Part shown: positions 1-64,000 of the stretch, in pieces
How the letters are laid out: each line of letters begins with the position of its first letter
How positions within the stretch are numbered: position 1 is the first letter of the stretch
Assembly: GCF_000745775.1 (NCBI RefSeq)
Contig: NZ_KN050752.1
Span: forward strand, 62,001-126,000
Reading direction: 5' to 3'
Length of the DNA: 64,000 bases
DNA from: Flavobacterium sp. ASV13
Lineage (GTDB): Bacteria; Bacteroidota; Bacteroidia; Flavobacteriales; Flavobacteriaceae
Notes under the pieces: model-generated
The model's input: the letters and a program-made list of their open reading frames with translations, nothing else
Told to the model about the DNA's origin: nothing
Database searches by the model: none
Made by a program: the position numbers and the translations under genes

Positions 1-1449
1 AAATGCTGAGAACGCGACCGAGACGGCAATCGTTATGGCAAATTGCTGATAAAAACGTCCAGTAATTCCAGGCGTCATCGCAACCGGAATAAACACGGCG
101 CATAAAATTAAAGCAATCGCAATTACAGGACCAGATACTTCACGCATCGCTTGAACGGTGGCGTCTTTAGGACTTTTACCGTGTTCGATATGATGAATAA
201 CGGCTTCCACAACCACAATCGCATCATCGACCACAATTCCAATTGCAAGTACTAATCCTAAAAGTGATAATGTATTGATGGAAAATCCTAACATTGGGAA
301 AACCGCAATGGTTCCGATAAGCGAAACCGGAACGGTAATTAACGGAATTAAAGTAGCGCGCCAGTTTTGAAGAAAAATGAATACTACTAAAATTACCAAT
401 ATAATGGCTTCGAAAAGGGTGTGTACAATGTCGTCAACTCCCGCGGTAATGGCTAAAGTTGTATCTAAGGATTCTTGATATTCGATATCTTTTGGAAACT
501 TCTCCGATAAAAGTTTCATGGTGCTTTTTGCAGTTTCAGCTACATCAAGAGCGTTACTTCCCGGCATTTGATATACGGCTACAACGGCGCTTGGCGAACT
601 GTTTCTTCGGGCGGTTGAACTATAATTTTCAGTTCCTAATTCAATTCGGGCGATATCACCCATCAAAACTTGTGCTCCGTCTTCCTTGCTTCGAACGACG
701 ATGTTTCCAAATTCTTTTTCCGTAACTAATCGGTCCTGAAGTGTTACACCGTATGTGAATTCGGTATTAGCTGGAGCTGGCTCAGCGCCAAATTTTCCTC
801 CCGGACTAATCATATTTTGAGCATTCAGAGCATTTTTAACATCTTCGACCGTAATGCCGAGTTTGCTCATCATATCAGCTTTAAGCCAAATTCTCATCGA
901 ATAATCACTTCCTCCAAAAAGGGTAACTTCTCCAACACCTTTGATACGGGCCAATTGATCTACAATATTGATACTGGCATAGTTGTTCAAAAACTTCGCA
1001 TCATATTTTGGATTGGTTGAGGTAACGGTGAATAGCATCATTGGAAAAGACAAAGATTTCTTTACCACAACTCCTTGTTGTTTTACACTTGAAGGCATAA
1101 ATGGAGCCGATTGGTTTTGTCTGTTTTGGGTGAGCATATTGGCATTATCCAAATTAGTTCCCACATCAAAAGTTACCTCAATAGTACAAGCACCATCAGA
1201 AGTGTTGATGGATTTCATGTACAACATGTTTTCAACACCATTTACTTTTTGCTCAATTGGTGTTGCAACTGCCTGTTCAACGTTCAGCGCATTTGCTCCT
1301 GTAAAAGAAGTAGTGATTTTTACAACAGGAGGATTAATATCCGGATATTGCGAAATAGGCGTTTTTTGTAGAGCCAGTAATCCAAGTATCACAATAATAA
1401 TACTGATTACAATAGCAACGATTGGTCTTCGAACGAAAAATTCTCCCAT
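1..1449 (-). CDS. RND multidrug efflux transporter, AcrB/HAE1 family (partial)
   Basis: Inner-membrane pump subunit of a tripartite proton-driven efflux system that exports hydrophobic and amphiphilic compounds. The first 483 residues are visible and the rest lies beyond the left edge; a full AcrB-type pump is about 1050 residues. The N-terminus has the typical cytoplasmic MGEFFVRRPIVA start followed by TM1. The porter domain contains the GGSDYSMRIWL stretch. TM4 carries the proton-relay pair D408-D409 in a VVDDAIVVVE context, as in AcrB. It starts 20 bp after the adaptor gene, so the two form one operon. An outer-membrane channel gene would be expected further left. Substrates cannot be told from sequence. 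Confidence 0.95.
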   Translation of the reverse strand, partial: MGEFFVRRPIVAIVISIIIVILGLLALQKTPISQYPDINPPVVKITTSFTGANALNVEQAVATPIEQKVNGVENMLYMKSINTSDGACTIEVTFDVGTNLDNANMLTQNRQNQSAPFMPSSVKQQGVVVKKSLSFPMMLFTVTSTNPKYDAKFLNNYASINIVDQLARIKGVGEVTLFGGSDYSMRIWLKADMMSKLGITVEDVKNALNAQNMISPGGKFGAEPAPANTEFTYGVTLQDRLVTEKEFGNIVVRSKEDGAQVLMGDIARIELGTENYSSTARRNSSPSAVVAVYQMPGSNALDVAETAKSTMKLLSEKFPKDIEYQESLDTTLAITAGVDDIVHTLFEAIILVILVVFIFLQNWRATLIPLITVPVSLIGTIAVFPMLGFSINTLSLLGLVLAIGIVVDDAIVVVEAVIHHIEHGKSPKDATVQAMREVSGPVIAIALILCAVFIPVAMTPGITGRFYQQFAITIAVSVAFSAF

Positions 1450-1469
1450 AATACAATGTATCTAGATTA

Positions 1470-2615
1470 TTATTTAGTAACTGCAGTTTCTGTATCACCT
1501 AATTGCCATTGTGTGACTTTTGGTGTAATAACGCTTCCATTTTTCAATAATGAAGTACCTCCCATGGCTATCTTGTCGCCAGGTTTTAAACCTTCTTCAA
1601 TAATGTATCCATTTTGAACCGCTGGTCCTGGTTTTACAATTTGCATTTGCACTTTGTTATCATTCCCTAAAACATAGACCTGATAGATACCTTGTACTTC
1701 GATTACAGCACGTTGCGGAATTACAATGGCATCTTTACGAATGTCTGTAAGTAATGCAACTTTTGCATATTGACCCGGACGAAGCAATTTATCCGGATTT
1801 GGAAATGCGGCTTCAAATGTGATGGCACCAGTTGCAGGATCTATTTGTCGGTCTGTAAAACTCACTTTTCCTGTTTGAGGATAAGTCGAGCCGTCAGATA
1901 GTTTTAAAGAAACAGTTGCTCCTGAGCCTTTTAAAGCCGAATTTGGTTTGTTGAATTCTCTGTAAAGATGCAAAAATTCTTGCTCACTCATGGTGAAACG
2001 TACTCGCACATCTCCTAAATCTGAAATGGTGTTCAGAATAGATAGAGCGCCTGGACGTACATAGTCGCCTACTCTTACTTTAGAGATTCCGATTAATCCA
2101 GAAATTGGTGCAACAATTCGACAATAGCCTAACTCAATCTTTGCATTTTGAACAGATGCATCTGATGCCTTGATTTGCGCAATAGAAGCTGTGTAGGCTG
2201 ATTTGGCCGAAACTAATTCTCTCTGGCTGACTGCATTCATTTTCGCCAGAGGAGTAATCATATCAAGATCGGATTTGGTTTTTGACAAAAGCGCTTGTGA
2301 TTCTGCCGCATTTCCTTCAGCTTGATTAAGTTTCGCTTTATATGGCAAAGGATCAATTGTATACAGGAGTTGTCCTTTGGTAACAAAACTACCTTCCTTG
2401 AAATTTATACTTTCGATAACACCGTCGACTCGAGGATTAATTTGAATATCAGATTGACCAAAAGTTTGTCCAGTATATTCGGATTCTATTTTAACATCTT
2501 GTTGTACTACAGTTGTAACTGAAATTTCAAGTGGCTTGGGTTGTGGTGGAGCTTCTTTTTTGCAGGATAACAATAAAAAAAGTAAGAAAATTGCTGGAGG
2601 GTAGATTTTGTTCAT
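1470..2615 (-). CDS. RND efflux periplasmic adaptor (membrane fusion) lipoprotein
   Basis: HlyD/AcrA-type adaptor linking the RND pump to an outer-membrane channel. It has a signal peptide ending in a lipobox (LLLSC, C18), so it should be lipid anchored facing the periplasm. A split biotinyl-lipoyl-like domain follows (GVIESINFKEGSFVTKGQ and later APISGLIGISKVRVGDYV), separated by a helical hairpin, then beta-barrel and membrane-proximal domains. At 381 residues it is the normal family length. It is first in the operon. No TetR- or MarR-type regulator lies on its upstream side inside the window. Confidence 0.94.
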   Translation of the reverse strand: MNKIYPPAIFLLFLLLSCKKEAPPQPKPLEISVTTVVQQDVKIESEYTGQTFGQSDIQINPRVDGVIESINFKEGSFVTKGQLLYTIDPLPYKAKLNQAEGNAAESQALLSKTKSDLDMITPLAKMNAVSQRELVSAKSAYTASIAQIKASDASVQNAKIELGYCRIVAPISGLIGISKVRVGDYVRPGALSILNTISDLGDVRVRFTMSEQEFLHLYREFNKPNSALKGSGATVSLKLSDGSTYPQTGKVSFTDRQIDPATGAITFEAAFPNPDKLLRPGQYAKVALLTDIRKDAIVIPQRAVIEVQGIYQVYVLGNDNKVQMQIVKPGPAVQNGYIIEEGLKPGDKIAMGGTSLLKNGSVITPKVTQWQLGDTETAVTK

Positions 2616-2863
2616 TTTTAATTTTTTATTAAATTTTATTAAAACTCAACTAACTAAAAACCAAATAATTCCTTAGCTAAGTTAACATTTTTTTAATTAC
2701 GATTTGAAATATTATTTTCATTTTGATTTTTTATTAAATTTATATCTAATTGATATTCAAATATTAATAAAACCGACCAAATGATGTAAAACATCGCTAA
2801 ACTGCACTTTTTGTAAGAATGAATTTTTTAAGTGTCCAGTTTTAATTCTAAAAAACTCCTATT
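2616..2863. other. AT-rich divergent intergenic region between efflux operon and ppk2
   Basis: This 248-bp stretch separates the two divergently transcribed units and must hold both promoters. It contains no ORF. No exact TAnnTTTG motif was found for either gene. A perfect 10-bp palindrome CTTAGCTAAG (2672-2681), 57 bp upstream of the adaptor start, is the only operator-like feature seen. Confidence 0.4.
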
Positions 2864-3823
2864 ATGTCAAAAAAAAATAAAATAAAATCGAAGAATTTGA
2901 ATAGCGATTCAAGCGATCTAAAAGCATTAAGTAAAAAAGAATTGCTGCATAGAGCCAAGAAGTTTTCAGAGCAATTTTGTGTAGGTGACGATAAAAATTT
3001 TACATTAAAGGACAAACCGACTTCTTATTTTGGCGATGAATCGAAATCAGCGATAAAAGAAGCTTTGCAAATGGGAGTAAAAGCATTGGCTGCCATGCAG
3101 GATACACTTTATGCTCAAGATAAATGGTCGGTTTTGCTTATTTTTCAGGCAATGGACGCCGCAGGAAAAGATGGCGCCATCAAGCATGTTATGTCTGGTA
3201 TAAATCCGCAGGGCTGTCAGGTTTCTTCTTTTAAAGGCCCGAGTTCTGAAGAATTAGACCATGATTATCTTTGGCGTTGCCAAAAACATTTGCCGGAAAG
3301 AGGTCGCATCGGAATTTTTAATCGCTCTTATTATGAAGAAGTTTTAGTAGTTCGCGTACATGAACAAATTTTAAGAGGACAAAAAATCCCTGAAAAATTG
3401 ATTACCGAAGATATTTGGGACGAGCGTTTTCAGGATATTCGAAACTTTGAAAAATATTTAAACAGAAATGGCACAGTTGTAATCAAGTTTTTTTTAAATC
3501 TTTCGAAAGAAGAACAAAAGAAAAGATTCATAGAAAGAGTTGATAATCCCGATAAAAACTGGAAATTCAGCGCCGCCGATGCCAAAGAAAGAGGTTATTG
3601 GGATGATTATATGTTTGCTTATGAAGAGTTGATCAAGAATACATCAACCAAAAAATCGCCTTGGTATGTAATTCCAGCCGATAATAAATATTATGCCCGA
3701 ATTGCCATTGCTTCAGCCATTATTCATGCTTTGGATGAAATGGATTTGGAATATCCAAAAGTAAGCGAAGAAAAAATCGCGGAGCTAAATGCCGTCAAAC
3801 AAGCATTGCTTGATGAAGAATAA
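2864..3823 (+). CDS. ppk2: Polyphosphate kinase 2 family nucleotide phosphotransferase
   Basis: Cytoplasmic enzyme that transfers phosphate between polyphosphate and nucleotides. The P-loop kinase fold shows a Walker A segment MDAAGKDG (about residues 97-104), the downstream FNRSYYEE block (about 152-159) and basic lid residues. Length (319) and the opening region fit the PPK2-related group that phosphorylates AMP/ADP (class III-like), but the substrate preference is inferred. The N-terminus is lysine-rich. The gene stands alone, with a 109-bp gap before trhO that holds a flavobacterial repeat and the trhO promoter. Confidence 0.9.
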   Translation: MSKKNKIKSKNLNSDSSDLKALSKKELLHRAKKFSEQFCVGDDKNFTLKDKPTSYFGDESKSAIKEALQMGVKALAAMQDTLYAQDKWSVLLIFQAMDAAGKDGAIKHVMSGINPQGCQVSSFKGPSSEELDHDYLWRCQKHLPERGRIGIFNRSYYEEVLVVRVHEQILRGQKIPEKLITEDIWDERFQDIRNFEKYLNRNGTVVIKFFLNLSKEEQKKRFIERVDNPDKNWKFSAADAKERGYWDDYMFAYEELIKNTSTKKSPWYVIPADNKYYARIAIASAIIHALDEMDLEYPKVSEEKIAELNAVKQALLDEE

Positions 3824-3835
3824 ATGTCTTATTAT

Positions 3836-3882
3836 GTCAAACCTTTGTCGCTTTGTGCCTTTGGAACTATGAACCTTTTTCC
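3836..3882. repeat. Degenerate CCTTTG/CTTTG-type periodic intergenic repeat
   Basis: The stretch repeats CCTTTGTCG, CTTTGTGCC, TTTGGAACT and ATGAACC words with a period near 9-10. Related words occur at 12755-12802, 12859-12892, 27468-27512, 27560-27599 and 48828-48860. The -33 TTTG of the trhO promoter lies inside it. Confidence 0.6.
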
Positions 3883-3891
3883 CTATTTTTG
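3860..3891 (+). promoter_or_regulatory. Promoter of trhO (TTTG-N20-TATTTTTG)
   Basis: A -33 TTTG at 3860-3863 and an exact -7 motif TATTTTTG at 3884-3891 are separated by 20 bp, matching the Bacteroidota sigma-A consensus. The start codon follows 41 bp later. Confidence 0.65.
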
Positions 3892-3932
3892 CCGCTCAAA
3901 AAAAATATTCTTAACTTAAAACTGTTTATAGC

Positions 3933-5291
3933 ATGCAACTGTATAACACTTTGAGCGCAGAAGAAAGAGCTATCATGATCGATGATGCTGGACAACAACG
4001 ACTTACGTTGTCTTTCTATGCGTATGCCAAAATTGAAGATCCTAAAAAATTTCGCGATGATTTATTTGTAGCCTGGAATGCTCTCGATGCATTAGGCCGA
4101 ATTTACGTTGCCAACGAAGGAATAAATGCTCAAATGAGTATTCCCGAAGAAAATTTAGAGGCTTTTAGAGCAACTCTTGAAGTTTATGATTTCATGAAAG
4201 GCATTCGTTTAAATGAAGCTGTAGAGCATGATGATCATTCCTTTTTAAAATTGACAATTAAAGTGCGCCATAAAATCGTTGCCGACGGTTTGAATGACGA
4301 AACTTTTGATGTAACTAATATTGGCGTTCATTTGAAAGCCAAAGAATTCAATGAGATTTTAGATGATCCAAACACCATTGTAGTTGATTTTAGAAATCAC
4401 TACGAAAGTGAAGTTGGACATTTTAAAAACGCGATTACTCCAGATGTAGAAACTTTTAGAGAGAGTTTGCCAATCATCAACGAACAACTTCAAAACCATA
4501 AAGAAGATAAAAATCTGGTAATGTATTGTACTGGAGGAATTCGTTGCGAAAAAGCAAGTGCTTACTTTAAACACCAAGGTTTCAAAAATGTTTATCAATT
4601 AGAAGGTGGAATCATCAACTATGCGAAACAATTAAAAGAAGAAGGTTTAGAAAGCAAATTCATTGGTAAAAACTTCGTATTTGATAATCGTCTAGGCGAA
4701 AGAATCACAGATGATATTGTTTCACAATGCCACCAATGCGGAAAACCTTGCGATAATCATACAAACTGTGAAAACGACGGATGTCATTTATTATTTATTC
4801 AATGTGATGAATGTAAAGCGGCAATGGAAAATTGTTGTTCTTCAGAATGTTTAGAAATCATCCACATGCCTTTGGTTGACCAGGTTCGTTTGAGAACTGG
4901 GAAACAAGTTGGAAATAAAGTTTTCAGAAAAGGAAAATCGGAAAACTTGAAATTCAAACATTCAGGCGAATTGCCAGAAACTGCTTTGGCTACAGCACAA
5001 AAGCCAGCAGATATTCGTCAGAAAATAAAAGTAAAGAAAGTACTTCTTGGAAAAGCAGAACATTATTATGTAAAAGCACAAGTTGGACAATTCACAATAG
5101 AAAATCACGAATTAAATAGGGGTGATAAAATCCTTATTTCTGGCCCAACAACAGGAGATCAGCAATTGATTTTGGATAAAATTATTGTTGATGGTGCAGA
5201 AATTCAATCTGCTAAGATTGGTGATAAGGTTACTTTTGAAGTTCCATTCAGAATTAGATTATCTGATAAAGTATATAAGATTTTAGAATAG
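3933..5291 (+). CDS. trhO: tRNA uridine(34) 5-hydroxylase TrhO (YceA-type rhodanese) with extra C-terminal barrel
   Basis: Oxygen-dependent enzyme that hydroxylates U34 of tRNAs (ho5U), the first step toward wobble modifications. The N-terminal acylphosphatase-like region (about 25-115, with RIYVANEGINAQMSI) precedes a rhodanese domain (about 135-240) with catalytic C199 in MYCTGGIRCEKAS. A cysteine-rich segment follows (C266, C269, C273, C279, C284 and the C291-C306 cluster). At 452 residues it is about 100 longer than Escherichia coli TrhO. The extra part (about 363-452) looks like a small beta-barrel resembling the C-terminal domain of U32-family proteins such as TrhP. The family call is firm; the extra-domain call is inference. 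Confidence 0.92.
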   Translation: MQLYNTLSAEERAIMIDDAGQQRLTLSFYAYAKIEDPKKFRDDLFVAWNALDALGRIYVANEGINAQMSIPEENLEAFRATLEVYDFMKGIRLNEAVEHDDHSFLKLTIKVRHKIVADGLNDETFDVTNIGVHLKAKEFNEILDDPNTIVVDFRNHYESEVGHFKNAITPDVETFRESLPIINEQLQNHKEDKNLVMYCTGGIRCEKASAYFKHQGFKNVYQLEGGIINYAKQLKEEGLESKFIGKNFVFDNRLGERITDDIVSQCHQCGKPCDNHTNCENDGCHLLFIQCDECKAAMENCCSSECLEIIHMPLVDQVRLRTGKQVGNKVFRKGKSENLKFKHSGELPETALATAQKPADIRQKIKVKKVLLGKAEHYYVKAQVGQFTIENHELNRGDKILISGPTTGDQQLILDKIIVDGAEIQSAKIGDKVTFEVPFRIRLSDKVYKILE

Positions 5292-5318
5292 TTCCATCAT
5301 ATATAATCGAACATAAAA

Positions 5319-5350
5319 TAAAAAGAGTCGCAATTGCGACTCTTTTTATT
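5319..5350. terminator. Bidirectional terminator between trhO and the membrane protein gene
   Basis: Perfect hairpin AAAAGAGTCGC-AATT-GCGACTCTTTT (5321-5346 core) with A and T tracts on either side, lying between convergent genes. Confidence 0.9.
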
Positions 5351-5351
5351 T

Positions 5352-6785
5352 TTAAACCTCTTGAATATTTTCAGGTATTATGTTTTCTTCGATTTCATCC
5401 CATTCTTTGGCTGTCCAGAATAAAGCAATATGTAGATTGTATAAGCCGATAGCGCCGTAAAGTAATAAACAAGTGTAATACAAACCGGTTTCCATATCTT
5501 GAAATAAAAAGAATAGTATCGCTATACCCACTAATGTAAAAGCGATCCAAATACCAAATCTAAAATATAATATAAAAACATACAGTAAGACAGCAGGTAA
5601 AACTAGGCAAATTAAGTATTCGCGACTTAATCCTATCTTAGCAATCGTGTGTATCGCATATATGGTTGCTAAAAATAAAATAAAGAACTGAAGCAAAGAT
5701 CTATTTTGCTGATCTTTATTCTGCACTTCAAAATATTGAGTATCCGTTAATGGAATACTTTTGCGAAAAAATAGAAATAGCGGAATCAAATTAATTACCG
5801 GGATAAAACTAAAAAAGTAAATCCATAAAGGTTTTCTTCGTAGTGCACTCAATTGCAATAACAATAACTGAGAGAATAATAAATATACAAATGCAATTTG
5901 TAAAATAATGCGAAAAAACGTCAATAAAGTATATAAAATAGTCGAAAAAGTAGGATCTACAACTGCAAAAGCATATTGTGATACGTTTTCCGTCAAATTC
6001 AAATGAAGAGCAAACAAAGAACTGAATAAAATTATAAAGTGTGCTGTAAAATTTTTGTTTGTTAATAATGAAGTAGCAGGCATTTTTATAAAATTCTTGA
6101 AAGAGAATCCAGCATCTGATAGAAATATAAAATAGAAAAAAGATAATGGTATAAAAACTTTTATAAGCGCATTTCCATAAGAGTAAAGAGAAGTAAGGAA
6201 ATCGTTAATCAGTATCACAGATCCAATTTTCTGATATATTGTACTTATGCTTATTACGGTAATCATTCCAATCAAATATCCCATCAGACTTAATTTTTCC
6301 CCATAAAGTATTTTTCTTCTAAACACACCATATAATGAATAGGTAGGGAAAAAATTCATAATAAAATAAATAGAATAAAGCGAGTTTAAAAATTCTAATC
6401 TATTAAGACCTGCATACATATAAACTATATCCAAAACTGTTGATGGCAAGAAGAGTAAGAGAATAAATTTAATTTTATTATACTTTTTTTCATAGACTGC
6501 TTCCCAACAAAGTACAACTACCATAATCAGAATATCGATAATTTTGTTTATGATTTCTGCCCAAACAGGTAGTTCTTTCGCCGAATCAAAGGAGTCAAAT
6601 GCATCAAGTAAACCTAGACCTCCGGATCGTGGAATGTAAAAATTGTTAGTAATAAATTGCTTGATGATAAAAAGCAAGGCAGCAATAGCAAGGGGGTAGA
6701 GTATCTTTTTAAACTTTGAAAAATTAAAATGATAAAAGTAGTTTGTTTCGTCTTTTGGTTTGTCTAATAAAATTTCAGTATTCAT
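5352..6785 (-). CDS. Polytopic membrane protein of unknown function
   Basis: I do not recognise this family. The 477-residue protein has roughly ten to twelve hydrophobic segments spread along its length. A cytoplasmic-looking N-terminus and an acidic C-terminal tail (WDEIEENIIPEN) flank them, and there is a short polar loop around residues 340-360. No catalytic or metal-binding motif stands out. Aromatic and lysine content is high, like other flavobacterial membrane proteins, and nothing suggests recent transfer. It stands alone between a bidirectional terminator and a 226-bp gap before ricT. Confidence 0.7.
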   Translation of the reverse strand: MNTEILLDKPKDETNYFYHFNFSKFKKILYPLAIAALLFIIKQFITNNFYIPRSGGLGLLDAFDSFDSAKELPVWAEIINKIIDILIMVVVLCWEAVYEKKYNKIKFILLLFLPSTVLDIVYMYAGLNRLEFLNSLYSIYFIMNFFPTYSLYGVFRRKILYGEKLSLMGYLIGMITVISISTIYQKIGSVILINDFLTSLYSYGNALIKVFIPLSFFYFIFLSDAGFSFKNFIKMPATSLLTNKNFTAHFIILFSSLFALHLNLTENVSQYAFAVVDPTFSTILYTLLTFFRIILQIAFVYLLFSQLLLLQLSALRRKPLWIYFFSFIPVINLIPLFLFFRKSIPLTDTQYFEVQNKDQQNRSLLQFFILFLATIYAIHTIAKIGLSREYLICLVLPAVLLYVFILYFRFGIWIAFTLVGIAILFFLFQDMETGLYYTCLLLYGAIGLYNLHIALFWTAKEWDEIEENIIPENIQEV

Positions 6786-7011
6786 TTAGTGGCTGAGGTT
6801 TGTTTTTGGGTTGGTTTAAAATATTTTTTTTGTACAAGTAAACTTAACAAATTTTAGTTCTCTTTCAGAATTATTTAAAGACAGAAAATTTCTTTTTTTA
6901 TTTAACAAACCATTAGTTTTAATCGATATATGGCAGAATAAAAAAAATACTATCTTTACCGATTAAACGTTTATGAACTTAAGTTGCTTTTGCAACACTA
7001 CATATATAATT

Positions 7012-8364
7012 ATGGCATGTACAAGTTGTTCAACCTCAGATGGTGGCGCACCAAAGGGTTGTAAAAATAATGGGACTTGCGGCACCGATAGCTGCAATAA
7101 ATTGACTGTTTTTGACTGGCTTTCAAACATGAGTCCGTCTAATGGAGAGGCAATTTTTGATTGTGTTGAGGTTCGTTTCAAAAACGGACGCAAAGAATTT
7201 TTTAGAAATTCTGAGAAACTAACTTTAAGTATTGGTGATATTGTAGCAACTGTTGCTTCACCAGGACATGATATTGGAATTGTAACTCTTACAGGCGAAT
7301 TGGTAAAAATTCAAATGAAGAAAAAAGGAGTAAATCATGAAAGTAATGAAGTTCCAAAAATTTACAGAAAAGCATCTCAAAAAGATATCGATATTTGGTC
7401 AGTAGCGCGTGATCGCGAGGAACCAATGAAAGTTCGTGCACGTGAATTGGCAATTCAGCATAAATTAGAAATGAAAATTTCTGATATCGAATTTCAGGGT
7501 GACGGATCAAAAGCAACGTTTTATTATACGGCAAATGATCGTGTCGATTTTAGAATGCTGATTAAGGATTTTGCGAAAGAATTCAGCACCAGAGTCGAAA
7601 TGAAACAAGTTGGTTTCCGTCAGGAAGCAGCGCGTTTAGGAGGAGTTGGTTCTTGTGGACGTGAGCTTTGCTGCTCAACTTGGTTAACTGATTTTAGAAG
7701 TGTAAATACATCTGCAGCGCGTTATCAACAATTGTCATTGAATCCTCAGAAATTGGCTGGACAATGTGGTAAACTTAAATGTTGTCTTAACTATGAGTTA
7801 GATACTTACATGGATGCCTTAAAAGATTTCCCGGATTATGATACTAAATTAGTAACCGAAAAAGGAGATGCTGTTTGTCAAAAACAAGATATTTTTAAAG
7901 GCTTAATGTGGTTCGCTTATACTAATAATTTTGCAAACTGGCATGTTTTAAAAATTGATCAGGTAAAAGAAATTATTGCTGAGAATAAACAGAAAAACAA
8001 AGTTTCTTCGTTAGAAGATTTTGCAATTGAAGTAACTTCAGAACCTGAAAAAGACTTTAATAATGCAATGGGTCAGGAAAGTTTAACTCGTTTTGACCAA
8101 CCAAAAAGAAAGAAAAAACCAAATCGCAAACGCAAACCAAATGCTGAAAATGCAGTAGTTGCCGCGGCACCGAGCAAACCACAGCAAGGAAATAATAACA
8201 ACAATAACAAGCAAGGCGGAGGAAATCCGAATAAATCGAATAAGCCTCACAACAAGCAAAATCATTCTAATAAAAACAAACCAAATGAAAATAAACAGAA
8301 TGAAAACAAGCCAGCTGAGCCTAGAAAACCAATAATTATTACTAAAAATGAGAATAAAAAATAG
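7012..8364 (+). CDS. ricT: RicT/YaaT-like PSP1-domain iron-sulfur protein
   Basis: In Bacillus, RicT (YaaT) forms an Fe-S complex with RicA and RicF that affects RNase Y processing; in Bacteroidota its partner is unknown. The PSP1 core spans about residues 45-270 from the chosen start and includes the cysteine block GSCGRELCCSTW and CGKLKCCLNYE. The N-terminus is also cysteine-rich (MACTSCSTSDGG). I chose the ATG at 7012 because family members begin there and the 13 residues before it look non-native. The last 90 residues are low-complexity, first KRKKKPNRKRK then Asn/Lys/Gln-rich, making this 450-residue protein far longer than Bacillus RicT. It overlaps gldH by 17 bp. Confidence 0.88.
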   Translation: MACTSCSTSDGGAPKGCKNNGTCGTDSCNKLTVFDWLSNMSPSNGEAIFDCVEVRFKNGRKEFFRNSEKLTLSIGDIVATVASPGHDIGIVTLTGELVKIQMKKKGVNHESNEVPKIYRKASQKDIDIWSVARDREEPMKVRARELAIQHKLEMKISDIEFQGDGSKATFYYTANDRVDFRMLIKDFAKEFSTRVEMKQVGFRQEAARLGGVGSCGRELCCSTWLTDFRSVNTSAARYQQLSLNPQKLAGQCGKLKCCLNYELDTYMDALKDFPDYDTKLVTEKGDAVCQKQDIFKGLMWFAYTNNFANWHVLKIDQVKEIIAENKQKNKVSSLEDFAIEVTSEPEKDFNNAMGQESLTRFDQPKRKKKPNRKRKPNAENAVVAAAPSKPQQGNNNNNNKQGGGNPNKSNKPHNKQNHSNKNKPNENKQNENKPAEPRKPIIITKNENKK

Positions 8365-8827
8365 CGGAATTCTTCTTTTGGTTGCAATACTACTCTTCTC
8401 TTGTGATAAGAAAAGAGTGTTTGATGAGTACAAATCCGTTGGGAGTGCTTGGCACAAAGACAGCGTTGTTACTTTTAATTTGCCAGTTTTAGATTCTACC
8501 AAAAAATACAACTTATTTGTAAATTTGAGAGATAACAACAATTACCCTTTCAATAATTTGTTTTTGATTGTTGCTATTGAAACGCCAAGCGGTTTTACAA
8601 AAGTAGATACGTTAGAATATCAAATGGCAAATCCGGACGGAACTTTGTTAGGAAACGGTTTTACAGACATAAAAGAAAGCAAGCTGTTTTATAAAGAAGA
8701 TGTGAAGTTTAAAGGAAAATATAAAGTTCATATTAAACAAGCTGTTAGAGAATCAGGCAAAATTCCTGGTGTTGAAGCTTTAGAAGGTATTACAGACGTA
8801 GGTTTTAGAATAGAACAAAAAGATTAG
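8348..8827 (+). CDS. gldH: Gliding motility lipoprotein GldH
   Basis: Lipoprotein required for gliding motility in Flavobacterium johnsoniae; its exact molecular role is unsettled. The signal peptide ends in a lipobox (LLFSC, C19) and the mature part starts CDKKRVFDEY. The body contains YNLFVNLRDNNNYPFNNLFL and VDTLEYQMANPDGTLLG, which I recognise as GldH. Length (159) is normal. It overlaps the 3' end of ricT and is followed after 8 bp by the PBP1A gene. This arrangement ties a motility lipoprotein to cell-wall synthesis. Confidence 0.93.
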   Translation: MRIKNSGILLLVAILLFSCDKKRVFDEYKSVGSAWHKDSVVTFNLPVLDSTKKYNLFVNLRDNNNYPFNNLFLIVAIETPSGFTKVDTLEYQMANPDGTLLGNGFTDIKESKLFYKEDVKFKGKYKVHIKQAVRESGKIPGVEALEGITDVGFRIEQKD

Positions 8828-8835
8828 AAATAATT

Positions 8836-11142
8836 ATGGCAGCTAAGAAAAACAATCAATCAAATAGCGTTAAAGATATTAATTACTATAAAAAGAAGTT
8901 CTGGCGGGTTTTTGCTTATACTTTGCTAGGTATTTTGGCTTTCTTTTTATTTGCCTCTTGGGGATTATTCGGTTCAATGCCATCTTTTGAAGATTTGGAA
9001 AATCCGGATTCAAATTTAGCTACTGAAATTATTTCTTCTGATGGAGTTGTAATTGGTAAATACTTTAAAACCAATAGATCTCAGTTGAAATATTCTGATT
9101 TGCCAAAAAGTTTGGTTGAAGCATTAGTTGCGACAGAAGATGCACGTTTTTATGAACATTCTGGAATTGATGGACGTGGAACTTTAAGAGCCGTTTTTAC
9201 TTTAGGAACAAATGGTGGTGCGAGTACTTTAACACAACAGCTTGCAAAACAATTATTTCACGGTGAAGGTTCTAAATTTTTGCCTTTCAGAATTGTTCAG
9301 AAAATAAAAGAATGGATTATCGCCATTCGTCTGGAAAGACAATATACCAAAAACGAAATTCTGGCAATGTATTGCAATGTCTATGATTTCGGAAATTATT
9401 CTGTTGGAGTAAGTTCGGCAGCGCAAACTTATTTCTCTAAAGATCCAAAAGATTTAACAATGGATGAATCGGCTATTTTAGTCGGAATGTTCAAAAACTC
9501 TGGATTATATAATCCAGTTCGTAATCCGCAAGGTGTAAAAAATCGTCGTAATGTGGTGCTTTCGCAGATGGAAAAAGCAAAGATGATTACCACTGCAGAA
9601 AAATTGAGATTACAGGCTTTGCCAATTACATTGAAGTTCAAACTTGAAAGTCACCGTGAAGGAACGGCTACTTATTTCAGAGAATATCTTCGTGATTACA
9701 TGAAAAAATGGGTCGCTGAAAACAAAAAACCAGATGGTTCTGATTATGATATCTACAAAGATGGTTTGAAAATTTATACGACTATCGATTCAAGAATGCA
9801 GCTTTATGCGGAAGAAGCAGTTTCTGAACACATGAAAAATCTTCAACAGCAATTTTTTATTGAAATGAAAACCAATAAAAATGCACCTTTCGTAAATATC
9901 ACTCAGGCTGAAACAGATAGAATCATGATGCAGGCAATGAAAAATTCTTCACGCTGGGCTATCATGAAAGATATGGACAAAAGTGAAGATGATATTATCG
10001 CATCATTCAAAGTAAAAACACAAATGAGAATTTTTACTTGGAAAGGAGAGCGTGACACTATCATGACGCCATTAGATTCTATTCGTTACTACAAACACTT
10101 TTTACAGTCTGGTTTGATGGCAATGGAACCTCAAACTGGAAATATCAAAGCTTGGGTTGGAGGTATCAATTATAAATATTTTCAATACGATCACGTTGGG
10201 CAGGGAGCTAGACAAGTTGGTTCTACTTTCAAACCATTTGTTTATGCAACTGCTATTGAACAGTTGAATATGTCTCCTTGTGATTCTATTTTGGATGGAC
10301 CTTTTATGATTCACAAAGGACGTCACCACGTAACAGAAGATTGGGAACCAAGAAACTCTGATAACAGATATCGCGGAATGGTTACCTTAAAACAAGGTTT
10401 GGCGAATTCTATTAATACCGTTTCGGCTAAATTAATTGACAGAACTGGTCCTGAAGCAGTTGTTGAATTGACAAAAAAATTAGGAGTTAAAACTGAAATC
10501 CCAGTTCAGCCTTCAATTGCTCTTGGAGCGGTTGATATTACAGTTGAAGATATGGTTGCGGCATATAGTACATTTGCAAATCAGGGAGTTTATGTAAAAC
10601 CACAATTTTTAAGCAGAATTGAGAATAAAAGCGGTGAGGTTATTTATGAACCAATTCCGGAATCTCATGATGTTTTAAATAAAGATATTGCTTTTGCAGT
10701 AATTAAATTATTAGAAGGTGTTACAGAAACTGGTTCTGGAGCACGTTTACGTACACAAGGCGGTGGAAGCGGTGATAATCGTTGGACAGGATATCCTTAT
10801 ATGTTCAAAAATCCAATTGCGGGTAAAACCGGAACAACGCAAAACCAGTCAGACGGTTGGTTTATGGGAATGGTTCCAAATTTAGTAACTGGAGTTTGGG
10901 TTGGTTGTGAAGATCGTTCAGCACGTTTCAAAAGTTTGACTTACGGTCAAGGTGCAACAGCAGCATTACCGGTTTGGGCTTATTTTATGAAAAAATGCTA
11001 CGCTGATGAAGCACTTCAAGTTTCAAAATCGGAATTTGAGCGTCCGGCTAACCTTTCGATAAAAGTGGATTGTTATCAAAGACCTGCAGTAGTAAAAGAC
11101 ACTACTCAGACAGATCAAAATACAGACGAATTTGAGTTGTAA
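8836..11142 (+). CDS. Class A penicillin-binding protein 1A (transglycosylase/transpeptidase)
   Basis: Bifunctional peptidoglycan synthase anchored by one N-terminal membrane segment (about residues 25-45). The glycosyltransferase domain carries catalytic E101 in ATEDARFYEHSGID and the GGASTLTQQLAKQL motif. The transpeptidase domain has S463-T-F-K466, the SIN triad in GLANSINTVSAK and K664-TGTT. Length (768) is typical. It is the last gene of the ricT-gldH operon and is followed by a strong terminator. The C-terminal tail after about residue 735 is polar and acidic. Confidence 0.96.
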   Translation: MAAKKNNQSNSVKDINYYKKKFWRVFAYTLLGILAFFLFASWGLFGSMPSFEDLENPDSNLATEIISSDGVVIGKYFKTNRSQLKYSDLPKSLVEALVATEDARFYEHSGIDGRGTLRAVFTLGTNGGASTLTQQLAKQLFHGEGSKFLPFRIVQKIKEWIIAIRLERQYTKNEILAMYCNVYDFGNYSVGVSSAAQTYFSKDPKDLTMDESAILVGMFKNSGLYNPVRNPQGVKNRRNVVLSQMEKAKMITTAEKLRLQALPITLKFKLESHREGTATYFREYLRDYMKKWVAENKKPDGSDYDIYKDGLKIYTTIDSRMQLYAEEAVSEHMKNLQQQFFIEMKTNKNAPFVNITQAETDRIMMQAMKNSSRWAIMKDMDKSEDDIIASFKVKTQMRIFTWKGERDTIMTPLDSIRYYKHFLQSGLMAMEPQTGNIKAWVGGINYKYFQYDHVGQGARQVGSTFKPFVYATAIEQLNMSPCDSILDGPFMIHKGRHHVTEDWEPRNSDNRYRGMVTLKQGLANSINTVSAKLIDRTGPEAVVELTKKLGVKTEIPVQPSIALGAVDITVEDMVAAYSTFANQGVYVKPQFLSRIENKSGEVIYEPIPESHDVLNKDIAFAVIKLLEGVTETGSGARLRTQGGGSGDNRWTGYPYMFKNPIAGKTGTTQNQSDGWFMGMVPNLVTGVWVGCEDRSARFKSLTYGQGATAALPVWAYFMKKCYADEALQVSKSEFERPANLSIKVDCYQRPAVVKDTTQTDQNTDEFEL

Positions 11143-11167
11143 ACTTAATTTGGCTTTAAAATAAATT

Positions 11168-11220
11168 TATCCTTTTGAAATCTTCTAAAATCTGGAAGAG
11201 GACAAAAGGATATTTTTTTT
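11168..11220 (+). terminator. Rho-independent terminator of the ricT-gldH-PBP1A operon
   Basis: Stem TATCCTTTTG (11168-11177) pairs with CAAAAGGATA (11203-11212), an inner TCTTC/GAAGA stem sits in the loop, and eight T residues follow. Confidence 0.9.
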
Positions 11221-11309
11221 GATAAAATTTTATTTTTTACGAAATCGATATAATTCAATCTAAAAATCTTATTTTTATCAAAAATATATAGTAATAAAGA
11301 CACTTTGTT

Positions 11310-12011
11310 ATGATAACAAAAAAAGTAAATAATGTTCATGATGCAATTCAAGGAATTGAAAGCAGTATGACAATAATGTTTGGCGGTTTTGGTTTATGCG
11401 GAATTCCTGAAAATACTATTGCCGCATTGGTTAATACTTCGATTTCAGATTTAACCTGTATTTCTAATAATGCAGGAGTTGATGATTTTGGTTTGGGATT
11501 GCTTTTACAAAAGAAACAAATCAAAAAAATGATTTCCTCTTATGTTGGCGAGAATGCTGAGTTTGAACGTCAGATGCTTTCAGGCGAACTTGAAGTTGAA
11601 CTTACACCTCAAGGAACTTTAGCAGAACGTTGCCGAGCAGCTCAGGCGGGAATTCCTGCTTTTTTTACTCCGGCAGGTTACGGAACAGAAGTTGCCGAGG
11701 GAAAAGAATCTCGTGAGTTCAACGGGAAAATGCATATTATGGAGGAAGCCTTCAAAGCCGATTTTGCAATTGTTAAAGCATGGAAAGGCGATGAAGCTGG
11801 GAATCTTATTTTCAAAGGAACTGCCCGAAACTTCAATGCATGTATGGCAGGAGCAGGAAAAATAACAATTGCTGAGGTTGAAGAATTAGTTCCTGTCGGG
11901 ACTTTGGATCCAAATCAAATTCACATTCCAGGAATTATGGTACAGCGTATTTTTCAGGGAGAAAAATTCGAAAAGAGAATCGAGCAAAGAACTGTTAGAA
12001 CGAAGAATTAG
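11310..12011 (+). CDS. scoA: 3-oxoacid CoA-transferase subunit A
   Basis: Alpha subunit of succinyl-CoA:3-ketoacid CoA-transferase, which moves CoA from succinyl-CoA to acetoacetate in ketone body and ketogenic amino acid use. The CoA-transferase family I signature [16 protein letters not shown] lies near residues 27-42, and the [11 protein letters not shown] and [20 protein letters not shown] blocks are conserved. At 233 residues it is full length. It is followed after an 81-bp palindromic spacer by the B subunit; together they form the active heteromer. Confidence 0.95.
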
Positions 12012-12090
12012 ATAATTGAGAAAATGTGACAATTAGATAATTATTTTTCCAATTATCTAATTATCAAATTCTCTAATTGACACATTATAA
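12012..12090. repeat. Large palindromic AATTAGATAATT-type repeat between scoA and scoB
   Basis: The core is a perfect 12-bp inverted repeat (AATTAGATAATT, 12031-12042; AATTATCTAATT, 12051-12062). Further imperfect pairing extends outward, for example AATGTGACAATT with AATTGACACATT. It fills almost the whole intra-operon spacer and would fold in the mRNA. Confidence 0.75.
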
Positions 12091-12092
12091 AT

Positions 12093-12749
12093 ATGGCACT
12101 TAGTAAAGAAGATATAGCAAAACGAATTGCAAAAGAAGTAAAAGACAGATATTTTGTAAACCTTGGAATCGGAATTCCGACATTGGTTGCGAATTATGTA
12201 AGAGAAGATATTGCAGTAGAATTTCAAAGTGAAAATGGTGTCCTCGGAATGGGGCCATTTCCGTTTGCAGGCGAAGAAGATGCCGATATTATAAATGCAG
12301 GAAAACAAACTATTACAACGCTTCCGGGAGCAAGTTTCTTTGATTCTGCTTTTAGTTTCGGAATGATTCGCAGCCAAAAAGTCGATTTAACGATTCTGGG
12401 CGCAATGGAAGTTTCTGAAAACGGAGATATTGCCAATTGGAAGATTCCGGGGAAAATGGTAAAAGGAATGGGAGGTGCAATGGATTTAGTAGCTTCTGCC
12501 GAAAATATCATCGTTGCCATGATGCACGTGAACAAAGCAGGCGAATCTAAAATCTTAAAAAAATGTACTTTGCCATTAACAGGCGTAGGATGCGTTAAAA
12601 AGGTTGTAACTGAGCTTGCAGTTCTCGAAGTGACTAAAAATGGTTTTAAGCTCTTAGAACGAGCGCCAGGGGTTTCTGTTGAGCATATCATCGCATCAAC
12701 GGAAGCTGATTTGATCATTGAAGGTGAAATTCCTGAAATGATTTTTTAA
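12093..12749 (+). CDS. scoB: 3-oxoacid CoA-transferase subunit B
   Basis: Beta subunit of the same CoA-transferase. The catalytic glutamate that forms the CoA thioester is E47 in the SENGVLGMG motif. The GIGIPTLVANYV segment and the C-terminal VGCVKKVVTELAVLEV block are also typical. Length (218) is normal. The gene is co-transcribed with scoA and is followed by three tandem 16-bp repeats and a bidirectional terminator. Confidence 0.95.
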   Translation: MALSKEDIAKRIAKEVKDRYFVNLGIGIPTLVANYVREDIAVEFQSENGVLGMGPFPFAGEEDADIINAGKQTITTLPGASFFDSAFSFGMIRSQKVDLTILGAMEVSENGDIANWKIPGKMVKGMGGAMDLVASAENIIVAMMHVNKAGESKILKKCTLPLTGVGCVKKVVTELAVLEVTKNGFKLLERAPGVSVEHIIASTEADLIIEGEIPEMIF

Positions 12750-12754
12750 ATAGG

Positions 12755-12802
12755 GTTCAAAGTGACAAAGGTTCAAAGTGACAAAGGTTCAAAGTGACAA
12801 AG
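12755..12802. repeat. Perfect 3 x 16-bp tandem repeat
   Basis: Three identical head-to-tail copies of GTTCAAAGTGACAAAG. It belongs to the GGTTCAAAG intergenic family also seen at 27468-27512. Confidence 0.95.
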
Positions 12803-12820
12803 TAATTTATAGTAAAAATA

Positions 12821-12845
12821 AAAAACCGCCCATAAGGCGGTTTTT
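12821..12845. terminator. Bidirectional terminator between scoB and the beta-barrel gene
   Basis: AAAAACCGCC-CATAA-GGCGGTTTTT hairpin between convergent genes. Confidence 0.93.
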
Positions 12846-12897
12846 CTATTTAAAAACTTTGTTCCTCTGTACCCATGAGCCTTTGGAACTTAAAAGT

Positions 12898-13428
12898 TTA
12901 ATTTAAATTAAATGAAGCTCCTAAACTGAAAGTAGCTTGATTGTTTAAGTGATCAAATACATCATTATCACTGCTGTATTTTGCAATTGGAAAACCAATT
13001 TCTGTGAAAACACCAAATCCGTCAGTAAAGAAATAACGACCTCCGATGTGACCTCCAAAATTTTTCAAACCTAAACTTAAACCTGGGTAAACATCTAATT
13101 GTTCAACTCCAATAACACTGCTTAAGTTAGCATTAATTCTTGCTTTTGCATCAAAACGATCTTTGAATTCTGGTTTGTAATCATTGTATGGAGTTGGGTG
13201 ATCACCATAAATTCCGTTAAAATTGTTTACACCAAGTAAATAATTTGAAACAAAACCAAAAGAGAAATTTTCTCCTAAACCAAAATCAACAGAACCCTGA
13301 ATTCCAGAACCACCATCTTGTAGATTAGCACCAACATTTACTCTGATATCTCCTTTGCCTGTAAAAGCTTTTTGAGCATTAACAAATCCAAATGATACTA
13401 AAAACAAGAGTGTAATAACTTTTTTCAT
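12898..13428 (-). CDS. Outer-membrane beta-barrel-like exported protein
   Basis: A 176-residue protein with a clear signal peptide (MKKVITLLFLVSFGFVNAQ). Alternating hydrophobic and polar strands suggest a small 8-stranded barrel, and the last residues (ATFSLGASFNLN) look like a terminal barrel strand. Glycine- and aromatic-rich strands such as GGHIGGRYFFTDGFGVFTEIG support this. Function is unknown; it resembles uncharacterised proteins found across Flavobacteriia. It has its own promoter motif and is convergent with scoB. Confidence 0.8.
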   Translation of the reverse strand: MKKVITLLFLVSFGFVNAQKAFTGKGDIRVNVGANLQDGGSGIQGSVDFGLGENFSFGFVSNYLLGVNNFNGIYGDHPTPYNDYKPEFKDRFDAKARINANLSSVIGVEQLDVYPGLSLGLKNFGGHIGGRYFFTDGFGVFTEIGFPIAKYSSDNDVFDHLNNQATFSLGASFNLN

Positions 13429-13456
13429 AAAATTAAATATTAATTATTTTGCGGTG

Positions 13457-13464
13457 CAAATGTA
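13457..13464 (-). promoter_or_regulatory. -7 promoter motif TACATTTG for the beta-barrel gene
   Basis: Exact TAnnTTTG match on the minus strand, 28 bp before the start codon, within the short gap after the phosphatase gene. Confidence 0.5.
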
Positions 13465-13475
13465 TATTTAATATT

Positions 13476-14210
13476 TTAATTCCTACCTTTTTCGTCAGGA
13501 TATAATTCATTTAACGGTTCGCTTTGCCAGAACTCCTTTGTATCCACATTCATAATCGTCAAAGGCCCTTTAAAAGCAGCGCCTGTATCAACATTCCAAA
13601 CACAAGCTTTGTTTACAGGAACCGTTTCTCCAATTCGAGTAACAGGAGTGTGTCCAATATAAATTTCTTTATAAACCGTAAAACGTTTTGGATAATATAA
13701 ATCATCGGGTGTTAAAGCTGGGTTCAAAGCAAGTGCCGATTCCCAAAGTGTTCTGTCCCAGTAAAATAATTTCGGAAAATATTCCCAGACCACACCATTT
13801 AAATTGGTGAATCCGGCGTGAACAAAAAGACGGTTTTCATCATCCAGATAATAGTCTTTCAAAGATTCTAAAAAAGCAATATGAGTTTTCTTCTTTTCCT
13901 CAGAAAGTTTAGAATATCCTTCAACAGTAGCTTTTCCGCCATGTTTGTACCACATTTCTTCATCAAAATCTTCATGCCTGTTTTCAAGCCAGTCTAGTGC
14001 CAGCTGATCATGATTTCCTCTGATGCAAATGCATTTTTGTTTGCTTTTAAGGTCAATTAAAAAATCGATGACTTCAGCAGACTGACTCCAGCCGTCTACA
14101 TAATCACCTAGAAAAATAAGAGTATCTTCGGTAGTAACTTTGGCTTTATTCAACACTTGCTCAAGTGCGCGTAATCCTCCGTGTATGTCGCCTATAACAA
14201 ATGTTCGCAT
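13476..14210 (-). CDS. PPP-family metallophosphatase (serine/threonine phosphatase-like)
   Basis: Cytoplasmic dinuclear metal phosphoesterase. All PPP motifs are present in order: GDIHG (7-11), GDYVDG (about 36-41), GNHD (about 65-68), HAGF and GHTP. At 244 residues it matches bacterial PrpA/PrpE-like enzymes and Ap4A-hydrolase relatives, so the substrate (phosphoprotein or dinucleotide) is uncertain. It has its own promoter-like motif and no functional partner next to it. Confidence 0.9.
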   Translation of the reverse strand: MRTFVIGDIHGGLRALEQVLNKAKVTTEDTLIFLGDYVDGWSQSAEVIDFLIDLKSKQKCICIRGNHDQLALDWLENRHEDFDEEMWYKHGGKATVEGYSKLSEEKKKTHIAFLESLKDYYLDDENRLFVHAGFTNLNGVVWEYFPKLFYWDRTLWESALALNPALTPDDLYYPKRFTVYKEIYIGHTPVTRIGETVPVNKACVWNVDTGAAFKGPLTIMNVDTKEFWQSEPLNELYPDEKGRN

Positions 14211-14234
14211 TATTTAAATTTTCGAGTAGAAGAA

Positions 14235-14262
14235 CAAAAATAGAAAGAATAATTGGTTTCAA
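14235..14262 (-). promoter_or_regulatory. Promoter of the metallophosphatase gene
   Basis: On the minus strand, TTG (14260-14262) and TATTTTTG (14235-14242) are separated by 17 bp, and the start codon follows 24 bp later. Confidence 0.5.
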
Positions 14263-14337
14263 CTCAATGATTTTTTATTCTTTAAAGATTGGTATTATTT
14301 ATAACTATTTGCCGTGACTTTTTATTGCTTTACTTTT

Positions 14338-14345
14338 TAAATTTG
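14338..14345 (+). promoter_or_regulatory. -7 motif TAAATTTG directly before dinB
   Basis: Exact TAnnTTTG match only 4 bp before the dinB start codon. If used, transcription would begin at about the A of the ATG, giving a leaderless mRNA. No well-spaced -33 TTTG was found. Confidence 0.3.
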
Positions 14346-14349
14346 CAAT

Positions 14350-15432
14350 ATGTCAGAAGTGCCAACATATCGAAAAATTATTCATATTGACATGGATGCT
14401 TTTTATGCTTCTGTCGAGCAGATGGATAATCCTGCTTTGCGAGGAAAACCTGTGGCAGTTGGTGGTTCTGAGAATCGGGGAGTGGTTTCGGCTGCAAGTT
14501 ACGAAGCCAGGAAATTTGGTGTTCGGAGTGCTATCAGCGGAGTTTTGGCAAAAAAATACTGTCCAGAAATTATTTTTGTTCGTCCGAGATTTGATCGCTA
14601 CAAAGAGATTTCGTCTAAAATCCATAAAATTTTTCATGAATATACTGATTTGGTTGAGCCACTTTCGCTTGACGAGGCTTATCTTGACGTAACGCAAAAT
14701 AAAAAAGGAAATCCAAGTGCGAGTTTGCTTGCTCAGGAAATTAGACTGCGAATTCTCAATGAAGTTGGACTTACGGCATCTGCCGGAATTTCAGTAAACA
14801 AATTTGTTGCTAAAATTGCCAGCGATGTGAATAAACCTAACGGACAAAAAACGGTAAATCCAGATGAGATTTTAGCTTTTTTAGAAGAATTGCCGATTCG
14901 GAAATTTTATGGTGTTGGGAAAGTAACCACCGAAAAAATGTATCAGCTTGGGATTTTTACCGGAGCCGATTTAAAAAGCAAAACAATAGAATTTCTGGAA
15001 AAACATTTCGGGAAATCTGGTGCTTTTTATTATAAAGTAGTTCGCGGAATTCATAACAGCGAAGTAAAAGCGCATCGGATAACAAAATCGGTCGCTGCAG
15101 AACATACTTTTGATGTTAATTTATCTTCTGAAATTTTTATGCTTGAGCAGCTTGATAGAATTGCAGCTTCATTAGAAAAACGGTTGAAAAGGCACAAAAT
15201 TTCAGGTAAAACAGTTACTCTTAAAATAAAATACAGTGATTTTACACAACAAACCCGAAGCAAAACACTTCCTTATTTTATTTCAGATAAAAGTCTGATT
15301 TTAGAAATTGTGGAAGAATTATTGTATCAAGAACGAATGAAAGATTCTGTACGATTGCTCGGAATTTCGCTAAGTAACTTAAATACAGAGGAAAAGAAAG
15401 CAGTTGTTGTGCAATTGAAATTTTCTTTTTGA
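14350..15432 (+). CDS. dinB: DNA polymerase IV (Y-family translesion polymerase)
   Basis: Error-prone polymerase for lesion bypass. Catalytic residues are visible as D14 and D16 in HIDMDAFYAS and D108-E109 in SLDEAYLDV. The helix-hairpin-helix region (IRKFYGVGKVTTEKM) and little-finger domain follow. The C-terminus ends QLKFSF, which could be a beta-clamp binding motif of the QLxLF type. Length 360 is normal. The start is fixed by the conserved RKIIHIDMDAFYAS beginning. It is a single gene. Confidence 0.95.
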   Translation: MSEVPTYRKIIHIDMDAFYASVEQMDNPALRGKPVAVGGSENRGVVSAASYEARKFGVRSAISGVLAKKYCPEIIFVRPRFDRYKEISSKIHKIFHEYTDLVEPLSLDEAYLDVTQNKKGNPSASLLAQEIRLRILNEVGLTASAGISVNKFVAKIASDVNKPNGQKTVNPDEILAFLEELPIRKFYGVGKVTTEKMYQLGIFTGADLKSKTIEFLEKHFGKSGAFYYKVVRGIHNSEVKAHRITKSVAAEHTFDVNLSSEIFMLEQLDRIAASLEKRLKRHKISGKTVTLKIKYSDFTQQTRSKTLPYFISDKSLILEIVEELLYQERMKDSVRLLGISLSNLNTEEKKAVVVQLKFSF

Positions 15433-15488
15433 TTTGTTATAATCTTTGAAATTACGGTTTTCCGTAAAGAAAACTCAAGTTTTCGTCT

Positions 15489-15496
15489 TATCTTTG
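15489..15496 (+). promoter_or_regulatory. -7 promoter motif TATCTTTG for the PAS gene
   Basis: Exact TAnnTTTG match, 33 bp upstream of the start codon at 15530. A TTACGG-TTTT-CCGTAA hairpin lies just upstream at 15452-15467. Confidence 0.6.
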
Positions 15497-15529
15497 AGAG
15501 AATAGTCATCTAATTTAAATCGCTCCAAT

Positions 15530-16030
15530 ATGAAAAACGCTAACCCTGAAGAAGCATCTTATCGTTATTCGGTTCCAATCTTGGCTTGGGATTTTCACTA
15601 TGAATATATAAATGAATTGAAAGCCATGACTGCCGATTTGAAAAGGTTGCATACGATTTCATCTCAATATGCATGGAATGAAAGAGAACTTAAAATAGAA
15701 GAACGAATTAAAAATGAAGTAATTGTAATAACCGATTTGAATTTAAAAATCGTTTTTGCATCCAGTAAAATTAAAAGAATGACAGGTTATACCGAAGCAG
15801 AAATTTTAGGAAACACACCTAAAATGTTTCAAGGCCCGGAAACGTGTCCATATGTTTTACAAGAAATTAGAGAAGCAATTCAGTTAAAAACCTCGTTTGA
15901 AAAGACAATTGAAAACTACAAAAAAAACGGAAAGGTATACAGTTGTCACATCAACGGTTTTCCTGTTTATAATTGGAAAGGAGAAGTTTCGCATTTTATA
16001 GCATTTGAGAAAAATGCGCTTAGTGCATAA
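15530..16030 (+). CDS. Stand-alone PAS protein, LOV-like without the photoactive cysteine
   Basis: A 166-residue protein with an N-terminal helical segment (about 25-60) and one PAS domain (about 60-163). The domain follows the LOV pattern closely: MTGYTEAEILG, then NTPKMFQGPET, IREAI, ENYKKNGK and a closing GEVSHFIAFEKN. The cysteine of the LOV motif GRNCRFLQG is replaced by P97, and the second flavin-contact Asn position appears as Cys (SCHIN). It has no output domain, so it may act by protein contact. Whether it binds any cofactor is unknown. It has its own promoter and terminator. Confidence 0.82.
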   Translation: MKNANPEEASYRYSVPILAWDFHYEYINELKAMTADLKRLHTISSQYAWNERELKIEERIKNEVIVITDLNLKIVFASSKIKRMTGYTEAEILGNTPKMFQGPETCPYVLQEIREAIQLKTSFEKTIENYKKNGKVYSCHINGFPVYNWKGEVSHFIAFEKNALSA

Positions 16031-16055
16031 TATTTAAAGCAAAAAATATATAAAT

Positions 16056-16082
16056 AAAAAACCGCCTTTTGGGCGGTTTTTT
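16056..16082. terminator. Bidirectional terminator between PAS gene and fumarase
   Basis: AAAAAACCGCC-TTTTG-GGCGGTTTTTT hairpin between convergent genes, with a core almost identical to the one at 12821. Confidence 0.92.
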
Positions 16083-16096
16083 ATTTATAAAGAAAA

Positions 16097-16134
16097 CTTA
16101 GAATCTCAGTATCTTAGAACCTTAGTGTCTTAGA
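16097..16134. repeat. CTTAG-type periodic intergenic repeat
   Basis: Repeated CTTAGAAT, CTCAGTAT, CTTAGAAC, CTTAGTGT, CTTAGAC words fill the space up to the fumarase stop codon. The same family occurs at 21298-21345, 22072-22108 and 56730-56770. Confidence 0.65.
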
Positions 16135-17739
16135 CTATAAATTCTCGAAGAAATCATTTCCTTTATCATCAGTAATGATAAAAGCAGGGAAATCTTTCAC
16201 GGTAATTTTACGAACCGCTTCCATTCCTAATTCTTCAAAATCAACAACTTCAACTTTCAAAATATTGTCTTGGGCCAAAATAGCAGCTGGACCTCCAATA
16301 GAACCAAGGTAGAACCCTCCGTATTTGTTGCAGGCATCCGTAACTTGTTTCGTACGATTTCCTTTAGCCAGCATTACCATACTTCCGCCATTTTTCTGGA
16401 ATTCGTCCACATAAACATCCATACGTCCAGCTGTTGTTGGGCCAAAACTTCCTGAAGCCATTCCTTCCGGAGTTTTTGCTGGTCCAGCGTAATAAACTGG
16501 GTGATTTTTGAAATATTCCGGCATTGGTTTTCCGGCATCTAGTAATTCTTTAATCTTTGCGTGTGCAATATCTCTTGCAACGATAACAGTTCCGTTTAAT
16601 TTTAAACGGGTTTTGATAGGGTATTGAGATAATTTTGCTAAAATATCTGCCATTGGCTGATCTAAATCAACTTCAACCGGAGCTTCTAAATGTGGCGCTG
16701 TTTCCGGTAAAAATTGTTTCGGATTTACTTCTAATTGCTCAACGAAGATTCCGTCTTTTGTAATTTTCCCTTTAATGTTTCTATCTGCAGAACAAGAAAC
16801 TCCTAATCCAACCGGACAAGAAGCCGCGTGACGAGGTAAACGGATTACACGAACATCATGCGTGAAATATTTTCCACCAAACTGAGCGCCAATTTCACTT
16901 TCCTGGCAGATTTTCTGAACACGTTCTTCCCATTCTAAATCACGAAATGCCTGACCAGCCATGTTTCCTGAAGTTGGTAAATGATCATAATATCCTGCAG
17001 ATGCTTTTTTAACGGCACTTAGGTTCGCTTCCGCAGAAGTTCCACCAATAACTAAAGCCAAGTGATAAGGAGGACAAGCCGAAGTTCCTAAATCTTTGAT
17101 TTTTGCACGAATAAATGCATCTAAAGATTTATCATTCAATAATGATTTTGTTTGCTGATATAAATAAGTCTTATTTGCAGATCCTCCACCTTTTGCCATA
17201 AACAAGAACTCGTAAGAAGCTCCTTTTTTAGCATAAATATCAATTTGAGCCGGAAGATTTGAACCTGAATTCTTTTCTTCAAACATCGAAATCGGAACGA
17301 TTTGAGAATAACGTAAGTTACGCTTTTGGTACGTATTGAAAATTCCTTTGCTTAACCATTCAGCATCATCAACACCAGTGAAAATACTTTCACCTTTTTT
17401 GGCCATTACAATTGCTGTTCCAGTATCCTGACAGCTTGGTAATTGACCTTCGGCAGCAACAGAAGCATTTTGAAGCAAATTGTAAGCAACAAAACGATCG
17501 TTGTCAGTAGCTTCAGGATCGTCAAGAATGTTTCTTAATTTTTGTAAATGTGTCGTTCTAAGCATGAACGAAACATCTGTCAAGGCTTCTTCAGCCAATA
17601 ATTCTAAACCTTTTGGATCTACTGTTAAAACCTCACGTTCTCCAAATTTTTCAACTTTTACAAAATCAGAGGTGATTTTGCGGTATTGTGTCTCATCCTT
17701 TAAAATTGGATAAGGATCTTGGTATATAAAATCAATCAT
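16135..17739 (-). CDS. Class I fumarate hydratase ([4Fe-4S])
   Basis: TCA-cycle enzyme converting fumarate to malate. The sequence covers both FumA-type domains. The likely cluster ligands are C103 ([10 protein letters not shown]), C222 (TSACPPYH) and C308 ([10 protein letters not shown]). The C-terminal beta domain contains [15 protein letters not shown]. Length 534 agrees with Escherichia coli FumA/FumB. It is transcribed alone, with a -7 motif 15 bp upstream. Oxygen-sensitive class I fumarase is common in Flavobacterium. Confidence 0.95.
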
Positions 17740-17754
17740 TGTTTTGTTTTTTTA

Positions 17755-17762
17755 CAAAGTTA
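17755..17762 (-). promoter_or_regulatory. -7 promoter motif TAACTTTG for fumarase
   Basis: Exact TAnnTTTG match on the minus strand, 15 bp before the start codon; no clear -33 element. Confidence 0.5.
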
Positions 17763-17838
17763 GAAATTATTTACCTAAGAAAGAATTTGAATTAGGGGCG
17801 TTTGTGTGGATATAGATAATTAAAATCGTTATTGTTTT

Positions 17839-17942
17839 AAACTGGACTGAAGTCCAGCTCTACAATATGGGCCGAGCCGCTGGCTCTTTTTAAAGTTCCG
17901 GAGGAACGATTTATTTTGTAGGGCTGGACTTCAGTCCAGTTT
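17839..17942. repeat. REP/BIME-like 104-bp multi-hairpin element, copy 1
   Basis: Ends are a perfect 20-bp inverted repeat (AAACTGGACTGAAGTCCAGC and its complement). Each end is itself a hairpin CTGGACT-nn-AGTCCAG. Inside are GAGCC-GCT-GGCTC and GTTCC-GGA-GGAAC, plus TACAA/TTGTA pairing. It ends 8 bp after the transposase stop codon and is in the same orientation as copy 2. Confidence 0.92.
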
Positions 17943-17950
17943 TGCTTAAG

Positions 17951-18412
17951 TTATATTAAATTTTCAAAAACGCATCTTTCGTCAAATTTGACATTATAAT
18001 TATTTAAAAAGGAGGAATATTCATCCCTGAAATTTTGTTTTTTGTGATGTTTTTCTTGATTTGAAATATATTTATAAACGGCATCAATATGAGATTTGCT
18101 ATATGAAAAAACACCATAACCTTCTTGCCATTCAAATTTGCATTTAGTCAATTGATGATCATTGATAAATTTTGATGATTTGCCTTTTACAATTTTCATT
18201 AAATCTGAAATTGAAACAGTTGGTTTAAGTGCTAAAAGACAGTGAACATGATCTTCGGTGCCGTTTACAATAATTGTTTTACAACCTGTTTCATTGATCA
18301 AATTTCCAATTACACTTAAGATTTTAGATTTGCATTCAGGAGTAATTAAAGCTTCTCGGTATTTGACTGCAAAAACGGCTTGGATATAAACTTGATGAAA
18401 GGTGTTTGACAT
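17951..18412 (-). CDS. REP-associated tyrosine transposase (RAYT, IS200/Y1 HUH family)
   Basis: Single-strand-specific HUH endonuclease related to IS200/IS605 TnpA and to TnpA-REP, which cuts palindromic REP sequences. The HUH motif is H55-V-H57 in GTEDHVHCLL. The catalytic tyrosine is Y113 or Y115 in AVYKYISNQEKHH. The protein is intact at 153 residues, with no frameshift. It sits between two direct copies of a 104-bp palindromic element (17839-17942 and 18500-18603), the classic RAYT-REP arrangement. It lacks the inverted ends and target duplication of a normal IS. Confidence 0.92.
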   Translation of the reverse strand: MSNTFHQVYIQAVFAVKYREALITPECKSKILSVIGNLINETGCKTIIVNGTEDHVHCLLALKPTVSISDLMKIVKGKSSKFINDHQLTKCKFEWQEGYGVFSYSKSHIDAVYKYISNQEKHHKKQNFRDEYSSFLNNYNVKFDERCVFENLI

Positions 18413-18499
18413 TTTGTAATAAACTTAAAAGATTGAATTTTAATCTCAAAATTACAAAATAATCTTACAAAAAGATGCAATTAAATCATTTATATGGTT

Positions 18500-18603
18500 A
18501 AACTGGACTGAAGTCCAGCTCTACAATATAGTTCGAGCTGCTGGCTCTTTATAAAGTTCCGGAGGAACGATTTATCTTGTAGGGCTGGACTTCAGTCCAG
18601 TTT
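18500..18603. repeat. REP/BIME-like 104-bp multi-hairpin element, copy 2
   Basis: Same length, ends and orientation as copy 1. It differs at only a few internal bases, for example GAGCT with GGCTC, where a G-U pair would keep the second hairpin. It lies upstream of the transposase start (18412) and just after the stop codon of the SpmA/B-like gene. Confidence 0.92.
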
Positions 18604-18621
18604 AATGTATATGTTAATTTT

Positions 18622-20061
18622 TTAAAAAAACCAAGTCGCCACAAAAATAGCCGTAATCACACAAATCAAATCAACCAAAAGCATCGTGCCCAAAGCGTAG
18701 CGCGTATTTTTGATATTCACAGAACCAAAATAAACCGCAATTACATAAAACGTACTTTCAGCACTACATTGGAAAATACTGCTTAATCTTGCCGTTAAAG
18801 AATCGGCACCAAAAGTATTCATTGAATCAATTAAAAATCCTCTTGATCCTGCAGAACTAAACGGACGTAGCATCGCAACTGGCAACGCATTTGTGATTTC
18901 CTGGCTTACACCTAAATTTGAAAATACAAATCCAATTCCGTCACTGATGATTTCGAATAATCCGCTGTTTCTGAATAATGAAATTGCAACCAACATTCCC
19001 AAAACATAAGGGAAAATAGTAACTCCGGTTTTAACTCCGTTGTTTGCTCCAACAACAAAAGTGTCGAAAACAGTAGTGTCAGCTTCTTTGAATTTTTTCT
19101 CGTGCGTGAAAGAGAAAATCAAAGTAAAAAGAACAATTGTAAGTAAAATTAAACCTGAAAGGTTAGAAGTAAAGTAGTTTTTTCCGATTAAATCCAAATG
19201 ATTCACATACATCAGTAAACCTACAATTGCAGCAATCATAGTAATTAAGCCGATTACAAGTGAAGCACTTTTAAAATTGATTTTTTGTTTAATTCCAACA
19301 ATTAGGAAAGCTGCAATTGTACCAATAAACGAAGTAATAACGCATGGAAGAATTACATCGGCTGGATTTGTTGCGTTTGCAGCAGCGCGATAACCAATAA
19401 TTGAAGTCGCAATCAAAGTCAAACCAGAAGCATGCAGACACATAAACATGATTTGTGCATCGCTGGCTTTATCTTTTTCGGGATTTATTTCCTGTAAACT
19501 TTCCATTGCTTTTAATCCAAATGGTGTTGCGGCCGAATCTAATCCGAGGAAATTGGCAGCAAAGTTTAAAGTCATATAAGAAATCGACGGGTGATTTTTA
19601 GGAATAGTTGGAAACACTTTTACAAAAACTGGACTTAAAGTTTTAGCTAATTTTCCTGATGCTCCAGAAATAATTAAAAGTTCCATTAATCCGCAGAAAA
19701 AGGCTAAATAGGCAATAAGGGGAAGAATTAAATCAACCAAAGTGCTTTTGCAAGTCGGCAATAAACCGTCAGATTTTTGAAGACCACTGTAAATTTTTAC
19801 CGTTTTATTTTTGTAAACATAAGTCGTGTCGGCATTTAGCGTATCACGATTGATAATCATGGTTTGATCTTTCGCTTTTGAAATGCTGTCTTTGATGAAA
19901 GCAGGAAGTTCTTCGATGTATTTTTCAGAAACTAAAATTGGGTCGTCTTTTTTTCCATTCAAAACAGAATCAATAGTGTAAGTATTGGCAGTGAATAAAC
20001 TGACTACAATAAAGAGAATCGAAGAAATAAAAATCGCTAACCAAAATCTGCTTAATACCAT
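18622..20061 (-). CDS. Nucleoside-recognition (Gate) domain membrane protein, SpmA-SpmB fusion type
   Basis: Integral membrane protein of 479 residues with two Gate-type halves. The first half includes the motif NFLGLDSAATPFGLKAMESL, which matches SpmA. The second half includes RPFSSAGSRGFLIDSMNTFG, which matches SpmB. An N-terminal membrane segment and an extracytoplasmic polar region (about 30-100) precede them. In Bacillus these proteins act in spore core dehydration; here the organism does not sporulate and the substrate is unknown. A single gene with no partner nearby. Confidence 0.88.
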   Translation of the reverse strand: MVLSRFWLAIFISSILFIVVSLFTANTYTIDSVLNGKKDDPILVSEKYIEELPAFIKDSISKAKDQTMIINRDTLNADTTYVYKNKTVKIYSGLQKSDGLLPTCKSTLVDLILPLIAYLAFFCGLMELLIISGASGKLAKTLSPVFVKVFPTIPKNHPSISYMTLNFAANFLGLDSAATPFGLKAMESLQEINPEKDKASDAQIMFMCLHASGLTLIATSIIGYRAAANATNPADVILPCVITSFIGTIAAFLIVGIKQKINFKSASLVIGLITMIAAIVGLLMYVNHLDLIGKNYFTSNLSGLILLTIVLFTLIFSFTHEKKFKEADTTVFDTFVVGANNGVKTGVTIFPYVLGMLVAISLFRNSGLFEIISDGIGFVFSNLGVSQEITNALPVAMLRPFSSAGSRGFLIDSMNTFGADSLTARLSSIFQCSAESTFYVIAVYFGSVNIKNTRYALGTMLLVDLICVITAIFVATWFF

Positions 20062-20171
20062 AATTGTAATTTTTTGTAAATGTAATTATTTAGCAATAAT
20101 AAGCATAAAGATTTAAGTAGCGAAACGAGAAGTAATCGCTAAAAAGAACAATTCTTTACTTAAAATCCTAT

Positions 20172-21245
20172 TTATTCGATAATAACTTTCGTTTCCAGAT
20201 ACTTTTCAAAAGATTTAATTTCTTCGAAAAGAAGCTGTTTTTTGCTTGATTCAGTTTCGTCAAAAAATTCGGTTTCGATTCTGACGTGATCTTTTTTAAT
20301 CGTTCTTTTCCAGATTCCGATTACTTTTCCGTTTTCTAAAATTATCGGTTTGAAAATACCATTATTGGTAAAAACCTTCGATTGATTTTGTGCCAAAAAG
20401 GAAGCTTCACGAGTTTTGTACGAAATTAAAATTTCATCAAAAGCAGGAAGAAAGTGAATGCTTTTCTTGAAGTTAGCGTTTTCAATTTCTTGATTAACAA
20501 AATAATAAATTTGATTTTTGATTTCAATACTATTTAATTGCAATATAATTGCATCAATGGTTTTTTTGCAAATAGTAGGCGGAAAACCGGACCACCACGA
20601 AAAATCAAGCAAAGTTGCCGGACCATGACTTTCAAAATATCTTAGAGCAAGTTTTGCTAAAGCTTCTTCTTTTGTTAATTTATTTTTTGGCTTCGGAACT
20701 CTTTCTTCAAGTAAAGCATAAGTGATTTGTTTGCCTTTCATTTTTCCGTTACAAACTAAACCATCTAATTCGGCATTCATCATAATGGCTGCGCTTAGAA
20801 AATCTTCTTTTGAAGTTTTGCTAATGCCAAGTTCTTGCATGATTTCGTCTCGAGTCAAATGATTGTTTCCCGCTAAAAGCTTTTCGATTGCATTATTGGT
20901 CTGATCAAGTTTTTTTGCATCATAACCAAATTTTTTGGCTGCAGAAGCTGTAAAACGTTTCACTTGTGGCGCAGAAAGATCCAACATCCAATAAATATCT
21001 TCAGCGGAAACAAAATGCCAGGTTGGACGCAAAATATGTGTCCGAATAATTTTGGCCGAATTCACAGCTTTTTCAATCTCTTTTTCGCTAGCATCGCAAC
21101 GAGAACCAATCGCCCATTTTGCCATTGCATAATCCTGCGCCTGCATTGCTCCAAAATGATAAACAACTTCTTGCGGAGAGCAATTGGTCTCTTTGTACAA
21201 TTTTTGAGCAACCAAACGATGGTGTGAAATTTCAGAATGAATCAT
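20172..21245 (-). CDS. Winged-helix AlkZ/YcaQ-like protein (HTH_42), putative DNA glycosylase
   Basis: Tandem winged-helix protein of the family that includes AlkZ, which opens interstrand crosslinks, and alkylation-related homologues. Residues Q35 and Q37 in FGAMQAQDY match the catalytic QxQ motif of AlkZ-type glycosylases. The IRTHILRPTWHFVSAEDI and FLPAFDEILISYK stretches are family hallmarks. Length 357 is normal. Two further DNA-repair-type genes follow on the same strand (exonuclease, Ogt), although gaps of 107 and 90 bp leave operon status open. The substrate is inferred. Confidence 0.85.
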   Translation of the reverse strand: MIHSEISHHRLVAQKLYKETNCSPQEVVYHFGAMQAQDYAMAKWAIGSRCDASEKEIEKAVNSAKIIRTHILRPTWHFVSAEDIYWMLDLSAPQVKRFTASAAKKFGYDAKKLDQTNNAIEKLLAGNNHLTRDEIMQELGISKTSKEDFLSAAIMMNAELDGLVCNGKMKGKQITYALLEERVPKPKNKLTKEEALAKLALRYFESHGPATLLDFSWWSGFPPTICKKTIDAIILQLNSIEIKNQIYYFVNQEIENANFKKSIHFLPAFDEILISYKTREASFLAQNQSKVFTNNGIFKPIILENGKVIGIWKRTIKKDHVRIETEFFDETESSKKQLLFEEIKSFEKYLETKVIIE

Positions 21246-21297
21246 TTTTAAAACTTTTTATTAAACCATATAAGTGATATAAGTTCATGATAAGAAA

Positions 21298-21345
21298 CCT
21301 CAGTATCTTAGCAACTTAGTCCCGAAGCCTCGGGATAGCATCTTA
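21298..21345. repeat. CTTAG-type repeat with TCCCGA/TCGGGA hairpin
   Basis: CTCAGTAT, CTTAGCAA and CTTAGTC words flank a small hairpin TCCCGA-AGCC-TCGGGA (21320-21335). A related hairpin, TCCCGATA-GT-TATCGGGA, occurs at 43097-43114. Confidence 0.6.
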
Positions 21346-21352
21346 AAAAAAA

Positions 21353-22066
21353 TCAGACATGAATAATTTCGTCATCAATCAATAAATCTTCACGTCGTAA
21401 ACGAAGAAAAATCTGGGCAACAGCAATAGTATCTTTTTCGCAATATGTTACAATTCGGTCAATGTCTTTTTCTACGTAAAAAACATGTGCCACCTGACTT
21501 CCGTCGATATCGCCTTTTGGAGAAGGAACTCCAAGAATTTTTGTCAATAATTTTAAAGAAGTAAAATGCTTGTAATCACCAAACTTCCATAATTCTAAAG
21601 TATCCAAATGTGGAATTTCCCAAGGTTTTTTCCCAAATAAATTCAGTTTATCCGGAATTGCAATTTGGTTGATGATCATTCGGCGGGCAATAAACGGAAT
21701 ATCGAATTCCTTTGCATTATGTCCGCACAAAAGATGTTGTGGCTGATTGAAGTGATTATTCAGAAGATTATTGAAGTCTTTCAGAATCTTTTTCTCATCG
21801 CCAAAAAACGATGTCACTCTAAAATTTCGAATATCCCCTTTGATGGTGAAAAAGCCAACTGAAATACAGATAATCTTACCAAACTCCGCCCAAATTCCGG
21901 CACGATCATAAAATTCTTCGGGTGTGAAATCGTCTTTTCGCTGATATTGCGTTTTTAAATCCCAAAGCGATTGCATTTCCGCGTCAAGCGAATTGAAGTT
22001 TTCTTCTTCCGGAACGGTTTCAATATCAAGAAATAAAATGTTATTGAGGTTTATTTTTTCAATCAT
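21353..22066 (-). CDS. DEDDy 3'-5' exonuclease (PolB exonuclease-like)
   Basis: Predicted nuclease related to the proofreading domain of family B DNA polymerases. The acidic residues are D14 and E16 (FLDIETVPE), D122 (CGHNAKEFDIPF) and the ExoIII-type pair Y208 and D212 (TYCEKDTIA), giving a complete DEDDy site. Length 237 fits a stand-alone exonuclease. No polymerase domain is present. It sits between an AlkZ-like gene and ogt, suggesting a repair role. Confidence 0.88.
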   Translation of the reverse strand: MIEKINLNNILFLDIETVPEEENFNSLDAEMQSLWDLKTQYQRKDDFTPEEFYDRAGIWAEFGKIICISVGFFTIKGDIRNFRVTSFFGDEKKILKDFNNLLNNHFNQPQHLLCGHNAKEFDIPFIARRMIINQIAIPDKLNLFGKKPWEIPHLDTLELWKFGDYKHFTSLKLLTKILGVPSPKGDIDGSQVAHVFYVEKDIDRIVTYCEKDTIAVAQIFLRLRREDLLIDDEIIHV

Positions 22067-22071
22067 TATTT

Positions 22072-22108
22072 AGACATCTTAGATGTTAGATTTTTAGACT
22101 TCTTAGAT
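22072..22108. repeat. TTAGA-type periodic intergenic repeat
   Basis: Repeated AGACATCTTAG, ATGTTAGAT, TTTTAGACT and TCTTAGAT words, a variant of the CTTAG family. Confidence 0.5.
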
Positions 22109-22156
22109 TTATAAAAGTACGAAAAATCAATCTTTACATAAGAATTAACTTATTTT

Positions 22157-22633
22157 TTAAAACAAACTTTGCTGTTTACTTGGATTTTCATGTTCCAAAA
22201 GCCATTTTTTACGAGATAATCCGCCGGCGTATCCGGTTAAAGATCCGTTTGTCCCAATAACGCGATGGCAAGGAACCACAATCCAAAGCGGATTTTTTCC
22301 ATTTGCCGATGCTACAGCTCGAATCGCTTTTACATCGCCCAATTTTTTGGTCTGATCCATATAACTTACTGTTTTTCCGTACGGAATTTCCAATAATGCT
22401 TTCCAGACTTTTTGTTGAAATTCGGTACCTTGTGGATTCAGTTTTAAGTCGAAATCGGTTCTTTTGCCTTCAAAATATTCATTTAATTGAGAAACAGCAT
22501 CTTTTAAAACTTTTGGGATTTTTTTAGAAACTTCATTTGTGCCAACATCAGAAACAGAAATTACCGAAATACCATTTTCATCTCCAACAATTTTGGTGAT
22601 TCCTAAAGGCGAATTGATGTAAGCTGTTTCCAT
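22157..22633 (-). CDS. ogt: Methylated-DNA-protein-cysteine methyltransferase
   Basis: Suicide repair protein that takes the methyl group from O6-methylguanine onto its own cysteine. The acceptor is C122 in IVVPCHRVIG. The helix-turn-helix DNA-binding part (FQQKVWKALLEIPYGKTVSY) precedes it, with the intrahelical arginine in AIRAVASANGKNP. At 158 residues it is the Ogt type without the Ada sensor domain. Confidence 0.95.
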   Translation of the reverse strand: METAYINSPLGITKIVGDENGISVISVSDVGTNEVSKKIPKVLKDAVSQLNEYFEGKRTDFDLKLNPQGTEFQQKVWKALLEIPYGKTVSYMDQTKKLGDVKAIRAVASANGKNPLWIVVPCHRVIGTNGSLTGYAGGLSRKKWLLEHENPSKQQSLF

Positions 22634-22714
22634 TTTTTTATTTTAATCACAAAGTTCGCGAATATTTTTGAATCCTATCTGTTGTATAGGTTCATTTGCA
22701 ATTTAAGGCAGATT

Positions 22715-24592
22715 TTACCAGCCGCCGCCTCCGCCACCGCCGCCACCTCCACCGGAGCTTCCTCCGCCAGAACTTCCACTACTTGAGCTGCTTGAAAATG
22801 TATTGTAGGTAGAACTAAAATGTGTCATCATTTTAATCGAAAATCCCGAAGAACCTTCAGAGGTTCTTATCCAATTATTGGTGTAGTTCAGTTTTTTTAA
22901 AATAGTAGTGAATTTTAGATTCCATTTGTCTTCAATTCCTAATGCAAAGGCATAAGGCAGATTTTCTTCATAAATGTGTATTGAAGTTGCGTTTTCTTCG
23001 GGTTTGTAATCTAATAAATACTGTTTCAGTTTTTTGATTTGAAATTTTGTTTCAATTCCGAGTTGGGTATAAACGCTTATCAAACTTAAATAGATACTAA
23101 ATCCGAAAATTATTAGAAAGAGAACCAACAAATTCAGGACAGAATAGCTTTTGTCTACATTGCTTGCAAAAAATGATGCAAAGCAAAAAACGCCCGAAAA
23201 GATTGACAGGAAAAAACACAAGAAACTGGAGCCGTAGTCTTGTTTAATAATTGTTTGTATCATGCCTCTGAGAAGCAAGATAGTAAATATCAGAAGCGTA
23301 AAACCAAAAATAGCGGCCCCAAAAATGGTTCCTTTTGCAATGTAACAATATCCCAATAATGCCGGAATTGTAATTGCAAAACCTATTAAAATTTGTTTGT
23401 AATTGCTCGAAAAATAATCTTTTAAATTGTATTGGCTTTCGAGCGATTTCTCAAGTGCTTCTTTGGCTTTATCAAAGATTAAATAGGTTTTTTTATCAAT
23501 TTCGAAAGAATCATTTTCTTCGAATAAAGCTTCTAAAACTGCATTTTCTTCTTTGGATAAATCGGTCGTTATACTTCTTTTTTTAAGGGAATATTGAAAC
23601 TCATCTGCCCAATTTTCTTTTCCATTATCGGAAATTTCAATGGCCCCTTTTTTTGAAAGATTAATTATCGCAATCAAAAGTGTTTGCGAACTGACATATC
23701 TTTCTTTTATGTAGTGTAATGAAGTTGCAGAATAGAGGTTTTTCAGATCGATTTTGCTGTTTTCATTTTTTAACAATGGATCCTCGCCATATCTTTTCCA
23801 CGAAAAATAATAAAATACAAAGCAAATCGAAACCACACCAATTGCAAGTAGCATTTTATCTAGCGCTAAGAATTCCTCCATTTTATAATGAGGAGAGAAA
23901 AATGGCTGATGAACAATTCCTTTAGGAAAGCCTGCTGCAACAGTAAAACCTTCTTCTTTTTTTAGATTTTTGGAAGTAAAATAAATACAATTGTCAACTA
24001 TTTTAGAGTTGCATTCATGTGCTTTCGATCCTAAAATTCCGGTGTAACAAGATGTTTGAAAAGCTTTAGCAGATTTTGGTAAAATTATTTTTGCGCTAAC
24101 ATTTTCAATTTCAAACTGCCAGTAGTTTCCGGTAACATTCCAATAAATTTCGTCAAATTCATCATAAGAATGTGTTTGCGCTTCAACCTCATAAGTCACT
24201 TTGTAAGTGTAAGTTCCTTCTGGAAGCGAATAATCTTTGTCGCCAATATAGATTTTAAATGTTTCACTATCTGAATCGATATGATATAATTCTTTGAGAC
24301 CGTCGCGGGTAACATTTAAAACAGTGTAAAAATTATTTTTAGAAACTTTTGGCGAGTCAGTCGTCGACGGAAGTTCTCTAAATATACCGTGATCGATTTG
24401 CTCACCTTTAGCATAAACTTTAATCGTTTCTGTAACGATAATATTCCCATTTTCTTTTAAGAGAATGTCTGCGTGAAATTGTTTTATCTTTTCGGGATTT
24501 TCACCGGAAGAATAAGCTTCGTCCTGAGCGTAACTTTGGAAAAATGAAAGTAATAAAAAGCAAATTGAAAATAGAAAGCGGAGTTTTTTCAT
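22715..24592 (-). CDS. DUF2207 membrane protein with glycine-rich C-terminus
   Basis: Exported membrane protein of 625 residues. It has a signal peptide (MKKLRFLFSICFLLLSFFQSYAQ), an N-terminal extracytoplasmic beta-rich domain (about 30-230, DUF2207), a membrane segment near 245-265, a cytoplasmic region, then further membrane segments around 410-520. The C-terminus is low-complexity Ser/Gly ending in a long glycine run and a final Trp, typical of this family. I chose the second Met because the signal peptide begins there; the first Met at 24604 is possible. Function is unknown. Confidence 0.85.
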   Translation of the reverse strand: MKKLRFLFSICFLLLSFFQSYAQDEAYSSGENPEKIKQFHADILLKENGNIIVTETIKVYAKGEQIDHGIFRELPSTTDSPKVSKNNFYTVLNVTRDGLKELYHIDSDSETFKIYIGDKDYSLPEGTYTYKVTYEVEAQTHSYDEFDEIYWNVTGNYWQFEIENVSAKIILPKSAKAFQTSCYTGILGSKAHECNSKIVDNCIYFTSKNLKKEEGFTVAAGFPKGIVHQPFFSPHYKMEEFLALDKMLLAIGVVSICFVFYYFSWKRYGEDPLLKNENSKIDLKNLYSATSLHYIKERYVSSQTLLIAIINLSKKGAIEISDNGKENWADEFQYSLKKRSITTDLSKEENAVLEALFEENDSFEIDKKTYLIFDKAKEALEKSLESQYNLKDYFSSNYKQILIGFAITIPALLGYCYIAKGTIFGAAIFGFTLLIFTILLLRGMIQTIIKQDYGSSFLCFFLSIFSGVFCFASFFASNVDKSYSVLNLLVLFLIIFGFSIYLSLISVYTQLGIETKFQIKKLKQYLLDYKPEENATSIHIYEENLPYAFALGIEDKWNLKFTTILKKLNYTNNWIRTSEGSSGFSIKMMTHFSSTYNTFSSSSSSGSSGGGSSGGGGGGGGGGGW

Positions 24593-24660
24593 GTTGAAAA
24601 ACAATTATTTTTATGAAGGAAAAATAGTGTTTTTATTTTAAAATCTGTGAATTGTAAGTT

Positions 24661-25476
24661 TTAATAATCAGCCAATCCAAATTTATAATCTAAAAATTGC
24701 TCAATTTTTTCGCTTGAAATAACCTTTTTAATATTCGATTTTTCAGAACTGAATTTCGGTAAAACCAGATTTTGTTCTTTTGCTTTTTGGGTATAATATT
24801 CCTCTCTTGTTGGGTGAAAAGGCGCAACGGCGTTGAAAACTTCGTTCCATTTTGACTGGTTTATGATTTCCTCAATAATGCCGATGCAATCATTTTGATG
24901 AATCAAATTTACTAGAGCATCTGGATTTTCAAGGTTTTCTTTTCCTGATAAATGTTTTACAGGATGACGATCTTCGCCGATTAATCCGCCGAAACGTAAA
25001 ATTGTTGTTTGGAAGTTTTTGTTTTCAAGAAGAATATTTTCAGCCAAAAGCAATTGTTTGCCGCTTTCTGTTTCAGGATTAGGAACGGTTTTTTCGTTTA
25101 TGAAATCATTTTCATCGCCGTAAACGGAAGTTGAACTCACAAAAAGTACTTTCTCAACAGATGATTTCTCTATAAACGGAATTAGATTTTTGATTTTTTC
25201 GACAAAAACTTTCTTTTCAGCGTTTGGATCGACCGCTCTCAATTTTGGCGGAATATCTATAATTAAGATTTCACTTTCAGATAAAAAAGCATTTACGCTT
25301 TCTGAAATACTTTCGCTTTCCAGCGCAACCAAAAACGGATTTATTCCCGAATTTTTTAAAATTTCGAGTTTATTTTCTGAAGTTGTTGAGCCGTTTATCG
25401 AATTTCCTTTTTCAATCAGTTTTTTTGCCAAAGGAAATCCTAGCCAGCCGCAACCAAGTATACTTATTTTTGTCAT
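24661..25476 (-). CDS. NAD(P)-binding SDR/epimerase-like protein (YeeZ type)
   Basis: Rossmann-fold protein of 271 residues. The nucleotide-binding loop is ILGCGWLGFPLA (7-18) and a typical SDR stretch VLFVSSTSVYG (about 109-119) follows. A YxxxK catalytic pair is not obvious; the tyrosine in SVYGDEND is followed by a different spacing, as in YeeZ-like members. The substrate is unknown. It stands alone, preceded by an inverted CTTTGCGAC repeat. Confidence 0.8.
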   Translation of the reverse strand: MTKISILGCGWLGFPLAKKLIEKGNSINGSTTSENKLEILKNSGINPFLVALESESISESVNAFLSESEILIIDIPPKLRAVDPNAEKKVFVEKIKNLIPFIEKSSVEKVLFVSSTSVYGDENDFINEKTVPNPETESGKQLLLAENILLENKNFQTTILRFGGLIGEDRHPVKHLSGKENLENPDALVNLIHQNDCIGIIEEIINQSKWNEVFNAVAPFHPTREEYYTQKAKEQNLVLPKFSSEKSNIKKVISSEKIEQFLDYKFGLADY

Positions 25477-25497
25477 TTTTTGTTTGCTTTGAGTAAT

Positions 25498-25563
25498 AAT
25501 CTCGCCAAGTCGCTAAGACGCTAAGTTTAATTTTCTTTGCGACTCTGCGACTTTGCGAGATTA
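25498..25563. repeat. Inverted CTTTGCGAC-type repeat, short-loop copy
   Basis: Left arm 25498-25525 and right arm 25535-25562 are 28-nt imperfect inverted repeats (5 mismatches) around a 9-nt loop. The right arm plus one base (25535-25563, 29 nt) is identical to 43133-43161. Confidence 0.85.
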
Positions 25564-25585
25564 AATAACTTCAGTTTTATTTATA

Positions 25586-26035
25586 TCACAAAGTTAGCGT
25601 AAATCGAACTTTATCTTTTCCTTTTGCACCAATTCTCTTGTAAAATTTAATTGCTCGTTCATTAAATTCTGGAGTCTGCCATTGAATATTTACGCAATTG
25701 TTTTGAGTTCCGATTTCCTTGAGCTTCTCAATTAAAACTTCTCCAATTCCAAAACTTCGTGCGTTTTCTTCTAAAAACAAACAATCCATATATAAAAATG
25801 TCGAAGCATCCCAGGTTGAAAAATCAAAAGTGTACGAAACATAACCAACAATTGTTTCTTTTGTGGTAACAACCATACAGAATAATTTGGGTTTTTCGCT
25901 GAATAAAGCATTCTTTAGATTTTCTTTTTTTCCTTCAGAAGAGAATTCGGCTTTTTCGAATTCTGCGTGTTTTTGAAGTAAAACTAAGAGTTTAGGTAAA
26001 TCAGAGATTTCACAATTTCGGATTAAATATTCCAT
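25586..26035 (-). CDS. GNAT family N-acetyltransferase
   Basis: A 149-residue GNAT-fold acetyltransferase. The acetyl-CoA site is seen as the LEENARSFGIGEVLIEKL stretch (about 88-105, a relaxed RxxGxG motif). A C-terminal NERAIKFYKRIGAK segment is typical of diamine or small-amine acetyltransferases. Its start overlaps the LysR gene end by 13 bp, so the two are likely co-transcribed. The substrate is unknown. Confidence 0.88.
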   Translation of the reverse strand: MEYLIRNCEISDLPKLLVLLQKHAEFEKAEFSSEGKKENLKNALFSEKPKLFCMVVTTKETIVGYVSYTFDFSTWDASTFLYMDCLFLEENARSFGIGEVLIEKLKEIGTQNNCVNIQWQTPEFNERAIKFYKRIGAKGKDKVRFTLTL

Positions 26036-26922
26036 TGTAAATTAATTTCGGTTTGAAGAAAATTGATGAAATGATGGAAATAATCCGGATAATTTTCATT
26101 CGCGCGGGTTGCGATGAAATGTTTTCGTTTCAAACCATTTTTCCCGACTTTAATCGCTTTGATCGGACTTGACTTTAGATGCGGCTGAAGCGCCCATTTT
26201 GCCATTGACATTACGCCCATATCGGCTTTTACCATTTCCAGAGATGCTTCTGTCAGTGGCATTGGTGTAATTTTTTTTGGTGAAACTTTGGCTGGAGCCA
26301 AAAGAAATTGGTGAATGGTTACGGTTTCCATCGGAAGCGAATGAATAATCAAATGTTCATTTATAAAATCCTCTGCAACAACATATTTTTTATCAGCCCA
26401 CGGATGATTTTCAGAAACCGCCATTACGACTTCGTCTTGAAAAAGCTCGGTATATTTAATGTTATTGTCTTTTATGGTGTCGCTTACAACGGCAATATCG
26501 ATAGTATTATCCAAAAGTTTTTGAAGCGGAATATGAGTCGCTTCGGCAACAATTTTCAATTCGACATTAGGATAAAGCAAATGAAATTGTTTCATAACCG
26601 ATGGAAGCCAGTGGTAACTGGAAAAACATTCGGTACTGATTCGGATTTCGCCATATTCGCCAAAAACCATTTGTTTGATTTGCGTTTGGGTTTCAGTGAG
26701 TTTGTTTAGGATTTCGTTAGCTAAATCATAGATTTTTTCGCCTGCTTTTGTTAAAACCAATTTTTTATTGGTTCGCAAAAAAATGGCCGTACCCAGTTGA
26801 TATTCCGCTTCTTTGAGCTGATGACTCAATGCTGATTGCGTCAAATGAAGTTTGTCGATTGCTTTTGTGATGCTTCCTTCTTCAACAATTGCTTTTATCA
26901 ATTTTAAGTGACGTATTTCCAT
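26023..26922 (-). CDS. LysR family transcriptional regulator
   Basis: DNA-binding regulator with an N-terminal winged helix (MEIRHLKLIKAI, then KLHLTQSALSHQLKEAE as recognition region) and a periplasmic-binding-like effector domain from about residue 90. I chose the Met at 26922, because MEIRHLKL is the family start; an upstream Met would add seven residues. It is divergent from the rhodanese gene at 27070, the usual geometry for a LysR target, and overlaps the GNAT gene downstream. The effector is unknown. Confidence 0.92.
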   Translation of the reverse strand: MEIRHLKLIKAIVEEGSITKAIDKLHLTQSALSHQLKEAEYQLGTAIFLRTNKKLVLTKAGEKIYDLANEILNKLTETQTQIKQMVFGEYGEIRISTECFSSYHWLPSVMKQFHLLYPNVELKIVAEATHIPLQKLLDNTIDIAVVSDTIKDNNIKYTELFQDEVVMAVSENHPWADKKYVVAEDFINEHLIIHSLPMETVTIHQFLLAPAKVSPKKITPMPLTEASLEMVKADMGVMSMAKWALQPHLKSSPIKAIKVGKNGLKRKHFIATRANENYPDYFHHFINFLQTEINLQWNI

Positions 26923-27069
26923 TTTTAGACTATTAATACACAAAGTAACAAAATTTTAGAGTGGCTTTTGTATGAAAAAAAGTAATGTTCTGCATGAATT
27001 CTTTTCGTTTTTATGAAAGCTGAAACCGTTTTACTTTTGGAAAAACAAAAACCTTTAAAACAACAAACT

Positions 27070-27465
27070 ATGGAAGCGCAAATCAAACATTACGAAAATA
27101 AACTGGCCTTTGAAATGGATCCTTCTGATTTATTTGAAGCTTTAAATAATGGTGAAAAAGTAATTGCACTTGATGCCAGAAAAGCTTTTGGATTTGAAGC
27201 AGAACATATTCCGAATGCGATTAATATTCCGCATCGCGAAATGAATTTAGAAACTACTCAACATTTAGATCGAGACGTTTTGTATGTTACGTATTGCGAC
27301 GGAATTGGTTGTAATGCTTCAACCAAAGGCGCTTTGAATATGACAAAATTAGGATTTAATGTGAAAGAATTAATTGGCGGAATCGAGTGGTGGAAGTTTG
27401 ACGGTTATGCAACAGAAGGCACAAAAGGAGTGAAGGAAGGATTGAAAATTGAATGTGCATGTTAG
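27070..27465 (+). CDS. Single-domain rhodanese-like protein
   Basis: Small sulfurtransferase-fold protein of 131 residues from the chosen Met. The active-site loop is YCDGIGC with catalytic C76, and the domain contains VIALDARKAFGFEAEHIPNA typical of rhodaneses. An upstream ATG at 27013 would add 19 residues of unlikely sequence. It is divergent from the LysR gene, so it is probably its target. It could handle sulfane sulfur or act as a signalling domain. Confidence 0.88.
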   Translation: MEAQIKHYENKLAFEMDPSDLFEALNNGEKVIALDARKAFGFEAEHIPNAINIPHREMNLETTQHLDRDVLYVTYCDGIGCNASTKGALNMTKLGFNVKELIGGIEWWKFDGYATEGTKGVKEGLKIECAC

Positions 27466-27467
27466 AA

Positions 27468-27512
27468 CAAAGGTTCAAAAGGTGCAGAGGTACAAAGTGA
27501 CAAAGGTTTCTC
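27468..27512. repeat. GGTTCAAAG-type repeat, left arm
   Basis: Words AAAGGTTCAAAAGG, TGCAGAGG, TACAAAGTGACAAAGG resemble the 12755 tandem repeat. It is imperfectly complementary to 27560-27599 on the other side of the terminator. Confidence 0.6.
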
Positions 27513-27531
27513 AGCATATCTAAAAAAACAC

Positions 27532-27557
27532 AAAGCACTATTTTTCATAGTGCTTTT
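27532..27557. terminator. Bidirectional terminator between rhodanese and SRPBCC genes
   Basis: AAAGCACTAT-TTTTC-ATAGTGCTTT hairpin followed by a T tract, between convergent genes. Confidence 0.92.
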
Positions 27558-27559
27558 TT

Positions 27560-27599
27560 AAATCTTTGTCCCTCTGTCGCTTTGCTCCTTTGAACCTAA
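27560..27599. repeat. CTTTG-type repeat, right arm
   Basis: Words ATCTTTGTCC, CTCTGTCG, CTTTGCTCC, TTTGAACCT. Complementary in kind and order to the left arm at 27468-27512. Confidence 0.6.
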
Positions 27600-27602
27600 A
27601 TC

Positions 27603-28022
27603 TTAACCTTCAACCAAAGCTTTTAAACCTTGTAAAATTGGATTTTCTTCGCCTTGTGGTTCTTCCTGAACAGCTCCGGGACGATTATCTTCCTGAATAA
27701 TTTGAAGTTTTACTTTTTGATTTTCTTCAGATAAAACATAATTCATGATGAAATAGTTCTCTGGTTTATCTTCTAATCCCGGTCTTGGGAAAAATAAAGA
27801 GTAACTGATTTTCTGATTTGGAACTACTTCTAAAACCGTTCCCCATTGTTCAAAAACCTGGCCTTCCCATTCATTTCTAAATCGTATTTCACTGCCTTTC
27901 TCCCAGTTTGTGACGAGGTCACTTCCGTATTGCCATTGTTTCACCAATTCTGGTTTTGTCAAGGCATTCCATACTTTTTCGATTGGGGCATTCAGAACGA
28001 TTGTAGAAATATTTGTTGCCAT
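27603..28022 (-). CDS. SRPBCC (AHSA1-like) domain protein
   Basis: A 139-residue START/Bet v1-like fold protein of the activator-of-Hsp90 homologue group. The opening IVLNAPIEKVWNALTKPELVKQW and the middle GTVLEVVPNQKISYSLF are characteristic. Such proteins bind small hydrophobic ligands; the ligand here is unknown. It is the last gene of a minus-strand operon, one base after the TPR gene stop, and ends next to a bidirectional terminator. Confidence 0.88.
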   Translation of the reverse strand: MATNISTIVLNAPIEKVWNALTKPELVKQWQYGSDLVTNWEKGSEIRFRNEWEGQVFEQWGTVLEVVPNQKISYSLFFPRPGLEDKPENYFIMNYVLSEENQKVKLQIIQEDNRPGAVQEEPQGEENPILQGLKALVEG

Positions 28023-28023
28023 T

Positions 28024-28893
28024 TTATTCTATTTTAACATTGTTTTTCTCTGCAATTTTTTTGAATAAATCTTCTTTGTTTTCCGATTTCATCTTCTGAT
28101 AAATAGCACCTAGCATTTGTTCAGAATCTTTCTGATAATCTGAATTTTCATTCGTATAAATAATATGCGCCATAAAAATATTGTCTAATGCCTTTTCATC
28201 GTCTTTTATCAGAAAATAGTTTTTTCCGGCACCAAAGTAGCCTTCAGCATTATTTGGGTGATATTGAATCAGTTTTTCATAATAGCTGATTGCCGTTTTA
28301 TAATCAGATTTGAAAGTATAAACGACGCCAATATTCATCAAAGCAAAATTTCCTTCGGGATAAACTTCTAATGATTTTTTATAATATTTTATCGCGTTAT
28401 CGTAATCATTTAATTGTCGGTAGGAAACTGCAATATCATCAAGCGCAAGAACAAAATTTGGATCTTCATTTAAAGCTAGCAGAAAACTTTCAATAGCCAG
28501 TTTGTAATTGTTCTTTTGCATAAAATCTTTCGCAATTACATAAAAATTCTGCGCCTTTTTATTTTTTGATTCGCCGTAAAAAACATCGTCTTTGTTTTCC
28601 ATTAAACTCGGAACCAAGTTTGGACATTTTTTGGAAACGACACCTTGAATTTTAAGAATCATGGTTTTAATTCCATCAACTGTATTTATCGATTCCCTGA
28701 CTTTTGGGTCTTTATCTGTTAAAATCAGTTCGGCCATTGGTTTTGTGAGACAATCTCTGTAAACATCTTCTGTAATTTTTGAACTTTTTTCTAAACACTC
28801 ACAGGATTTTGCTGCGATTTTTTCTTCAACCGTTTGTGCTTGAAGCGCTGAAAGACTTGTAAAAGTTAAAAAAAGCAAGAAGTTTTTTTTCAT
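28024..28893 (-). CDS. Exported tetratricopeptide-repeat protein
   Basis: A 289-residue protein with a signal peptide (MKKNFLLFLTFTSLSALQAQ). An N-terminal segment has two cysteines close together (SCECLEKS), and at least three TPRs run from about residue 120 to 250 (YYKKSLEVYPEGNFALMNIG, YYEKLIQYHPNNAEGYFGAG). It probably mediates protein contacts in the periplasm or at the outer membrane. It lies 32 bp after the M28 peptidase gene and 1 bp before the SRPBCC gene. Confidence 0.85.
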   Translation of the reverse strand: MKKNFLLFLTFTSLSALQAQTVEEKIAAKSCECLEKSSKITEDVYRDCLTKPMAELILTDKDPKVRESINTVDGIKTMILKIQGVVSKKCPNLVPSLMENKDDVFYGESKNKKAQNFYVIAKDFMQKNNYKLAIESFLLALNEDPNFVLALDDIAVSYRQLNDYDNAIKYYKKSLEVYPEGNFALMNIGVVYTFKSDYKTAISYYEKLIQYHPNNAEGYFGAGKNYFLIKDDEKALDNIFMAHIIYTNENSDYQKDSEQMLGAIYQKMKSENKEDLFKKIAEKNNVKIE

Positions 28894-28925
28894 TTTAAAT
28901 AATTAAAATTAGGCTGAATTTGTTT

Positions 28926-31319
28926 TTATTCTGGTTTAACAACTGCTGGTTTCAAACTGTCTTTCACAACGGCCAAACTGTCTGTTACCGGAGCAACAGG
29001 CAATTGAGGCACTGGAGCTGTGTATCTTTTTATTTTTTGCTGAACTAAAACAGCGTCATTCAATACAAATGGAGTTGGCATCATCCAATCGCTTCTTGGT
29101 TTGACTTTTAGCAACGGATTAGTCATTAAATCGAAAGAGCTCTCAATTAAATCCATATCAAAAATCGATGATTTGTTAATATAGAATTCCATTTCCAGAG
29201 GTTCATTGCCTACAACGTAATAACATAATATTTTTGCACCTTCTCGCTCAAGTTTATTGGTTTTTTCTCCAGATGTTGCAACACCGTTTGCTTTAAAGTT
29301 ATAAAATGTCATTTTTGGATTTGCAAAAATGTCGTAACGGTTTACTTTTCGGTTTGGCGTTATTCTGATTTTTAGAAATCTTTTGTTGCCTATTACGCTG
29401 TCTCTAAGGAAAGAAATTGTTGGTTTCGGAACATCAACAACAGGAGCAATCGCGCTATAAGTAAAACCAGAATTGTATTTGCTGGCAAGCGGAAGACTAT
29501 TTAATCCGACTGCTTTTTGATTTTTTTCGCCCAAATATGATTTTGTCCAATCATCTAAATTAACATCATAAGTGGTCCATACAGCCGAATTGTTGTTTGC
29601 ATTATAAACATATAACAAACTGTTTGATTTTGCTTTTCCGTGTTCGTATCCGGAATGATAGCCCGCATAGATGAAAAAGCCAATTGAAATGGCAAAGAAG
29701 AACATCGTCCAAACTCCTTTTTTAATAAAAGAACCAAATACAGGAAGAAGTAAACCAAATGCAAGAACGGTTAATATTGCACTTCCAAAAAGAATTTTTA
29801 ATCCTAAACCAATTGGAAACATTACAATAAATGGCGCAATGATGATTAAAGCCGGAATAGAAAACAATAAATTTAATGCTAAACTATTGTGTCCGGTAAG
29901 AACATAAATTCCGAATAAAATTATACCAAAATAAACCGGAACAATTAAGAAACCTGCTCCAACCAAACTATTGGCAATAAAACCATTTATGATAATCCAA
30001 AGCAGCAATGCAGTGGCAAAATGATTCATCGATGATTTTGGTTCAGAAAAATGATGATAGAATGCAAAACAAATGGCTATGCTCAGCGTAACGAATGCGC
30101 CAATATAAGCGTGGCCGTTATAAGTGAATCCGTTTAGCAAATCAGAATATTGCGGATAAATTTCCAAAACAATTTTCCATCCTAAAAAAGTCACTAATCC
30201 AGCAATGACTACAGCTCCAATAAGTGGTACGAAGCCTTTGAAAATTTCTCTGAAGCTGATGATATGTTTGGCTTTTCCAATAAAAATAAAAAGGATAAGT
30301 AATCCTAAAGCGATCAGCGTCATTGGTGTTACCCACGAAAAAGGATAACTGATGAAAGAAAAAGGAACACTAAAATAAACATCGTCTTCTGTAGAGTCAG
30401 TAGCGTTTAAATCGGCATTTGATAAATATTTTAATAAAGGCATCAAGTAAGATCCCTGATGTGCCAGAGTAGTTTTGTTCAAATGTTGTACGTCGTCTTG
30501 CTGTGTGTGATAATTGTAATGTCCGTCGATAAAAGCAAAATTGAAACCCTGAATTTTGCCTTGTTCTCTAAAAACAGTTAAATCGGTATCATTTGGAAGC
30601 ATTTTGTAAATGCTGTACATCAGCGAATTAGAAACTGGATAAGCCGTTTTTGCATTTGCAAATTCCTTTACAAGAGCTTTGTTTCCTTTGTTGGTTTCCA
30701 TCAGCATATAACTCGGACCAGATGATCCTCTTGCTTCGAAGTTTAGTACTAAACCAACATCTTTTGCCCATGGATGTTTGTTTACAAAAAGTGCTGCACC
30801 ATTTAAACCTAATTCTTCAGCATCAGAAAAAAGAATTATAATATCATTTTTTTGAGGCTGTTTAGCATATAAAAAAGCACGAATTCCTTCAAGAATTGTT
30901 GCAACTCCTGATGCGTCGTCGCTGGCACCTTTTGAAAAAGAATGCGGAGCACTGTCATAATGAGAAAGAAGTAAAAGCGCTTTTGAATTATTAGTTCCTT
31001 TGATGCGCGCCAGAATATTTTTAGATTTTACCAAAAGACCTCTGTCATTAAGTGTAAATCCTTCTTGAACTGAAGTCTCTAAACCGATTCTATTGAGTTC
31101 AAGTATTAAATAATTAGCAACTAATTCATGATTGGTCGACCCTACATAATGCGGTTTTTGCGCAATTATTTCTACCTGATTCAAGGCTCTTTCCGTCGAG
31201 AATTCAGCGAGCGCTTCTTCTTCCCGAGAAATATATTGTGGCATCATTGTGGCATAAATAATGCCCAAAATGCCTAATACACAAAGAAATCCAAGAATTG
31301 AGGTGGGGTTTTTTTTCAT
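28926..31319 (-). CDS. Membrane-anchored M28 family zinc peptidase
   Basis: Predicted aminopeptidase with an extracytoplasmic catalytic domain and a multi-spanning membrane region. After one N-terminal membrane segment, the dizinc site is visible: H120 and D122 in LSHYDSAPHS, D134/D135 in GASDDASG, E168-E169 in SDAEELGL, E195 in NFEARG, and a later histidine in HYNYHTQQDD. About eight further membrane helices follow (roughly 330-560), then a C-terminal beta-rich domain (about 570-770). At 797 residues the layout resembles eukaryotic ERMP1/vacuolar membrane proteases. The substrate is unknown. Confidence 0.9.
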   Translation of the reverse strand: MKKNPTSILGFLCVLGILGIIYATMMPQYISREEEALAEFSTERALNQVEIIAQKPHYVGSTNHELVANYLILELNRIGLETSVQEGFTLNDRGLLVKSKNILARIKGTNNSKALLLLSHYDSAPHSFSKGASDDASGVATILEGIRAFLYAKQPQKNDIIILFSDAEELGLNGAALFVNKHPWAKDVGLVLNFEARGSSGPSYMLMETNKGNKALVKEFANAKTAYPVSNSLMYSIYKMLPNDTDLTVFREQGKIQGFNFAFIDGHYNYHTQQDDVQHLNKTTLAHQGSYLMPLLKYLSNADLNATDSTEDDVYFSVPFSFISYPFSWVTPMTLIALGLLILFIFIGKAKHIISFREIFKGFVPLIGAVVIAGLVTFLGWKIVLEIYPQYSDLLNGFTYNGHAYIGAFVTLSIAICFAFYHHFSEPKSSMNHFATALLLWIIINGFIANSLVGAGFLIVPVYFGIILFGIYVLTGHNSLALNLLFSIPALIIIAPFIVMFPIGLGLKILFGSAILTVLAFGLLLPVFGSFIKKGVWTMFFFAISIGFFIYAGYHSGYEHGKAKSNSLLYVYNANNNSAVWTTYDVNLDDWTKSYLGEKNQKAVGLNSLPLASKYNSGFTYSAIAPVVDVPKPTISFLRDSVIGNKRFLKIRITPNRKVNRYDIFANPKMTFYNFKANGVATSGEKTNKLEREGAKILCYYVVGNEPLEMEFYINKSSIFDMDLIESSFDLMTNPLLKVKPRSDWMMPTPFVLNDAVLVQQKIKRYTAPVPQLPVAPVTDSLAVVKDSLKPAVVKPE

Positions 31320-31329
31320 GATGAATAGT

Positions 31330-31677
31330 CTATATTTCTTTTTTAACTAGCATAAAATAATCGTTATCCAAAGATCGATATCCTTGGTCATACAAGAAAT
31401 AGTAGGTATTCCCTGTTTTGGTCTGCAAGATATTGGTAAAGAAATCAAAATCAAAACCTTTATTTATCATTTTTTCCCTCGTTGCTTTTGATTTCCCTTC
31501 GGTATTTAACTCAGCCAAAATACGGTAATTTTTGCGTAATTTATTGTTTACATTTCGCATAAAATTAGTGCTGTCTTTATTTATTTTGTTGTTGTAGGCA
31601 TTTCGGCAGCTGTCTGAGCAAAATTTTTTGTCTTCTCTGCCAACAATTTTTTCGGAGCATTCGAGGCAAGTTTTCAT
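31330..31677 (-). CDS. Small protein with N-terminal Cys4 zinc finger
   Basis: A 115-residue protein whose N-terminus has a treble-clef-like C4, C7, C20, C24 set (CLECSEK then FCSDSCRNAYNN), similar to DUF2116-type zinc ribbons. The rest is lysine-rich and helical, then a short aromatic C-terminal part (YYFLYDQGYRSLDNDYF). It overlaps the GNAT-nitrilase gene by 4 bp, so translation is likely coupled. Function is unknown; nucleic-acid binding is possible. Confidence 0.82.
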   Translation of the reverse strand: MKTCLECSEKIVGREDKKFCSDSCRNAYNNKINKDSTNFMRNVNNKLRKNYRILAELNTEGKSKATREKMINKGFDFDFFTNILQTKTGNTYYFLYDQGYRSLDNDYFMLVKKEI

Positions 31678-33203
31678 GAATTTAGTTTTTTAATTTCATA
31701 TAAATCTGTTCTTCTGTCTTTTAAAGTGTGGACACTCCCGTGTTCGTGAAGTTCTTTTAATAAATTTAAATCGACATCGACAATTAATGTCATTTCTGTA
31801 TTTGGAGTTGCTTCTGCCTTAATTCCATTACTCGGAAAAGCAAAATCCGAAGGTGTAAAAACAGATGCCTGCGCATATTGAATATCCATATTATTTACTT
31901 TTGGAAGATTTCCAACGCAGCCGGCAATAGCAACATAACATTCATTTTCGATTGCCCGAGCCTGTGAGCAATGTTTTACGCGCGTATAACCATTTTGAGT
32001 ATCAGTTAGAAAGGGAACAAAAAGGATATTCATTCCTTCATCGGCCAATAATCTTGAAAGCTCTGGAAATTCGACATCGTAGCAGATTAAAATTCCGATT
32101 TTACCACAATCAGTATCAAAAGTTTTGAATTCTGAACCTCCTTTCATTCCCCAATGCACCACTTCATTTGGTGTAATATGAATTTTGGTATACATTTCTG
32201 AAGTTCCGTCTCGTTTGCATAAAAAACCAACATTATACAAATTGCCATTTTCCATAAGAGGCATACTTCCGGTTATAATGTTGATATTGTATGAAATGGA
32301 AAATTCCTGGAAACGTTTTCTGATGGGGTCCGAATATCGGGCGAGTTCCCGAATTGCTTCAGCTTCAGATAAATGATTATAATCGGCCATCAACGGAGCA
32401 ATGAAAAGTTCTGGAAATAAGGCAAAATCGCTTCCATAACCAGAAACTACATCAATAAAAAACTCTGCTTGTTCAAAAAATTCTTCCAGATTATTCAATT
32501 GACGCATCTGCCATTGAATCAAACCCAATCTGATGACGCTTTTTTCAAGATTGATTAGCTTCGGACTTTCATCATAATAAATATTATTCCATTCCAGTAA
32601 AACGGCAAATTCTTTTGATTCTTCGTCGCCTTCCAGATAATTTTTGATGATTCTCAAAACATGAAAATCATTACTGAGCTGAAAAGAAAGTACAGGATCA
32701 TACAATTCTTTATGCTTTACTTTTTCGATATAATTTTTTGGAGTTAATTTTTTAGAATGTTGCGCATAATTTGGAATTCTTCCTGCAAATACGATCGCCT
32801 TTAAATTCAGCTGTTCACAGAGTTCTTTACGCGCATCATATAAACGTCGACCCAGGCGCAGGCCGCGGTAATTTGGATGAATAAAAACATCAATTCCGTA
32901 TAAGATTTCTCCATCAATATTGTGTGTGGAGAATGTATAGTTGCCTAGAATCTGACTGTAATTGTGTCTTTTGTCAACGAGTTTTTCATCAACAATAAGT
33001 GATAATGCCGATCCTACCACTATGCCGTCTACTAAAATGACCAATTGACCTTCTGGAAAAATGGCTAATAGTTTTTCGATTTCTTTCGATTCCCAATATG
33101 AATTTGCCATTTCGGGATAGGATTGAATCATCGAATTTTTTAATTGCTTATAGTCTTCGATCTCTAAATTACGAAGCTCAACTTTATTGATTTTTGTCTG
33201 CAT
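31674..33203 (-). CDS. GNAT acetyltransferase-nitrilase (carbon-nitrogen hydrolase) fusion
   Basis: Two-domain enzyme of 509 residues. The N-terminal GNAT domain (about 10-190) has the acetyl-CoA motif RGLRLGRRLYDAR (113-125). The C-terminal nitrilase-superfamily domain (about 222-500) has the full catalytic triad: E265 in LFPELFIAP, K340 in YTKIHITPNE and C374 in ILICYDVEFPE. Fusions of this kind occur in several bacteria with no settled substrate; an amide hydrolysis plus N-acylation role is inferred. It heads a five-gene operon and has a good promoter. Confidence 0.93.
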   Translation of the reverse strand: MQTKINKVELRNLEIEDYKQLKNSMIQSYPEMANSYWESKEIEKLLAIFPEGQLVILVDGIVVGSALSLIVDEKLVDKRHNYSQILGNYTFSTHNIDGEILYGIDVFIHPNYRGLRLGRRLYDARKELCEQLNLKAIVFAGRIPNYAQHSKKLTPKNYIEKVKHKELYDPVLSFQLSNDFHVLRIIKNYLEGDEESKEFAVLLEWNNIYYDESPKLINLEKSVIRLGLIQWQMRQLNNLEEFFEQAEFFIDVVSGYGSDFALFPELFIAPLMADYNHLSEAEAIRELARYSDPIRKRFQEFSISYNINIITGSMPLMENGNLYNVGFLCKRDGTSEMYTKIHITPNEVVHWGMKGGSEFKTFDTDCGKIGILICYDVEFPELSRLLADEGMNILFVPFLTDTQNGYTRVKHCSQARAIENECYVAIAGCVGNLPKVNNMDIQYAQASVFTPSDFAFPSNGIKAEATPNTEMTLIVDVDLNLLKELHEHGSVHTLKDRRTDLYEIKKLNS

Positions 33204-33219
33204 ATCGTAGGATTTATCT

Positions 33220-33249
33220 CAAATATACAAAAATATTTCCATTTACAAA
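33220..33249 (-). promoter_or_regulatory. Promoter of the GNAT-nitrilase operon (TTTG-N18-TATATTTG)
   Basis: On the minus strand, TTTG (33246-33249) and an exact -7 TATATTTG (33220-33227) are 18 bp apart, and the start codon follows 16 bp later. Confidence 0.65.
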
Positions 33250-33379
33250 CGCTTACAAATAGTTACAATCGAAAGTAAATAGTTTCCTACCGACTAATTT
33301 TTGAGAGTGAATACATCTTTGCATCGTTGAATTTGAAAAACAGATTCACATTTATAAAAAACATTAAAAAGTATAAGCC

Positions 33380-33712
33380 ATGAATGAAATGAAAAACAGA
33401 GTACAATTGATTGGGAACGTAGGCGGTGAACCGGAAATCAGAACTTTAGAAACTGGAAAAAAGGTTGCACATTTGACCATCGCAACAAATGATTATTACA
33501 AAAATGACAAAGGTGAAAAAGTGCAGCAAACAGAATGGCATCGCGTAACCGCTTGGGGAAAAGTTGCTGAAATTATTGAAAAATATGTAGTAAAAGGAAA
33601 AGAAATCGCTGTTGAAGGCAAATTAACGCACAGAAGTTATGATGATAAAAACGGCGAAAAAAGATATGTTACAGAAGTAATTGTAAATGATATTTTATTG
33701 CTCAGTAAATAA
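33380..33712 (+). CDS. ssb: Single-stranded DNA-binding protein, short form
   Basis: OB-fold protein of 110 residues that coats single-stranded DNA. The fold is seen in NRVQLIGNVGGEPEIR, VAHLTIATNDYY and QQTEWHRVTAWGKVAEII. It stops right after the OB domain (VNDILLLSK) and so lacks the flexible tail and acidic DDxPF-like tip by which housekeeping SSBs bind partners. It may be a second, specialised SSB. The ATG at 33389 is an alternative start. A near-consensus -7 (CATCTTTG) lies at 33314-33321. It is a single gene with its own terminator. Confidence 0.92.
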   Translation: MNEMKNRVQLIGNVGGEPEIRTLETGKKVAHLTIATNDYYKNDKGEKVQQTEWHRVTAWGKVAEIIEKYVVKGKEIAVEGKLTHRSYDDKNGEKRYVTEVIVNDILLLSK

Positions 33713-33731
33713 TCTTTGATTGAGTACAACA

Positions 33732-33768
33732 AACCCGATAGGTTTTTAAAACCTGTCGGGTTTTTTTA
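33732..33768. terminator. Terminator after ssb, probably bidirectional
   Basis: Stem AACCCGATAGGTTTT pairs with AAACCTGTCGGGTT across a short loop, followed by seven T residues. Confidence 0.9.
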
Positions 33769-33774
33769 GTTTAT

Positions 33775-34467
33775 TTATAAAACAGAAGCGCCGTTTATAT
33801 CAGTAGTAAGTACTTCACTCATATAATCAAAAAAAGGTCTCATATTTTTGAAAGCGTCTAAAGCCATTTCCAAAAATTGCGGACTCAATACTTCTTCGTC
33901 AGTAAAACGTTTTATAACCAAAAATTGTTTGAAACGCAGTAAATCAATCGCCGGATGATCAACATCGAAGCCTTTTGGTTTTGTTTTGAGTTGCTCGCCT
34001 TGTAAAGTTCCGAAGTTGCTGACGAAAGATTTTGCATTCAATATTTTCTGAAAAGTTTCAGGATCTAGTGCAAACTCTGTTCTTATTCGTTTTAAATCTG
34101 CGGTATTTGGTCCCCAAAATCCTCCGGCAAAAAAGCTATTTCCTTTTTCCAAATGAAAATAGTATCCGCCGCGTCTGGCAGCAGTTGCACGCGTGTAACT
34201 TCCTCCCCAAAAATGTTTAAAAGGAGTTTTATCTTTAGAAAAACGGATATCACGGTAAATTCTATAAACACTTTTTTTGCCCGAAGTATTTTCTAAAACA
34301 TCGGTTTTGGAAAGTTCTTTTAGTAAAGCGCCAGCAAAATTCTCAATATGATTTAATTCGATTAAATATTGTGGTTTATTGGCTTCAAACCAAGGTTTGT
34401 TGTTGTTTTCTTTGAGTTGAACCAAAAAGTCAAGACTAGATTTTGGGATCGTAATATTGTTTTCCAT
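33775..34467 (-). CDS. DUF2461 family protein
   Basis: A 230-residue cytoplasmic protein. It shows the family pattern: LDFLVQLKENNNKPWFEANKP at the N-terminus, YRIYRDIRFSKDKTPFKHFW, then GGYYFHLEKGNSFFAGGFWGP. It is found widely in Bacteroidota and other bacteria, with no known biochemical role. It lies downstream of a terminator that separates it from the small Cys/Lys-rich gene, so it probably has its own promoter, though no exact -7 motif is visible. Confidence 0.88.
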   Translation of the reverse strand: MENNITIPKSSLDFLVQLKENNNKPWFEANKPQYLIELNHIENFAGALLKELSKTDVLENTSGKKSVYRIYRDIRFSKDKTPFKHFWGGSYTRATAARRGGYYFHLEKGNSFFAGGFWGPNTADLKRIRTEFALDPETFQKILNAKSFVSNFGTLQGEQLKTKPKGFDVDHPAIDLLRFKQFLVIKRFTDEEVLSPQFLEMALDAFKNMRPFFDYMSEVLTTDINGASVL

Positions 34468-34510
34468 AATTAAATTTAAAAATCAGAAGCGGACTGCAAT
34501 TTAAAACTAA

Positions 34511-34540
34511 AAAACCCACCAGAGAAATCTGATGGGTTTT
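34511..34540 (-). terminator. Terminator of the small Cys/Lys-rich gene
   Basis: AAAACCCA (34511-34518) pairs with TGGGTTTT (34533-34540), with an inner CAGA-GAAA-TCTG stem. A T run follows on the minus strand. Confidence 0.8.
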
Positions 34541-34551
34541 GTTTTATATCG

Positions 34552-34737
34552 TTAAGCAGTTTTTTTGAATAAATCAAACATTGGACAGCGCGAGCAACGC
34601 TTCTTTTCGTTTTTTTTATATTTCTCACAGCAAGAAGATTTACAGTTTTCCAACTTCTTAATGTTCTCAAGGATAACTTTATTCTTATTTTTCTTTTTAT
34701 CCTTTTTCTTGTCCTTGTCTTTTTCTTTCTTGCCCAA
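34552..34737 (-). CDS. Small lysine-rich, cysteine-containing protein of unknown function
   Basis: A 61-residue protein. The first third is almost purely Lys/Asp/Asn (MGKKEKDKDKKKDKK) and the second half holds five cysteines: C32, C36, C37, C48 and C51 in CKSSCCEKY and CSRCPMF. This spacing could bind a metal. Support for a real gene: an exact -7 motif 27 bp upstream of the start and a terminator just after the stop. A longer ORF on the same strand in another frame (34476-34838) covers it but has no such signals. Function is unknown. Confidence 0.72.
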   Translation of the reverse strand: MGKKEKDKDKKKDKKKNKNKVILENIKKLENCKSSCCEKYKKNEKKRCSRCPMFDLFKKTA

Positions 34738-34764
34738 TTTTCCTCTGTATTATAAAAACAGTGG

Positions 34765-34772
34765 CAAATATA
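34765..34772 (-). promoter_or_regulatory. -7 promoter motif TATATTTG for the small Cys/Lys-rich gene
   Basis: Exact TAnnTTTG match on the minus strand 27 bp before the start codon at 34737. Confidence 0.55.
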
Positions 34773-34818
34773 TAGCAAAAAAGTTATTTTTAAGTATTCT
34801 AAATAAACTTTAACTTTT

Positions 34819-35337
34819 TTATTTTGGATTGATAGCAATCGAGCTTGTAACTGTTAATTGCTGAATATCACGGTCAAACAAATAAAGTCCACCTTTATCA
34901 TCGCCAATCAGGTTGATTTTATCCAAAATAGATTTAGCTGTAGCTTCTTCTTCGATTTGTTCAGATACGTACCATTGTAAGAAATTATGTGTTGCATAAT
35001 CTTTTTCTTCAAAAGTAATGTGCACTAATTCATTGATAGATTTCGAAACAAAAAGTTCATGACTATAAAGCTCCTCAAACATTTCTTTAAAAGTAGAATA
35101 GCTTGTTTTTGGCGCTTTTAAATCGGTTATGTGAGCGTGTCCTCCGCGTTCGTTTACATACTTTACTAATTTAAGCATGTGTGCACGCTCTTCATCTGAC
35201 TGTGTGTACATAAATTGAGCGATTCCCTCTAATCCGTGTACTTCAGCCCAACAAGCCATAGAAAGATAAGTTTGCGAAGATTCTGCTTCTATGCGAATTT
35301 GCTTGTTTAAAGCTGTTTCAATATTTTTTGATAGCAT
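34819..35337 (-). CDS. ftnA: Ferritin (bacterial non-heme type)
   Basis: Iron storage protein assembling as a 24-mer shell. The 172-residue four-helix bundle has ferroxidase-site residues in the expected places: a glutamate in IRIEAESSQTYL (helix A), E49-E50 and H53 in SDEERAHML (helix B) and the WYVSEQIEEEA motif in helix C/D. It stores iron and protects from oxidative damage. It is a single gene. No Fur-like box could be identified by eye. Confidence 0.95.
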   Translation of the reverse strand: MLSKNIETALNKQIRIEAESSQTYLSMACWAEVHGLEGIAQFMYTQSDEERAHMLKLVKYVNERGGHAHITDLKAPKTSYSTFKEMFEELYSHELFVSKSINELVHITFEEKDYATHNFLQWYVSEQIEEEATAKSILDKINLIGDDKGGLYLFDRDIQQLTVTSSIAINPK

Positions 35338-35428
35338 AATGATGTCTTTTTTGTAAAATTAACGAAAATAATTCATTCCACTTTTTAGAAATGGCTAAAA
35401 CAATGGACATTTGGATGGATTATCAATA

Positions 35429-36880
35429 TTAATTTCTGTTTAACGGAATAGATTTTGAAAACATTGACTTATTCATAATAGGATTTCCTGGGTTTTGATC
35501 CATAAAACCATCTGTAAATTTGCGCATAATATAGCTTTTTTCGACTGTGTCATAATAGCCTAAAAGATAGAAATCGGTTAATTTTAGAACACTTACCAAA
35601 GAAATGTTTTTGCTTGTATTCATGAAATAGTTCAGATTGTCAATCGCCAAAGGATCTAAATTAGGATTGCTTACAAACTCAAAATTAGGATTTAATGCAG
35701 CATCAAAAAAGACCATTTTGCTTGCATCTTGTACGTTATTAAATCCGTCAAGAAAACCATTTGGTCCATAATTTACGCTCAGAGATTGATAGGAAGCAAA
35801 TCCGCCAAAAGTGACAAAAATATTTTGTTTGTTTTTAAAAGCTGAAAGTGCTGCATTTACGGTGGATAACTGTTTTAGAAATTTGGCTGTTGTTTTTAAT
35901 TTCTGAGGTTTTTCTCCGTTAATCTGCAAAAACATTGGTGAGTTTTTAAAAGTGATCGAATCATTTTTTGAAACTGAAATATTTTTGATGCTTTTGCCCG
36001 AATCAAAATCTTTTATACTGAATAAAAGCTGTTCTGCATTTGCACTAATTTGATATAATTTATTCTCCAGGTAAAAAGAGTTTGTGATTTTCGATGATAG
36101 CTGAGCTTCTGGCGTGTCAAAGATTTTTTCTGTTACCTCATTTGTCTGCAAATCAAGATTAAAAACTTGTGTTTGTTTTGTATTGTAATCAAAAGTCAGG
36201 ATAATGCGATCATCCTGTACGTACATTTTGCTTTTTTTCTCGCTTTTGTCCAAAGAAGAAAAATCTTCGGATTCGATTTTTTCAATCGGATAATGATACT
36301 GAACAAGTGCACTAAATGAAACACCTTGTCCTTTTTCATTCTTAAAAGAAAAAGGAGTAAAATTGAACATTTTTATTTCGCATTTTTCATTTCGGAATTC
36401 AAACAAAAGCAAATGTTCCTGATCTTTTTCTTTAGAAAGAACATAAAAAGCATTGTTTTTTTGGAAAGAAGTTATAATGTTTCCAGTGTTTGCCGGAAAA
36501 TCAAAACTTAAAGTGCTGGATGTTTTGGTTTCCAGATTGTATTTCACAATTCGGATATTTTTATGATTATCAGAACCCCAATATAATGTTGGATTTTTGT
36601 CTTCTCCAAAACTGTAACCCATCAGGATTCGTTTTTGTTCACTACGTAAAGTATCCTTGAATTGATTAGAAAGAAATAGTGATTTACTATATTTTAAAAT
36701 ATTGATAGTCTTATTATCAGAAGCAAAAACATATACTTCGTGGGTTTTGGTGTTTTCAGCATTTATAAGTTGACCATTTTCATAAGGCTTATTTAAATTT
36801 AAAACAGCAGAATTTAATATAGTTTGGCTCAACAATATTGATTGTGAAAGCAGAAGACCTAGAAGGAGTAATTTTTTCAT
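35429..36880 (-). CDS. Exported protein of unknown function
   Basis: A 483-residue protein with a signal peptide (MKKLLLLGLLLSQSILLSQ). The rest is rich in beta-strand-like segments with repeating patterns such as IRIVKYNLETKTSSTL and TQVFNLDLQTNEVTEKIF, which suggest a beta-propeller, but I cannot assign a family. No lipobox, sorting domain or catalytic motif was seen. An exact -7 motif lies 22 bp upstream. It stands alone, between the OmpA gene and ferritin. Confidence 0.75.
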   Translation of the reverse strand: MKKLLLLGLLLSQSILLSQTILNSAVLNLNKPYENGQLINAENTKTHEVYVFASDNKTINILKYSKSLFLSNQFKDTLRSEQKRILMGYSFGEDKNPTLYWGSDNHKNIRIVKYNLETKTSSTLSFDFPANTGNIITSFQKNNAFYVLSKEKDQEHLLLFEFRNEKCEIKMFNFTPFSFKNEKGQGVSFSALVQYHYPIEKIESEDFSSLDKSEKKSKMYVQDDRIILTFDYNTKQTQVFNLDLQTNEVTEKIFDTPEAQLSSKITNSFYLENKLYQISANAEQLLFSIKDFDSGKSIKNISVSKNDSITFKNSPMFLQINGEKPQKLKTTAKFLKQLSTVNAALSAFKNKQNIFVTFGGFASYQSLSVNYGPNGFLDGFNNVQDASKMVFFDAALNPNFEFVSNPNLDPLAIDNLNYFMNTSKNISLVSVLKLTDFYLLGYYDTVEKSYIMRKFTDGFMDQNPGNPIMNKSMFSKSIPLNRN

Positions 36881-36902
36881 TAGGATTTGGTGGATATATT
36901 TT

Positions 36903-36910
36903 CAAAATTA
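36903..36910 (-). promoter_or_regulatory. -7 promoter motif TAATTTTG for the exported protein gene
   Basis: Exact TAnnTTTG match on the minus strand 22 bp before the start codon at 36880. Confidence 0.5.
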
Positions 36911-36980
36911 ATGAAATAAAATGATTTTTTACAAATGAATATTTAAAGCCCTCAGAGATAATTCTTTGTTTTTTAATGAT

Positions 36981-37013
36981 AAAAAAAGCCTCAAAGAAAT
37001 TTCTTTGAGGCTT
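36981..37013 (-). terminator. Terminator of the OmpA-family gene
   Basis: Perfect 14-bp inverted repeat AAGCCTCAAAGAAA/TTTCTTTGAGGCTT with no loop spacer, followed on the minus strand by a T tract. Confidence 0.92.
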
Positions 37014-37035
37014 AATTCTTAAAAATAAAAAGAGA

Positions 37036-38172
37036 TTATTTTATTCTAAAAGTAACTCTTCTAGCTAATCTTCTTGCTTCTTCAGACTCTTTCTGGATAG
37101 AATTGTCAGCTCCTTCAGAGATAACATTTAATCTTGAAGATGAAATACCAGCTTTTTCTAAAATGGTTTTAACATTTGTTGCTCTAGCATTTGCTAACTT
37201 GTTGTTGTATTCAGAACTTCCAACCTGATCTGCATGACCAACAATGTCAATTGATGCCGATGGATTTTTTCTTAAATAAGATAAAATAACATCAATTGAA
37301 GATGTCGAAGCTTCGATTGGAGTTGATTTGTTGAAATCAAAATAAACACTGTAGTATTTATCATTAATCATTTCTTTCACAACATCTTTGTCTGAAACAA
37401 CAGTATTGCTTACCGGTTTTTCAACAATAATTTGTTTTTCCGGAGCTTTTTTAATTTGCTCTTCAAGACCAGCTACTTTATTTTCTAAAGCCGCAATATC
37501 AGCGTTATTAGACATTACAACCCAGTCAGCATGTTTTGTGTTTTTACCTAAGTAAACTTGTAAACCAACAGTTCCGTTAAAAAGTAAACCTGAGACACCT
37601 CTGTTTCCTGTTGCTCCGGCTCCGTCAAAAGTACGATCTTGGTATGCATTTAAGATTGTACTCATATCTGCTGTTAAAGCAACTCTATCAGTTAATCTTA
37701 CTTGTCCTGTCAAACCAGCAATTGCGTTTCCAATTCTGTCTCTAACATGGTAGTCCTTGTTTTCTAGCTGAGCAACTCCAAAACCGGCATGTGCTAATAA
37801 ACCAAACGTATTAGTCCATGTTTCAAAATTCATGATACGGCCTAAGTTTGCTACTGCTTGCAAGTCAACTCTGTAATATTTTGAATCAAAAGGAAGTGAG
37901 TTGTTTTTTTGCTCTGTTAATTGGTTGTATCCAAAATCAGCTTTTAAACCAAACTTATTGTTAAGCATATATCTTACTCCTAAATCAGCAGTAAAAGGAC
38001 TGATTCGTGAGCTGTAATAGTTACTTGAAGTAAACGGACGCTGTGCTTTGTTAAAACCGCCATCAAGTTCTACGGACCATTTATTAAAATTATCTGCCGC
38101 TTTCGTTTCTGTTTGTGCACTTACACGCATAATGCTTAAGGCAAATGCCAGAGTAATTACAATTTTTTTCAT
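37036..38172 (-). CDS. OmpA family outer-membrane protein
   Basis: A 378-residue protein with a signal peptide (MKKIVITLAFALSIMRVSAQ), an N-terminal beta-barrel-like part (about 30-210), a short coiled linker (ALENKVAGLEEQIKKA) and a C-terminal OmpA peptidoglycan-binding domain (about 270-378). The domain shows YFDFNKSTPIEAST, DIVGHADQVGSSEYN and LANARATNVKTIL. It anchors the outer membrane to the cell wall and is likely abundant, as its strong terminator suggests. Confidence 0.94.
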   Translation of the reverse strand: MKKIVITLAFALSIMRVSAQTETKAADNFNKWSVELDGGFNKAQRPFTSSNYYSSRISPFTADLGVRYMLNNKFGLKADFGYNQLTEQKNNSLPFDSKYYRVDLQAVANLGRIMNFETWTNTFGLLAHAGFGVAQLENKDYHVRDRIGNAIAGLTGQVRLTDRVALTADMSTILNAYQDRTFDGAGATGNRGVSGLLFNGTVGLQVYLGKNTKHADWVVMSNNADIAALENKVAGLEEQIKKAPEKQIIVEKPVSNTVVSDKDVVKEMINDKYYSVYFDFNKSTPIEASTSSIDVILSYLRKNPSASIDIVGHADQVGSSEYNNKLANARATNVKTILEKAGISSSRLNVISEGADNSIQKESEEARRLARRVTFRIK

Positions 38173-38278
38173 TGTTATTTGAGATTTTAAATTTGCCCCA
38201 AAAAAACAATGTATTGTAGGAATTATCGCCCAGTAAAAGTTATAATTGTAACACTATAAGGTTAATCGAAAAACAGTA

Positions 38279-38908
38279 TTATTTATTCATCAATTCCTGA
38301 AAGTAATCTACAAATTGACCCAAATGCAATCCATCCATTAATCCATGATGAACATATACGGCCATTGAAATTGTTCTTTTGCCCGTTTCTGAAACCATCA
38401 TTTTGCCAAAGGAAACTTTTGGACAACTGTCAGGAAAAGTAAAACTTCTCGCGTGTGTAAGTGATGTAAAATTCAACCACGGAATTGCCGAAAAATGAAT
38501 CAAATTATCATCATTAAATTCTCTTGTGAATAGTCCGCTTGTGTTTTGAATTCGTTCGATTTCTGCTAAAGCATTTTTTTCAAAGATTTTAAAATCGGGA
38601 TTGTATTCAATTAAAGAAAATCCGAAAGTTCCGTCTTCACGACCAATTGTTGCTGAAGCATCAATACGATCGTTGATGTATATTTTATCTTCTGAAATTC
38701 GGTATTTAAAATTTTCAATCGAATTTACAGCGACCAATGTTTTATGCAGGTAATAAATAAAAAAAGAAACATTCAGTTCTTTTGCACTTTGATACGCTTT
38801 TGTACAATCAATTTCGACAGTCGCACCAAAAAAAGGTTCTTCCATTCTGCTGAAATGGGCAAAATGCTCTTTTCTGTTCCAGTTTTCTAAATCTAAAAGT
38901 GTTTTCAT
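38279..38908 (-). CDS. Chloramphenicol acetyltransferase-like protein (CatA fold)
   Basis: A 209-residue trimeric-CAT-fold acetyltransferase. The catalytic motif HHxxxDG is intact (H187-H188 to D192-G193 in VHHGLMDGLHLGQF). The N-terminal NRKEHFAHFSRMEEPFFG resembles true CATs. Whether it acetylates chloramphenicol is not known; chromosomal homologues in Bacteroidota may have other substrates. Its start overlaps the HAD gene stop (TAATG), so translation is probably coupled. Confidence 0.88.
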   Translation of the reverse strand: MKTLLDLENWNRKEHFAHFSRMEEPFFGATVEIDCTKAYQSAKELNVSFFIYYLHKTLVAVNSIENFKYRISEDKIYINDRIDASATIGREDGTFGFSLIEYNPDFKIFEKNALAEIERIQNTSGLFTREFNDDNLIHFSAIPWLNFTSLTHARSFTFPDSCPKVSFGKMMVSETGKRTISMAVYVHHGLMDGLHLGQFVDYFQELMNK

Positions 38909-39615
38909 TATAATAAATTCGGAACTACTTCTGCAATAGTTTCAAATGAACTAAAATGCTCGTGTTCTATAGTGTGATTAATTTTTTCGTGTTCCCAAGT
39001 GGTGTGAAACGGAATATGAACGGCATAACCGCCAATTCCTAAAACAGGAAGAACATCAGATTTTAATGAATTCCCGATCATCAAAAATTCATGTGCCTGA
39101 ATATCCAAACGGCCAAGTAGTTTTTGATAATCGATTTCTTGTTTGTCTGACATTACTTCAATATGGTGAAAATAATGTCCCAAACCTGAGCGGTGTAATT
39201 TGCTGTGCTGGTCTTTTAAATCACCTTTTGTAGCAACGACCAATTTGTATTTGCCTTTTAAAGCTTCAAGAGTTTCTTCGATTCCGTCTAAAAGTTCGAT
39301 TGGTTTTTCGAGTAATTCTTTTCCGTACTGAATAATTTTTTCAATTACTTCAATCGGAATTGTGTTATTTGAAATGTTCATCGCTGCTTCAATCATCGAA
39401 AGAATATAACCTTTGATTCCGTAACCATATAAAGGAAGATTGGCGATTTCAATTTTGAATAATTCCTGAGAAATACCTTGATGCGAAAGATAATCTTCCA
39501 TCAAAGCACAGAACTTATGTTCGGTTTCCTGAAAATAGGGTTCGTTTACAAATAAAGTATCATCAGCATCAAATGCGATTACTTTTAAGTTTGGAATTTT
39601 AGTTTTATGTAACAT
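38908..39615 (-). CDS. HAD family hydrolase
   Basis: Phosphatase-type HAD protein. Motif I is FDADDTLF with the nucleophile Asp, motif II a threonine in VVATKGDLKDQ and motif IV the IGNSLKSDVLPV stretch. I chose the Met at 39615 (MLHKTKIPNLKVIAF); the longer reading from 39660 runs through a TTTCAAG-type intergenic repeat and looks artificial. The coded protein is then 235 residues. It is translationally coupled to the CAT-like gene. The substrate is unknown. Confidence 0.87.
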   Translation of the reverse strand: MLHKTKIPNLKVIAFDADDTLFVNEPYFQETEHKFCALMEDYLSHQGISQELFKIEIANLPLYGYGIKGYILSMIEAAMNISNNTIPIEVIEKIIQYGKELLEKPIELLDGIEETLEALKGKYKLVVATKGDLKDQHSKLHRSGLGHYFHHIEVMSDKQEIDYQKLLGRLDIQAHEFLMIGNSLKSDVLPVLGIGGYAVHIPFHTTWEHEKINHTIEHEHFSSFETIAEVVPNLL

Positions 39616-39617
39616 AA

Positions 39618-39669
39618 TGTTTTTTGTTTCAAGTTTTGTTTCAGGTTTTCTTTGTTTCAAGTTTCAAGT
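39618..39669. repeat. TTTCAAG-type periodic repeat
   Basis: Words GTTTCAAGTTTT, GTTTCAGGTTTTC, TTTGTTTCAAG, TTTCAAG repeat with a 7-13 base period just upstream of the HAD gene start. Confidence 0.6.
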
Positions 39670-39814
39670 TTTTGCCACGAATTCACGAATTTTTATTACT
39701 ATGGCCTAAGATTGCTTTAAAAAATCTGCTAAATCTGCGTGAGTAACTTTGCCACCAATTACACCAATTAATCAGCGTAAACCCGTTTAATCAGTTAAAA
39801 TCCTCGGGTCAATT
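39670..39814. other. Intergenic remnant between HAD and EamA genes
   Basis: No ORF. It contains further flavobacterial filler words such as CCACGAATTCACGAATTT, AAATCTGCTAAATCTGCG and ACCAATTACACCAATTAATCAG. No clear terminator for the EamA gene was seen. Confidence 0.4.
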
Positions 39815-40699
39815 TTACTTGGAAAATAGCCTTTTCAGAGAAATAGTTTTATCGTAAAAAGTAATTCGGATTCCGAAAAGCAAAATGATTCCGCCGAAAA
39901 CCATTTGTAAAGTTATTTTTTCTTCCAAAAACAACCAAGCCAAAATAGATGTAATTACTGCCTGACTCAATAAACTAAGCGAAACTCTGGTCGCGCGCAT
40001 ATGTTGTGTTGCATAACTAATGGAAAGCCATGCGCATAATTGGCAAATTACTGCCTGCAAAATCAATACAAACCAGCCTGTATTTGAAAATCCGGTAAAA
40101 GGTTCGTTTAATGAATAACAAAGGATCCCTAAATAAAGGCTTGATGATAATAAACTGATGGTCATAAATGATAAAACATCAACTTCTGAAAGTACATTTT
40201 TGCTGACCAAAAGATAAATAGAATATAAGATTCCGGATAAAACGGCAAACAGGAATGCTTTATCGAAGTTTAAATCTATAAAAAACTCAAAACCAACTAA
40301 AGTCACCATTCCGAATAAAGCGACCAATGTTCCGATCCAGAAATTTGTTGCCGGTTTTGCTTTCAGAAAAAAGAAAGAACCGACACCAACCCAAACTGGA
40401 GATAAATTTGTCAATAGCGAAGCTTGTGTTGCGCTTGATTCCTGAATTGCGATATTCCAAACTGCAACATCAGATGAGAATAAAACACCGCAAAGTATTG
40501 CCAAAAGTGTAAATTTTAAACTTGGAAGTTTAAAGTTTTTGCTCAACAGTGTATAAGGCAAAAGTAGAATAACAGCAAAAAACATTCGGTAAAAAGCCGA
40601 AATTAGGCCTGGTGTTAAACGTAGTTTTACCAATATGGGAAAAATCGAAATGCAGAGTATACCGCAGATTAGGGCTAATCTTGGTTTGGTGAGTTTCAT
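39815..40699 (-). CDS. DMT superfamily transporter (EamA family)
   Basis: Inner-membrane carrier of 294 residues with about ten hydrophobic helices arranged as two EamA repeats. Landmarks are FYRMFFAVILLLPYTLL in the first half, ATQASLLTNLSPVWVGVGSF, and the second-half RVSLSLLSQAVITSILAWLFLEEK. Such proteins export amino acids or other metabolites; the substrate is unknown. It has no partner gene. Confidence 0.92.
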   Translation of the reverse strand: MKLTKPRLALICGILCISIFPILVKLRLTPGLISAFYRMFFAVILLLPYTLLSKNFKLPSLKFTLLAILCGVLFSSDVAVWNIAIQESSATQASLLTNLSPVWVGVGSFFFLKAKPATNFWIGTLVALFGMVTLVGFEFFIDLNFDKAFLFAVLSGILYSIYLLVSKNVLSEVDVLSFMTISLLSSSLYLGILCYSLNEPFTGFSNTGWFVLILQAVICQLCAWLSISYATQHMRATRVSLSLLSQAVITSILAWLFLEEKITLQMVFGGIILLFGIRITFYDKTISLKRLFSK

Positions 40700-40742
40700 T
40701 TTAGTTTATTTTTCAAGTTTTTTGGCGTATAGTTTAAAAATA

Positions 40743-40784
40743 AAATTGCGTGAATCAATTAAGAATAATCGACTCACGCAATTT
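40743..40784 (-). terminator. Terminator of metG
   Basis: AAATTGCGTGA (40743-40753) pairs with TCACGCAATTT (40774-40784); T-rich sequence follows on the minus strand. The loop is 20 nt. Confidence 0.75.
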
Positions 40785-40802
40785 ATATAAGGATATAAAT
40801 CT

Positions 40803-42938
40803 TTAGTTTACAGTCGATCCATTCGGAGCGTCAGCATCTGGATTTACAAATACCAATTTTCCTTCGGCATTAGTTGTCATCAGGATCATTCCCTGACTTT
40901 CAACACCACGTAAAGCTCTTGGAGCCAAGTTTGCTAAAACAGAAACACGTTTTCCAATGATTTCTTCTGGAGAAAAACTTTCAGCAATTCCCGAAACAAT
41001 CGTGCGAACGTCAATTCCTGTATCTACTTTTAATACTAAAAGTTTGTTTGCTTTTGGCATTTTTTCTGCCTCAAGAATAGTTCCGATACGAATATCCATT
41101 TTCGCAAAATCCTCAAATTGAATTAAGTCTTTTTGTGGTTCTGGTTGTTTGCTTTCAGCAAGATTTGCTGTTTTTGTTGCTTCCAATTTATCTATTTGTT
41201 TTTGTATTTCTTCGTCTTCGATTTTAGCGAAAAGCAATTCTGCTTCGCCAATTTTATGTCCTGCCGGAATTAAATCTGAATTTTCAGAAATGTCATTCCA
41301 ACCTAATGTTTTATCAATAATGATGTCTTTTGCATCATGATCTTTTTCTTTCAAGAATTTACTGAAACCTGCAAAATGTTCTTTAAGGTCAGCCAAATTC
41401 AAGATTTTAGAAAGTTTTGCCGCAGTAAAAGGTAAAAACGGTTCAGCTAAAACGCTTAACGCAGCAGCAATTTGCAACGCCACATACATTTGTGTTTTTA
41501 CACGCTCTGGATTGTCTTTCATTACTTTCCAAGGCTCTTCGTCTGCAAGATATTTGTTTCCTAAACGGGCAACATTCATTAATTCGCCTAAAGCTTCACG
41601 GAATCTGTAACGCTCAACTGAACTTGAAATTACGGCTGGATACGCTTTTAATTCAGCTAAAGTTTGTTCATCAACTTCTGTAAATTCATTTGGAGTTGGG
41701 ATTACACCATCATAATATTTGTTGGTTAAAACTACAACACGATTCACAAAGTTTCCGAAAACAGCAACTAATTCGTTATTGTTTCTAGCTTGGAAATCTT
41801 TCCACGTAAAATCATTATCTTTTGTTTCCGGCGCGTTTGATGTTAATGCATAACGCAAAACATCCTGCTTATCTGGAAACTCTTCTAAATATTCATGCAA
41901 CCAAACTGCCCAGTTTTTAGAAGTCGAAAGTTTGTTTCCTTCCAAGTTCAAAAACTCATTTGCCGGAACATTATCTGGTAAAATATAACTTCCTTCAGCT
42001 TTTAGCATTGCCGGGAAAATGATACAGTGAAAAACAATATTGTCTTTTCCGATAAAGTGAACCAATTTCGTTTCTTCATCTTTCCAATATGGTTCCCAGT
42101 CTTTTCCTTCGCGCGCTGCCCATTCTTTCGTAGAAGAAATATATCCGATAGGTGCATCAAACCAAACATATAATTTTTTTCCTTCGGCACCTTCAACCGG
42201 AACGTCAATTCCCCAATCAAGATCACGTGTTACGGCACGAGGCTCTAATCCAGCGTCGATCCAGGATTTAACTTGTCCGTAAACATTCGTTTTCCAGTCG
42301 TTTTTATGACCTTCTAAAATCCATTTTGTTAAGAAATCAGAATATCTGTCTAAAGGTAAAAACCAGTGTTTTGTTTCTTTTAAAACTGGAGTTTCACCAG
42401 TAATTGTTGATTTTGGATTAATCAAATCAGTCGCGTTCAAAGTCGATCCGCATTTTTCACACTGATCGCCGTAAGCTTCCGGATTGTCACATTTTGGACA
42501 AGTTCCAACAACAAAACGATCTGCTAAAAACTGATTTGCTTTTGCATCGTACAATTGTTCTGTAACTTCTTCAATAAAATCGCCTTTATCATACAAAGTT
42601 CTAAAGAATTCTGAAGCCGTATCATGATGAATTTTTGCCGAAGTTCTAGAATAATTGTTGAATGAAATTCCGAAATCAGAAAACGATTTGCGGATAATTC
42701 CGTCATATTTATCAATAACTTCCTGTGGTGTAATTCCTTCTTTTTTGGCTTTCATCGAAATTGCAACGCCGTGTTCATCGCTTCCGCAAATAAATGCAAC
42801 GTCTTTTCCTTGCAAACGCAAGTATCTCGAATAGATATCTGCAGGCACGTAAACCCCCGCCAAATGCCCAATGTGGATTGGTCCATTTGTGTAAGGCAAT
42901 GCTGCTGTGATGGTATATCTTTTTGGATTCTGTATCAT
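40803..42938 (-). CDS. metG: Methionine--tRNA ligase
   Basis: Class I aminoacyl-tRNA synthetase charging tRNA-Met. The HIGH motif is H22-I-G-H25, and the KMSKS equivalent reads KLSTSK near residue 334. A zinc knuckle in the connective peptide has four cysteines ([17 protein letters not shown]). A C-terminal EMAP/Trbp111 tRNA-binding domain (about 600-711, [13 protein letters not shown] and [13 protein letters not shown]) makes it the long dimeric type of 711 residues. It is monocistronic with its own promoter motif and terminator. Confidence 0.97.
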
Positions 42939-42939
42939 A

Positions 42940-42956
42940 ACTCAATTTTATTGAGT
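42940..42956 (-). promoter_or_regulatory. Palindrome at the metG transcription/translation start
   Basis: ACTCAAT-TTT-ATTGAGT, a perfect 7-bp inverted repeat ending 1 bp before the start codon and lying just after the -7 motif. It could be an operator overlapping the start site or a tiny leader hairpin. Confidence 0.4.
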
Positions 42957-42957
42957 G

Positions 42958-42965
42958 CAAAAATA
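42958..42965 (-). promoter_or_regulatory. -7 promoter motif TATTTTTG for metG
   Basis: Exact TAnnTTTG match on the minus strand 19 bp before the start codon; the expected start point falls in the palindrome at 42940-42956. Confidence 0.5.
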
Positions 42966-43015
42966 AGCAATAGAATTGAGATTTTGTTATTACGTGGAGA
43001 TTCGCTGAAGTTTTT

Positions 43016-43160
43016 AATCTCGCAAAGACGCAGAGTCGCAAAGATTTGTTTCATGCAGATTGAGCAGATTTAAGTTAAAATCATTTAAATTCTTTATCCC
43101 GATAGTTATCGGGAGTGGCTAAAATTAAAAAACTTTGCGACTCTGCGACTTTGCGAGATT
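43016..43160. repeat. Inverted CTTTGCGAC-type repeat, long-loop copy with nested hairpin
   Basis: Arms 43016-43043 and 43133-43160 are 28-nt inverted repeats with one mismatch, separated by 89 nt. Inside is a perfect TCCCGATA-GT-TATCGGGA hairpin (43097-43114). The element takes up most of the 366-bp gap between metG and the CDSH-type gene at 43305; the rest of that gap (43162-43304) shows no ORF and only a near-consensus AATCTTTG before the next gene. Confidence 0.85.
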
Positions 43161-43304
43161 ATTTCGGTGCAATACATGAGTTTTTTGTGAATTTCTGTGG
43201 AATTCACCACTAAAATAGAACCAGTTTAAACTAGCATTCACAGTAAAATCTTCAGGATTTATTTCGCAATCTTTGCCCTTCGAAAAAAAACAAAAAACAA
43301 GTTT

Positions 43305-43532
43305 ATGAGCAAGACAAAATTAATTATCAATAAAAACGGATCAATCAAAATTGAAGGTGATTTTGAAATCATGGATCCGGAAGGAACAGTTTACGGATTA
43401 CAAGGAAGACAAGCACTAGGTCTTTGCCGTTGTGGACATTCTGCAAATAAACCATTTTGCGATGGTGCACACCGTAATAATTTCGAACACGATTCAAAGG
43501 CGTTTGATTTGCCTCCAATGAAAACTAACTAA
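43305..43532 (+). CDS. CDGSH-type [2Fe-2S] protein
   Basis: Small iron-sulfur protein of 75 residues with one CDGSH domain. The cluster ligands C41, C43, C52 and H56 are all present in CRCGHSANKPFCDGAH. Single-CDGSH bacterial proteins of this size may act in redox or iron handling. The N-terminal half forms a short beta-rich region (KLIINKNGSIKIEGDF). It has its own terminator and no functional partners nearby. Confidence 0.93.
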   Translation: MSKTKLIINKNGSIKIEGDFEIMDPEGTVYGLQGRQALGLCRCGHSANKPFCDGAHRNNFEHDSKAFDLPPMKTN

Positions 43533-43560
43533 AATTTTTTTAGTTTACAATATCTCGAAA

Positions 43561-43588
43561 CTGCATTCCCTTGAATGCGGTTTTTTTT
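43561..43588 (+). terminator. Terminator of the CDGSH gene
   Basis: CTGCATTC-CCTT-GAATGCGG hairpin followed by eight T residues. Confidence 0.9.
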
Positions 43589-43664
43589 ATGTAGTTTTTT
43601 GAAAAAGTAAGTTATTACTTAGAAAACAATATTACATTTACTGCAACTTAATAATTTCCAAAAA

Positions 43665-44792
43665 ATGAAAAAACTAATAATACCACTATTGTTTTTTGTT
43701 GCAAGTTATGCCCAGACACAAAAAACAGTCTCAAGTGATTGGACTTCTATCAATCAAACAATTGACATTAAAACTTCTGTCAAGAAAAAATTTAGAGTAA
43801 TTGCTTTAGTAAAAGTTGAAACTAATGAGCCAAAAGCCTGGGCAGGGGTGTGGGCGCGTGTTGATACTAAAAATGATGAAGACGGCTTTTTTGACAATAT
43901 GAGGGATAGACCTATAAAATCAAATGAGTGGCAGTCTTATAGGGTTGAAGGAACAATTGATCAAAATAGTAAATCCTTAAATTTTGGAGGTTTGTGTTTG
44001 TATGACGGGAAATTTTATTTTGACAAATTTGAATTGTTTATTGAAAATGACAGAGGTGTTTTTGAACCTGTAAATATTTTAAATTCAAGTTTTGAAACTC
44101 CTGTCAAAAATGAAGAAATTCCAAAATGGACACAAGGGATATCTAATGATGCTGTTGTTAAAGTTAAAGAGTATAAAATTAGTTCTGACAAATCTAGTGT
44201 TGATGGCAAAAGCTGTATTGTAATTGAAGGAAGGGGAATAAAACCAAGATTAGAAGCTAGAATAGGAAATGTAGAAGGTGCTTCGCCGAAAATTGCGGAT
44301 ATGATTTCAATGCTTGAAGATCTTAAGTCGCGCGTTGAACGCACTGTTAAAAACATGAGTCAATATGAAATTGATTACCTTCATGATGCTGAAGCAAACC
44401 GAATAGGTGCTTTGGTTATGCATTTGGCTGCAGCTGAGAAGTATTATCAGGTTTTTACTTTTGAAAATAGAGAATTTAATGAAGAAGAAAAGAAAATGTG
44501 GGGTGCAGCATTAGATCTGGATCAGGCTGGAAGAGAAATAAAAGGGCATGATATTCAGTATTATTTGGATATTTATAATGAAGTAAGAGCAAAAACTATT
44601 TCAGAATTAAAAAAGAGAGATGATGCCTGGTTTACTGAAGTACAAACAAGATATGATTGGACAAATCAGTATTGCTGGTTTCATGTTATGGAACATCAAT
44701 CTAGCCATTTGGGACAAATTTTATTTTTGAAAAAGAGAATTCCGCCTCAACCAGAACCACTTAAACCAATTAAGCAAGAGATTAAGAACTAA
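43665..44792 (+). CDS. Exported DinB-like protein with N-terminal beta-sandwich region
   Basis: A 375-residue protein with a signal peptide (MKKLIIPLLFFVASYAQTQ). The next part (about 20-190) looks like a carbohydrate-binding-type beta-sandwich, with FGGLCLYDGKFYFDKFELF and LNSSFETP. The C-terminal half (about 205-360) is a DinB/YfiT-type helical bundle with metal-ligand histidines H253 and H344xxxH348 in MEHQSSHLGQI. DinB-fold proteins are usually cytoplasmic thiol transferases, so secretion with a sandwich domain is unusual. Function is unknown. A near-consensus -7 (TACATTTA) precedes it. Confidence 0.8.
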   Translation: MKKLIIPLLFFVASYAQTQKTVSSDWTSINQTIDIKTSVKKKFRVIALVKVETNEPKAWAGVWARVDTKNDEDGFFDNMRDRPIKSNEWQSYRVEGTIDQNSKSLNFGGLCLYDGKFYFDKFELFIENDRGVFEPVNILNSSFETPVKNEEIPKWTQGISNDAVVKVKEYKISSDKSSVDGKSCIVIEGRGIKPRLEARIGNVEGASPKIADMISMLEDLKSRVERTVKNMSQYEIDYLHDAEANRIGALVMHLAAAEKYYQVFTFENREFNEEEKKMWGAALDLDQAGREIKGHDIQYYLDIYNEVRAKTISELKKRDDAWFTEVQTRYDWTNQYCWFHVMEHQSSHLGQILFLKKRIPPQPEPLKPIKQEIKN

Positions 44793-44803
44793 ATATTGGA
44801 TAT

Positions 44804-44839
44804 AAAAAAAAAGCTGCATCATTTAATGCAGCTTTTTTT
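44804..44839. terminator. Bidirectional terminator between the DinB-like and 44844 genes
   Basis: AAAAGCTGCAT / ATGCAGCTTTT hairpin with A and T tracts on both sides, between convergent genes. Confidence 0.92.
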
Positions 44840-44843
44840 GTGT

Positions 44844-45578
44844 TTATTTTACTTGAGATAATTCTTTTGGTAATCTATATAAAACAGTTTGAGTATGTAC
44901 TGTGCCTGTTTGGGCGTTTTTTGAAACAGATATAGTTTCAGGAGCTTCAAAAATAAAATCGGATTCTAGTTTGAAAAATTCTTTATGGATAATTTTATCT
45001 GCCGAGAGTTTTGTAGTAGTAGTATCTTTTACATTGTTTATACTTCTTATCGACTGATCTGCATAATCTACGGTTCCTTCGATATAAGAATTCAAATTAT
45101 CGACATTATAAACCCATTCTCCTTTGTCAAGTATGTTTATGGTTTTTGTTTTCCCATCGATGATTAATTCATTTTTGCCAATAGGAACTTCGGTTTTAAT
45201 AAAACTATTTGGGGCGATGGTTTGTGCTGTTTCTGAAGCTATTTTGATTTCTACAGGAGTAGATTTTCCATTGTCAATGTAAAGTGCCGTTCTAAAACTA
45301 GAAGAAACAAGAAAAAATGCGATTACAGCTCCTAGCGGTATAAAGAAATAACTTGATTTTTCTAAATGAAGAGGCATTCCTTCTTCATCTTCATTATCAA
45401 TAACAAATTGTTTTCTACTTTTAAAAATGTAATACAATGCACCAATTACTAAAATTCCATTTATTGGAGCACTTATAAAAGATGGAATTTGATTAAATGA
45501 ACTGTATAATAAGTAATTAAGAATGTAAAATAGGAAAATTGCGACTGCAAGTCTGGTAAGAATTATAATTCGATCCAT
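44844..45578 (-). CDS. Membrane protein of unknown function
   Basis: A 244-residue protein with three hydrophobic segments in its first 110 residues (about 5-27, 35-52, 76-96), then a long beta-rich extracytoplasmic or cytoplasmic C-terminal part. A polar acidic stretch (DNEDEEGMP) separates the second and third helices. I do not recognise the family. It has a good promoter (TTG-N21-TATATTTG) and shares a terminator with the gene opposite. Confidence 0.72.
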   Translation of the reverse strand: MDRIIILTRLAVAIFLFYILNYLLYSSFNQIPSFISAPINGILVIGALYYIFKSRKQFVIDNEDEEGMPLHLEKSSYFFIPLGAVIAFFLVSSSFRTALYIDNGKSTPVEIKIASETAQTIAPNSFIKTEVPIGKNELIIDGKTKTINILDKGEWVYNVDNLNSYIEGTVDYADQSIRSINNVKDTTTTKLSADKIIHKEFFKLESDFIFEAPETISVSKNAQTGTVHTQTVLYRLPKELSQVK

Positions 45579-45625
45579 ATTAAAAGTTGTTAAAAGTAGA
45601 TTATGGGTTAAATGTTAAATTAACC

Positions 45626-45657
45626 CAAATATATTATTTTTATCCATCTTTTAACAA
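45626..45657 (-). promoter_or_regulatory. Promoter of the 44844-45578 gene
   Basis: On the minus strand, TTG (45655-45657), 21 bp, then an exact -7 TATATTTG (45626-45633); start codon 47 bp later. Confidence 0.6.
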
Positions 45658-45700
45658 TTACTGTTTTAATTTGTTGTCAAATTATGTGAATATTTTGTAG

Positions 45701-46603
45701 TTAAATATAAAGCTCGCCTTTCATGGTTATAATCGAAGAACCACCAACTAAAATATCTTCTTCACGGTTCATGACTTCAATCATTGAGGCTTGTTTTAAT
45801 TTTACGCCCTGAAGAATTTTATATTCTTTATCAGATTTAGTGAATTTCTTTTGGGTTAAAAAACCAATTAAAGGTCCAGCCGCCGTTCCTGTCGCCGGAT
45901 CTTCATTAATTCCGATTATTGGATTGAAAAATCTTGTTTCTACTATATGTTCTTGGCCTTCATCTGCAATGGTAAAACAATAAAAACCTTCAAAATTATA
46001 TTCTTTTGATATTTCGATCAAAAGCTGATTATCCGGAACAAAGCTGTTGAGCAAATAACTGTTTTTTATAGGAACCATTAGGTGTGCAACTTCTGTTTTA
46101 ACTATCGTTGGAACAAAAGCATTTACATCTAAATCTTCAATTTTTAAGCCGAGTGCTACGGCAATTCTATAGGTTGGGATTTCCTGTTTAATCACTGCCG
46201 ATTTTTGATGCATTTGAACAACAGGATAAAATGTACTGGTGTCAAAACTTACAGTTAACGGAATTGCAGAATGTTTCATAATTACAAAAGGCTCGCTTTC
46301 GTTTTGTTCGTCAAAAATAGGCATTCCTTTTAGCAGAGCTCCACAGACTGCGCCGAGTAAATTATGTCCTGCGCCGTCGATTTCGATTCCGGTTGGGGTA
46401 AACGAACGAACTATAAGTGCTTTATCTCTTGTAGAATAATAGACAAAAGAGGTTTCGGAATAGCGAAATTCTTTAGAAATATCTTTATAAGTTTCTAATT
46501 TTAAATTGCCGTCTGTAAAAACTACAGAAAGCGGATTTCCTTTATAGCTTTCGTTTGAAAATACATCTAAAACGTAATATTCTAATGCTTTTCTTCCTTC
46601 CAT
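45701..46603 (-). CDS. PhzF family isomerase-like protein
   Basis: A 300-residue protein of the diaminopimelate-epimerase fold. The opening VLDVFSNESYKGNPLSVVF and the catalytic glutamate E50 in RYSETSFVY match PhzF. The GAGHNLLGAV and EDPATGTAAGPLIGFL blocks complete the signature. PhzF itself isomerises an intermediate of phenazine biosynthesis, but no other phenazine genes are near, so the substrate is unknown. Confidence 0.92.
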   Translation of the reverse strand: MEGRKALEYYVLDVFSNESYKGNPLSVVFTDGNLKLETYKDISKEFRYSETSFVYYSTRDKALIVRSFTPTGIEIDGAGHNLLGAVCGALLKGMPIFDEQNESEPFVIMKHSAIPLTVSFDTSTFYPVVQMHQKSAVIKQEIPTYRIAVALGLKIEDLDVNAFVPTIVKTEVAHLMVPIKNSYLLNSFVPDNQLLIEISKEYNFEGFYCFTIADEGQEHIVETRFFNPIIGINEDPATGTAAGPLIGFLTQKKFTKSDKEYKILQGVKLKQASMIEVMNREEDILVGGSSIITMKGELYI

Positions 46604-46666
46604 TCCTTTTTCTTTTTTTTTAGACGGAATAAAGTTACTGTTTATACTATACTAAAGCAATAGGCA

Positions 46667-47224
46667 TTACAACATTCGTTTTCCTTCGGTACTAAATTTT
46701 ATTGCTTTTTCCAATCTCGAAATTCTGGTTTTTTCTTGTTTGGCGCTCATAATCACGTGAATTATTACTTTTCTGTACGATGGTGCCTGATTGCTGAAAT
46801 ATTCCCAAGCTATTTTATTTGCTTTAAATAGTTTTTCGAGTTCCGGATCTAGAACATACGCTTCATTTTCATGGGAATAAATTTGGGATCTTTCGTCAGA
46901 TTTTAATTCGAAAGCTTTAATTCCGGCTTCTTTCATGAGTCCGGCTTTTGTCAATTGTTCGATTTTTTTGATGTTGATTGCACTCCAAATGCTTGACTTT
47001 TTTCTTGGCGTAAATCGGATAGTGTAACTTTCGTCGTCAATAGTTTTTCGGATGCCATCAATCCAACCAAAACAAAGTGCCTGGTCAACAGATTCTGACC
47101 AGGTCATACAAGGTTTTTTGCTTTTTACTTTGTAGAAACCTACTACGAGTTCAGTTTCTGTTTTATGATGCTTTTCTAACCAAGCTCTGAATTTTTCTTG
47201 AGTGGAGAAGAAGGTTGGTTCCAT
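46667..47224 (-). CDS. YdeI/OmpD-associated family protein
   Basis: A 185-residue cytoplasmic protein. Landmarks are WLEKHHKTETELVVGFYKVKS, SVDQALCFGWIDGIRK and RFTPRKKSSIWSAINIKKI, which identify the YdeI-type family. The C-terminal helix pair is basic (RISRLEKAIKF). Some homologues are annotated as bacteriocin-protection or polymyxin-related proteins, but the function is not established. It stands alone, 54 bp before the PrcB-like lipoprotein gene end. Confidence 0.88.
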   Translation of the reverse strand: MEPTFFSTQEKFRAWLEKHHKTETELVVGFYKVKSKKPCMTWSESVDQALCFGWIDGIRKTIDDESYTIRFTPRKKSSIWSAINIKKIEQLTKAGLMKEAGIKAFELKSDERSQIYSHENEAYVLDPELEKLFKANKIAWEYFSNQAPSYRKVIIHVIMSAKQEKTRISRLEKAIKFSTEGKRML

Positions 47225-47278
47225 TTTATTCCGTTATTGTTATTTGTAAAAGTATTATAAATAACAGAAAAAACGCAA

Positions 47279-47728
47279 TTATTTAAAAACCACCTTTTTG
47301 TTTGATTTTGCTATTTTAATGATATGAAATGGCTGTGTAATTACTGAGGTTAGATTGCCTTTGTTTAATTGTTCCACTTTAACTATAATCTGGCTGTTTG
47401 ATTGTGATATCTTGGTGATGTCGATTGAATAACCGCCACTCTTACGCACTTCATCAAAAACAGCGATGATCTGATATTTGCTAAAATCGACAGTTGTGTC
47501 AGGTGAAATATATAAAGCTTGCGTGATGATATTTAATTTTTCTAATAAAGCATTCCAGTCGGTTTGATTTGTGATTACAAGATTTGATTTAGGAATCGTT
47601 CCGGGGTATGCTCCATAAGTGTCTCTTTGGTAAATTGTTGTAAAAGCAACATCTGATCTTTCATCATCGTTATTGCTGCAACTTGCTAATGTCAATGCAA
47701 GGGTTAGAAATAAAATAATCTGTTTCAT
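47279..47728 (-). CDS. PrcB_C-domain lipoprotein
   Basis: A 149-residue lipoprotein; the lipobox is TLASC with C17. The next residues, SNNDDE, are acidic and resemble the lipoprotein export signal that sends Bacteroidota lipoproteins to the cell surface. The C-terminal half has IIAVFDEVRKSGGYSIDI, like the C-terminal domain of PrcB from the dentilisin complex. No serine protease gene lies beside it, so a protease partner is not evident. Confidence 0.8.
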   Translation of the reverse strand: MKQIILFLTLALTLASCSNNDDERSDVAFTTIYQRDTYGAYPGTIPKSNLVITNQTDWNALLEKLNIITQALYISPDTTVDFSKYQIIAVFDEVRKSGGYSIDITKISQSNSQIIVKVEQLNKGNLTSVITQPFHIIKIAKSNKKVVFK

Positions 47729-47859
47729 GGTTTTGGTTTTTAGGTTGAAAATGTAATTGTAATGGTTTACTAATTAAACAGATAGCGTTTTTGTTAAAAG
47801 GTTGCGTATCCATTTTAATCTTTTTGAAAAACATAAAAAATGATTTTTTCTTATGAAAC

Positions 47860-47960
47860 GGGGATTGCGTTAGGGATAGAAGTGGAAAGCCCACAGCCTG
47901 ACGAAGGAAGTGCGAGGACTTGTAACGGATAGCCCGACCCGCCGCGTCGGGAAACGCCCA
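47860..47960. ncRNA. GC-rich, hairpin-rich intergenic element (candidate structured RNA or REP)
   Basis: About 100 bp within a 321-bp gene-free gap, clearly richer in G+C than its surroundings. Three local hairpins are visible: GTGG-AAAGC-CCAC (47882-47894), AAGT-GCGAGG-ACTT (47908-47921) and CCCGAC-7nt-GTCGGG (47933-47951). CGTTA (about 47867) could also pair with TAACG (about 47922). No ORF fits it. The rest of the gap (47729-47859, 47961-48049) shows nothing clear. Confidence 0.5.
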
Positions 47961-48049
47961 AAAAAATATTTTCGAAGCTATTACTATTTATCCGAAATTT
48001 GCAAAACAATTCCTGAATAAAAGGATTTCATAACTAAAGAAGAGAAATC

Positions 48050-48220
48050 ATGGCAAAAGGACCTGAAAAAAATACGAAAAACAAGGCTTTGCATACTAAA
48101 TTGCTGAATAGGAAAAAAGCGAAACTTCGTGAGGAGAAAGAAGCGCAGAAACTTCGCTTGAAGGCGTTAGTTGCAAAAATAAATGAACAGAAGAAAAACG
48201 GCGAATCGGAGAATAAGTAA
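48050..48220 (+). CDS. Small basic protein of unknown function (56 residues)
   Basis: The ORF runs from ATG at 48050 to TAA at 48218-48220. It encodes a highly charged, probably helical protein: MAKGPEKNTKNKALHTKLL at the start, then KLREEKEAQKLRLKALVAKI and a polar end. Nearly a third of the residues are Lys, as expected for a small nucleic-acid or ribosome-associated protein, but this is inference. I recall similar short proteins from other flavobacteria but cannot name a family. Confidence 0.65.
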   Translation: MAKGPEKNTKNKALHTKLLNRKKAKLREEKEAQKLRLKALVAKINEQKKNGESENK

Positions 48221-48272
48221 ATCAAATTGCAGTTTTTCGGTTTTTAGTTTAAACGATACAAAATAATATACA

Positions 48273-48815
48273 ATGGAAGAATTCGGTAGAATAATAGTTT
48301 CAGAAACGGCAATGAATAGTGGTAATGCGCAGGATATTATCAATTCAAATATTTCGGTAATCAATTTAATGCGCGAGGAAAAAGTCGACGATGATTTGAT
48401 TCACGAAGATGCTTTGATGAGTTATTATCTGGATTTTTATACGCAACAATATGCAGCGGGAAATTTTTCGCAGTTTGTTTATAATTCGGGTTGGAATAAG
48501 GAATTGAATGAACTTATTGAAGAAGGTCTTGCTTTAATTGGTGCCGAAAAGCATTTAGAATTGTTTCAGGCGCAATCAAAAAGAGTAAAATTATTGAGTA
48601 GCGTAAAAATTGCTAAATTCTTAAAGGGAAAATTTGAAGGTGTAAATCCGACCAGGGATTTGTTGAATAATAATGCTTTTTTTGAATTGGAAGAAAACCT
48701 GACAGAAATGAATGCGAATTTTCTAAAAAATCATCCTGATTTTGAAGCACTTCCGGTTGATGAAATTTTCTCGGTTCTGGAGGAATTTGTTGGGCATGAG
48801 ATTAAGAGAGCTTAA
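48273..48815 (+). CDS. DMP19/DUF4375-like protein
   Basis: A 180-residue acidic cytoplasmic protein. The segment LMSYYLDFYTQQYAAGNFSQFVYNSG followed by LIEEGLALIGAEKHLELF matches the DUF4375 (DMP19-like) pattern, in pieces. DMP19 is a DNA-mimic protein in Neisseria; whether this homologue mimics DNA is unknown, though it is rich in Glu and Asp. It lies 52 bp after the small basic gene on the same strand, so the two may be co-transcribed. Confidence 0.7.
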   Translation: MEEFGRIIVSETAMNSGNAQDIINSNISVINLMREEKVDDDLIHEDALMSYYLDFYTQQYAAGNFSQFVYNSGWNKELNELIEEGLALIGAEKHLELFQAQSKRVKLLSSVKIAKFLKGKFEGVNPTRDLLNNNAFFELEENLTEMNANFLKNHPDFEALPVDEIFSVLEEFVGHEIKRA

Positions 48816-48827
48816 TTTTTTAGTTAC

Positions 48828-48860
48828 AAAGTTGCAAAGTTAAAAAGATTCAAAGTTTTT
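48828..48860. repeat. Short CAAAG-type periodic repeat
   Basis: Words TTACAAAG, TTGCAAAG, TTAAAAAG, ATTCAAAG, a 8-10 base period of the GGTTCAAAG family. Confidence 0.5.
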
Positions 48861-48941
48861 TTGTTATCAAATTATCTTCTAAATTATTGTATTTCAATTA
48901 ATTGATTTAATTTTAGTTGTTTCTGAAATCTAGAGAATTTT

Positions 48942-49508
48942 ATGGAAGAACTTACACATATCAAATCGGTTATTGGGATTATTTTGGGTTTGGGTTTAAC
49001 ACACTTAATCAAAGGTTCTGTTATTTTTATTCAGCATCCAGGACGAAAGAAAATCTATTTTGTGCACTCCCTCTGGGTGTTTTATGTCTTTTTGCTTCTT
49101 ATTCATTTTTGGTGGTGGGAGTTTAATCTCAAATTAATTCACGAATGGTATTTTGCCGATTATTTCTTTATAATCTGCTATATCTTAATCTATTATTTGC
49201 TTTGCGCGATTTTATATCCCGATGATCTGGTTGATTATACGGGATATGAAGATTATTTTTATTCAAGGAAAAATTGGTTTTTTGCCATCTTGGCGATCAG
49301 TTTTATTGCTGATATGATTGACACGGCGATTAAAGGCGGCGATTATTTTTTGTATAATCAAACGGAATATTACGTTAGGATTATTAGTCATATTTTGCTT
49401 TGTCTGGTGGCGATTAAAATTCATAATAAAGTTTTCCATACTGTTTTGGCAATTTTGTTTATCGTTTATGAGCTCTCTTATATTTTACGATTGTTCAATA
49501 TTGAATAA
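48942..49508 (+). CDS. Small polytopic membrane protein of unknown function
   Basis: A 188-residue protein with about six hydrophobic segments covering most of its length. Conserved-looking polar features are the N-terminal MEELTHIKSVIG and the loop YPDDLVDYTGYEDYFYSRK between the third and fourth helices. I do not recognise the family. It lies upstream of the patatin-like gene on the same strand with an 84-bp gap. Confidence 0.72.
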   Translation: MEELTHIKSVIGIILGLGLTHLIKGSVIFIQHPGRKKIYFVHSLWVFYVFLLLIHFWWWEFNLKLIHEWYFADYFFIICYILIYYLLCAILYPDDLVDYTGYEDYFYSRKNWFFAILAISFIADMIDTAIKGGDYFLYNQTEYYVRIISHILLCLVAIKIHNKVFHTVLAILFIVYELSYILRLFNIE

Positions 49509-49592
49509 AAAAGATTTCAGAATTTCGTTTTCAACTTTATCCATATTCTTGTAAATTCGCTTGTAAGGATTAAGCTTTTTAATAGTTTCAAA

Positions 49593-51143
49593 ATGAGATA
49601 TAAATGCAGTCAGATATTGTTTTTTCTTTTGATGCAAATTGGATTTTCTCAAAACAAAATCAATCTTTTTTCAGAGATCAATTATAATTCGATTCCCGCT
49701 GTTTCTTTAAGCGATTATAAATCGGTACAAGACCGCAGCAGCCAATTGCAAAATCCGAATATTGCTTTAGGAGTTGGGATTTCTGGCGGCGGATCACGCG
49801 CGCAGTTTTTTAGTCTGGGCGTGCTTTTGGGTTTGGAAGAAGTTCAGGAAGATAATTCGAATCGTAATTTTTTGAATGAAATCGATTATTTTTCAACGGT
49901 TTCAGGAGGTTGTTATTCGGCTGGATATTATTTGACAATTCTGAAAAACAAATTGCAATATGATAATTGTACGTTCAATGAATTTTATTTTTCCAAGAAT
50001 GATGCCTATAAATCAGATGTAAATAAATCGGCTACGCTTCTCTCTCTTCTCAATAACAGCCGAAATGAAAAAGGCGAGAAAGTTTCCATGTCGCAACGAT
50101 TAGATTTGGAGGTTTTACAATATGATAGCGCAAATCCGGAAAACGAGAATAAATTCAAAACTCAAATGCTTTTGTCTGACTTTTTTATTCCGAAAGAAAG
50201 CAAGCTAAATCCACAATTGCCTATGATGGTTGCCAACGGCACGGCATATAACAACGGAGAACGTTTTCCTTTTATGCCGCACATTATTCATGCCTTGAAA
50301 ATCAATTCGTCTTTAGCTCCAAATAAAGCAGCGCTTCCGCTTGACGGAAATCAGATCAATAATGGTTATGATTTTCCTCTGACTTATGCTATTACGGCAA
50401 GTTCTGCGTTTCCAGGAGTTCTTCCAAAAACCAAATTCGGAATCAAAAATCAGGAAAAGATTTTATGTGTAATCGATGGCGGCGCGTCAGATAATATGGG
50501 TTATGAAACTTTGATTGAATTGCTCCACAGCGATACTAAAGTGAAAGACAAAAACAAAAAAGCCCTTTTTATTGATTGTTTGGGACCGGGAAAAAAAGCA
50601 CCTTTTATAAACGATGAGAAAATCAAATTGATTTCGTTGTTAGAAACAGCATCTTTATATACGGTTCAAACCCGATATATTACTTTTGAAAGAGATGTTG
50701 AAAATGTTTTGGACAAATATAAAATCCCTACTTCAAATTACCAGATTATTGGTTTTACAACTTTGCGTGATTATCTGTTGACATTAAAAAAAGATCAGGC
50801 ATATGAAGATTTGGTAACACAACTAAAAAATACGGATGATGAAGCTGCAAGCTGGCTTAAGCTTTATGAGGATTTCAGAAATCAGTTAATTGAAAAATTT
50901 GGTTATGATCATTTTAAGAAAGATAAAAATGGTCAACTCTTGCTTTCTAGTTTAGAAAAAGAAACGTTTAAGGATTTTGGAGCCAAAGAACTTTTGATGC
51001 TTTATGAATATACTTCGCACGTTGAAACAAAATTGAAAACAACTCCGGAAGAAAAAGAAATGCTATTATTGGCCGGACGTTTTGCCGCTTTTTTAAAAAC
51101 AAATGAGTTGAAAGAATTGTTGACAGAAGATAAAGGATTGTAA
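49593..51143 (+). CDS. Patatin-like phospholipase family protein
   Basis: A 516-residue protein with a probable signal peptide (ending near IGFSQ). The oxyanion loop is ISGGGSRAQFFSLG. The nucleophile is probably the serine in FSTVSGGCYSAGYY, a relaxed GxSxG as in many bacterial patatin-like proteins, and the second catalytic Asp is in VIDGGASDNMGYE. This gives a Ser-Asp dyad for lipid acyl hydrolysis. The C-terminal third is helical with no clear family. It is probably periplasmic or envelope associated. Confidence 0.88.
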   Translation: MRYKCSQILFFLLMQIGFSQNKINLFSEINYNSIPAVSLSDYKSVQDRSSQLQNPNIALGVGISGGGSRAQFFSLGVLLGLEEVQEDNSNRNFLNEIDYFSTVSGGCYSAGYYLTILKNKLQYDNCTFNEFYFSKNDAYKSDVNKSATLLSLLNNSRNEKGEKVSMSQRLDLEVLQYDSANPENENKFKTQMLLSDFFIPKESKLNPQLPMMVANGTAYNNGERFPFMPHIIHALKINSSLAPNKAALPLDGNQINNGYDFPLTYAITASSAFPGVLPKTKFGIKNQEKILCVIDGGASDNMGYETLIELLHSDTKVKDKNKKALFIDCLGPGKKAPFINDEKIKLISLLETASLYTVQTRYITFERDVENVLDKYKIPTSNYQIIGFTTLRDYLLTLKKDQAYEDLVTQLKNTDDEAASWLKLYEDFRNQLIEKFGYDHFKKDKNGQLLLSSLEKETFKDFGAKELLMLYEYTSHVETKLKTTPEEKEMLLLAGRFAAFLKTNELKELLTEDKGL

Positions 51144-51190
51144 ATATAATCCCGATTAAAAATCTTTCAATAAAAAGTAAAAAGGACAAA

Positions 51191-51222
51191 TGCCCAATTA
51201 AGATTTTACCTTAATTGAGCAT
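51191..51222. terminator. Hairpin overlapping the end of the 51206 lipoprotein gene
   Basis: CAATTAAG (51195-51202) pairs with CTTAATTG (51210-51217), extended by TGC/GCA, between convergent genes. It overlaps the last codons and lacks a strong T tract, so a terminator role is tentative. Confidence 0.4.
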
Positions 51223-51688
51223 TGTTAGAATCTGCATATTCAACCTGAATTTCTTTAATTTCTTTGTCAAGTTCTAATAATCCACTAAAAGCGCCTTGCA
51301 TCATTGTAGCTGCTTTTACCTCATTATCTTTAGTTGTTAAAATATCGATGTTGGCTTCAAAACCATCCATTGAGGCTATGCTGATGTCAAACATATCCAG
51401 CATCTTTTTTCTAAGACCTCTATCTGAATTTAACGGCATCAGAAGATCAACTGGTTTTTGTGCAGCAACTAATTTGTTTCTTGTTGAAGCGATCAATTTC
51501 AGTAAATCTTTTTTTGATTCTGGTTTACCGATATAGTTTAAACTGCTGTTCAGAAACGCGTCGTTTGCTTCAAAAAGTTTTTTATGAGCTTCTACAATTT
51601 GATTGTTATAACTCGTAGTAGTCTGCTGATTACAGCTTGTAAACACTACAGAAATGAGTAATAAGAGGAATAAAGTAATTTTTTTCAT
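51206..51688 (-). CDS. Small helical lipoprotein of unknown function
   Basis: A 160-residue lipoprotein; the signal peptide ends in FTSC (C19), followed by NQQTTTS. The mature part is predicted all-helical with heptad-like spacing (IVEAHKKLFEANDAFL, KKMLDMFDISIASMDGF). No catalytic motif. An exact -7 motif lies 30 bp upstream. I do not recognise the family. Confidence 0.75.
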   Translation of the reverse strand: MKKITLFLLLLISVVFTSCNQQTTTSYNNQIVEAHKKLFEANDAFLNSSLNYIGKPESKKDLLKLIASTRNKLVAAQKPVDLLMPLNSDRGLRKKMLDMFDISIASMDGFEANIDILTTKDNEVKAATMMQGAFSGLLELDKEIKEIQVEYADSNNAQLR

Positions 51689-51718
51689 AAGTTTTAACGT
51701 TGTAAATTATTGTTAAAA

Positions 51719-51726
51719 CAAATATA
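51719..51726 (-). promoter_or_regulatory. -7 promoter motif TATATTTG for the 51206 lipoprotein gene
   Basis: Exact TAnnTTTG match on the minus strand 30 bp before the start codon at 51688. Confidence 0.5.
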
Positions 51727-51920
51727 TCAGAATTATTTTAGTAAGTTATCTTTTAATATAATTTTCACAGGATTGATTTTTAATTATTTACGCTTTTAAT
51801 AAATTTATGAATTTACTTACGAATTCCTAATAATTATATAAACGTTTGAGCAAGTTATGTAACAAACCTGCAATGCTTTAAAATTAATTTAGCAGTATTA
51901 ATTTTTAAAAGAAATCAAAC

Positions 51921-52343
51921 ATGAAAACTAGACGTATATTATTCGGGTTATTACTATGTATTGGATTATCAACTGTTTCGTGCAGTAGTGATGACAACGA
52001 AGGAGAAACACTAATTCCGCTAGAAGGAAAATGGAATCTTAGTAAAACAGGAACAGCAGTAGGAGGTACAGAAACATTAATCGATGCACCGCAAAATCAA
52101 AGTGGATGCGACAGAGATTATCTGCAGTTGAAATTAGATAACACTGCAACAATCGGAGATTATGATTCAACTGTAAGCGCTTGTGCTTTAACAACGCAAA
52201 CAGGAATCTATTCAAGATCACATAATAATTTAACCATTTCTATTACAGGTGGTGCAAGTATAACGCAAGATATTGTAAATCTTACGCTTTCAGAACTTAA
52301 GCTTAGAGATGCAAGTGGAAAGATTACGGTATATACCAGATAA
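51921..52343 (+). CDS. Lipocalin-like lipoprotein
   Basis: A 140-residue lipoprotein with signal peptide ending TVSC (C21). The next residues, SSDDNEGE, are strongly acidic, as in surface-exposed Bacteroidota lipoproteins. The mature part opens with LEGKWNLSKTG, the lipocalin-type GxW motif, and has short beta strands (DYLQLKLDNTATIGDYD). A small barrel binding a hydrophobic ligand is plausible. It is followed by a terminator. Confidence 0.8.
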   Translation: MKTRRILFGLLLCIGLSTVSCSSDDNEGETLIPLEGKWNLSKTGTAVGGTETLIDAPQNQSGCDRDYLQLKLDNTATIGDYDSTVSACALTTQTGIYSRSHNNLTISITGGASITQDIVNLTLSELKLRDASGKITVYTR

Positions 52344-52386
52344 TCAATTATGAATATTAAATCTTGAATTGTCAGGATTTATAATG

Positions 52387-52426
52387 AAACGGGAATAGCT
52401 TTTTTAAAAGTTATTTCCGTTTTTTA
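52387..52426 (+). terminator. Terminator of the lipocalin-like gene
   Basis: AAACGGGAATA pairs with TATTTCCGTTT (one G-U pair), with an inner CTTTT/AAAAG stem, followed by T residues. Confidence 0.85.
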
Positions 52427-52439
52427 TTGTCATTATTAT

Positions 52440-52527
52440 ACAGAGATTCATAGAGAAAAAACACAAAGTCACGTAAAAAACTTTGCAAATCTTTGCATAA
52501 TCTTCGTGCATCTCTGTGAAATAACTT
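52440..52527. repeat. CAGAGAT/ATCTCTG inverted intergenic repeat
   Basis: ACAGAGATTCAT at the left matches TGCATCTCTGTG at the right as imperfect inverted ends, with CACAAAGTC, ACTTTGC and TCTTTGC words between. It lies 87 bp before serS. Confidence 0.55.
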
Positions 52528-52540
52528 TTTCCCGATAAAC

Positions 52541-52576
52541 TTTGTCTCAATCTTAGGAAACATTTCCTTAAATTTG
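52541..52576 (+). promoter_or_regulatory. Probable serS promoter
   Basis: TTTG at 52541-52544 and an exact -7 TAAATTTG at 52569-52576; the 24-bp spacing is a little long. Start codon 38 bp later. Confidence 0.45.
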
Positions 52577-52614
52577 CTTCCGTTATAAAATAAAATAGTT
52601 ACAAAAATTAAGCT

Positions 52615-53886
52615 ATGTTACAAATCGCATTTATTAGAGAGAATCAAGAGAAAGTAATCAAGGCTTTGGCAAAACGAAATATCGATGCTAAAAGTGTTGT
52701 TGAAGAGGTGGTGCAATTAGATGAAAACCGTCGTGCTGCGCAAGTAGAATTAGACAATGTTTTATCTGAATCTAATAAATTGTCCAAAGACATTGGCGAA
52801 TTAATGAAAGCTGGAGAGAAATCAAAAGCAGCGATTTTAAAAGAAAAAACAGTTTCATTAAAAGAAAAAAGCAAAGAACTTGGCGAAAAAGCTGAAGCTC
52901 TTGCTGTTGAATTGACAAACAAATTATACACTTTGCCAAATCTTCCGGCTGATATTGTTCCTGAAGGAAAAACACCAGATGATAACTTGAATGTTTTTCA
53001 AGAAGGAGATATTCCGGTTTTACACGAAGGTGCACAACCGCACTGGGAATTGGTAAAGAAATATGATATTATCGATTTTGAATTAGGTGTAAAAATTACC
53101 GGCGCAGGTTTTCCGGTTTACAAAGGAAAAGGAGCTCGTTTACAGCGTGCTTTAATCAATTATTTTTTAGATAAAAATACTGCTGCGGGATATAATGAAG
53201 TTCAGGTGCCGCATTTGGTAAATGAAGCTTCAGGTTACGGAACAGGGCAATTGCCAGATAAAGAAGGACAAATGTACCATGCAACGGTTGATGATTTATA
53301 TTTAATCCCAACTGCTGAGGTTCCGGTTACAAATTTATTCCGTGATGTTATTTTAAACGAAAGCGAATTACCAGTTTTACACACTGCTTATACGCCATGT
53401 TTCCGTCGTGAGGCTGGTTCATATGGAGCGCACGTTCGTGGATTAAACCGTTTGCACCAATTTGACAAAGTTGAAATTGTGCGTATCGAACATCCTGAAA
53501 AGTCGTATGAAGCACTTGACGGAATGGTTGAACATGTAAAAAATATTCTTCAGGAATTAAAATTGCCATACAGAATTTTACGTCTTTGCGGAGGTGATAT
53601 GGGATTCACATCGGCTTTGACTTATGATTTTGAAGTGTTTTCTACGGCGCAGGATCGTTGGTTAGAGATCAGTTCTGTTTCTAACTTCGAAACTTTCCAG
53701 GCAAATCGTCTGAAATTACGTTTCAAAGATAAAGATGGAAAAAACCAATTGGCTCATACTTTGAATGGAAGTTCATTGGCTTTGCCGAGAGTTTTGGCCG
53801 GAATTTTAGAAAATTACCAAACGCCGGAAGGAATTGTAATTCCAGAAGTTTTACGTCCGTACTGCGGATTTGATATTATAAACTAA
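52615..53886 (+). CDS. serS: Serine--tRNA ligase
   Basis: Class II synthetase for tRNA-Ser and tRNA-Sec. The N-terminal coiled-coil arm (about 28-100, rich in Lys/Glu heptads) is followed by the catalytic core. Motif 2 is FRREAGSYGAHVRGLNRLHQ from residue 263 and motif 3 includes LNGSSLALPRVLAGILENYQ. Length 423 is standard. It is monocistronic with its own promoter and terminator. Confidence 0.97.
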   Translation: MLQIAFIRENQEKVIKALAKRNIDAKSVVEEVVQLDENRRAAQVELDNVLSESNKLSKDIGELMKAGEKSKAAILKEKTVSLKEKSKELGEKAEALAVELTNKLYTLPNLPADIVPEGKTPDDNLNVFQEGDIPVLHEGAQPHWELVKKYDIIDFELGVKITGAGFPVYKGKGARLQRALINYFLDKNTAAGYNEVQVPHLVNEASGYGTGQLPDKEGQMYHATVDDLYLIPTAEVPVTNLFRDVILNESELPVLHTAYTPCFRREAGSYGAHVRGLNRLHQFDKVEIVRIEHPEKSYEALDGMVEHVKNILQELKLPYRILRLCGGDMGFTSALTYDFEVFSTAQDRWLEISSVSNFETFQANRLKLRFKDKDGKNQLAHTLNGSSLALPRVLAGILENYQTPEGIVIPEVLRPYCGFDIIN

Positions 53887-53908
53887 ATTTTTAGTAATTT
53901 AGGGAATT

Positions 53909-53941
53909 AAACCTAACAGGTTTTCAAAATCTGTTAGGTTT
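53909..53941 (+). terminator. Terminator of serS
   Basis: AAACCTAACAGGTTTT-C-AAAATCTGTTAGGTTT hairpin (one G-U pair) with a T-rich tail. Confidence 0.85.
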
Positions 53942-53979
53942 CTTAGTTTTTAGAAAGAACATAATTAAAATAAATTAAT

Positions 53980-54810
53980 ATGAGTGGAGTTTTAAATTGG
54001 AACCTAGATCCTGTAATAGTAATGATTACAGACAGTTTCCCTTTGAAATATTATGGAGCTCTTTTTGCTGCAGGACTCTTACTTGGATATTATATTGTTA
54101 GAAATATTTATAAAAAAGAAAATATTTCCATAGAAAATCTGGATAGTTTATTGGTTTATGTAATTGTAGGAACCATTTTAGGAGCAAGATTAGGACATTG
54201 TTTTTTCTATGAGCCTGAATATTTTCTTAAGCATCCAATAGAAATACTTTTGCCAATTCAGAAAGTTGGTGGAATTTACAAGTTTGTTGGTTTTCAGGGA
54301 TTAGCAAGTCATGGCGGAACGATAGGTGTTTTAATTGCGATGATTTTATATTGTAGAAAATATAAAGTAAAGTTTTTATGGCTATTGGATCGAATGGCAA
54401 TTGGTGTTCCTGTTACAGGCGCTTTTATTAGATTCGGGAATTTTATGAATTCGGAGATTTACGGAAAACCTACTAATGGAAGTTGGGGTGTTGTTTTTCA
54501 AAGAGATGATTTAATTCCGAGGCATCCAACGCAATTGTACGAAGCATTTTCGTATCTGTTGATTTTTGGAATTTTATTTTGGATGTATAAATCAGATAAA
54601 ATAAGACAAACTAGCGGATTACTATTTGGATGTTTTCTAACATTATTGTTTTTGGCTAGATTTATAATTGAATTTTTCAAGGAAAATCAGGAAACTTTTG
54701 AAAATAATATGATTATAAATATGGGACAAATTTTAAGTATTCCCTTTATTTTAATTGGATTAACTTTGATTGTTTGGAAATCAAAACTTGAAATTAATAA
54801 GGAATTTTAA
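53980..54810 (+). CDS. lgt: Prolipoprotein diacylglyceryl transferase
   Basis: Inner-membrane enzyme that attaches diacylglycerol to the lipobox cysteine of prolipoproteins, the first step of lipoprotein maturation. It has about seven membrane helices. The Lgt signature is RFGNFMNSEIYGKPT with R151, and the HGGTIGVLIAM region and the RHPTQLYEA stretch carry further essential residues. Length 276 is normal. It serves the many lipoproteins encoded in this window. Confidence 0.96.
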   Translation: MSGVLNWNLDPVIVMITDSFPLKYYGALFAAGLLLGYYIVRNIYKKENISIENLDSLLVYVIVGTILGARLGHCFFYEPEYFLKHPIEILLPIQKVGGIYKFVGFQGLASHGGTIGVLIAMILYCRKYKVKFLWLLDRMAIGVPVTGAFIRFGNFMNSEIYGKPTNGSWGVVFQRDDLIPRHPTQLYEAFSYLLIFGILFWMYKSDKIRQTSGLLFGCFLTLLFLARFIIEFFKENQETFENNMIINMGQILSIPFILIGLTLIVWKSKLEINKEF

Positions 54811-54862
54811 AAACCAATCAGGTTTCTGAATTATTTAAAATGCCACATTAAAAAATAGAAAT

Positions 54863-56644
54863 ATGAAAAACATTTTTATCTATATCCTTTTGTTGTGGTC
54901 AAGCCTTACATTTTCTCAAAATGAGCAATTGGCTCAATATTACTACGATAAAGGCGATTTCGAAAAAGCAAAAGTCAGTTATGAAGAGCTTTTAGCCAGT
55001 GTGCCATCAAATACCCAATATTTTTTAAGAGTCGTCGACTGCTATCAGCAATTACAGCAATATGCTGTGGCAGAAAAGGCAATTCAGGATCGTTATAGCA
55101 AATACAAACAAGGTGTCTTTTTAGTTGAATTGGGCTATAATTTCCAATTGCAAAAAAACGAATCTAAAGCAAGAAGTTATTACGATCAGGCAATTGAAAA
55201 AATAAAAGCGAATCCGAATGATGTTTATGGAATTGGAAATTCCTTCGAGAAAAAAGTATTGATCGAATATGCTTTAAAAGCCTATCAGACTGCAATGCAA
55301 ATTCAGCCGAACTACAATTTCAATTTCCAGATCGGAATGTTGTATGGTCAATTAGGAAAGACAGACGAAATGATTGATCTTCTGTTGACAGAATCGTATA
55401 AAAATCCGCAAAATGCTAATTTGATTCAGACCCAATTATCACGTTTCATGAATGGCGAAACGGATAATACTGCCTTTAAAGATGCTATGCGAAAAGCCCT
55501 GATTTTAAAAACACAGAAAGATCAGGATGTTTTCTGGAATCACTATTTAAGCTGGTTTTATGTGCAGCAAAAAGAATTTGGAAAAGCCTTTATTCAGGAA
55601 AAAGCGATTTACAAACGCGAACCTGAATCGCTTTCAAGCATCGTCAATTTGAGTCAGTTTGCACTGAATGAAGACGATACTGAAACTGCAGCTGAAATCC
55701 TGAATTTTATTCTTTTAAATACCAAAGATTTAGATTTGTTAGTGCAGTCCAATTACTATTTGATGGAAATTAAAATAGATAAAGCACAGGAAAAAGATTA
55801 TCCGGCAATTGATGCCGAACTGCAGCAATTGCTCACGACGTACGATATAACGCCTTTTACTTTATCTTTGCAATTGATTAAAGCGCATTTTACTGCTTTT
55901 AATCTGAAAAAGCCAGAAGAAGGTATTGCGATTGTAAAACGTGCTTTAGAACTCAATTTAAATGATTATCAGGAAGCAGATGCCAAAATGGAATTGGGAG
56001 ATATTTTGCTTTTGCAGGAAAAATTCAATCAGGCGCTTATTTATTATTCGCAGATTCAATTGGATTTGAAGAATGATGTTATGGCGCATGAAGCAAGTTT
56101 GAAAGCGGCAAAAACAAGTTATTATAAAACTGATTTTGAATGGGCTTTGAAACAATTTAAAGAATTAAAATCGGCAAATACACAATTGATTGCCAATGAC
56201 GCTCTGGAATATTTCTTATTGATAAATGATAACACCGCTGCTGATTCGACACAAACGGCATTAAAGGAGTTTGCAAAAGGTGATTTTTTAATTTATCAAA
56301 ATAAAAAACAGGAAGCAATTGCACAGTTTCAGAACATTCTGAAAACCTATAAAGGTCAGGAAATCGAAGCTGTAACAATGTTGCGTTTAGGTAAAATTTA
56401 CGAAAGTCTAAAAGATTACAATTCGGCTTTAAGCCAGTACCAGCAAATAATCGATCATCATGGCGACGGAATTTATGTTGATGAAGCACTATTTTTTTCA
56501 GCAGAAATTTACAACGACGAATTGAAAGATATAGAAAAAGCAAAGCCTTTATATGAAAAGGTAATCTTCAATCATCAGGACAGTATTTACTTTGTTGATG
56601 CCAGAAAAAAATACAGAGAATTGAGAGGAGATAAGAATTTGTAG
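54863..56644 (+). CDS. Exported tetratricopeptide-repeat protein
   Basis: A 593-residue protein with signal peptide (MKNIFIYILLLWSSLTFSQ). TPR-like helix pairs run through almost the whole length, for example YYDKGDFEKAKVSYEELLA, LGDILLLQEKFNQALIYYSQI and LGKIYESLKDYNSALSQYQQI. It probably sits in the periplasm or on the outer membrane as a scaffold. It lies 52 bp after lgt on the same strand; co-transcription is possible. Confidence 0.87.
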   Translation: MKNIFIYILLLWSSLTFSQNEQLAQYYYDKGDFEKAKVSYEELLASVPSNTQYFLRVVDCYQQLQQYAVAEKAIQDRYSKYKQGVFLVELGYNFQLQKNESKARSYYDQAIEKIKANPNDVYGIGNSFEKKVLIEYALKAYQTAMQIQPNYNFNFQIGMLYGQLGKTDEMIDLLLTESYKNPQNANLIQTQLSRFMNGETDNTAFKDAMRKALILKTQKDQDVFWNHYLSWFYVQQKEFGKAFIQEKAIYKREPESLSSIVNLSQFALNEDDTETAAEILNFILLNTKDLDLLVQSNYYLMEIKIDKAQEKDYPAIDAELQQLLTTYDITPFTLSLQLIKAHFTAFNLKKPEEGIAIVKRALELNLNDYQEADAKMELGDILLLQEKFNQALIYYSQIQLDLKNDVMAHEASLKAAKTSYYKTDFEWALKQFKELKSANTQLIANDALEYFLLINDNTAADSTQTALKEFAKGDFLIYQNKKQEAIAQFQNILKTYKGQEIEAVTMLRLGKIYESLKDYNSALSQYQQIIDHHGDGIYVDEALFFSAEIYNDELKDIEKAKPLYEKVIFNHQDSIYFVDARKKYRELRGDKNL

Positions 56645-56729
56645 TTTGGTTTAACCGATTTTACAAGTAAACAAAAAGAATTAATAATATAATGATTTGC
56701 ATAAGATTTTAAGAATCAAAAAAGTAAAA

Positions 56730-56770
56730 GACTTAGTCCCTTAGAACCTTAGCATCTCAGAACCTTTAGA
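56730..56770. repeat. CTTAG-type periodic repeat before the DUF4286 gene
   Basis: Words ACTTAGTCC, CTTAGAAC, CTTAGCAT, CTCAGAAC, CTTTAGA with an 8-9 base period. Confidence 0.65.
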
Positions 56771-56774
56771 AGAA

Positions 56775-57086
56775 ATGATTATTTACAACATCACCACAAA
56801 TATACACGAAAGCGTTCACGACCAATGGTTGAAATGGATGCAGGAAAAACATATTCCGGAAATTCTGGCTACTGAAAAGTTTTCATCAGCAAGAATTGTA
56901 AAAGTTTTAGTTGAAGAAGAAATGGGCGGAATCACATATTCGGTTCAATATACAACAGACAGTAAAGATACTCTTGAGAAATATTATTTGGAAGATCAAC
57001 CAAAATTTGACAGAGAAGCTTTGGAGTTATTTGCGGACAAAATGCTTTCTTTTAGAACAGAATTGGAGGTTATTTCAGAACATTAA
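56775..57086 (+). CDS. DUF4286 family protein
   Basis: A 103-residue cytoplasmic protein with a ferredoxin-like, dimeric alpha-beta-barrel-like pattern (YNITTNIHESVHDQWLKWM and SVQYTTDSKDTLEKYY). It matches the DUF4286 family found across Bacteroidota. Function unknown. It lies 114 bp upstream of rsmA, which has its own promoter motif in the gap. Confidence 0.87.
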   Translation: MIIYNITTNIHESVHDQWLKWMQEKHIPEILATEKFSSARIVKVLVEEEMGGITYSVQYTTDSKDTLEKYYLEDQPKFDREALELFADKMLSFRTELEVISEH

Positions 57087-57164
57087 AGAAGAATAGGCTT
57101 TGTGTATTTGTGCTTTCATGGCAAAAAAACATGAAATAAGCTTTAGCCTTCGAAGCAAAAAGAA

Positions 57165-57172
57165 TACTTTTG
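57165..57172 (+). promoter_or_regulatory. -7 promoter motif TACTTTTG for rsmA-mgtE
   Basis: Exact TAnnTTTG match 28 bp before the rsmA start codon. Confidence 0.55.
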
Positions 57173-57200
57173 CGCCCTCGCGGCAAAACAAGAAAAGAAA

Positions 57201-57986
57201 ATGGAAAAAGTAAAAGCCAAAAAACATTTAGGACAGCACTTCCTTAAAGACGAAAGTATCGCAAAAGCAATTGCTGATACTTTGAGTTTAAAGGGGTACG
57301 ATGAGGTTTTAGAAATAGGACCGGGGATGGGTGTGCTTACTAAATATTTACTTGACAAGCCAATCCATACGCGAGTAATCGAAATTGATACGGAATCTGT
57401 TGCGTATCTGGATGCGAATTATCCAAAATTAAAAGACAATATCATTTCAGAAGACTTTCTGAAATATAATATAAACCAGGTTTACGAGAACAAACAATTC
57501 GCCATTATTGGTAATTTCCCATATAACATCTCTTCTCAGATTGTTTTTAGAACATTAGAGTTTAGAGATCAGATTCCGGAATTTTCTGGAATGTTTCAAA
57601 AGGAAGTTGCAGAGCGAATCTGCGAGAAAAAAGGATCAAAAACCTACGGAATCCTGTCTGTACTTGCACAGGCTTTCTATGATACTGAGTATTTGTTTAC
57701 TGTAAACGAAAATGTTTTTATTCCTCCGCCCAAGGTCAAGTCGGGTGTGATGAAAATGACCCGAAAGGAAGATTATAGTCTTCCGTGTGGTGAAAAGTTG
57801 TTTTTTACTGTTGTAAAAACGGCTTTTCAACAAAGACGAAAAACATTACGTAACAGTTTGAAAACATTAAATTTATCAGATAATTTGCGAGAAGACACTA
57901 TCTTTGATAAACGTCCCGAGCAACTTAGCGTTGAAGAATTTATTGTTTTGACTCAAAAAATAGAAGCCGATGGAGTTCAAAGTTAG
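57201..57986 (+). CDS. rsmA: 16S rRNA (A1518/A1519) dimethyltransferase
   Basis: Late ribosome-assembly methyltransferase that dimethylates two adenines in helix 45 of 16S rRNA. SAM-binding motif I is E38-IGPGMGVLT and the catalytic motif IV is N105-F-P-Y108. The N-terminal [11 protein letters not shown] is typical, as is [12 protein letters not shown]. Length 261 is normal. It overlaps mgtE by 17 bp. Confidence 0.97.
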
Positions 57987-59319
57987 CAAAGAATTAATCC
58001 ACCAACTAGAAGAACATATTGTTAAGAAAAACGACAAAGAACTTGAAGTTTTACTTAATGACCTTCACCATGCTGATATCGCAGAAATTCTTGAGGAATT
58101 AGATTTTGACGAAGCAACCTATATTTTCAAAGTTTTAGATAGTGATAAAACAGCTGAAATTCTTCTTGAATTAGAAGATGATCTTCGTGAAAACATCTTA
58201 AGCCGATTATCACCTAAAGAGATTGCCGAAGAGCTCGATGAACTTGAGACTAATGATGCTGCCGATATTATCGCCGAACTTTCGCATGAAATCAAAGCAG
58301 AGGTAATTTCAGAACTTGTCGATGTTGAACACGCAAAAGACATTGTCGAATTATTGCGTTACGACGAAAATACGGCCGGTGGTTTGATGGGAAAAGAGCT
58401 TGTAAAAGTGAATGAAAACTGGAATGTTCTTACGTGTGTAAAAGAAATGCGTATTCAGGCAGAAAATGTTTCGAGAGTACATTCAATCTATGTTGTTGAC
58501 GACGAAAACCGATTAAAAGGAAGATTATCACTTAAAGACTTATTGACTTCTTCAACCAAAACTCAAATTGGAGACGTTTATATCCGAAAATTAAATTTTG
58601 TAAATGTTGATACTGAAGATGTTGAAGTCGCGCGTATCATGCAGAAATATGATTTGGAAGCAATTCCGGTTGTCGATGAATTGGGACGTTTGGTTGGAAG
58701 AATTACAATCGACGATATCCTGGATGTAATCAAGGAAGAAGCTGATAAAGATTACCAATTAGCGGCGGGTATTACGCAAGACATTGAAAGTAATGACAGT
58801 GTTCTAGAGCTTACAAAAGCGCGTTTACCTTGGTTATTAATCGGGATGGTGATTGAAATTGTGGCTTCTTTTGTATTAAAAGATAATGAAGCTGCTTTTC
58901 AGAAATATTCAACATTAATTATTTTTGTGCCTTTGCTTTCTGCAACTGCTGGAAATATTGGTGTTCAGGCATCGGCAATTGTGGTGCAGGGTTTGGCTAA
59001 CGGTACTTTGAAAGAATTTAGTCGCGGATATTTCAGCAAGGAGCTTACCGTTTCAATGATTTCGGGAAGTATTATTTCTTTGCTTCTTTTGGGTTATCAT
59101 TCACTTATGTATCAACAATATTCTGTTGGATTGGCCATTTCTATTTCAATGATTGTTGTGATTTTGTTTGCTGCAACTTTAGGGACACTTGTGCCTCTTT
59201 TTCTTCATAAAAATAAAATCGATCCTGCAATTGCGACGGGGCCGTTTATTACTACAACAAATGATGTTTTTGGAATTATGCTTTATTTCGGTGTAGCCAA
59301 AATGATTCTTGGATTTTAG
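57970..59319 (+). CDS. mgtE: Magnesium transporter MgtE
   Basis: Mg2+ channel with an N-terminal acidic superhelical domain (about 1-130), a tandem CBS pair (about 135-255, including [18 protein letters not shown] and [15 protein letters not shown]) and five membrane helices (about 285-449). Pore-lining residues are in the [17 protein letters not shown] stretch. Length 449 is normal. It is translationally coupled to rsmA, so no Mg riboswitch can precede it in this transcript. Confidence 0.96.
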
Positions 59320-59431
59320 ATTTTTGGCACAAATTAATAAGATGCAGTGATTTAAGATCTTTAAATTCTGTGTAATTTGCAAACGGAATAAAAGGCCTTC
59401 ATATGCCTGAAATAAATTAAAACCCAGCAAC

Positions 59432-60217
59432 ATGAAAGTACACATTATTGGAGGAGGAAACCTTGGGGTTTCTATTGCCTTGGGAATTGCTAAATTTTCG
59501 AAAAACAACCAAGTTACTGTTACAAGAAGAAACATCGCTAGTATTCAATATTTATCTGAATATGGAATTACAGTGTCTAATGATAATAAACACAATATTC
59601 AGGAAGCTGATGTAGTGATTTTAACCATAAAACCTTATCAGGTTGATACGGTTTTGGCTGAAATTTTACCTGTGATTCAAAATAAAACGATCGCTTCAGC
59701 AGTAAGCGGATTGTCTTTGGATATGCTTCAGGAAAAAACAAAAAATGAATATCCGGTTGTACGTATTATGCCAAATATTGCGGCACAGTTTGGAGAATCG
59801 GCAACTTGTATTTCTTTCCCTGAAACAGATCGCGAAGAAGCGATGCCAATTGTAGATTTATTTCAGGATTTGGGAACAGCTCCAGTTATTGATGAAAAAT
59901 TAATGGATGCCGCAACTGTTTTAGGCGCTTGCGGAACAGCTTATGCATTGCGATATATTCGTGCTTCAATGCAAGCTGGAATCGAAATTGGATTTGATTC
60001 TAGTACAGCTTTAGCAATTGCTGCTCAAACGGCAAAAGGAGCTGCAAAAATGCTTTTAGAAGAAAAAGTACACCCAGAACAATTAATCGACCGTGTAACG
60101 ACGCCACAAGGTTGTACAATTGTCGGTTTGAATGAAATGGAACACAATGGATTCAGTTCATCATTAATTAAAGGAATCAAAACTTCTTTGAAGCAAATCA
60201 AAGGATTGTTGAAATAA
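59432..60217 (+). CDS. proC: Pyrroline-5-carboxylate reductase
   Basis: Last enzyme of proline synthesis, reducing pyrroline-5-carboxylate with NAD(P)H. The Rossmann loop is IIGGGNLGVSIALGI at residues 5-19, with ILTIKPYQVD after it. The C-terminal helical domain has AQTAKGAAKMLLE and RVTTPQGCTIVGLNEME, the family signature. Length 261. It has its own terminator and no other proline genes nearby. Confidence 0.95.
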   Translation: MKVHIIGGGNLGVSIALGIAKFSKNNQVTVTRRNIASIQYLSEYGITVSNDNKHNIQEADVVILTIKPYQVDTVLAEILPVIQNKTIASAVSGLSLDMLQEKTKNEYPVVRIMPNIAAQFGESATCISFPETDREEAMPIVDLFQDLGTAPVIDEKLMDAATVLGACGTAYALRYIRASMQAGIEIGFDSSTALAIAAQTAKGAAKMLLEEKVHPEQLIDRVTTPQGCTIVGLNEMEHNGFSSSLIKGIKTSLKQIKGLLK

Positions 60218-60239
60218 GAGTTTCAATTTTTAAAATATA

Positions 60240-60286
60240 AAATTCCAAATTCCAGATTTAAAAGTGGAGTTTGGAATTTTTTTTTT
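60240..60286 (+). terminator. Terminator of proC
   Basis: AATTCCAAA (60241-60249) pairs with TTTGGAATT (60270-60278); an inner TTCCA/TGGA stem and a long T tract follow. Confidence 0.9.
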
Positions 60287-60292
60287 TGGAAT

Positions 60293-60697
60293 TTATTTCG
60301 AATGACAATATTCAATTAGATTCGCGACATCTTCTTTAGATAAAGTTTTTGAAAATACCGTTTTATGATAATCAATTGCTAATATTTCTACTTTAGAACT
60401 GTCGATTTTGTGTTTTTCATTAGTAAGCCAATTTACAAAAACAATAGAATCAACTTCATGAAGCGCTGGGCCAGTTATTTTTGAGTTCAATTTATGACAA
60501 GCAGCACAATTAGAATTAAATACTTTTTTTCCTTTTTTTTGATTTTCCTTTAAATCGATATTTCCGCAAGAAGGCAAATCGCGCGTTCCACAGCCTGGAG
60601 TTTCATGTTTTTTGAAGATTTTCAGATACATAATTATTCCGACTGACAATACTATTAGAGCAGTTAAAGAAAAAAGTATGATTCTGATTCTTTTCAT
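60293..60697 (-). CDS. Membrane-anchored c-type cytochrome lacking a distal methionine
   Basis: A 134-residue protein with an N-terminal anchor helix (about 5-25) and a periplasmic class I cytochrome c domain. The heme site is CAACH in FNSNCAACHKLNS, followed by TGPALHEV. No Met occurs after the heme motif; where many relatives have HxMxF, this one reads HKTVF, so the sixth ligand is missing or is another residue. I chose the Met that begins KRIRIILFSL; the upstream Met at 60724 would overlap the ABM gene. It is last in the nhaA operon. Confidence 0.82.
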   Translation of the reverse strand: MKRIRIILFSLTALIVLSVGIIMYLKIFKKHETPGCGTRDLPSCGNIDLKENQKKGKKVFNSNCAACHKLNSKITGPALHEVDSIVFVNWLTNEKHKIDSSKVEILAIDYHKTVFSKTLSKEDVANLIEYCHSK

Positions 60698-60716
60698 ATA
60701 TATTTCAAATTTCTGA

Positions 60717-61016
60717 TTAAGCAAAAACTTCGAAATGTTCTACATTCTCTTCGAATTCTAAAAGAAACTGTTCATCTTCAGGATAATATTTCGCTTTTTC
60801 GATATTTTCCCCGGCAAAATTTTTAATTACTTCCCAATTTTCCCAATACGTTATAAGCGTAAAATGGCCTTCGTTGTTTTTGATATTCCGTAAAAAAGAA
60901 AGTTTTATAAATCCAACTGTTTTCTCATAATCTGGAATAGCCGTTTTGATTATAAATTCGGTGTAAGCCTCATAATCTTCAATTTTTGTTTTTCCGTGCC
61001 AGATTCTTGCGATCAT
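60717..61016 (-). CDS. Antibiotic biosynthesis monooxygenase (ABM) domain protein
   Basis: A 99-residue dimeric alpha-beta-barrel protein. Landmarks are MIARIWHGKTKIEDYEAYTEF at the start (in pieces) and FTLITYWENWEVIKNFAGENIEKA. Despite the name, most such proteins have unknown substrates, and some degrade heme or oxidise small aromatics. It lies 4 bp after nhaA and 19 bp before the cytochrome gene, so all three are likely co-transcribed. Confidence 0.87.
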   Translation of the reverse strand: MIARIWHGKTKIEDYEAYTEFIIKTAIPDYEKTVGFIKLSFLRNIKNNEGHFTLITYWENWEVIKNFAGENIEKAKYYPEDEQFLLEFEENVEHFEVFA

Positions 61017-61020
61017 AATT

Positions 61021-62163
61021 TCAGACTTTTGGTTTATTCAAAGTGTATTTTAAATATATAAATCCAAAAAATCCTGATAGCATTGAAGCAATAAGAATTG
61101 CAATTTTCGAAAAAACAATTGTTTCAGGATCTTTAAAAGCCAAAATGGTAATAAAGATTGACATCGTAAAACCAATTCCGCCCAACATTCCCGCGCCCAA
61201 AATATGCGCCCATTTTAAGTTTTTAGGAAGAACACACAAACCTGCTGTTACACCAATGGAAGAAAACAATACGATTCCTAAAGGTTTTCCAATTACTAAA
61301 CCAAGAATAATTCCGTAAGTATTTGTATGATTTAAACCTTCGTGCCAATCTTGAGTTATTGCAATGCAGGTATTTGCAATCGCAAACAAAGGCAAAATTA
61401 GGAAAGCGACAGGTTTATGTAAAAAGTGCTGCAATTTATAAGAAGACGAATTTTCGCCACCGTCTCCAAACGGAATTACGAATGCTAATATTACGCCAGT
61501 AATAGTTGCATGCACACCAGAATTCAGCATAAAATACCACATCACGATTCCGCCAATTAAATATGGAATTATGTTGTTGATTTTCATTCGGTTTAAAATA
61601 AAGAGAAAACCCCAAATTCCTAAAGCAATTGCAAGATTTACAAAAGCAATTGATGTAGTGTAAAAAATAGCGATAACAATTATGGCGCCCAAATCATCAA
61701 TAACGGCAAGTGCAGTTAGAAATACTTTTAAAGAAGGTGAAACTTTTTTGCCTAAAAGCGATAAAATTCCAATAGCAAAAGCAATGTCGGTTGCCATAGG
61801 AATCCCTGCTCCGTTTTGTGTTGCTGTTCCAAAATTTAAAGCCAGAAAAATCGCAGCTGGAACTAACATACCGCCAAGTGCCGCCATTATTGGTAAAGAA
61901 GCATTTTTTATGTTGGATAATTCGCCATGATAAATTTCGCGTTCCAATTCTAAACCAATCAATAAAAAGAAAATAGTCATTAATCCATCATTGATCCAAT
62001 GCGTAATAGAATGCCCGCCCAGATCTTTTTCCCAAAAAGCAACATATTCTGCTGAATAAGATGAATTTGCAAGATATAATGAGATAATCGTAACAAATAA
62101 TAAGAGAAGTCCTCCAGATTTTTCGTTATTAAAAAAAGAATTAAAAGTCTTGGTCAGTTTCAT
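61021..62163 (-). CDS. nhaA: Na+/H+ antiporter NhaA
   Basis: Inner-membrane sodium/proton exchanger for pH and salt balance. Twelve hydrophobic segments are evident. The ion-binding pair is D156-D157 in ALAVIDDLGAI, with D126 in ATDIAFAIG. The N-terminal amphipathic part and GLELEREIYHGELSN also match. Length 380 is normal. It is first in an operon with the ABM and cytochrome genes and has a -7 motif 54 bp upstream. Confidence 0.96.
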   Translation of the reverse strand: MKLTKTFNSFFNNEKSGGLLLLFVTIISLYLANSSYSAEYVAFWEKDLGGHSITHWINDGLMTIFFLLIGLELEREIYHGELSNIKNASLPIMAALGGMLVPAAIFLALNFGTATQNGAGIPMATDIAFAIGILSLLGKKVSPSLKVFLTALAVIDDLGAIIVIAIFYTTSIAFVNLAIALGIWGFLFILNRMKINNIIPYLIGGIVMWYFMLNSGVHATITGVILAFVIPFGDGGENSSSYKLQHFLHKPVAFLILPLFAIANTCIAITQDWHEGLNHTNTYGIILGLVIGKPLGIVLFSSIGVTAGLCVLPKNLKWAHILGAGMLGGIGFTMSIFITILAFKDPETIVFSKIAILIASMLSGFFGFIYLKYTLNKPKV

Positions 62164-62217
62164 TTTGGTGGATTTTCCAGAGAGGTGAAAGAGTTGATTT
62201 TTTCAATCTTCTATTTT

Positions 62218-62225
62218 CAAAGTTA
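62218..62225 (-). promoter_or_regulatory. -7 promoter motif TAACTTTG for nhaA
   Basis: Exact TAnnTTTG match on the minus strand 54 bp before the start codon at 62163; no clear -33. Confidence 0.45.
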
Positions 62226-62299
62226 AAAAAAATAAAACGAATTATGGTTTTGGGTTTTTTTATGGATTGATATTGAAAGCAAATTCTATAGAATTACCG

Positions 62300-62307
62300 T
62301 ATTTTTG
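62300..62307 (+). promoter_or_regulatory. -7 promoter motif TATTTTTG for the 2-hydroxyacid dehydrogenase gene
   Basis: Exact TAnnTTTG match 22 bp before the start codon at 62330. Confidence 0.5.
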
Positions 62308-62329
62308 TTTTCAATAAAATACAATAAAA

Positions 62330-63280
62330 ATGAGCATAAAAATTCTTCATATCGACAGCAATAATCCAATTCTTTGGAATCAATTGGAAGAAGCTGGTTT
62401 CGAAAATCACGCCGACTTTAAATCTTCTAAAGAAGAAATCGAAGCTAAAATTCAGGATTATAACGGAATTGTAATTCGCAGCCGTTTCAAGATTGACAAG
62501 ACTTTTTTAGATAATGCAACTAACTTGCAATTTATCGCCAGAGTGGGCGCAGGCCTTGAAAGTATTGATTGTGAATATGCTTCAGCAAAAGGAATTCACT
62601 TAATTGCAGCGCCAGAAGGAAATAGAAATGCAGTTGCCGAACATTCGCTGGGTGTAATATTATCACTTTTCAATAATTTAAATCAGGCCGATGCTGAAGT
62701 ACGTGCAGGACATTGGAACCGAGAAAGTAATCGCGGTCATGAACTTGATGGAAAAACGGTTGGAATTATCGGTTATGGAAATATGGGAAAAGCTTTTGCT
62801 AAAAAACTTCGTGGTTTTGATACTGAAGTTTTGTTTTATGATATTTTAGAAAATATTGGAGATGAAAATGCCAAACAAGTTTCTTTAGCCGAATTGCAAA
62901 ATAAAGCTGATGTTTTAAGTCTTCATTTGCCTTGGACACCAGAAACAGACAAAATGGTTGATGGAAATTTCATAAACGCATTTTCGAAGCCATTTTGGAT
63001 TATAAATACATCTCGTGGTAAAAATATCGTCACAGCAGATTTGGTTGAAGCTATGAAGTCAAAAAAGGTTCTAGGAGCAGGTTTAGATGTTTTGGAATAT
63101 GAGAAATTATCTTTTGAAACACTTTTTCAGGATAAAAATACGCCTGAAGCCTTTCAATATTTATTAGAAGCCAAAAATGTTTTACTTACACCACACATTG
63201 CGGGATGGACATTTGAAAGTCACGAACGATTGGCTCAGGTAATTGTAGATAAAATCAAAGCAGTTTATGCCGGAAAGTGA
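62330..63280 (+). CDS. D-2-hydroxyacid dehydrogenase (phosphoglycerate dehydrogenase-like)
   Basis: NAD-dependent dehydrogenase of 316 residues without a regulatory ACT domain. The NAD loop is KTVGIIGYGNMGKAFAKKL (about 142-160). The catalytic residues are an Arg in NTSRGKNIV, a Glu in LDVLEYEKL and a His in LLTPHIAGWTFES. The best match is a SerA-like enzyme, but the substrate could be another 2-hydroxyacid. No serine-pathway gene is adjacent. Confidence 0.92.
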   Translation: MSIKILHIDSNNPILWNQLEEAGFENHADFKSSKEEIEAKIQDYNGIVIRSRFKIDKTFLDNATNLQFIARVGAGLESIDCEYASAKGIHLIAAPEGNRNAVAEHSLGVILSLFNNLNQADAEVRAGHWNRESNRGHELDGKTVGIIGYGNMGKAFAKKLRGFDTEVLFYDILENIGDENAKQVSLAELQNKADVLSLHLPWTPETDKMVDGNFINAFSKPFWIINTSRGKNIVTADLVEAMKSKKVLGAGLDVLEYEKLSFETLFQDKNTPEAFQYLLEAKNVLLTPHIAGWTFESHERLAQVIVDKIKAVYAGK

Positions 63281-63486
63281 AGTAGCGTTGATTATTAGTT
63301 GATTGTAATTTTCGTTTGAATTATTTTAACCTTTATAACAAGCTTTTTCTGTAAAAGTAATCATGAGAATTAGTTTTTGAAATTATTTTTGTTTAATATT
63401 GTTCCTCATTTTTTTAACAAAATTTTAATAAGGAGCAACCGAAAATCCTATAAAGAGTAGGCATTAACTAACTAATTTTATTAAAT

Positions 63487-63912
63487 ATGATTGAATGGTA
63501 CAAAAAGGTGGTTTTTCAAAACTATGCGAATTTTACTGGACGCGCAAGAAGAAGCGAATATTGGTTATTCACACTAATGCAGTGTGTGATTTTTATAGCT
63601 TTTATTATTGTTGGTGCAATTGTAGGTTCATTTCTTTCTGATGCTACAGGAGGTTTACTTATAGGTTATTTTGCTTTTGTTGCGTATTCATTAGCTACTG
63701 TTTTGCCAACTTTGGCTGTTGTTGTAAGAAGACTACATGATGTTGGAAAAAGTGGATGGTTTTATTTTATTGCTTTAATTCCGCTTGTTGGAAGTATTTG
63801 GTTATTAGTTTTACTGGTTACTGAAGGCGATCGAGGTGAAAATTATTATGGAGCTGATCCAAAAAATGAAAATGACGAGATTAGCGAAATTGGAAATGTT
63901 GAATTGCAATAA
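63487..63912 (+). CDS. DUF805 membrane protein
   Basis: A 141-residue inner-membrane protein with about four hydrophobic segments. The opening WYKKVVFQNYANFTGRARRSEYW and the VVRRLHDVGKSGWFYFIALIP block are the DUF805 signature, in pieces. The C-terminal tail is acidic. Function unknown. It lies 9 bp before the next gene. The 206-bp gap before it holds no ORF or exact -7 motif. Confidence 0.93.
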   Translation: MIEWYKKVVFQNYANFTGRARRSEYWLFTLMQCVIFIAFIIVGAIVGSFLSDATGGLLIGYFAFVAYSLATVLPTLAVVVRRLHDVGKSGWFYFIALIPLVGSIWLLVLLVTEGDRGENYYGADPKNENDEISEIGNVELQ

Positions 63913-63921
63913 TTAATAAAA

Positions 63922-64000
63922 ATGGAAACAAGCAAACAAGAGGCGTGGAATACCCCATCACAGCCAAGACAAGAGAATAAAAAAGTTCTAGCCGGAATTA
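63922..64000 (+). CDS. Probable TM2-domain protein (N-terminal fragment)
   Basis: Only the first 26 codons are inside the window (METSKQEAWNTPSQPRQ, then NKKVLAGI). The polar, proline-containing start followed by KKVLAGI fits TM2-domain proteins, whose first membrane helix begins this way. It is probably co-transcribed with the DUF805 gene, 9 bp upstream. The call rests on very little sequence. Confidence 0.5.
   Translation, partial: METSKQEAWNTPSQPRQENKKVLAGI

Follow-up and report, generated by a model that had tools for sequence, protein, structure and literature searches.

REPIN/REP-RAYT systems, also called REPtrons, are the closest described relatives of the locus presented here. In the available parts of three studies, a low-copy Y1 gene lies adjacent to repeats in which GTAG stands beside a palindrome; these repeats form inverted doublets and tandem arrays and are dispersed between genes (PMC3116915, PMC8266576, PMC3733652). 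As far as the accessible text of one of these works indicates, GTAG guides the choice of the cleavage site in at least one studied TnpAREP system (PMC8266576). The IS200/IS605 insertion sequences (subclass 1.1; IS608 and ISDra2) carry hairpins at both ends and supply the best-matching solved structures. A third group, subclass 1.2 of the Y1 transposases, was described by Quentin et al. in 2018 as close to IS200 yet without the properties of an insertion sequence. In the available portion of that paper, typical IS200 end structures are generally absent from the subclass, and the table gives "no" for REPs (PMC6006769).

The locus from Flavobacterium sp. ASV13 lies in a window of 64,000 nucleotides, the whole stretch of DNA analyzed. 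We consider it likely to be a REPtron: a single-copy subclass 1.2 Y1 gene that much of the genus retains at one site, flanked by its cognate non-autonomous REPIN-like heterodimer. It differs from REP-RAYT systems in that each half of the element bears a second hairpin across the GTAG, in that these halves differ from each other (GAGCC vs. GTTCC) and in that the protein stands on the IS200 side (class 1) instead of among the class 2 TnpAREP enzymes. In contrast to IS200/IS605, the gene stays when the ends move, the ends being many and the gene one: mobility of a multicopy gene with its ends is not seen, since as a rule there is one close copy and both neighbors are retained in 27 of 35 loci. 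With subclass 1.2 the locus shares the motifs DH[IV]H, WQ and Y---Q--HH, a length of about 150 amino acids, low copy number and occurrence in Bacteroidetes, as given in the accessible part of the 2018 paper; contrary to the "no" for REPs in its table, repeats are found here beside the genes (PMC6006769). The locus represents a REP/RAYT-type variant tied to an orphan transposase subclass, and the larger claim on subclass 1.2 and the Acido-Lenti-1 family is testable. Among the papers listed from the openly licensed literature, none treats REPs or RAYTs in Flavobacterium, which is weak evidence of absence.

Element and transposase gene in the window

The features of the locus are collected in Table 1. 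Two near-identical copies of an element, each of exactly 104 bp, lie on the same strand with 94% identity, as originally predicted, and both show the perfect 20-bp inverted ends and the inner hairpins GAGCC/GGCTC and GTTCC/GGAAC. Copy 1 lies 8 nt past the stop codon of the transposase gene, copy 2 87 nt upstream of its start codon. Read from the center outwards, each half-unit consists of the inner hairpin (GAGCC/GGCTC or GTTCC/GGAAC), about 10 nt, GTAG, 2 nt and the outer hairpin CTGGAC/GTCCAG. The arrangement of GTAG, 2 nt and outer hairpin is present in both halves of both window copies, and a GTAG at or near the foot of a palindrome characterizes REPs. This tag had been overlooked in the original prediction, which set the element apart from the REP pairs of other bacteria; that contrast is wrong, since the 104-bp element is an inverted pair of GTAG-tagged REPs in its own right. 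The element is thus a REPIN-like inverted heterodimer.

Table 1. Features of the transposase locus, in window positions
Feature	Position	Strand	Remarks
Neighbor gene	16135..17739	-	presumably fumarase-like; conservation tested
Element copy 1	17839..17942	+	two inverted REP-like half-units, GAGCC first and GTTCC second
Copy 1, left outer hairpin	17842..17857	n/a	CTGGAC-TGAA-GTCCAG
Copy 1, left GTAG tag	17860..17863	-	CTAC on + strand
Copy 1, inner hairpin	17874..17886	n/a	GAGCC-GCT-GGCTC
Copy 1, inner hairpin	17895..17907	n/a	GTTCC-GGA-GGAAC
RF01687 match, copy 1	17894-17939	-	full-length, sub-threshold
Copy 1, right GTAG tag	17918..17921	+	
Copy 1, right outer hairpin	17924..17939	n/a	CTGGAC-TTCA-GTCCAG
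Y1 HUH transposase gene	17951..18412	-	153 aa; subclass 1.2 motifs DHVH, WQ, YISNQEKHH
Element copy 2	18500..18603	+	same orientation as copy 1, 94% identical
Copy 2, inner hairpin	18535..18547	n/a	GAGCT-GCT-GGCTC; C-G pair changed to T.G
Copy 2, inner hairpin	18556..18568	n/a	GTTCC-GGA-GGAAC
RF01687 match, copy 2	18555-18600	-	full-length, sub-threshold
Copy 2, right GTAG tag	18579..18582	+	
Neighbor gene	18622..20061	-	presumably transporter-like; conservation tested

A chance origin of this structure is excluded, because the 17-mer of the outer palindrome, with up to 3 mismatches, has 8 matches in the window (four palindromes read on both strands) against 0.05 expected, and because the copies reach folding z-scores of -9.8 to -11.1. 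The best single-strand fold is one stem of 26-27 bp topped by the two inner hairpins (-32.3 to -33.5 kcal/mol). The four hairpins of the module first described do exist; together they form a weaker alternative fold of about half the energy (-16.5 to -17.2 kcal/mol), and the long stem is the preferred form. A dual fold, long stem or clover, is likewise discussed for REPINs in the available part of the literature (PMC3116915). The single change in the inner hairpin of copy 2 keeps pairing through T.G on the + strand, as had been claimed, and leaves a mismatch on the - strand.

The transposase gene is an intact open reading frame whose product matches the Pfam family Y1_Tnp with 97.8 bits, in agreement with its first description as a Y1 HUH transposase. 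The further designation as a RAYT does not hold in the strict sense. The protein scores 78.2 bits with the NCBIfam model for IS200/IS605 transposases (transpos_IS200), above the cut-off of 55, and 24.2 bits with REP_Tyr_transpos, below the cut-off of 80; it lacks the class 2 RAYT/TnpAREP motif Y---NP and shows YISNQ (Y---Q--HH) instead. Tyr115 and Gln119 are invariant among 16 aligned sequences, and the tyrosine motif YISNQEKHH corresponds to the Y---Q--HH of subclass 1.2. DHVH, WQ and the length of 153 residues likewise agree with DH[IV]H, WQ and about 148 residues for that subclass, and copy number is low, the gene being single at E<=1e-50 in 66 of 69 positive genomes, with more distant paralogues besides. 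By motifs, length and copy number, the protein thus appears to fit subclass 1.2. Among solved structures, the best matches are the IS608 transposase in first place and 2xm3, an IS200/IS605-type enzyme that we take to be ISDra2.

The own genome contains six Y1_Tnp matches, five of them besides the window gene. One paralogue (L023, contig C4, about 573842-574300) is subclass-1.2-like and 48% identical to the window protein; its repeat is of a sister type, hairpin-linker-GGTAG, with two copies beside the gene and one elsewhere. Four further, weaker matches are found at L025-L028.

By analogy with IS200/IS605 and TnpAREP, the element would be recognized as single-stranded DNA at its folded ends. 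The enzyme would bind the outer hairpins together with GTAG, which may act as a guide beside the outer hairpin, and the tyrosine would cut and join the strand near the ends, so that the 104-bp unit is moved or copied in trans. Copies between genes would be tolerated, and hairpins at mRNA 3' ends may arise as a side effect. From this analogy we infer that the transposase mobilizes the element.

Distribution of element and gene in the genome and the genus

The element is dispersed well beyond the window locus, as predicted, with 18 non-overlapping places in the own genome (16 after merging of neighbors within 200 bp). Ten copies are full length at 79% identity or more, one divergent copy is full length at 71% (C2:386991) and the rest are partial. 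Each of the ten joins a GAGCC half to a GTTCC-type half; in the divergent copy both halves are of the GTTCC type, so that not every copy is a heterodimer. The context of 17 places was scored with our own ORF caller; none lies inside an ORF, and the ten inverted doublets are accordingly dispersed between genes as in REPs and REPINs. Sixteen places have flanking ORFs on both sides (6 convergent, 10 tandem and 0 divergent), and one has an ORF on one side only. In the ten copies used for pair counts, which were picked by BLAST alone, 17-22 of 22 stem pairs are formed in nine; the count of 12 in L007 reflects a shift in register, by which its outer counts are meaningless. The counting script takes the best available inner hairpin and is therefore lenient, for the relative G053 discussed below as well. 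A set of 32 units used for covariation shows 99.3% pairing and eight pairs with changes on both sides, counts that are not independent evidence because the script that picked the units demanded hairpins. A recurring terminator-like hairpin with AACCCGACAG or a close variant adjoins five full copies (L004, L006, L008, L009 and L010).

A protein search of 398 genomes of the genus identifies 69 positive genomes at E<=1e-50, with one copy each except for three genomes with two. The half-unit covariance model R1 matches 148 of the 398 genomes at a threshold of 1e-4; about 15 candidates were scored per genome, so unit counts saturate. Half-units are present in 63 of 64 genomes with a close orthologue vs. 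85 of 334 others, and at least five units in 60 of 64 vs. 34 of 334; a Fisher test on this co-occurrence overstates independence, the genomes being related. The set of 64 leaves out five weak proteins of 51% identity (G124, G165, G197, G272 and G365), whose genomes contain one unit each in two cases and none in three; with these included, the figure is 65 of 69. Stops interrupt the gene in at least two of the 64 genomes, G279 and G289. The predicted tie between copy number and the transposase is therefore strong without being absolute, and neither outcome named as speaking against it, an element confined to one locus or a copy number unrelated to the gene, was obtained.

All 35 close orthologue loci examined contain at least one unit within 1.5 kb of the gene, as expected of a cognate Y1 gene; the listing includes two artefact rows in L104 and is controlled by the separate comparison of near and far hairpins given below. 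The transporter neighbor of the window is found beside the gene in 31 of the 35 loci, both neighbors in 27 and neither in 4. With the neighbors retained in most loci, the gene is mostly kept in place and the elements are dispersed; the four loci with neither neighbor indicate that the gene is not always at the window site. In L101 and L104 the transposase gene is flipped relative to both neighbors, compared with the window.

The 34 genomes that are rich in units (at least five) and carry no close orthologue comprise two with broken copies (G121, in two frames, and G066, truncated), eight with no match to the protein and 24 with more distant matches, some of them weak. The home site was located in 27 of 28 genomes queried, and 23 of the 27 gene-poor home sites are without a unit. 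Three of these 23 (G183, G394 and G153) show clean gaps of 88-93 bp. Both the unit-rich genomes without a close orthologue and the unit-free home sites count against the REPtron reading. A C-terminal gene fragment is left in G323, units without the gene are present in G296 and G375, a broken gene with units in G121 and one unit in G312. Remnants of this kind would follow from loss of the gene between its direct repeats, and they are signs, not proof, that in some genomes the gene may have been lost with elements left behind.

In the closest relative found, G053, with about 95% DNA identity over the neighboring transporter gene, the home site holds an unrelated stretch instead of the transposase gene and elements (L294 1089-1503). 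All three element loci of G053 examined (L034, L044 and L055) occupy sites that also exist as element sites in the own genome. Three own full-length sites could be placed in G053: the element is absent at L003 and L004 and present at L005, where the shared copy forms 18 of 22 stem pairs vs. 22 of 22 in the own genome. For one element in one genome pair, this difference has the direction predicted by the idea that hairpins stay intact only in the presence of the enzyme.

Occupied and empty sites between relatives, which the original prediction had proposed to seek, were both found. The sample covers 8 of 10 own full-length sites in 12 relatives, with 72 of 96 site-by-genome regions fetched among the matches listed; all 12 relatives carry the gene, which favors element-rich genomes. 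R1 units are present in 41 of the 72 orthologous regions and absent in 31, 2 of which are not scorable. By site, occupancy is 5/12 (L003), 11/12 (L004), 3/8 (L005), 6/12 (L006), 9/12 (L007), 1/3 (L008), 1/1 (L009) and 5/12 (L010). Clean excision was not seen in any occupied/empty pair: junctions are blurred by divergence, and one G053 site misses more than the element. Exact target sequences are unreadable because the species differ by roughly 5-25% at the flanks.

At both sites aligned for orientation, L003 and L006, the element takes opposite orientations in different species between the same flanks, and in G015 the L003 site is reduced to a single outer palindrome. The elements therefore appear, from these alignments, to invert in place. 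The 20-bp ends could give rise to such inversion through recombination or through slippage during replication, and the enzyme need not take part in it. The loci showing opposite orientation at the L006 and L003 sites are L173, L174, L140 and L144. Tandem arrays of element-containing units occur at L111, L145 and L190, with periods of about 262, 136 and 289 bp, the first beside a transposase gene and the other two away from it.

A bias relative to replication was considered and is not relied on. In complete genomes (G103, G358 and others), 62 of 92 elements among the matches listed are co-directional with replication, as are 26 of 38 long matches and, in G103 alone, 18 of 21 among the matches listed. 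The bias is weak, sites are shared and thus pseudoreplicated, and elements flip in place; dnaA was taken as the origin, the terminus was assumed to lie opposite, most genome lengths were rounded and gene direction was uncontrolled.

Sister loci and alternative explanations

A survey of 80 named loci from Bacteroidota and Ignavibacteria, 42 with closer and 38 with more distant (sister) genes, shows the same association of gene and hairpin. Hairpin density within 400 nt of the gene, compared with 1-2 kb away, is 8.99 vs. 1.01 per kb at the closer loci and 7.75 vs. 0.81 per kb at the sister loci, a difference that may in part be one of intergenic vs. coding DNA, the far stretches being mostly coding. 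The excess of GTAG 7-12 nt after a hairpin, near vs. far, is not explained in this way (55 vs. 3 at closer and 78 vs. 2 at sister loci). Among tetramers after hairpins, GTAG ranks first in the 38 sister loci and third in the 42 closer loci, behind the overlapping TTGT and TGTA; it follows a hairpin in 24 of 38 sister and 23 of 42 closer loci. The layout hairpin-linker-GTAG is found in 50 of the 80 loci, GTAG-hairpin in 25 and both in 21.

The protein tree comprises 76 proteins, 5 of 81 having been left out for stops or frameshifts. Its rows are labeled as double-hairpin (22), single-hairpin (29) or unlabeled (25); many of the unlabeled rows show the same layout with GTAA or similar replacing GTAG, and L245 and L273 are without any hairpin. 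Double and single architecture change four times on the tree, against a mean of 16.7 and a least value of 10 in 200 shuffles, and all 22 double-hairpin rows sit in one group of 43 rows (SH-aLRT 99), along with 7 single-labeled rows. Repeat architecture thus follows the protein tree. The common core is therefore hairpin plus GTAG, with the outer hairpin belonging to one part of the tree, and the position of the tag differs: after one hairpin in the sister clades, between two hairpins here.

These data bear on the possibility that another Y1 enzyme spread the elements, the flanked gene being a passive host of copies. Candidates are at hand in the six Y1_Tnp matches of the own genome and in the more distant, partly weak protein matches of 24 of the 34 unit-rich genomes without a close orthologue. 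The explanation is nevertheless unlikely, as the 48% identical paralogue has its own, different repeat, two copies of it beside that gene and one elsewhere, and as the double-hairpin rows fall into a single group of the protein tree, 22 of 22, even with the 7 single rows that share it.

Alternatively, the elements could be retained as structures at transcript 3' ends or as other RNA structures and be spread by recombination, with the link to the transposase as a by-product. Their positions would suit such a role, with 0 of 17 places in ORFs and 6 convergent, 10 tandem and 0 divergent settings among the 16 two-sided ones, as would the very stable single-strand fold and the terminator-like hairpins adjoining five full copies. 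This reading is made quite unlikely by the strong co-occurrence with the gene, by the clustering around it in sister clades, by the agreement of repeat architecture with the protein tree and by the existence of sites without the element. That the gene and its two copies form a composite or IS200-like insertion sequence, with the dispersed copies as solo ends, is very unlikely: the protein does score as IS200 and direct copies do bracket the gene, but it is single in 66 of 69 positive genomes (E<=1e-50) and, of 35 loci, has both neighbors in 27 and neither in 4, there are many dispersed elements, and each 104-bp copy is a complete unit with both inverted halves.

Acido-Lenti-1 and a possible wider reach of the REPtron reading

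The REPtron reading, if extended to the sister loci, touches a catalogued RNA family. Acido-Lenti-1 was predicted as an RNA in 2010 by Weinberg, according to the accessible part of that work (PMC2864571), and is annotated in Acidobacteria and Lentisphaerae. A 2026 paper, in its available portion, places it beside protease genes in Tannerella and calls its function little known (PMC13298647). With all 46 of its positions, the Rfam model RF01687 aligns in reverse complement to the GTTCC half of each window copy; the scores, 20.4 and 20.1 bits, fall short of the gathering score of 37. The layout of the family is that of the half-unit in reverse complement: an outer hairpin with a 4-nt loop, CUA, a short linker and a 5-bp inner hairpin. 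In 15 hand-chosen sister loci, selected after GTGCC-type inner hairpins had been noticed in some, 10 of the 15 rows at E<=0.5 belong to this family, in 7 of 15 loci, at 23.6-30.6 bits; as a control, 60 kb of one Flavobacterium genome, which does not represent the same organisms, give none of this family among 6 rows. No match at the gathering level was found for RF01687 in 20 sister loci, nor for any Rfam family in 17 loci searched. All Rfam matches on the element were sub-threshold; most were to miRNA models fitting any long hairpin, and these were set aside. Flavo-1 RNA was likewise rejected as the element, since it occurs once, in the sister locus L244, at a distance of about 1.8 kb from the gene.

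As a lead from these sub-threshold matches, the Acido-Lenti-1 family may be a DNA repeat of the half-unit kind. For at least one bacterial RNA family catalogued without a known function, this offers an alternative that can be checked. Tentatively, and with a chance that we put somewhat short of even, subclass 1.2 would be a second, independently domesticated lineage of REP enzymes from the IS200 side. Its partner would be a phylum-wide hairpin-linker-GTAG superfamily with a second hairpin in one branch, and Acido-Lenti-1 would belong to this DNA superfamily instead of being primarily a noncoding RNA. The data suggest that a subclass described as REP-less does have a DNA partner. A likely partner is thereby named for a subclass said in 2018 to have neither the properties of insertion sequences nor REPs, and the role of its genes becomes testable with a defined substrate. 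The locus also offers a natural comparison for the passage from a mobile-element enzyme to a host gene present once and surrounded by many small dependent elements.

The same outer hairpin, CAACGGATTTTAATCCGTTG, is found beside the gene in L226, L232, L234 and L235, from Arcicella, Mucilaginibacter, Sediminibacterium and another member of the Chitinophagaceae. This shared hairpin suggests either transfer of the module or strong constraint. The gene also occurs, with a nearly identical outer hairpin, in scattered genera from other classes, which suggests that transfers have occurred as well.
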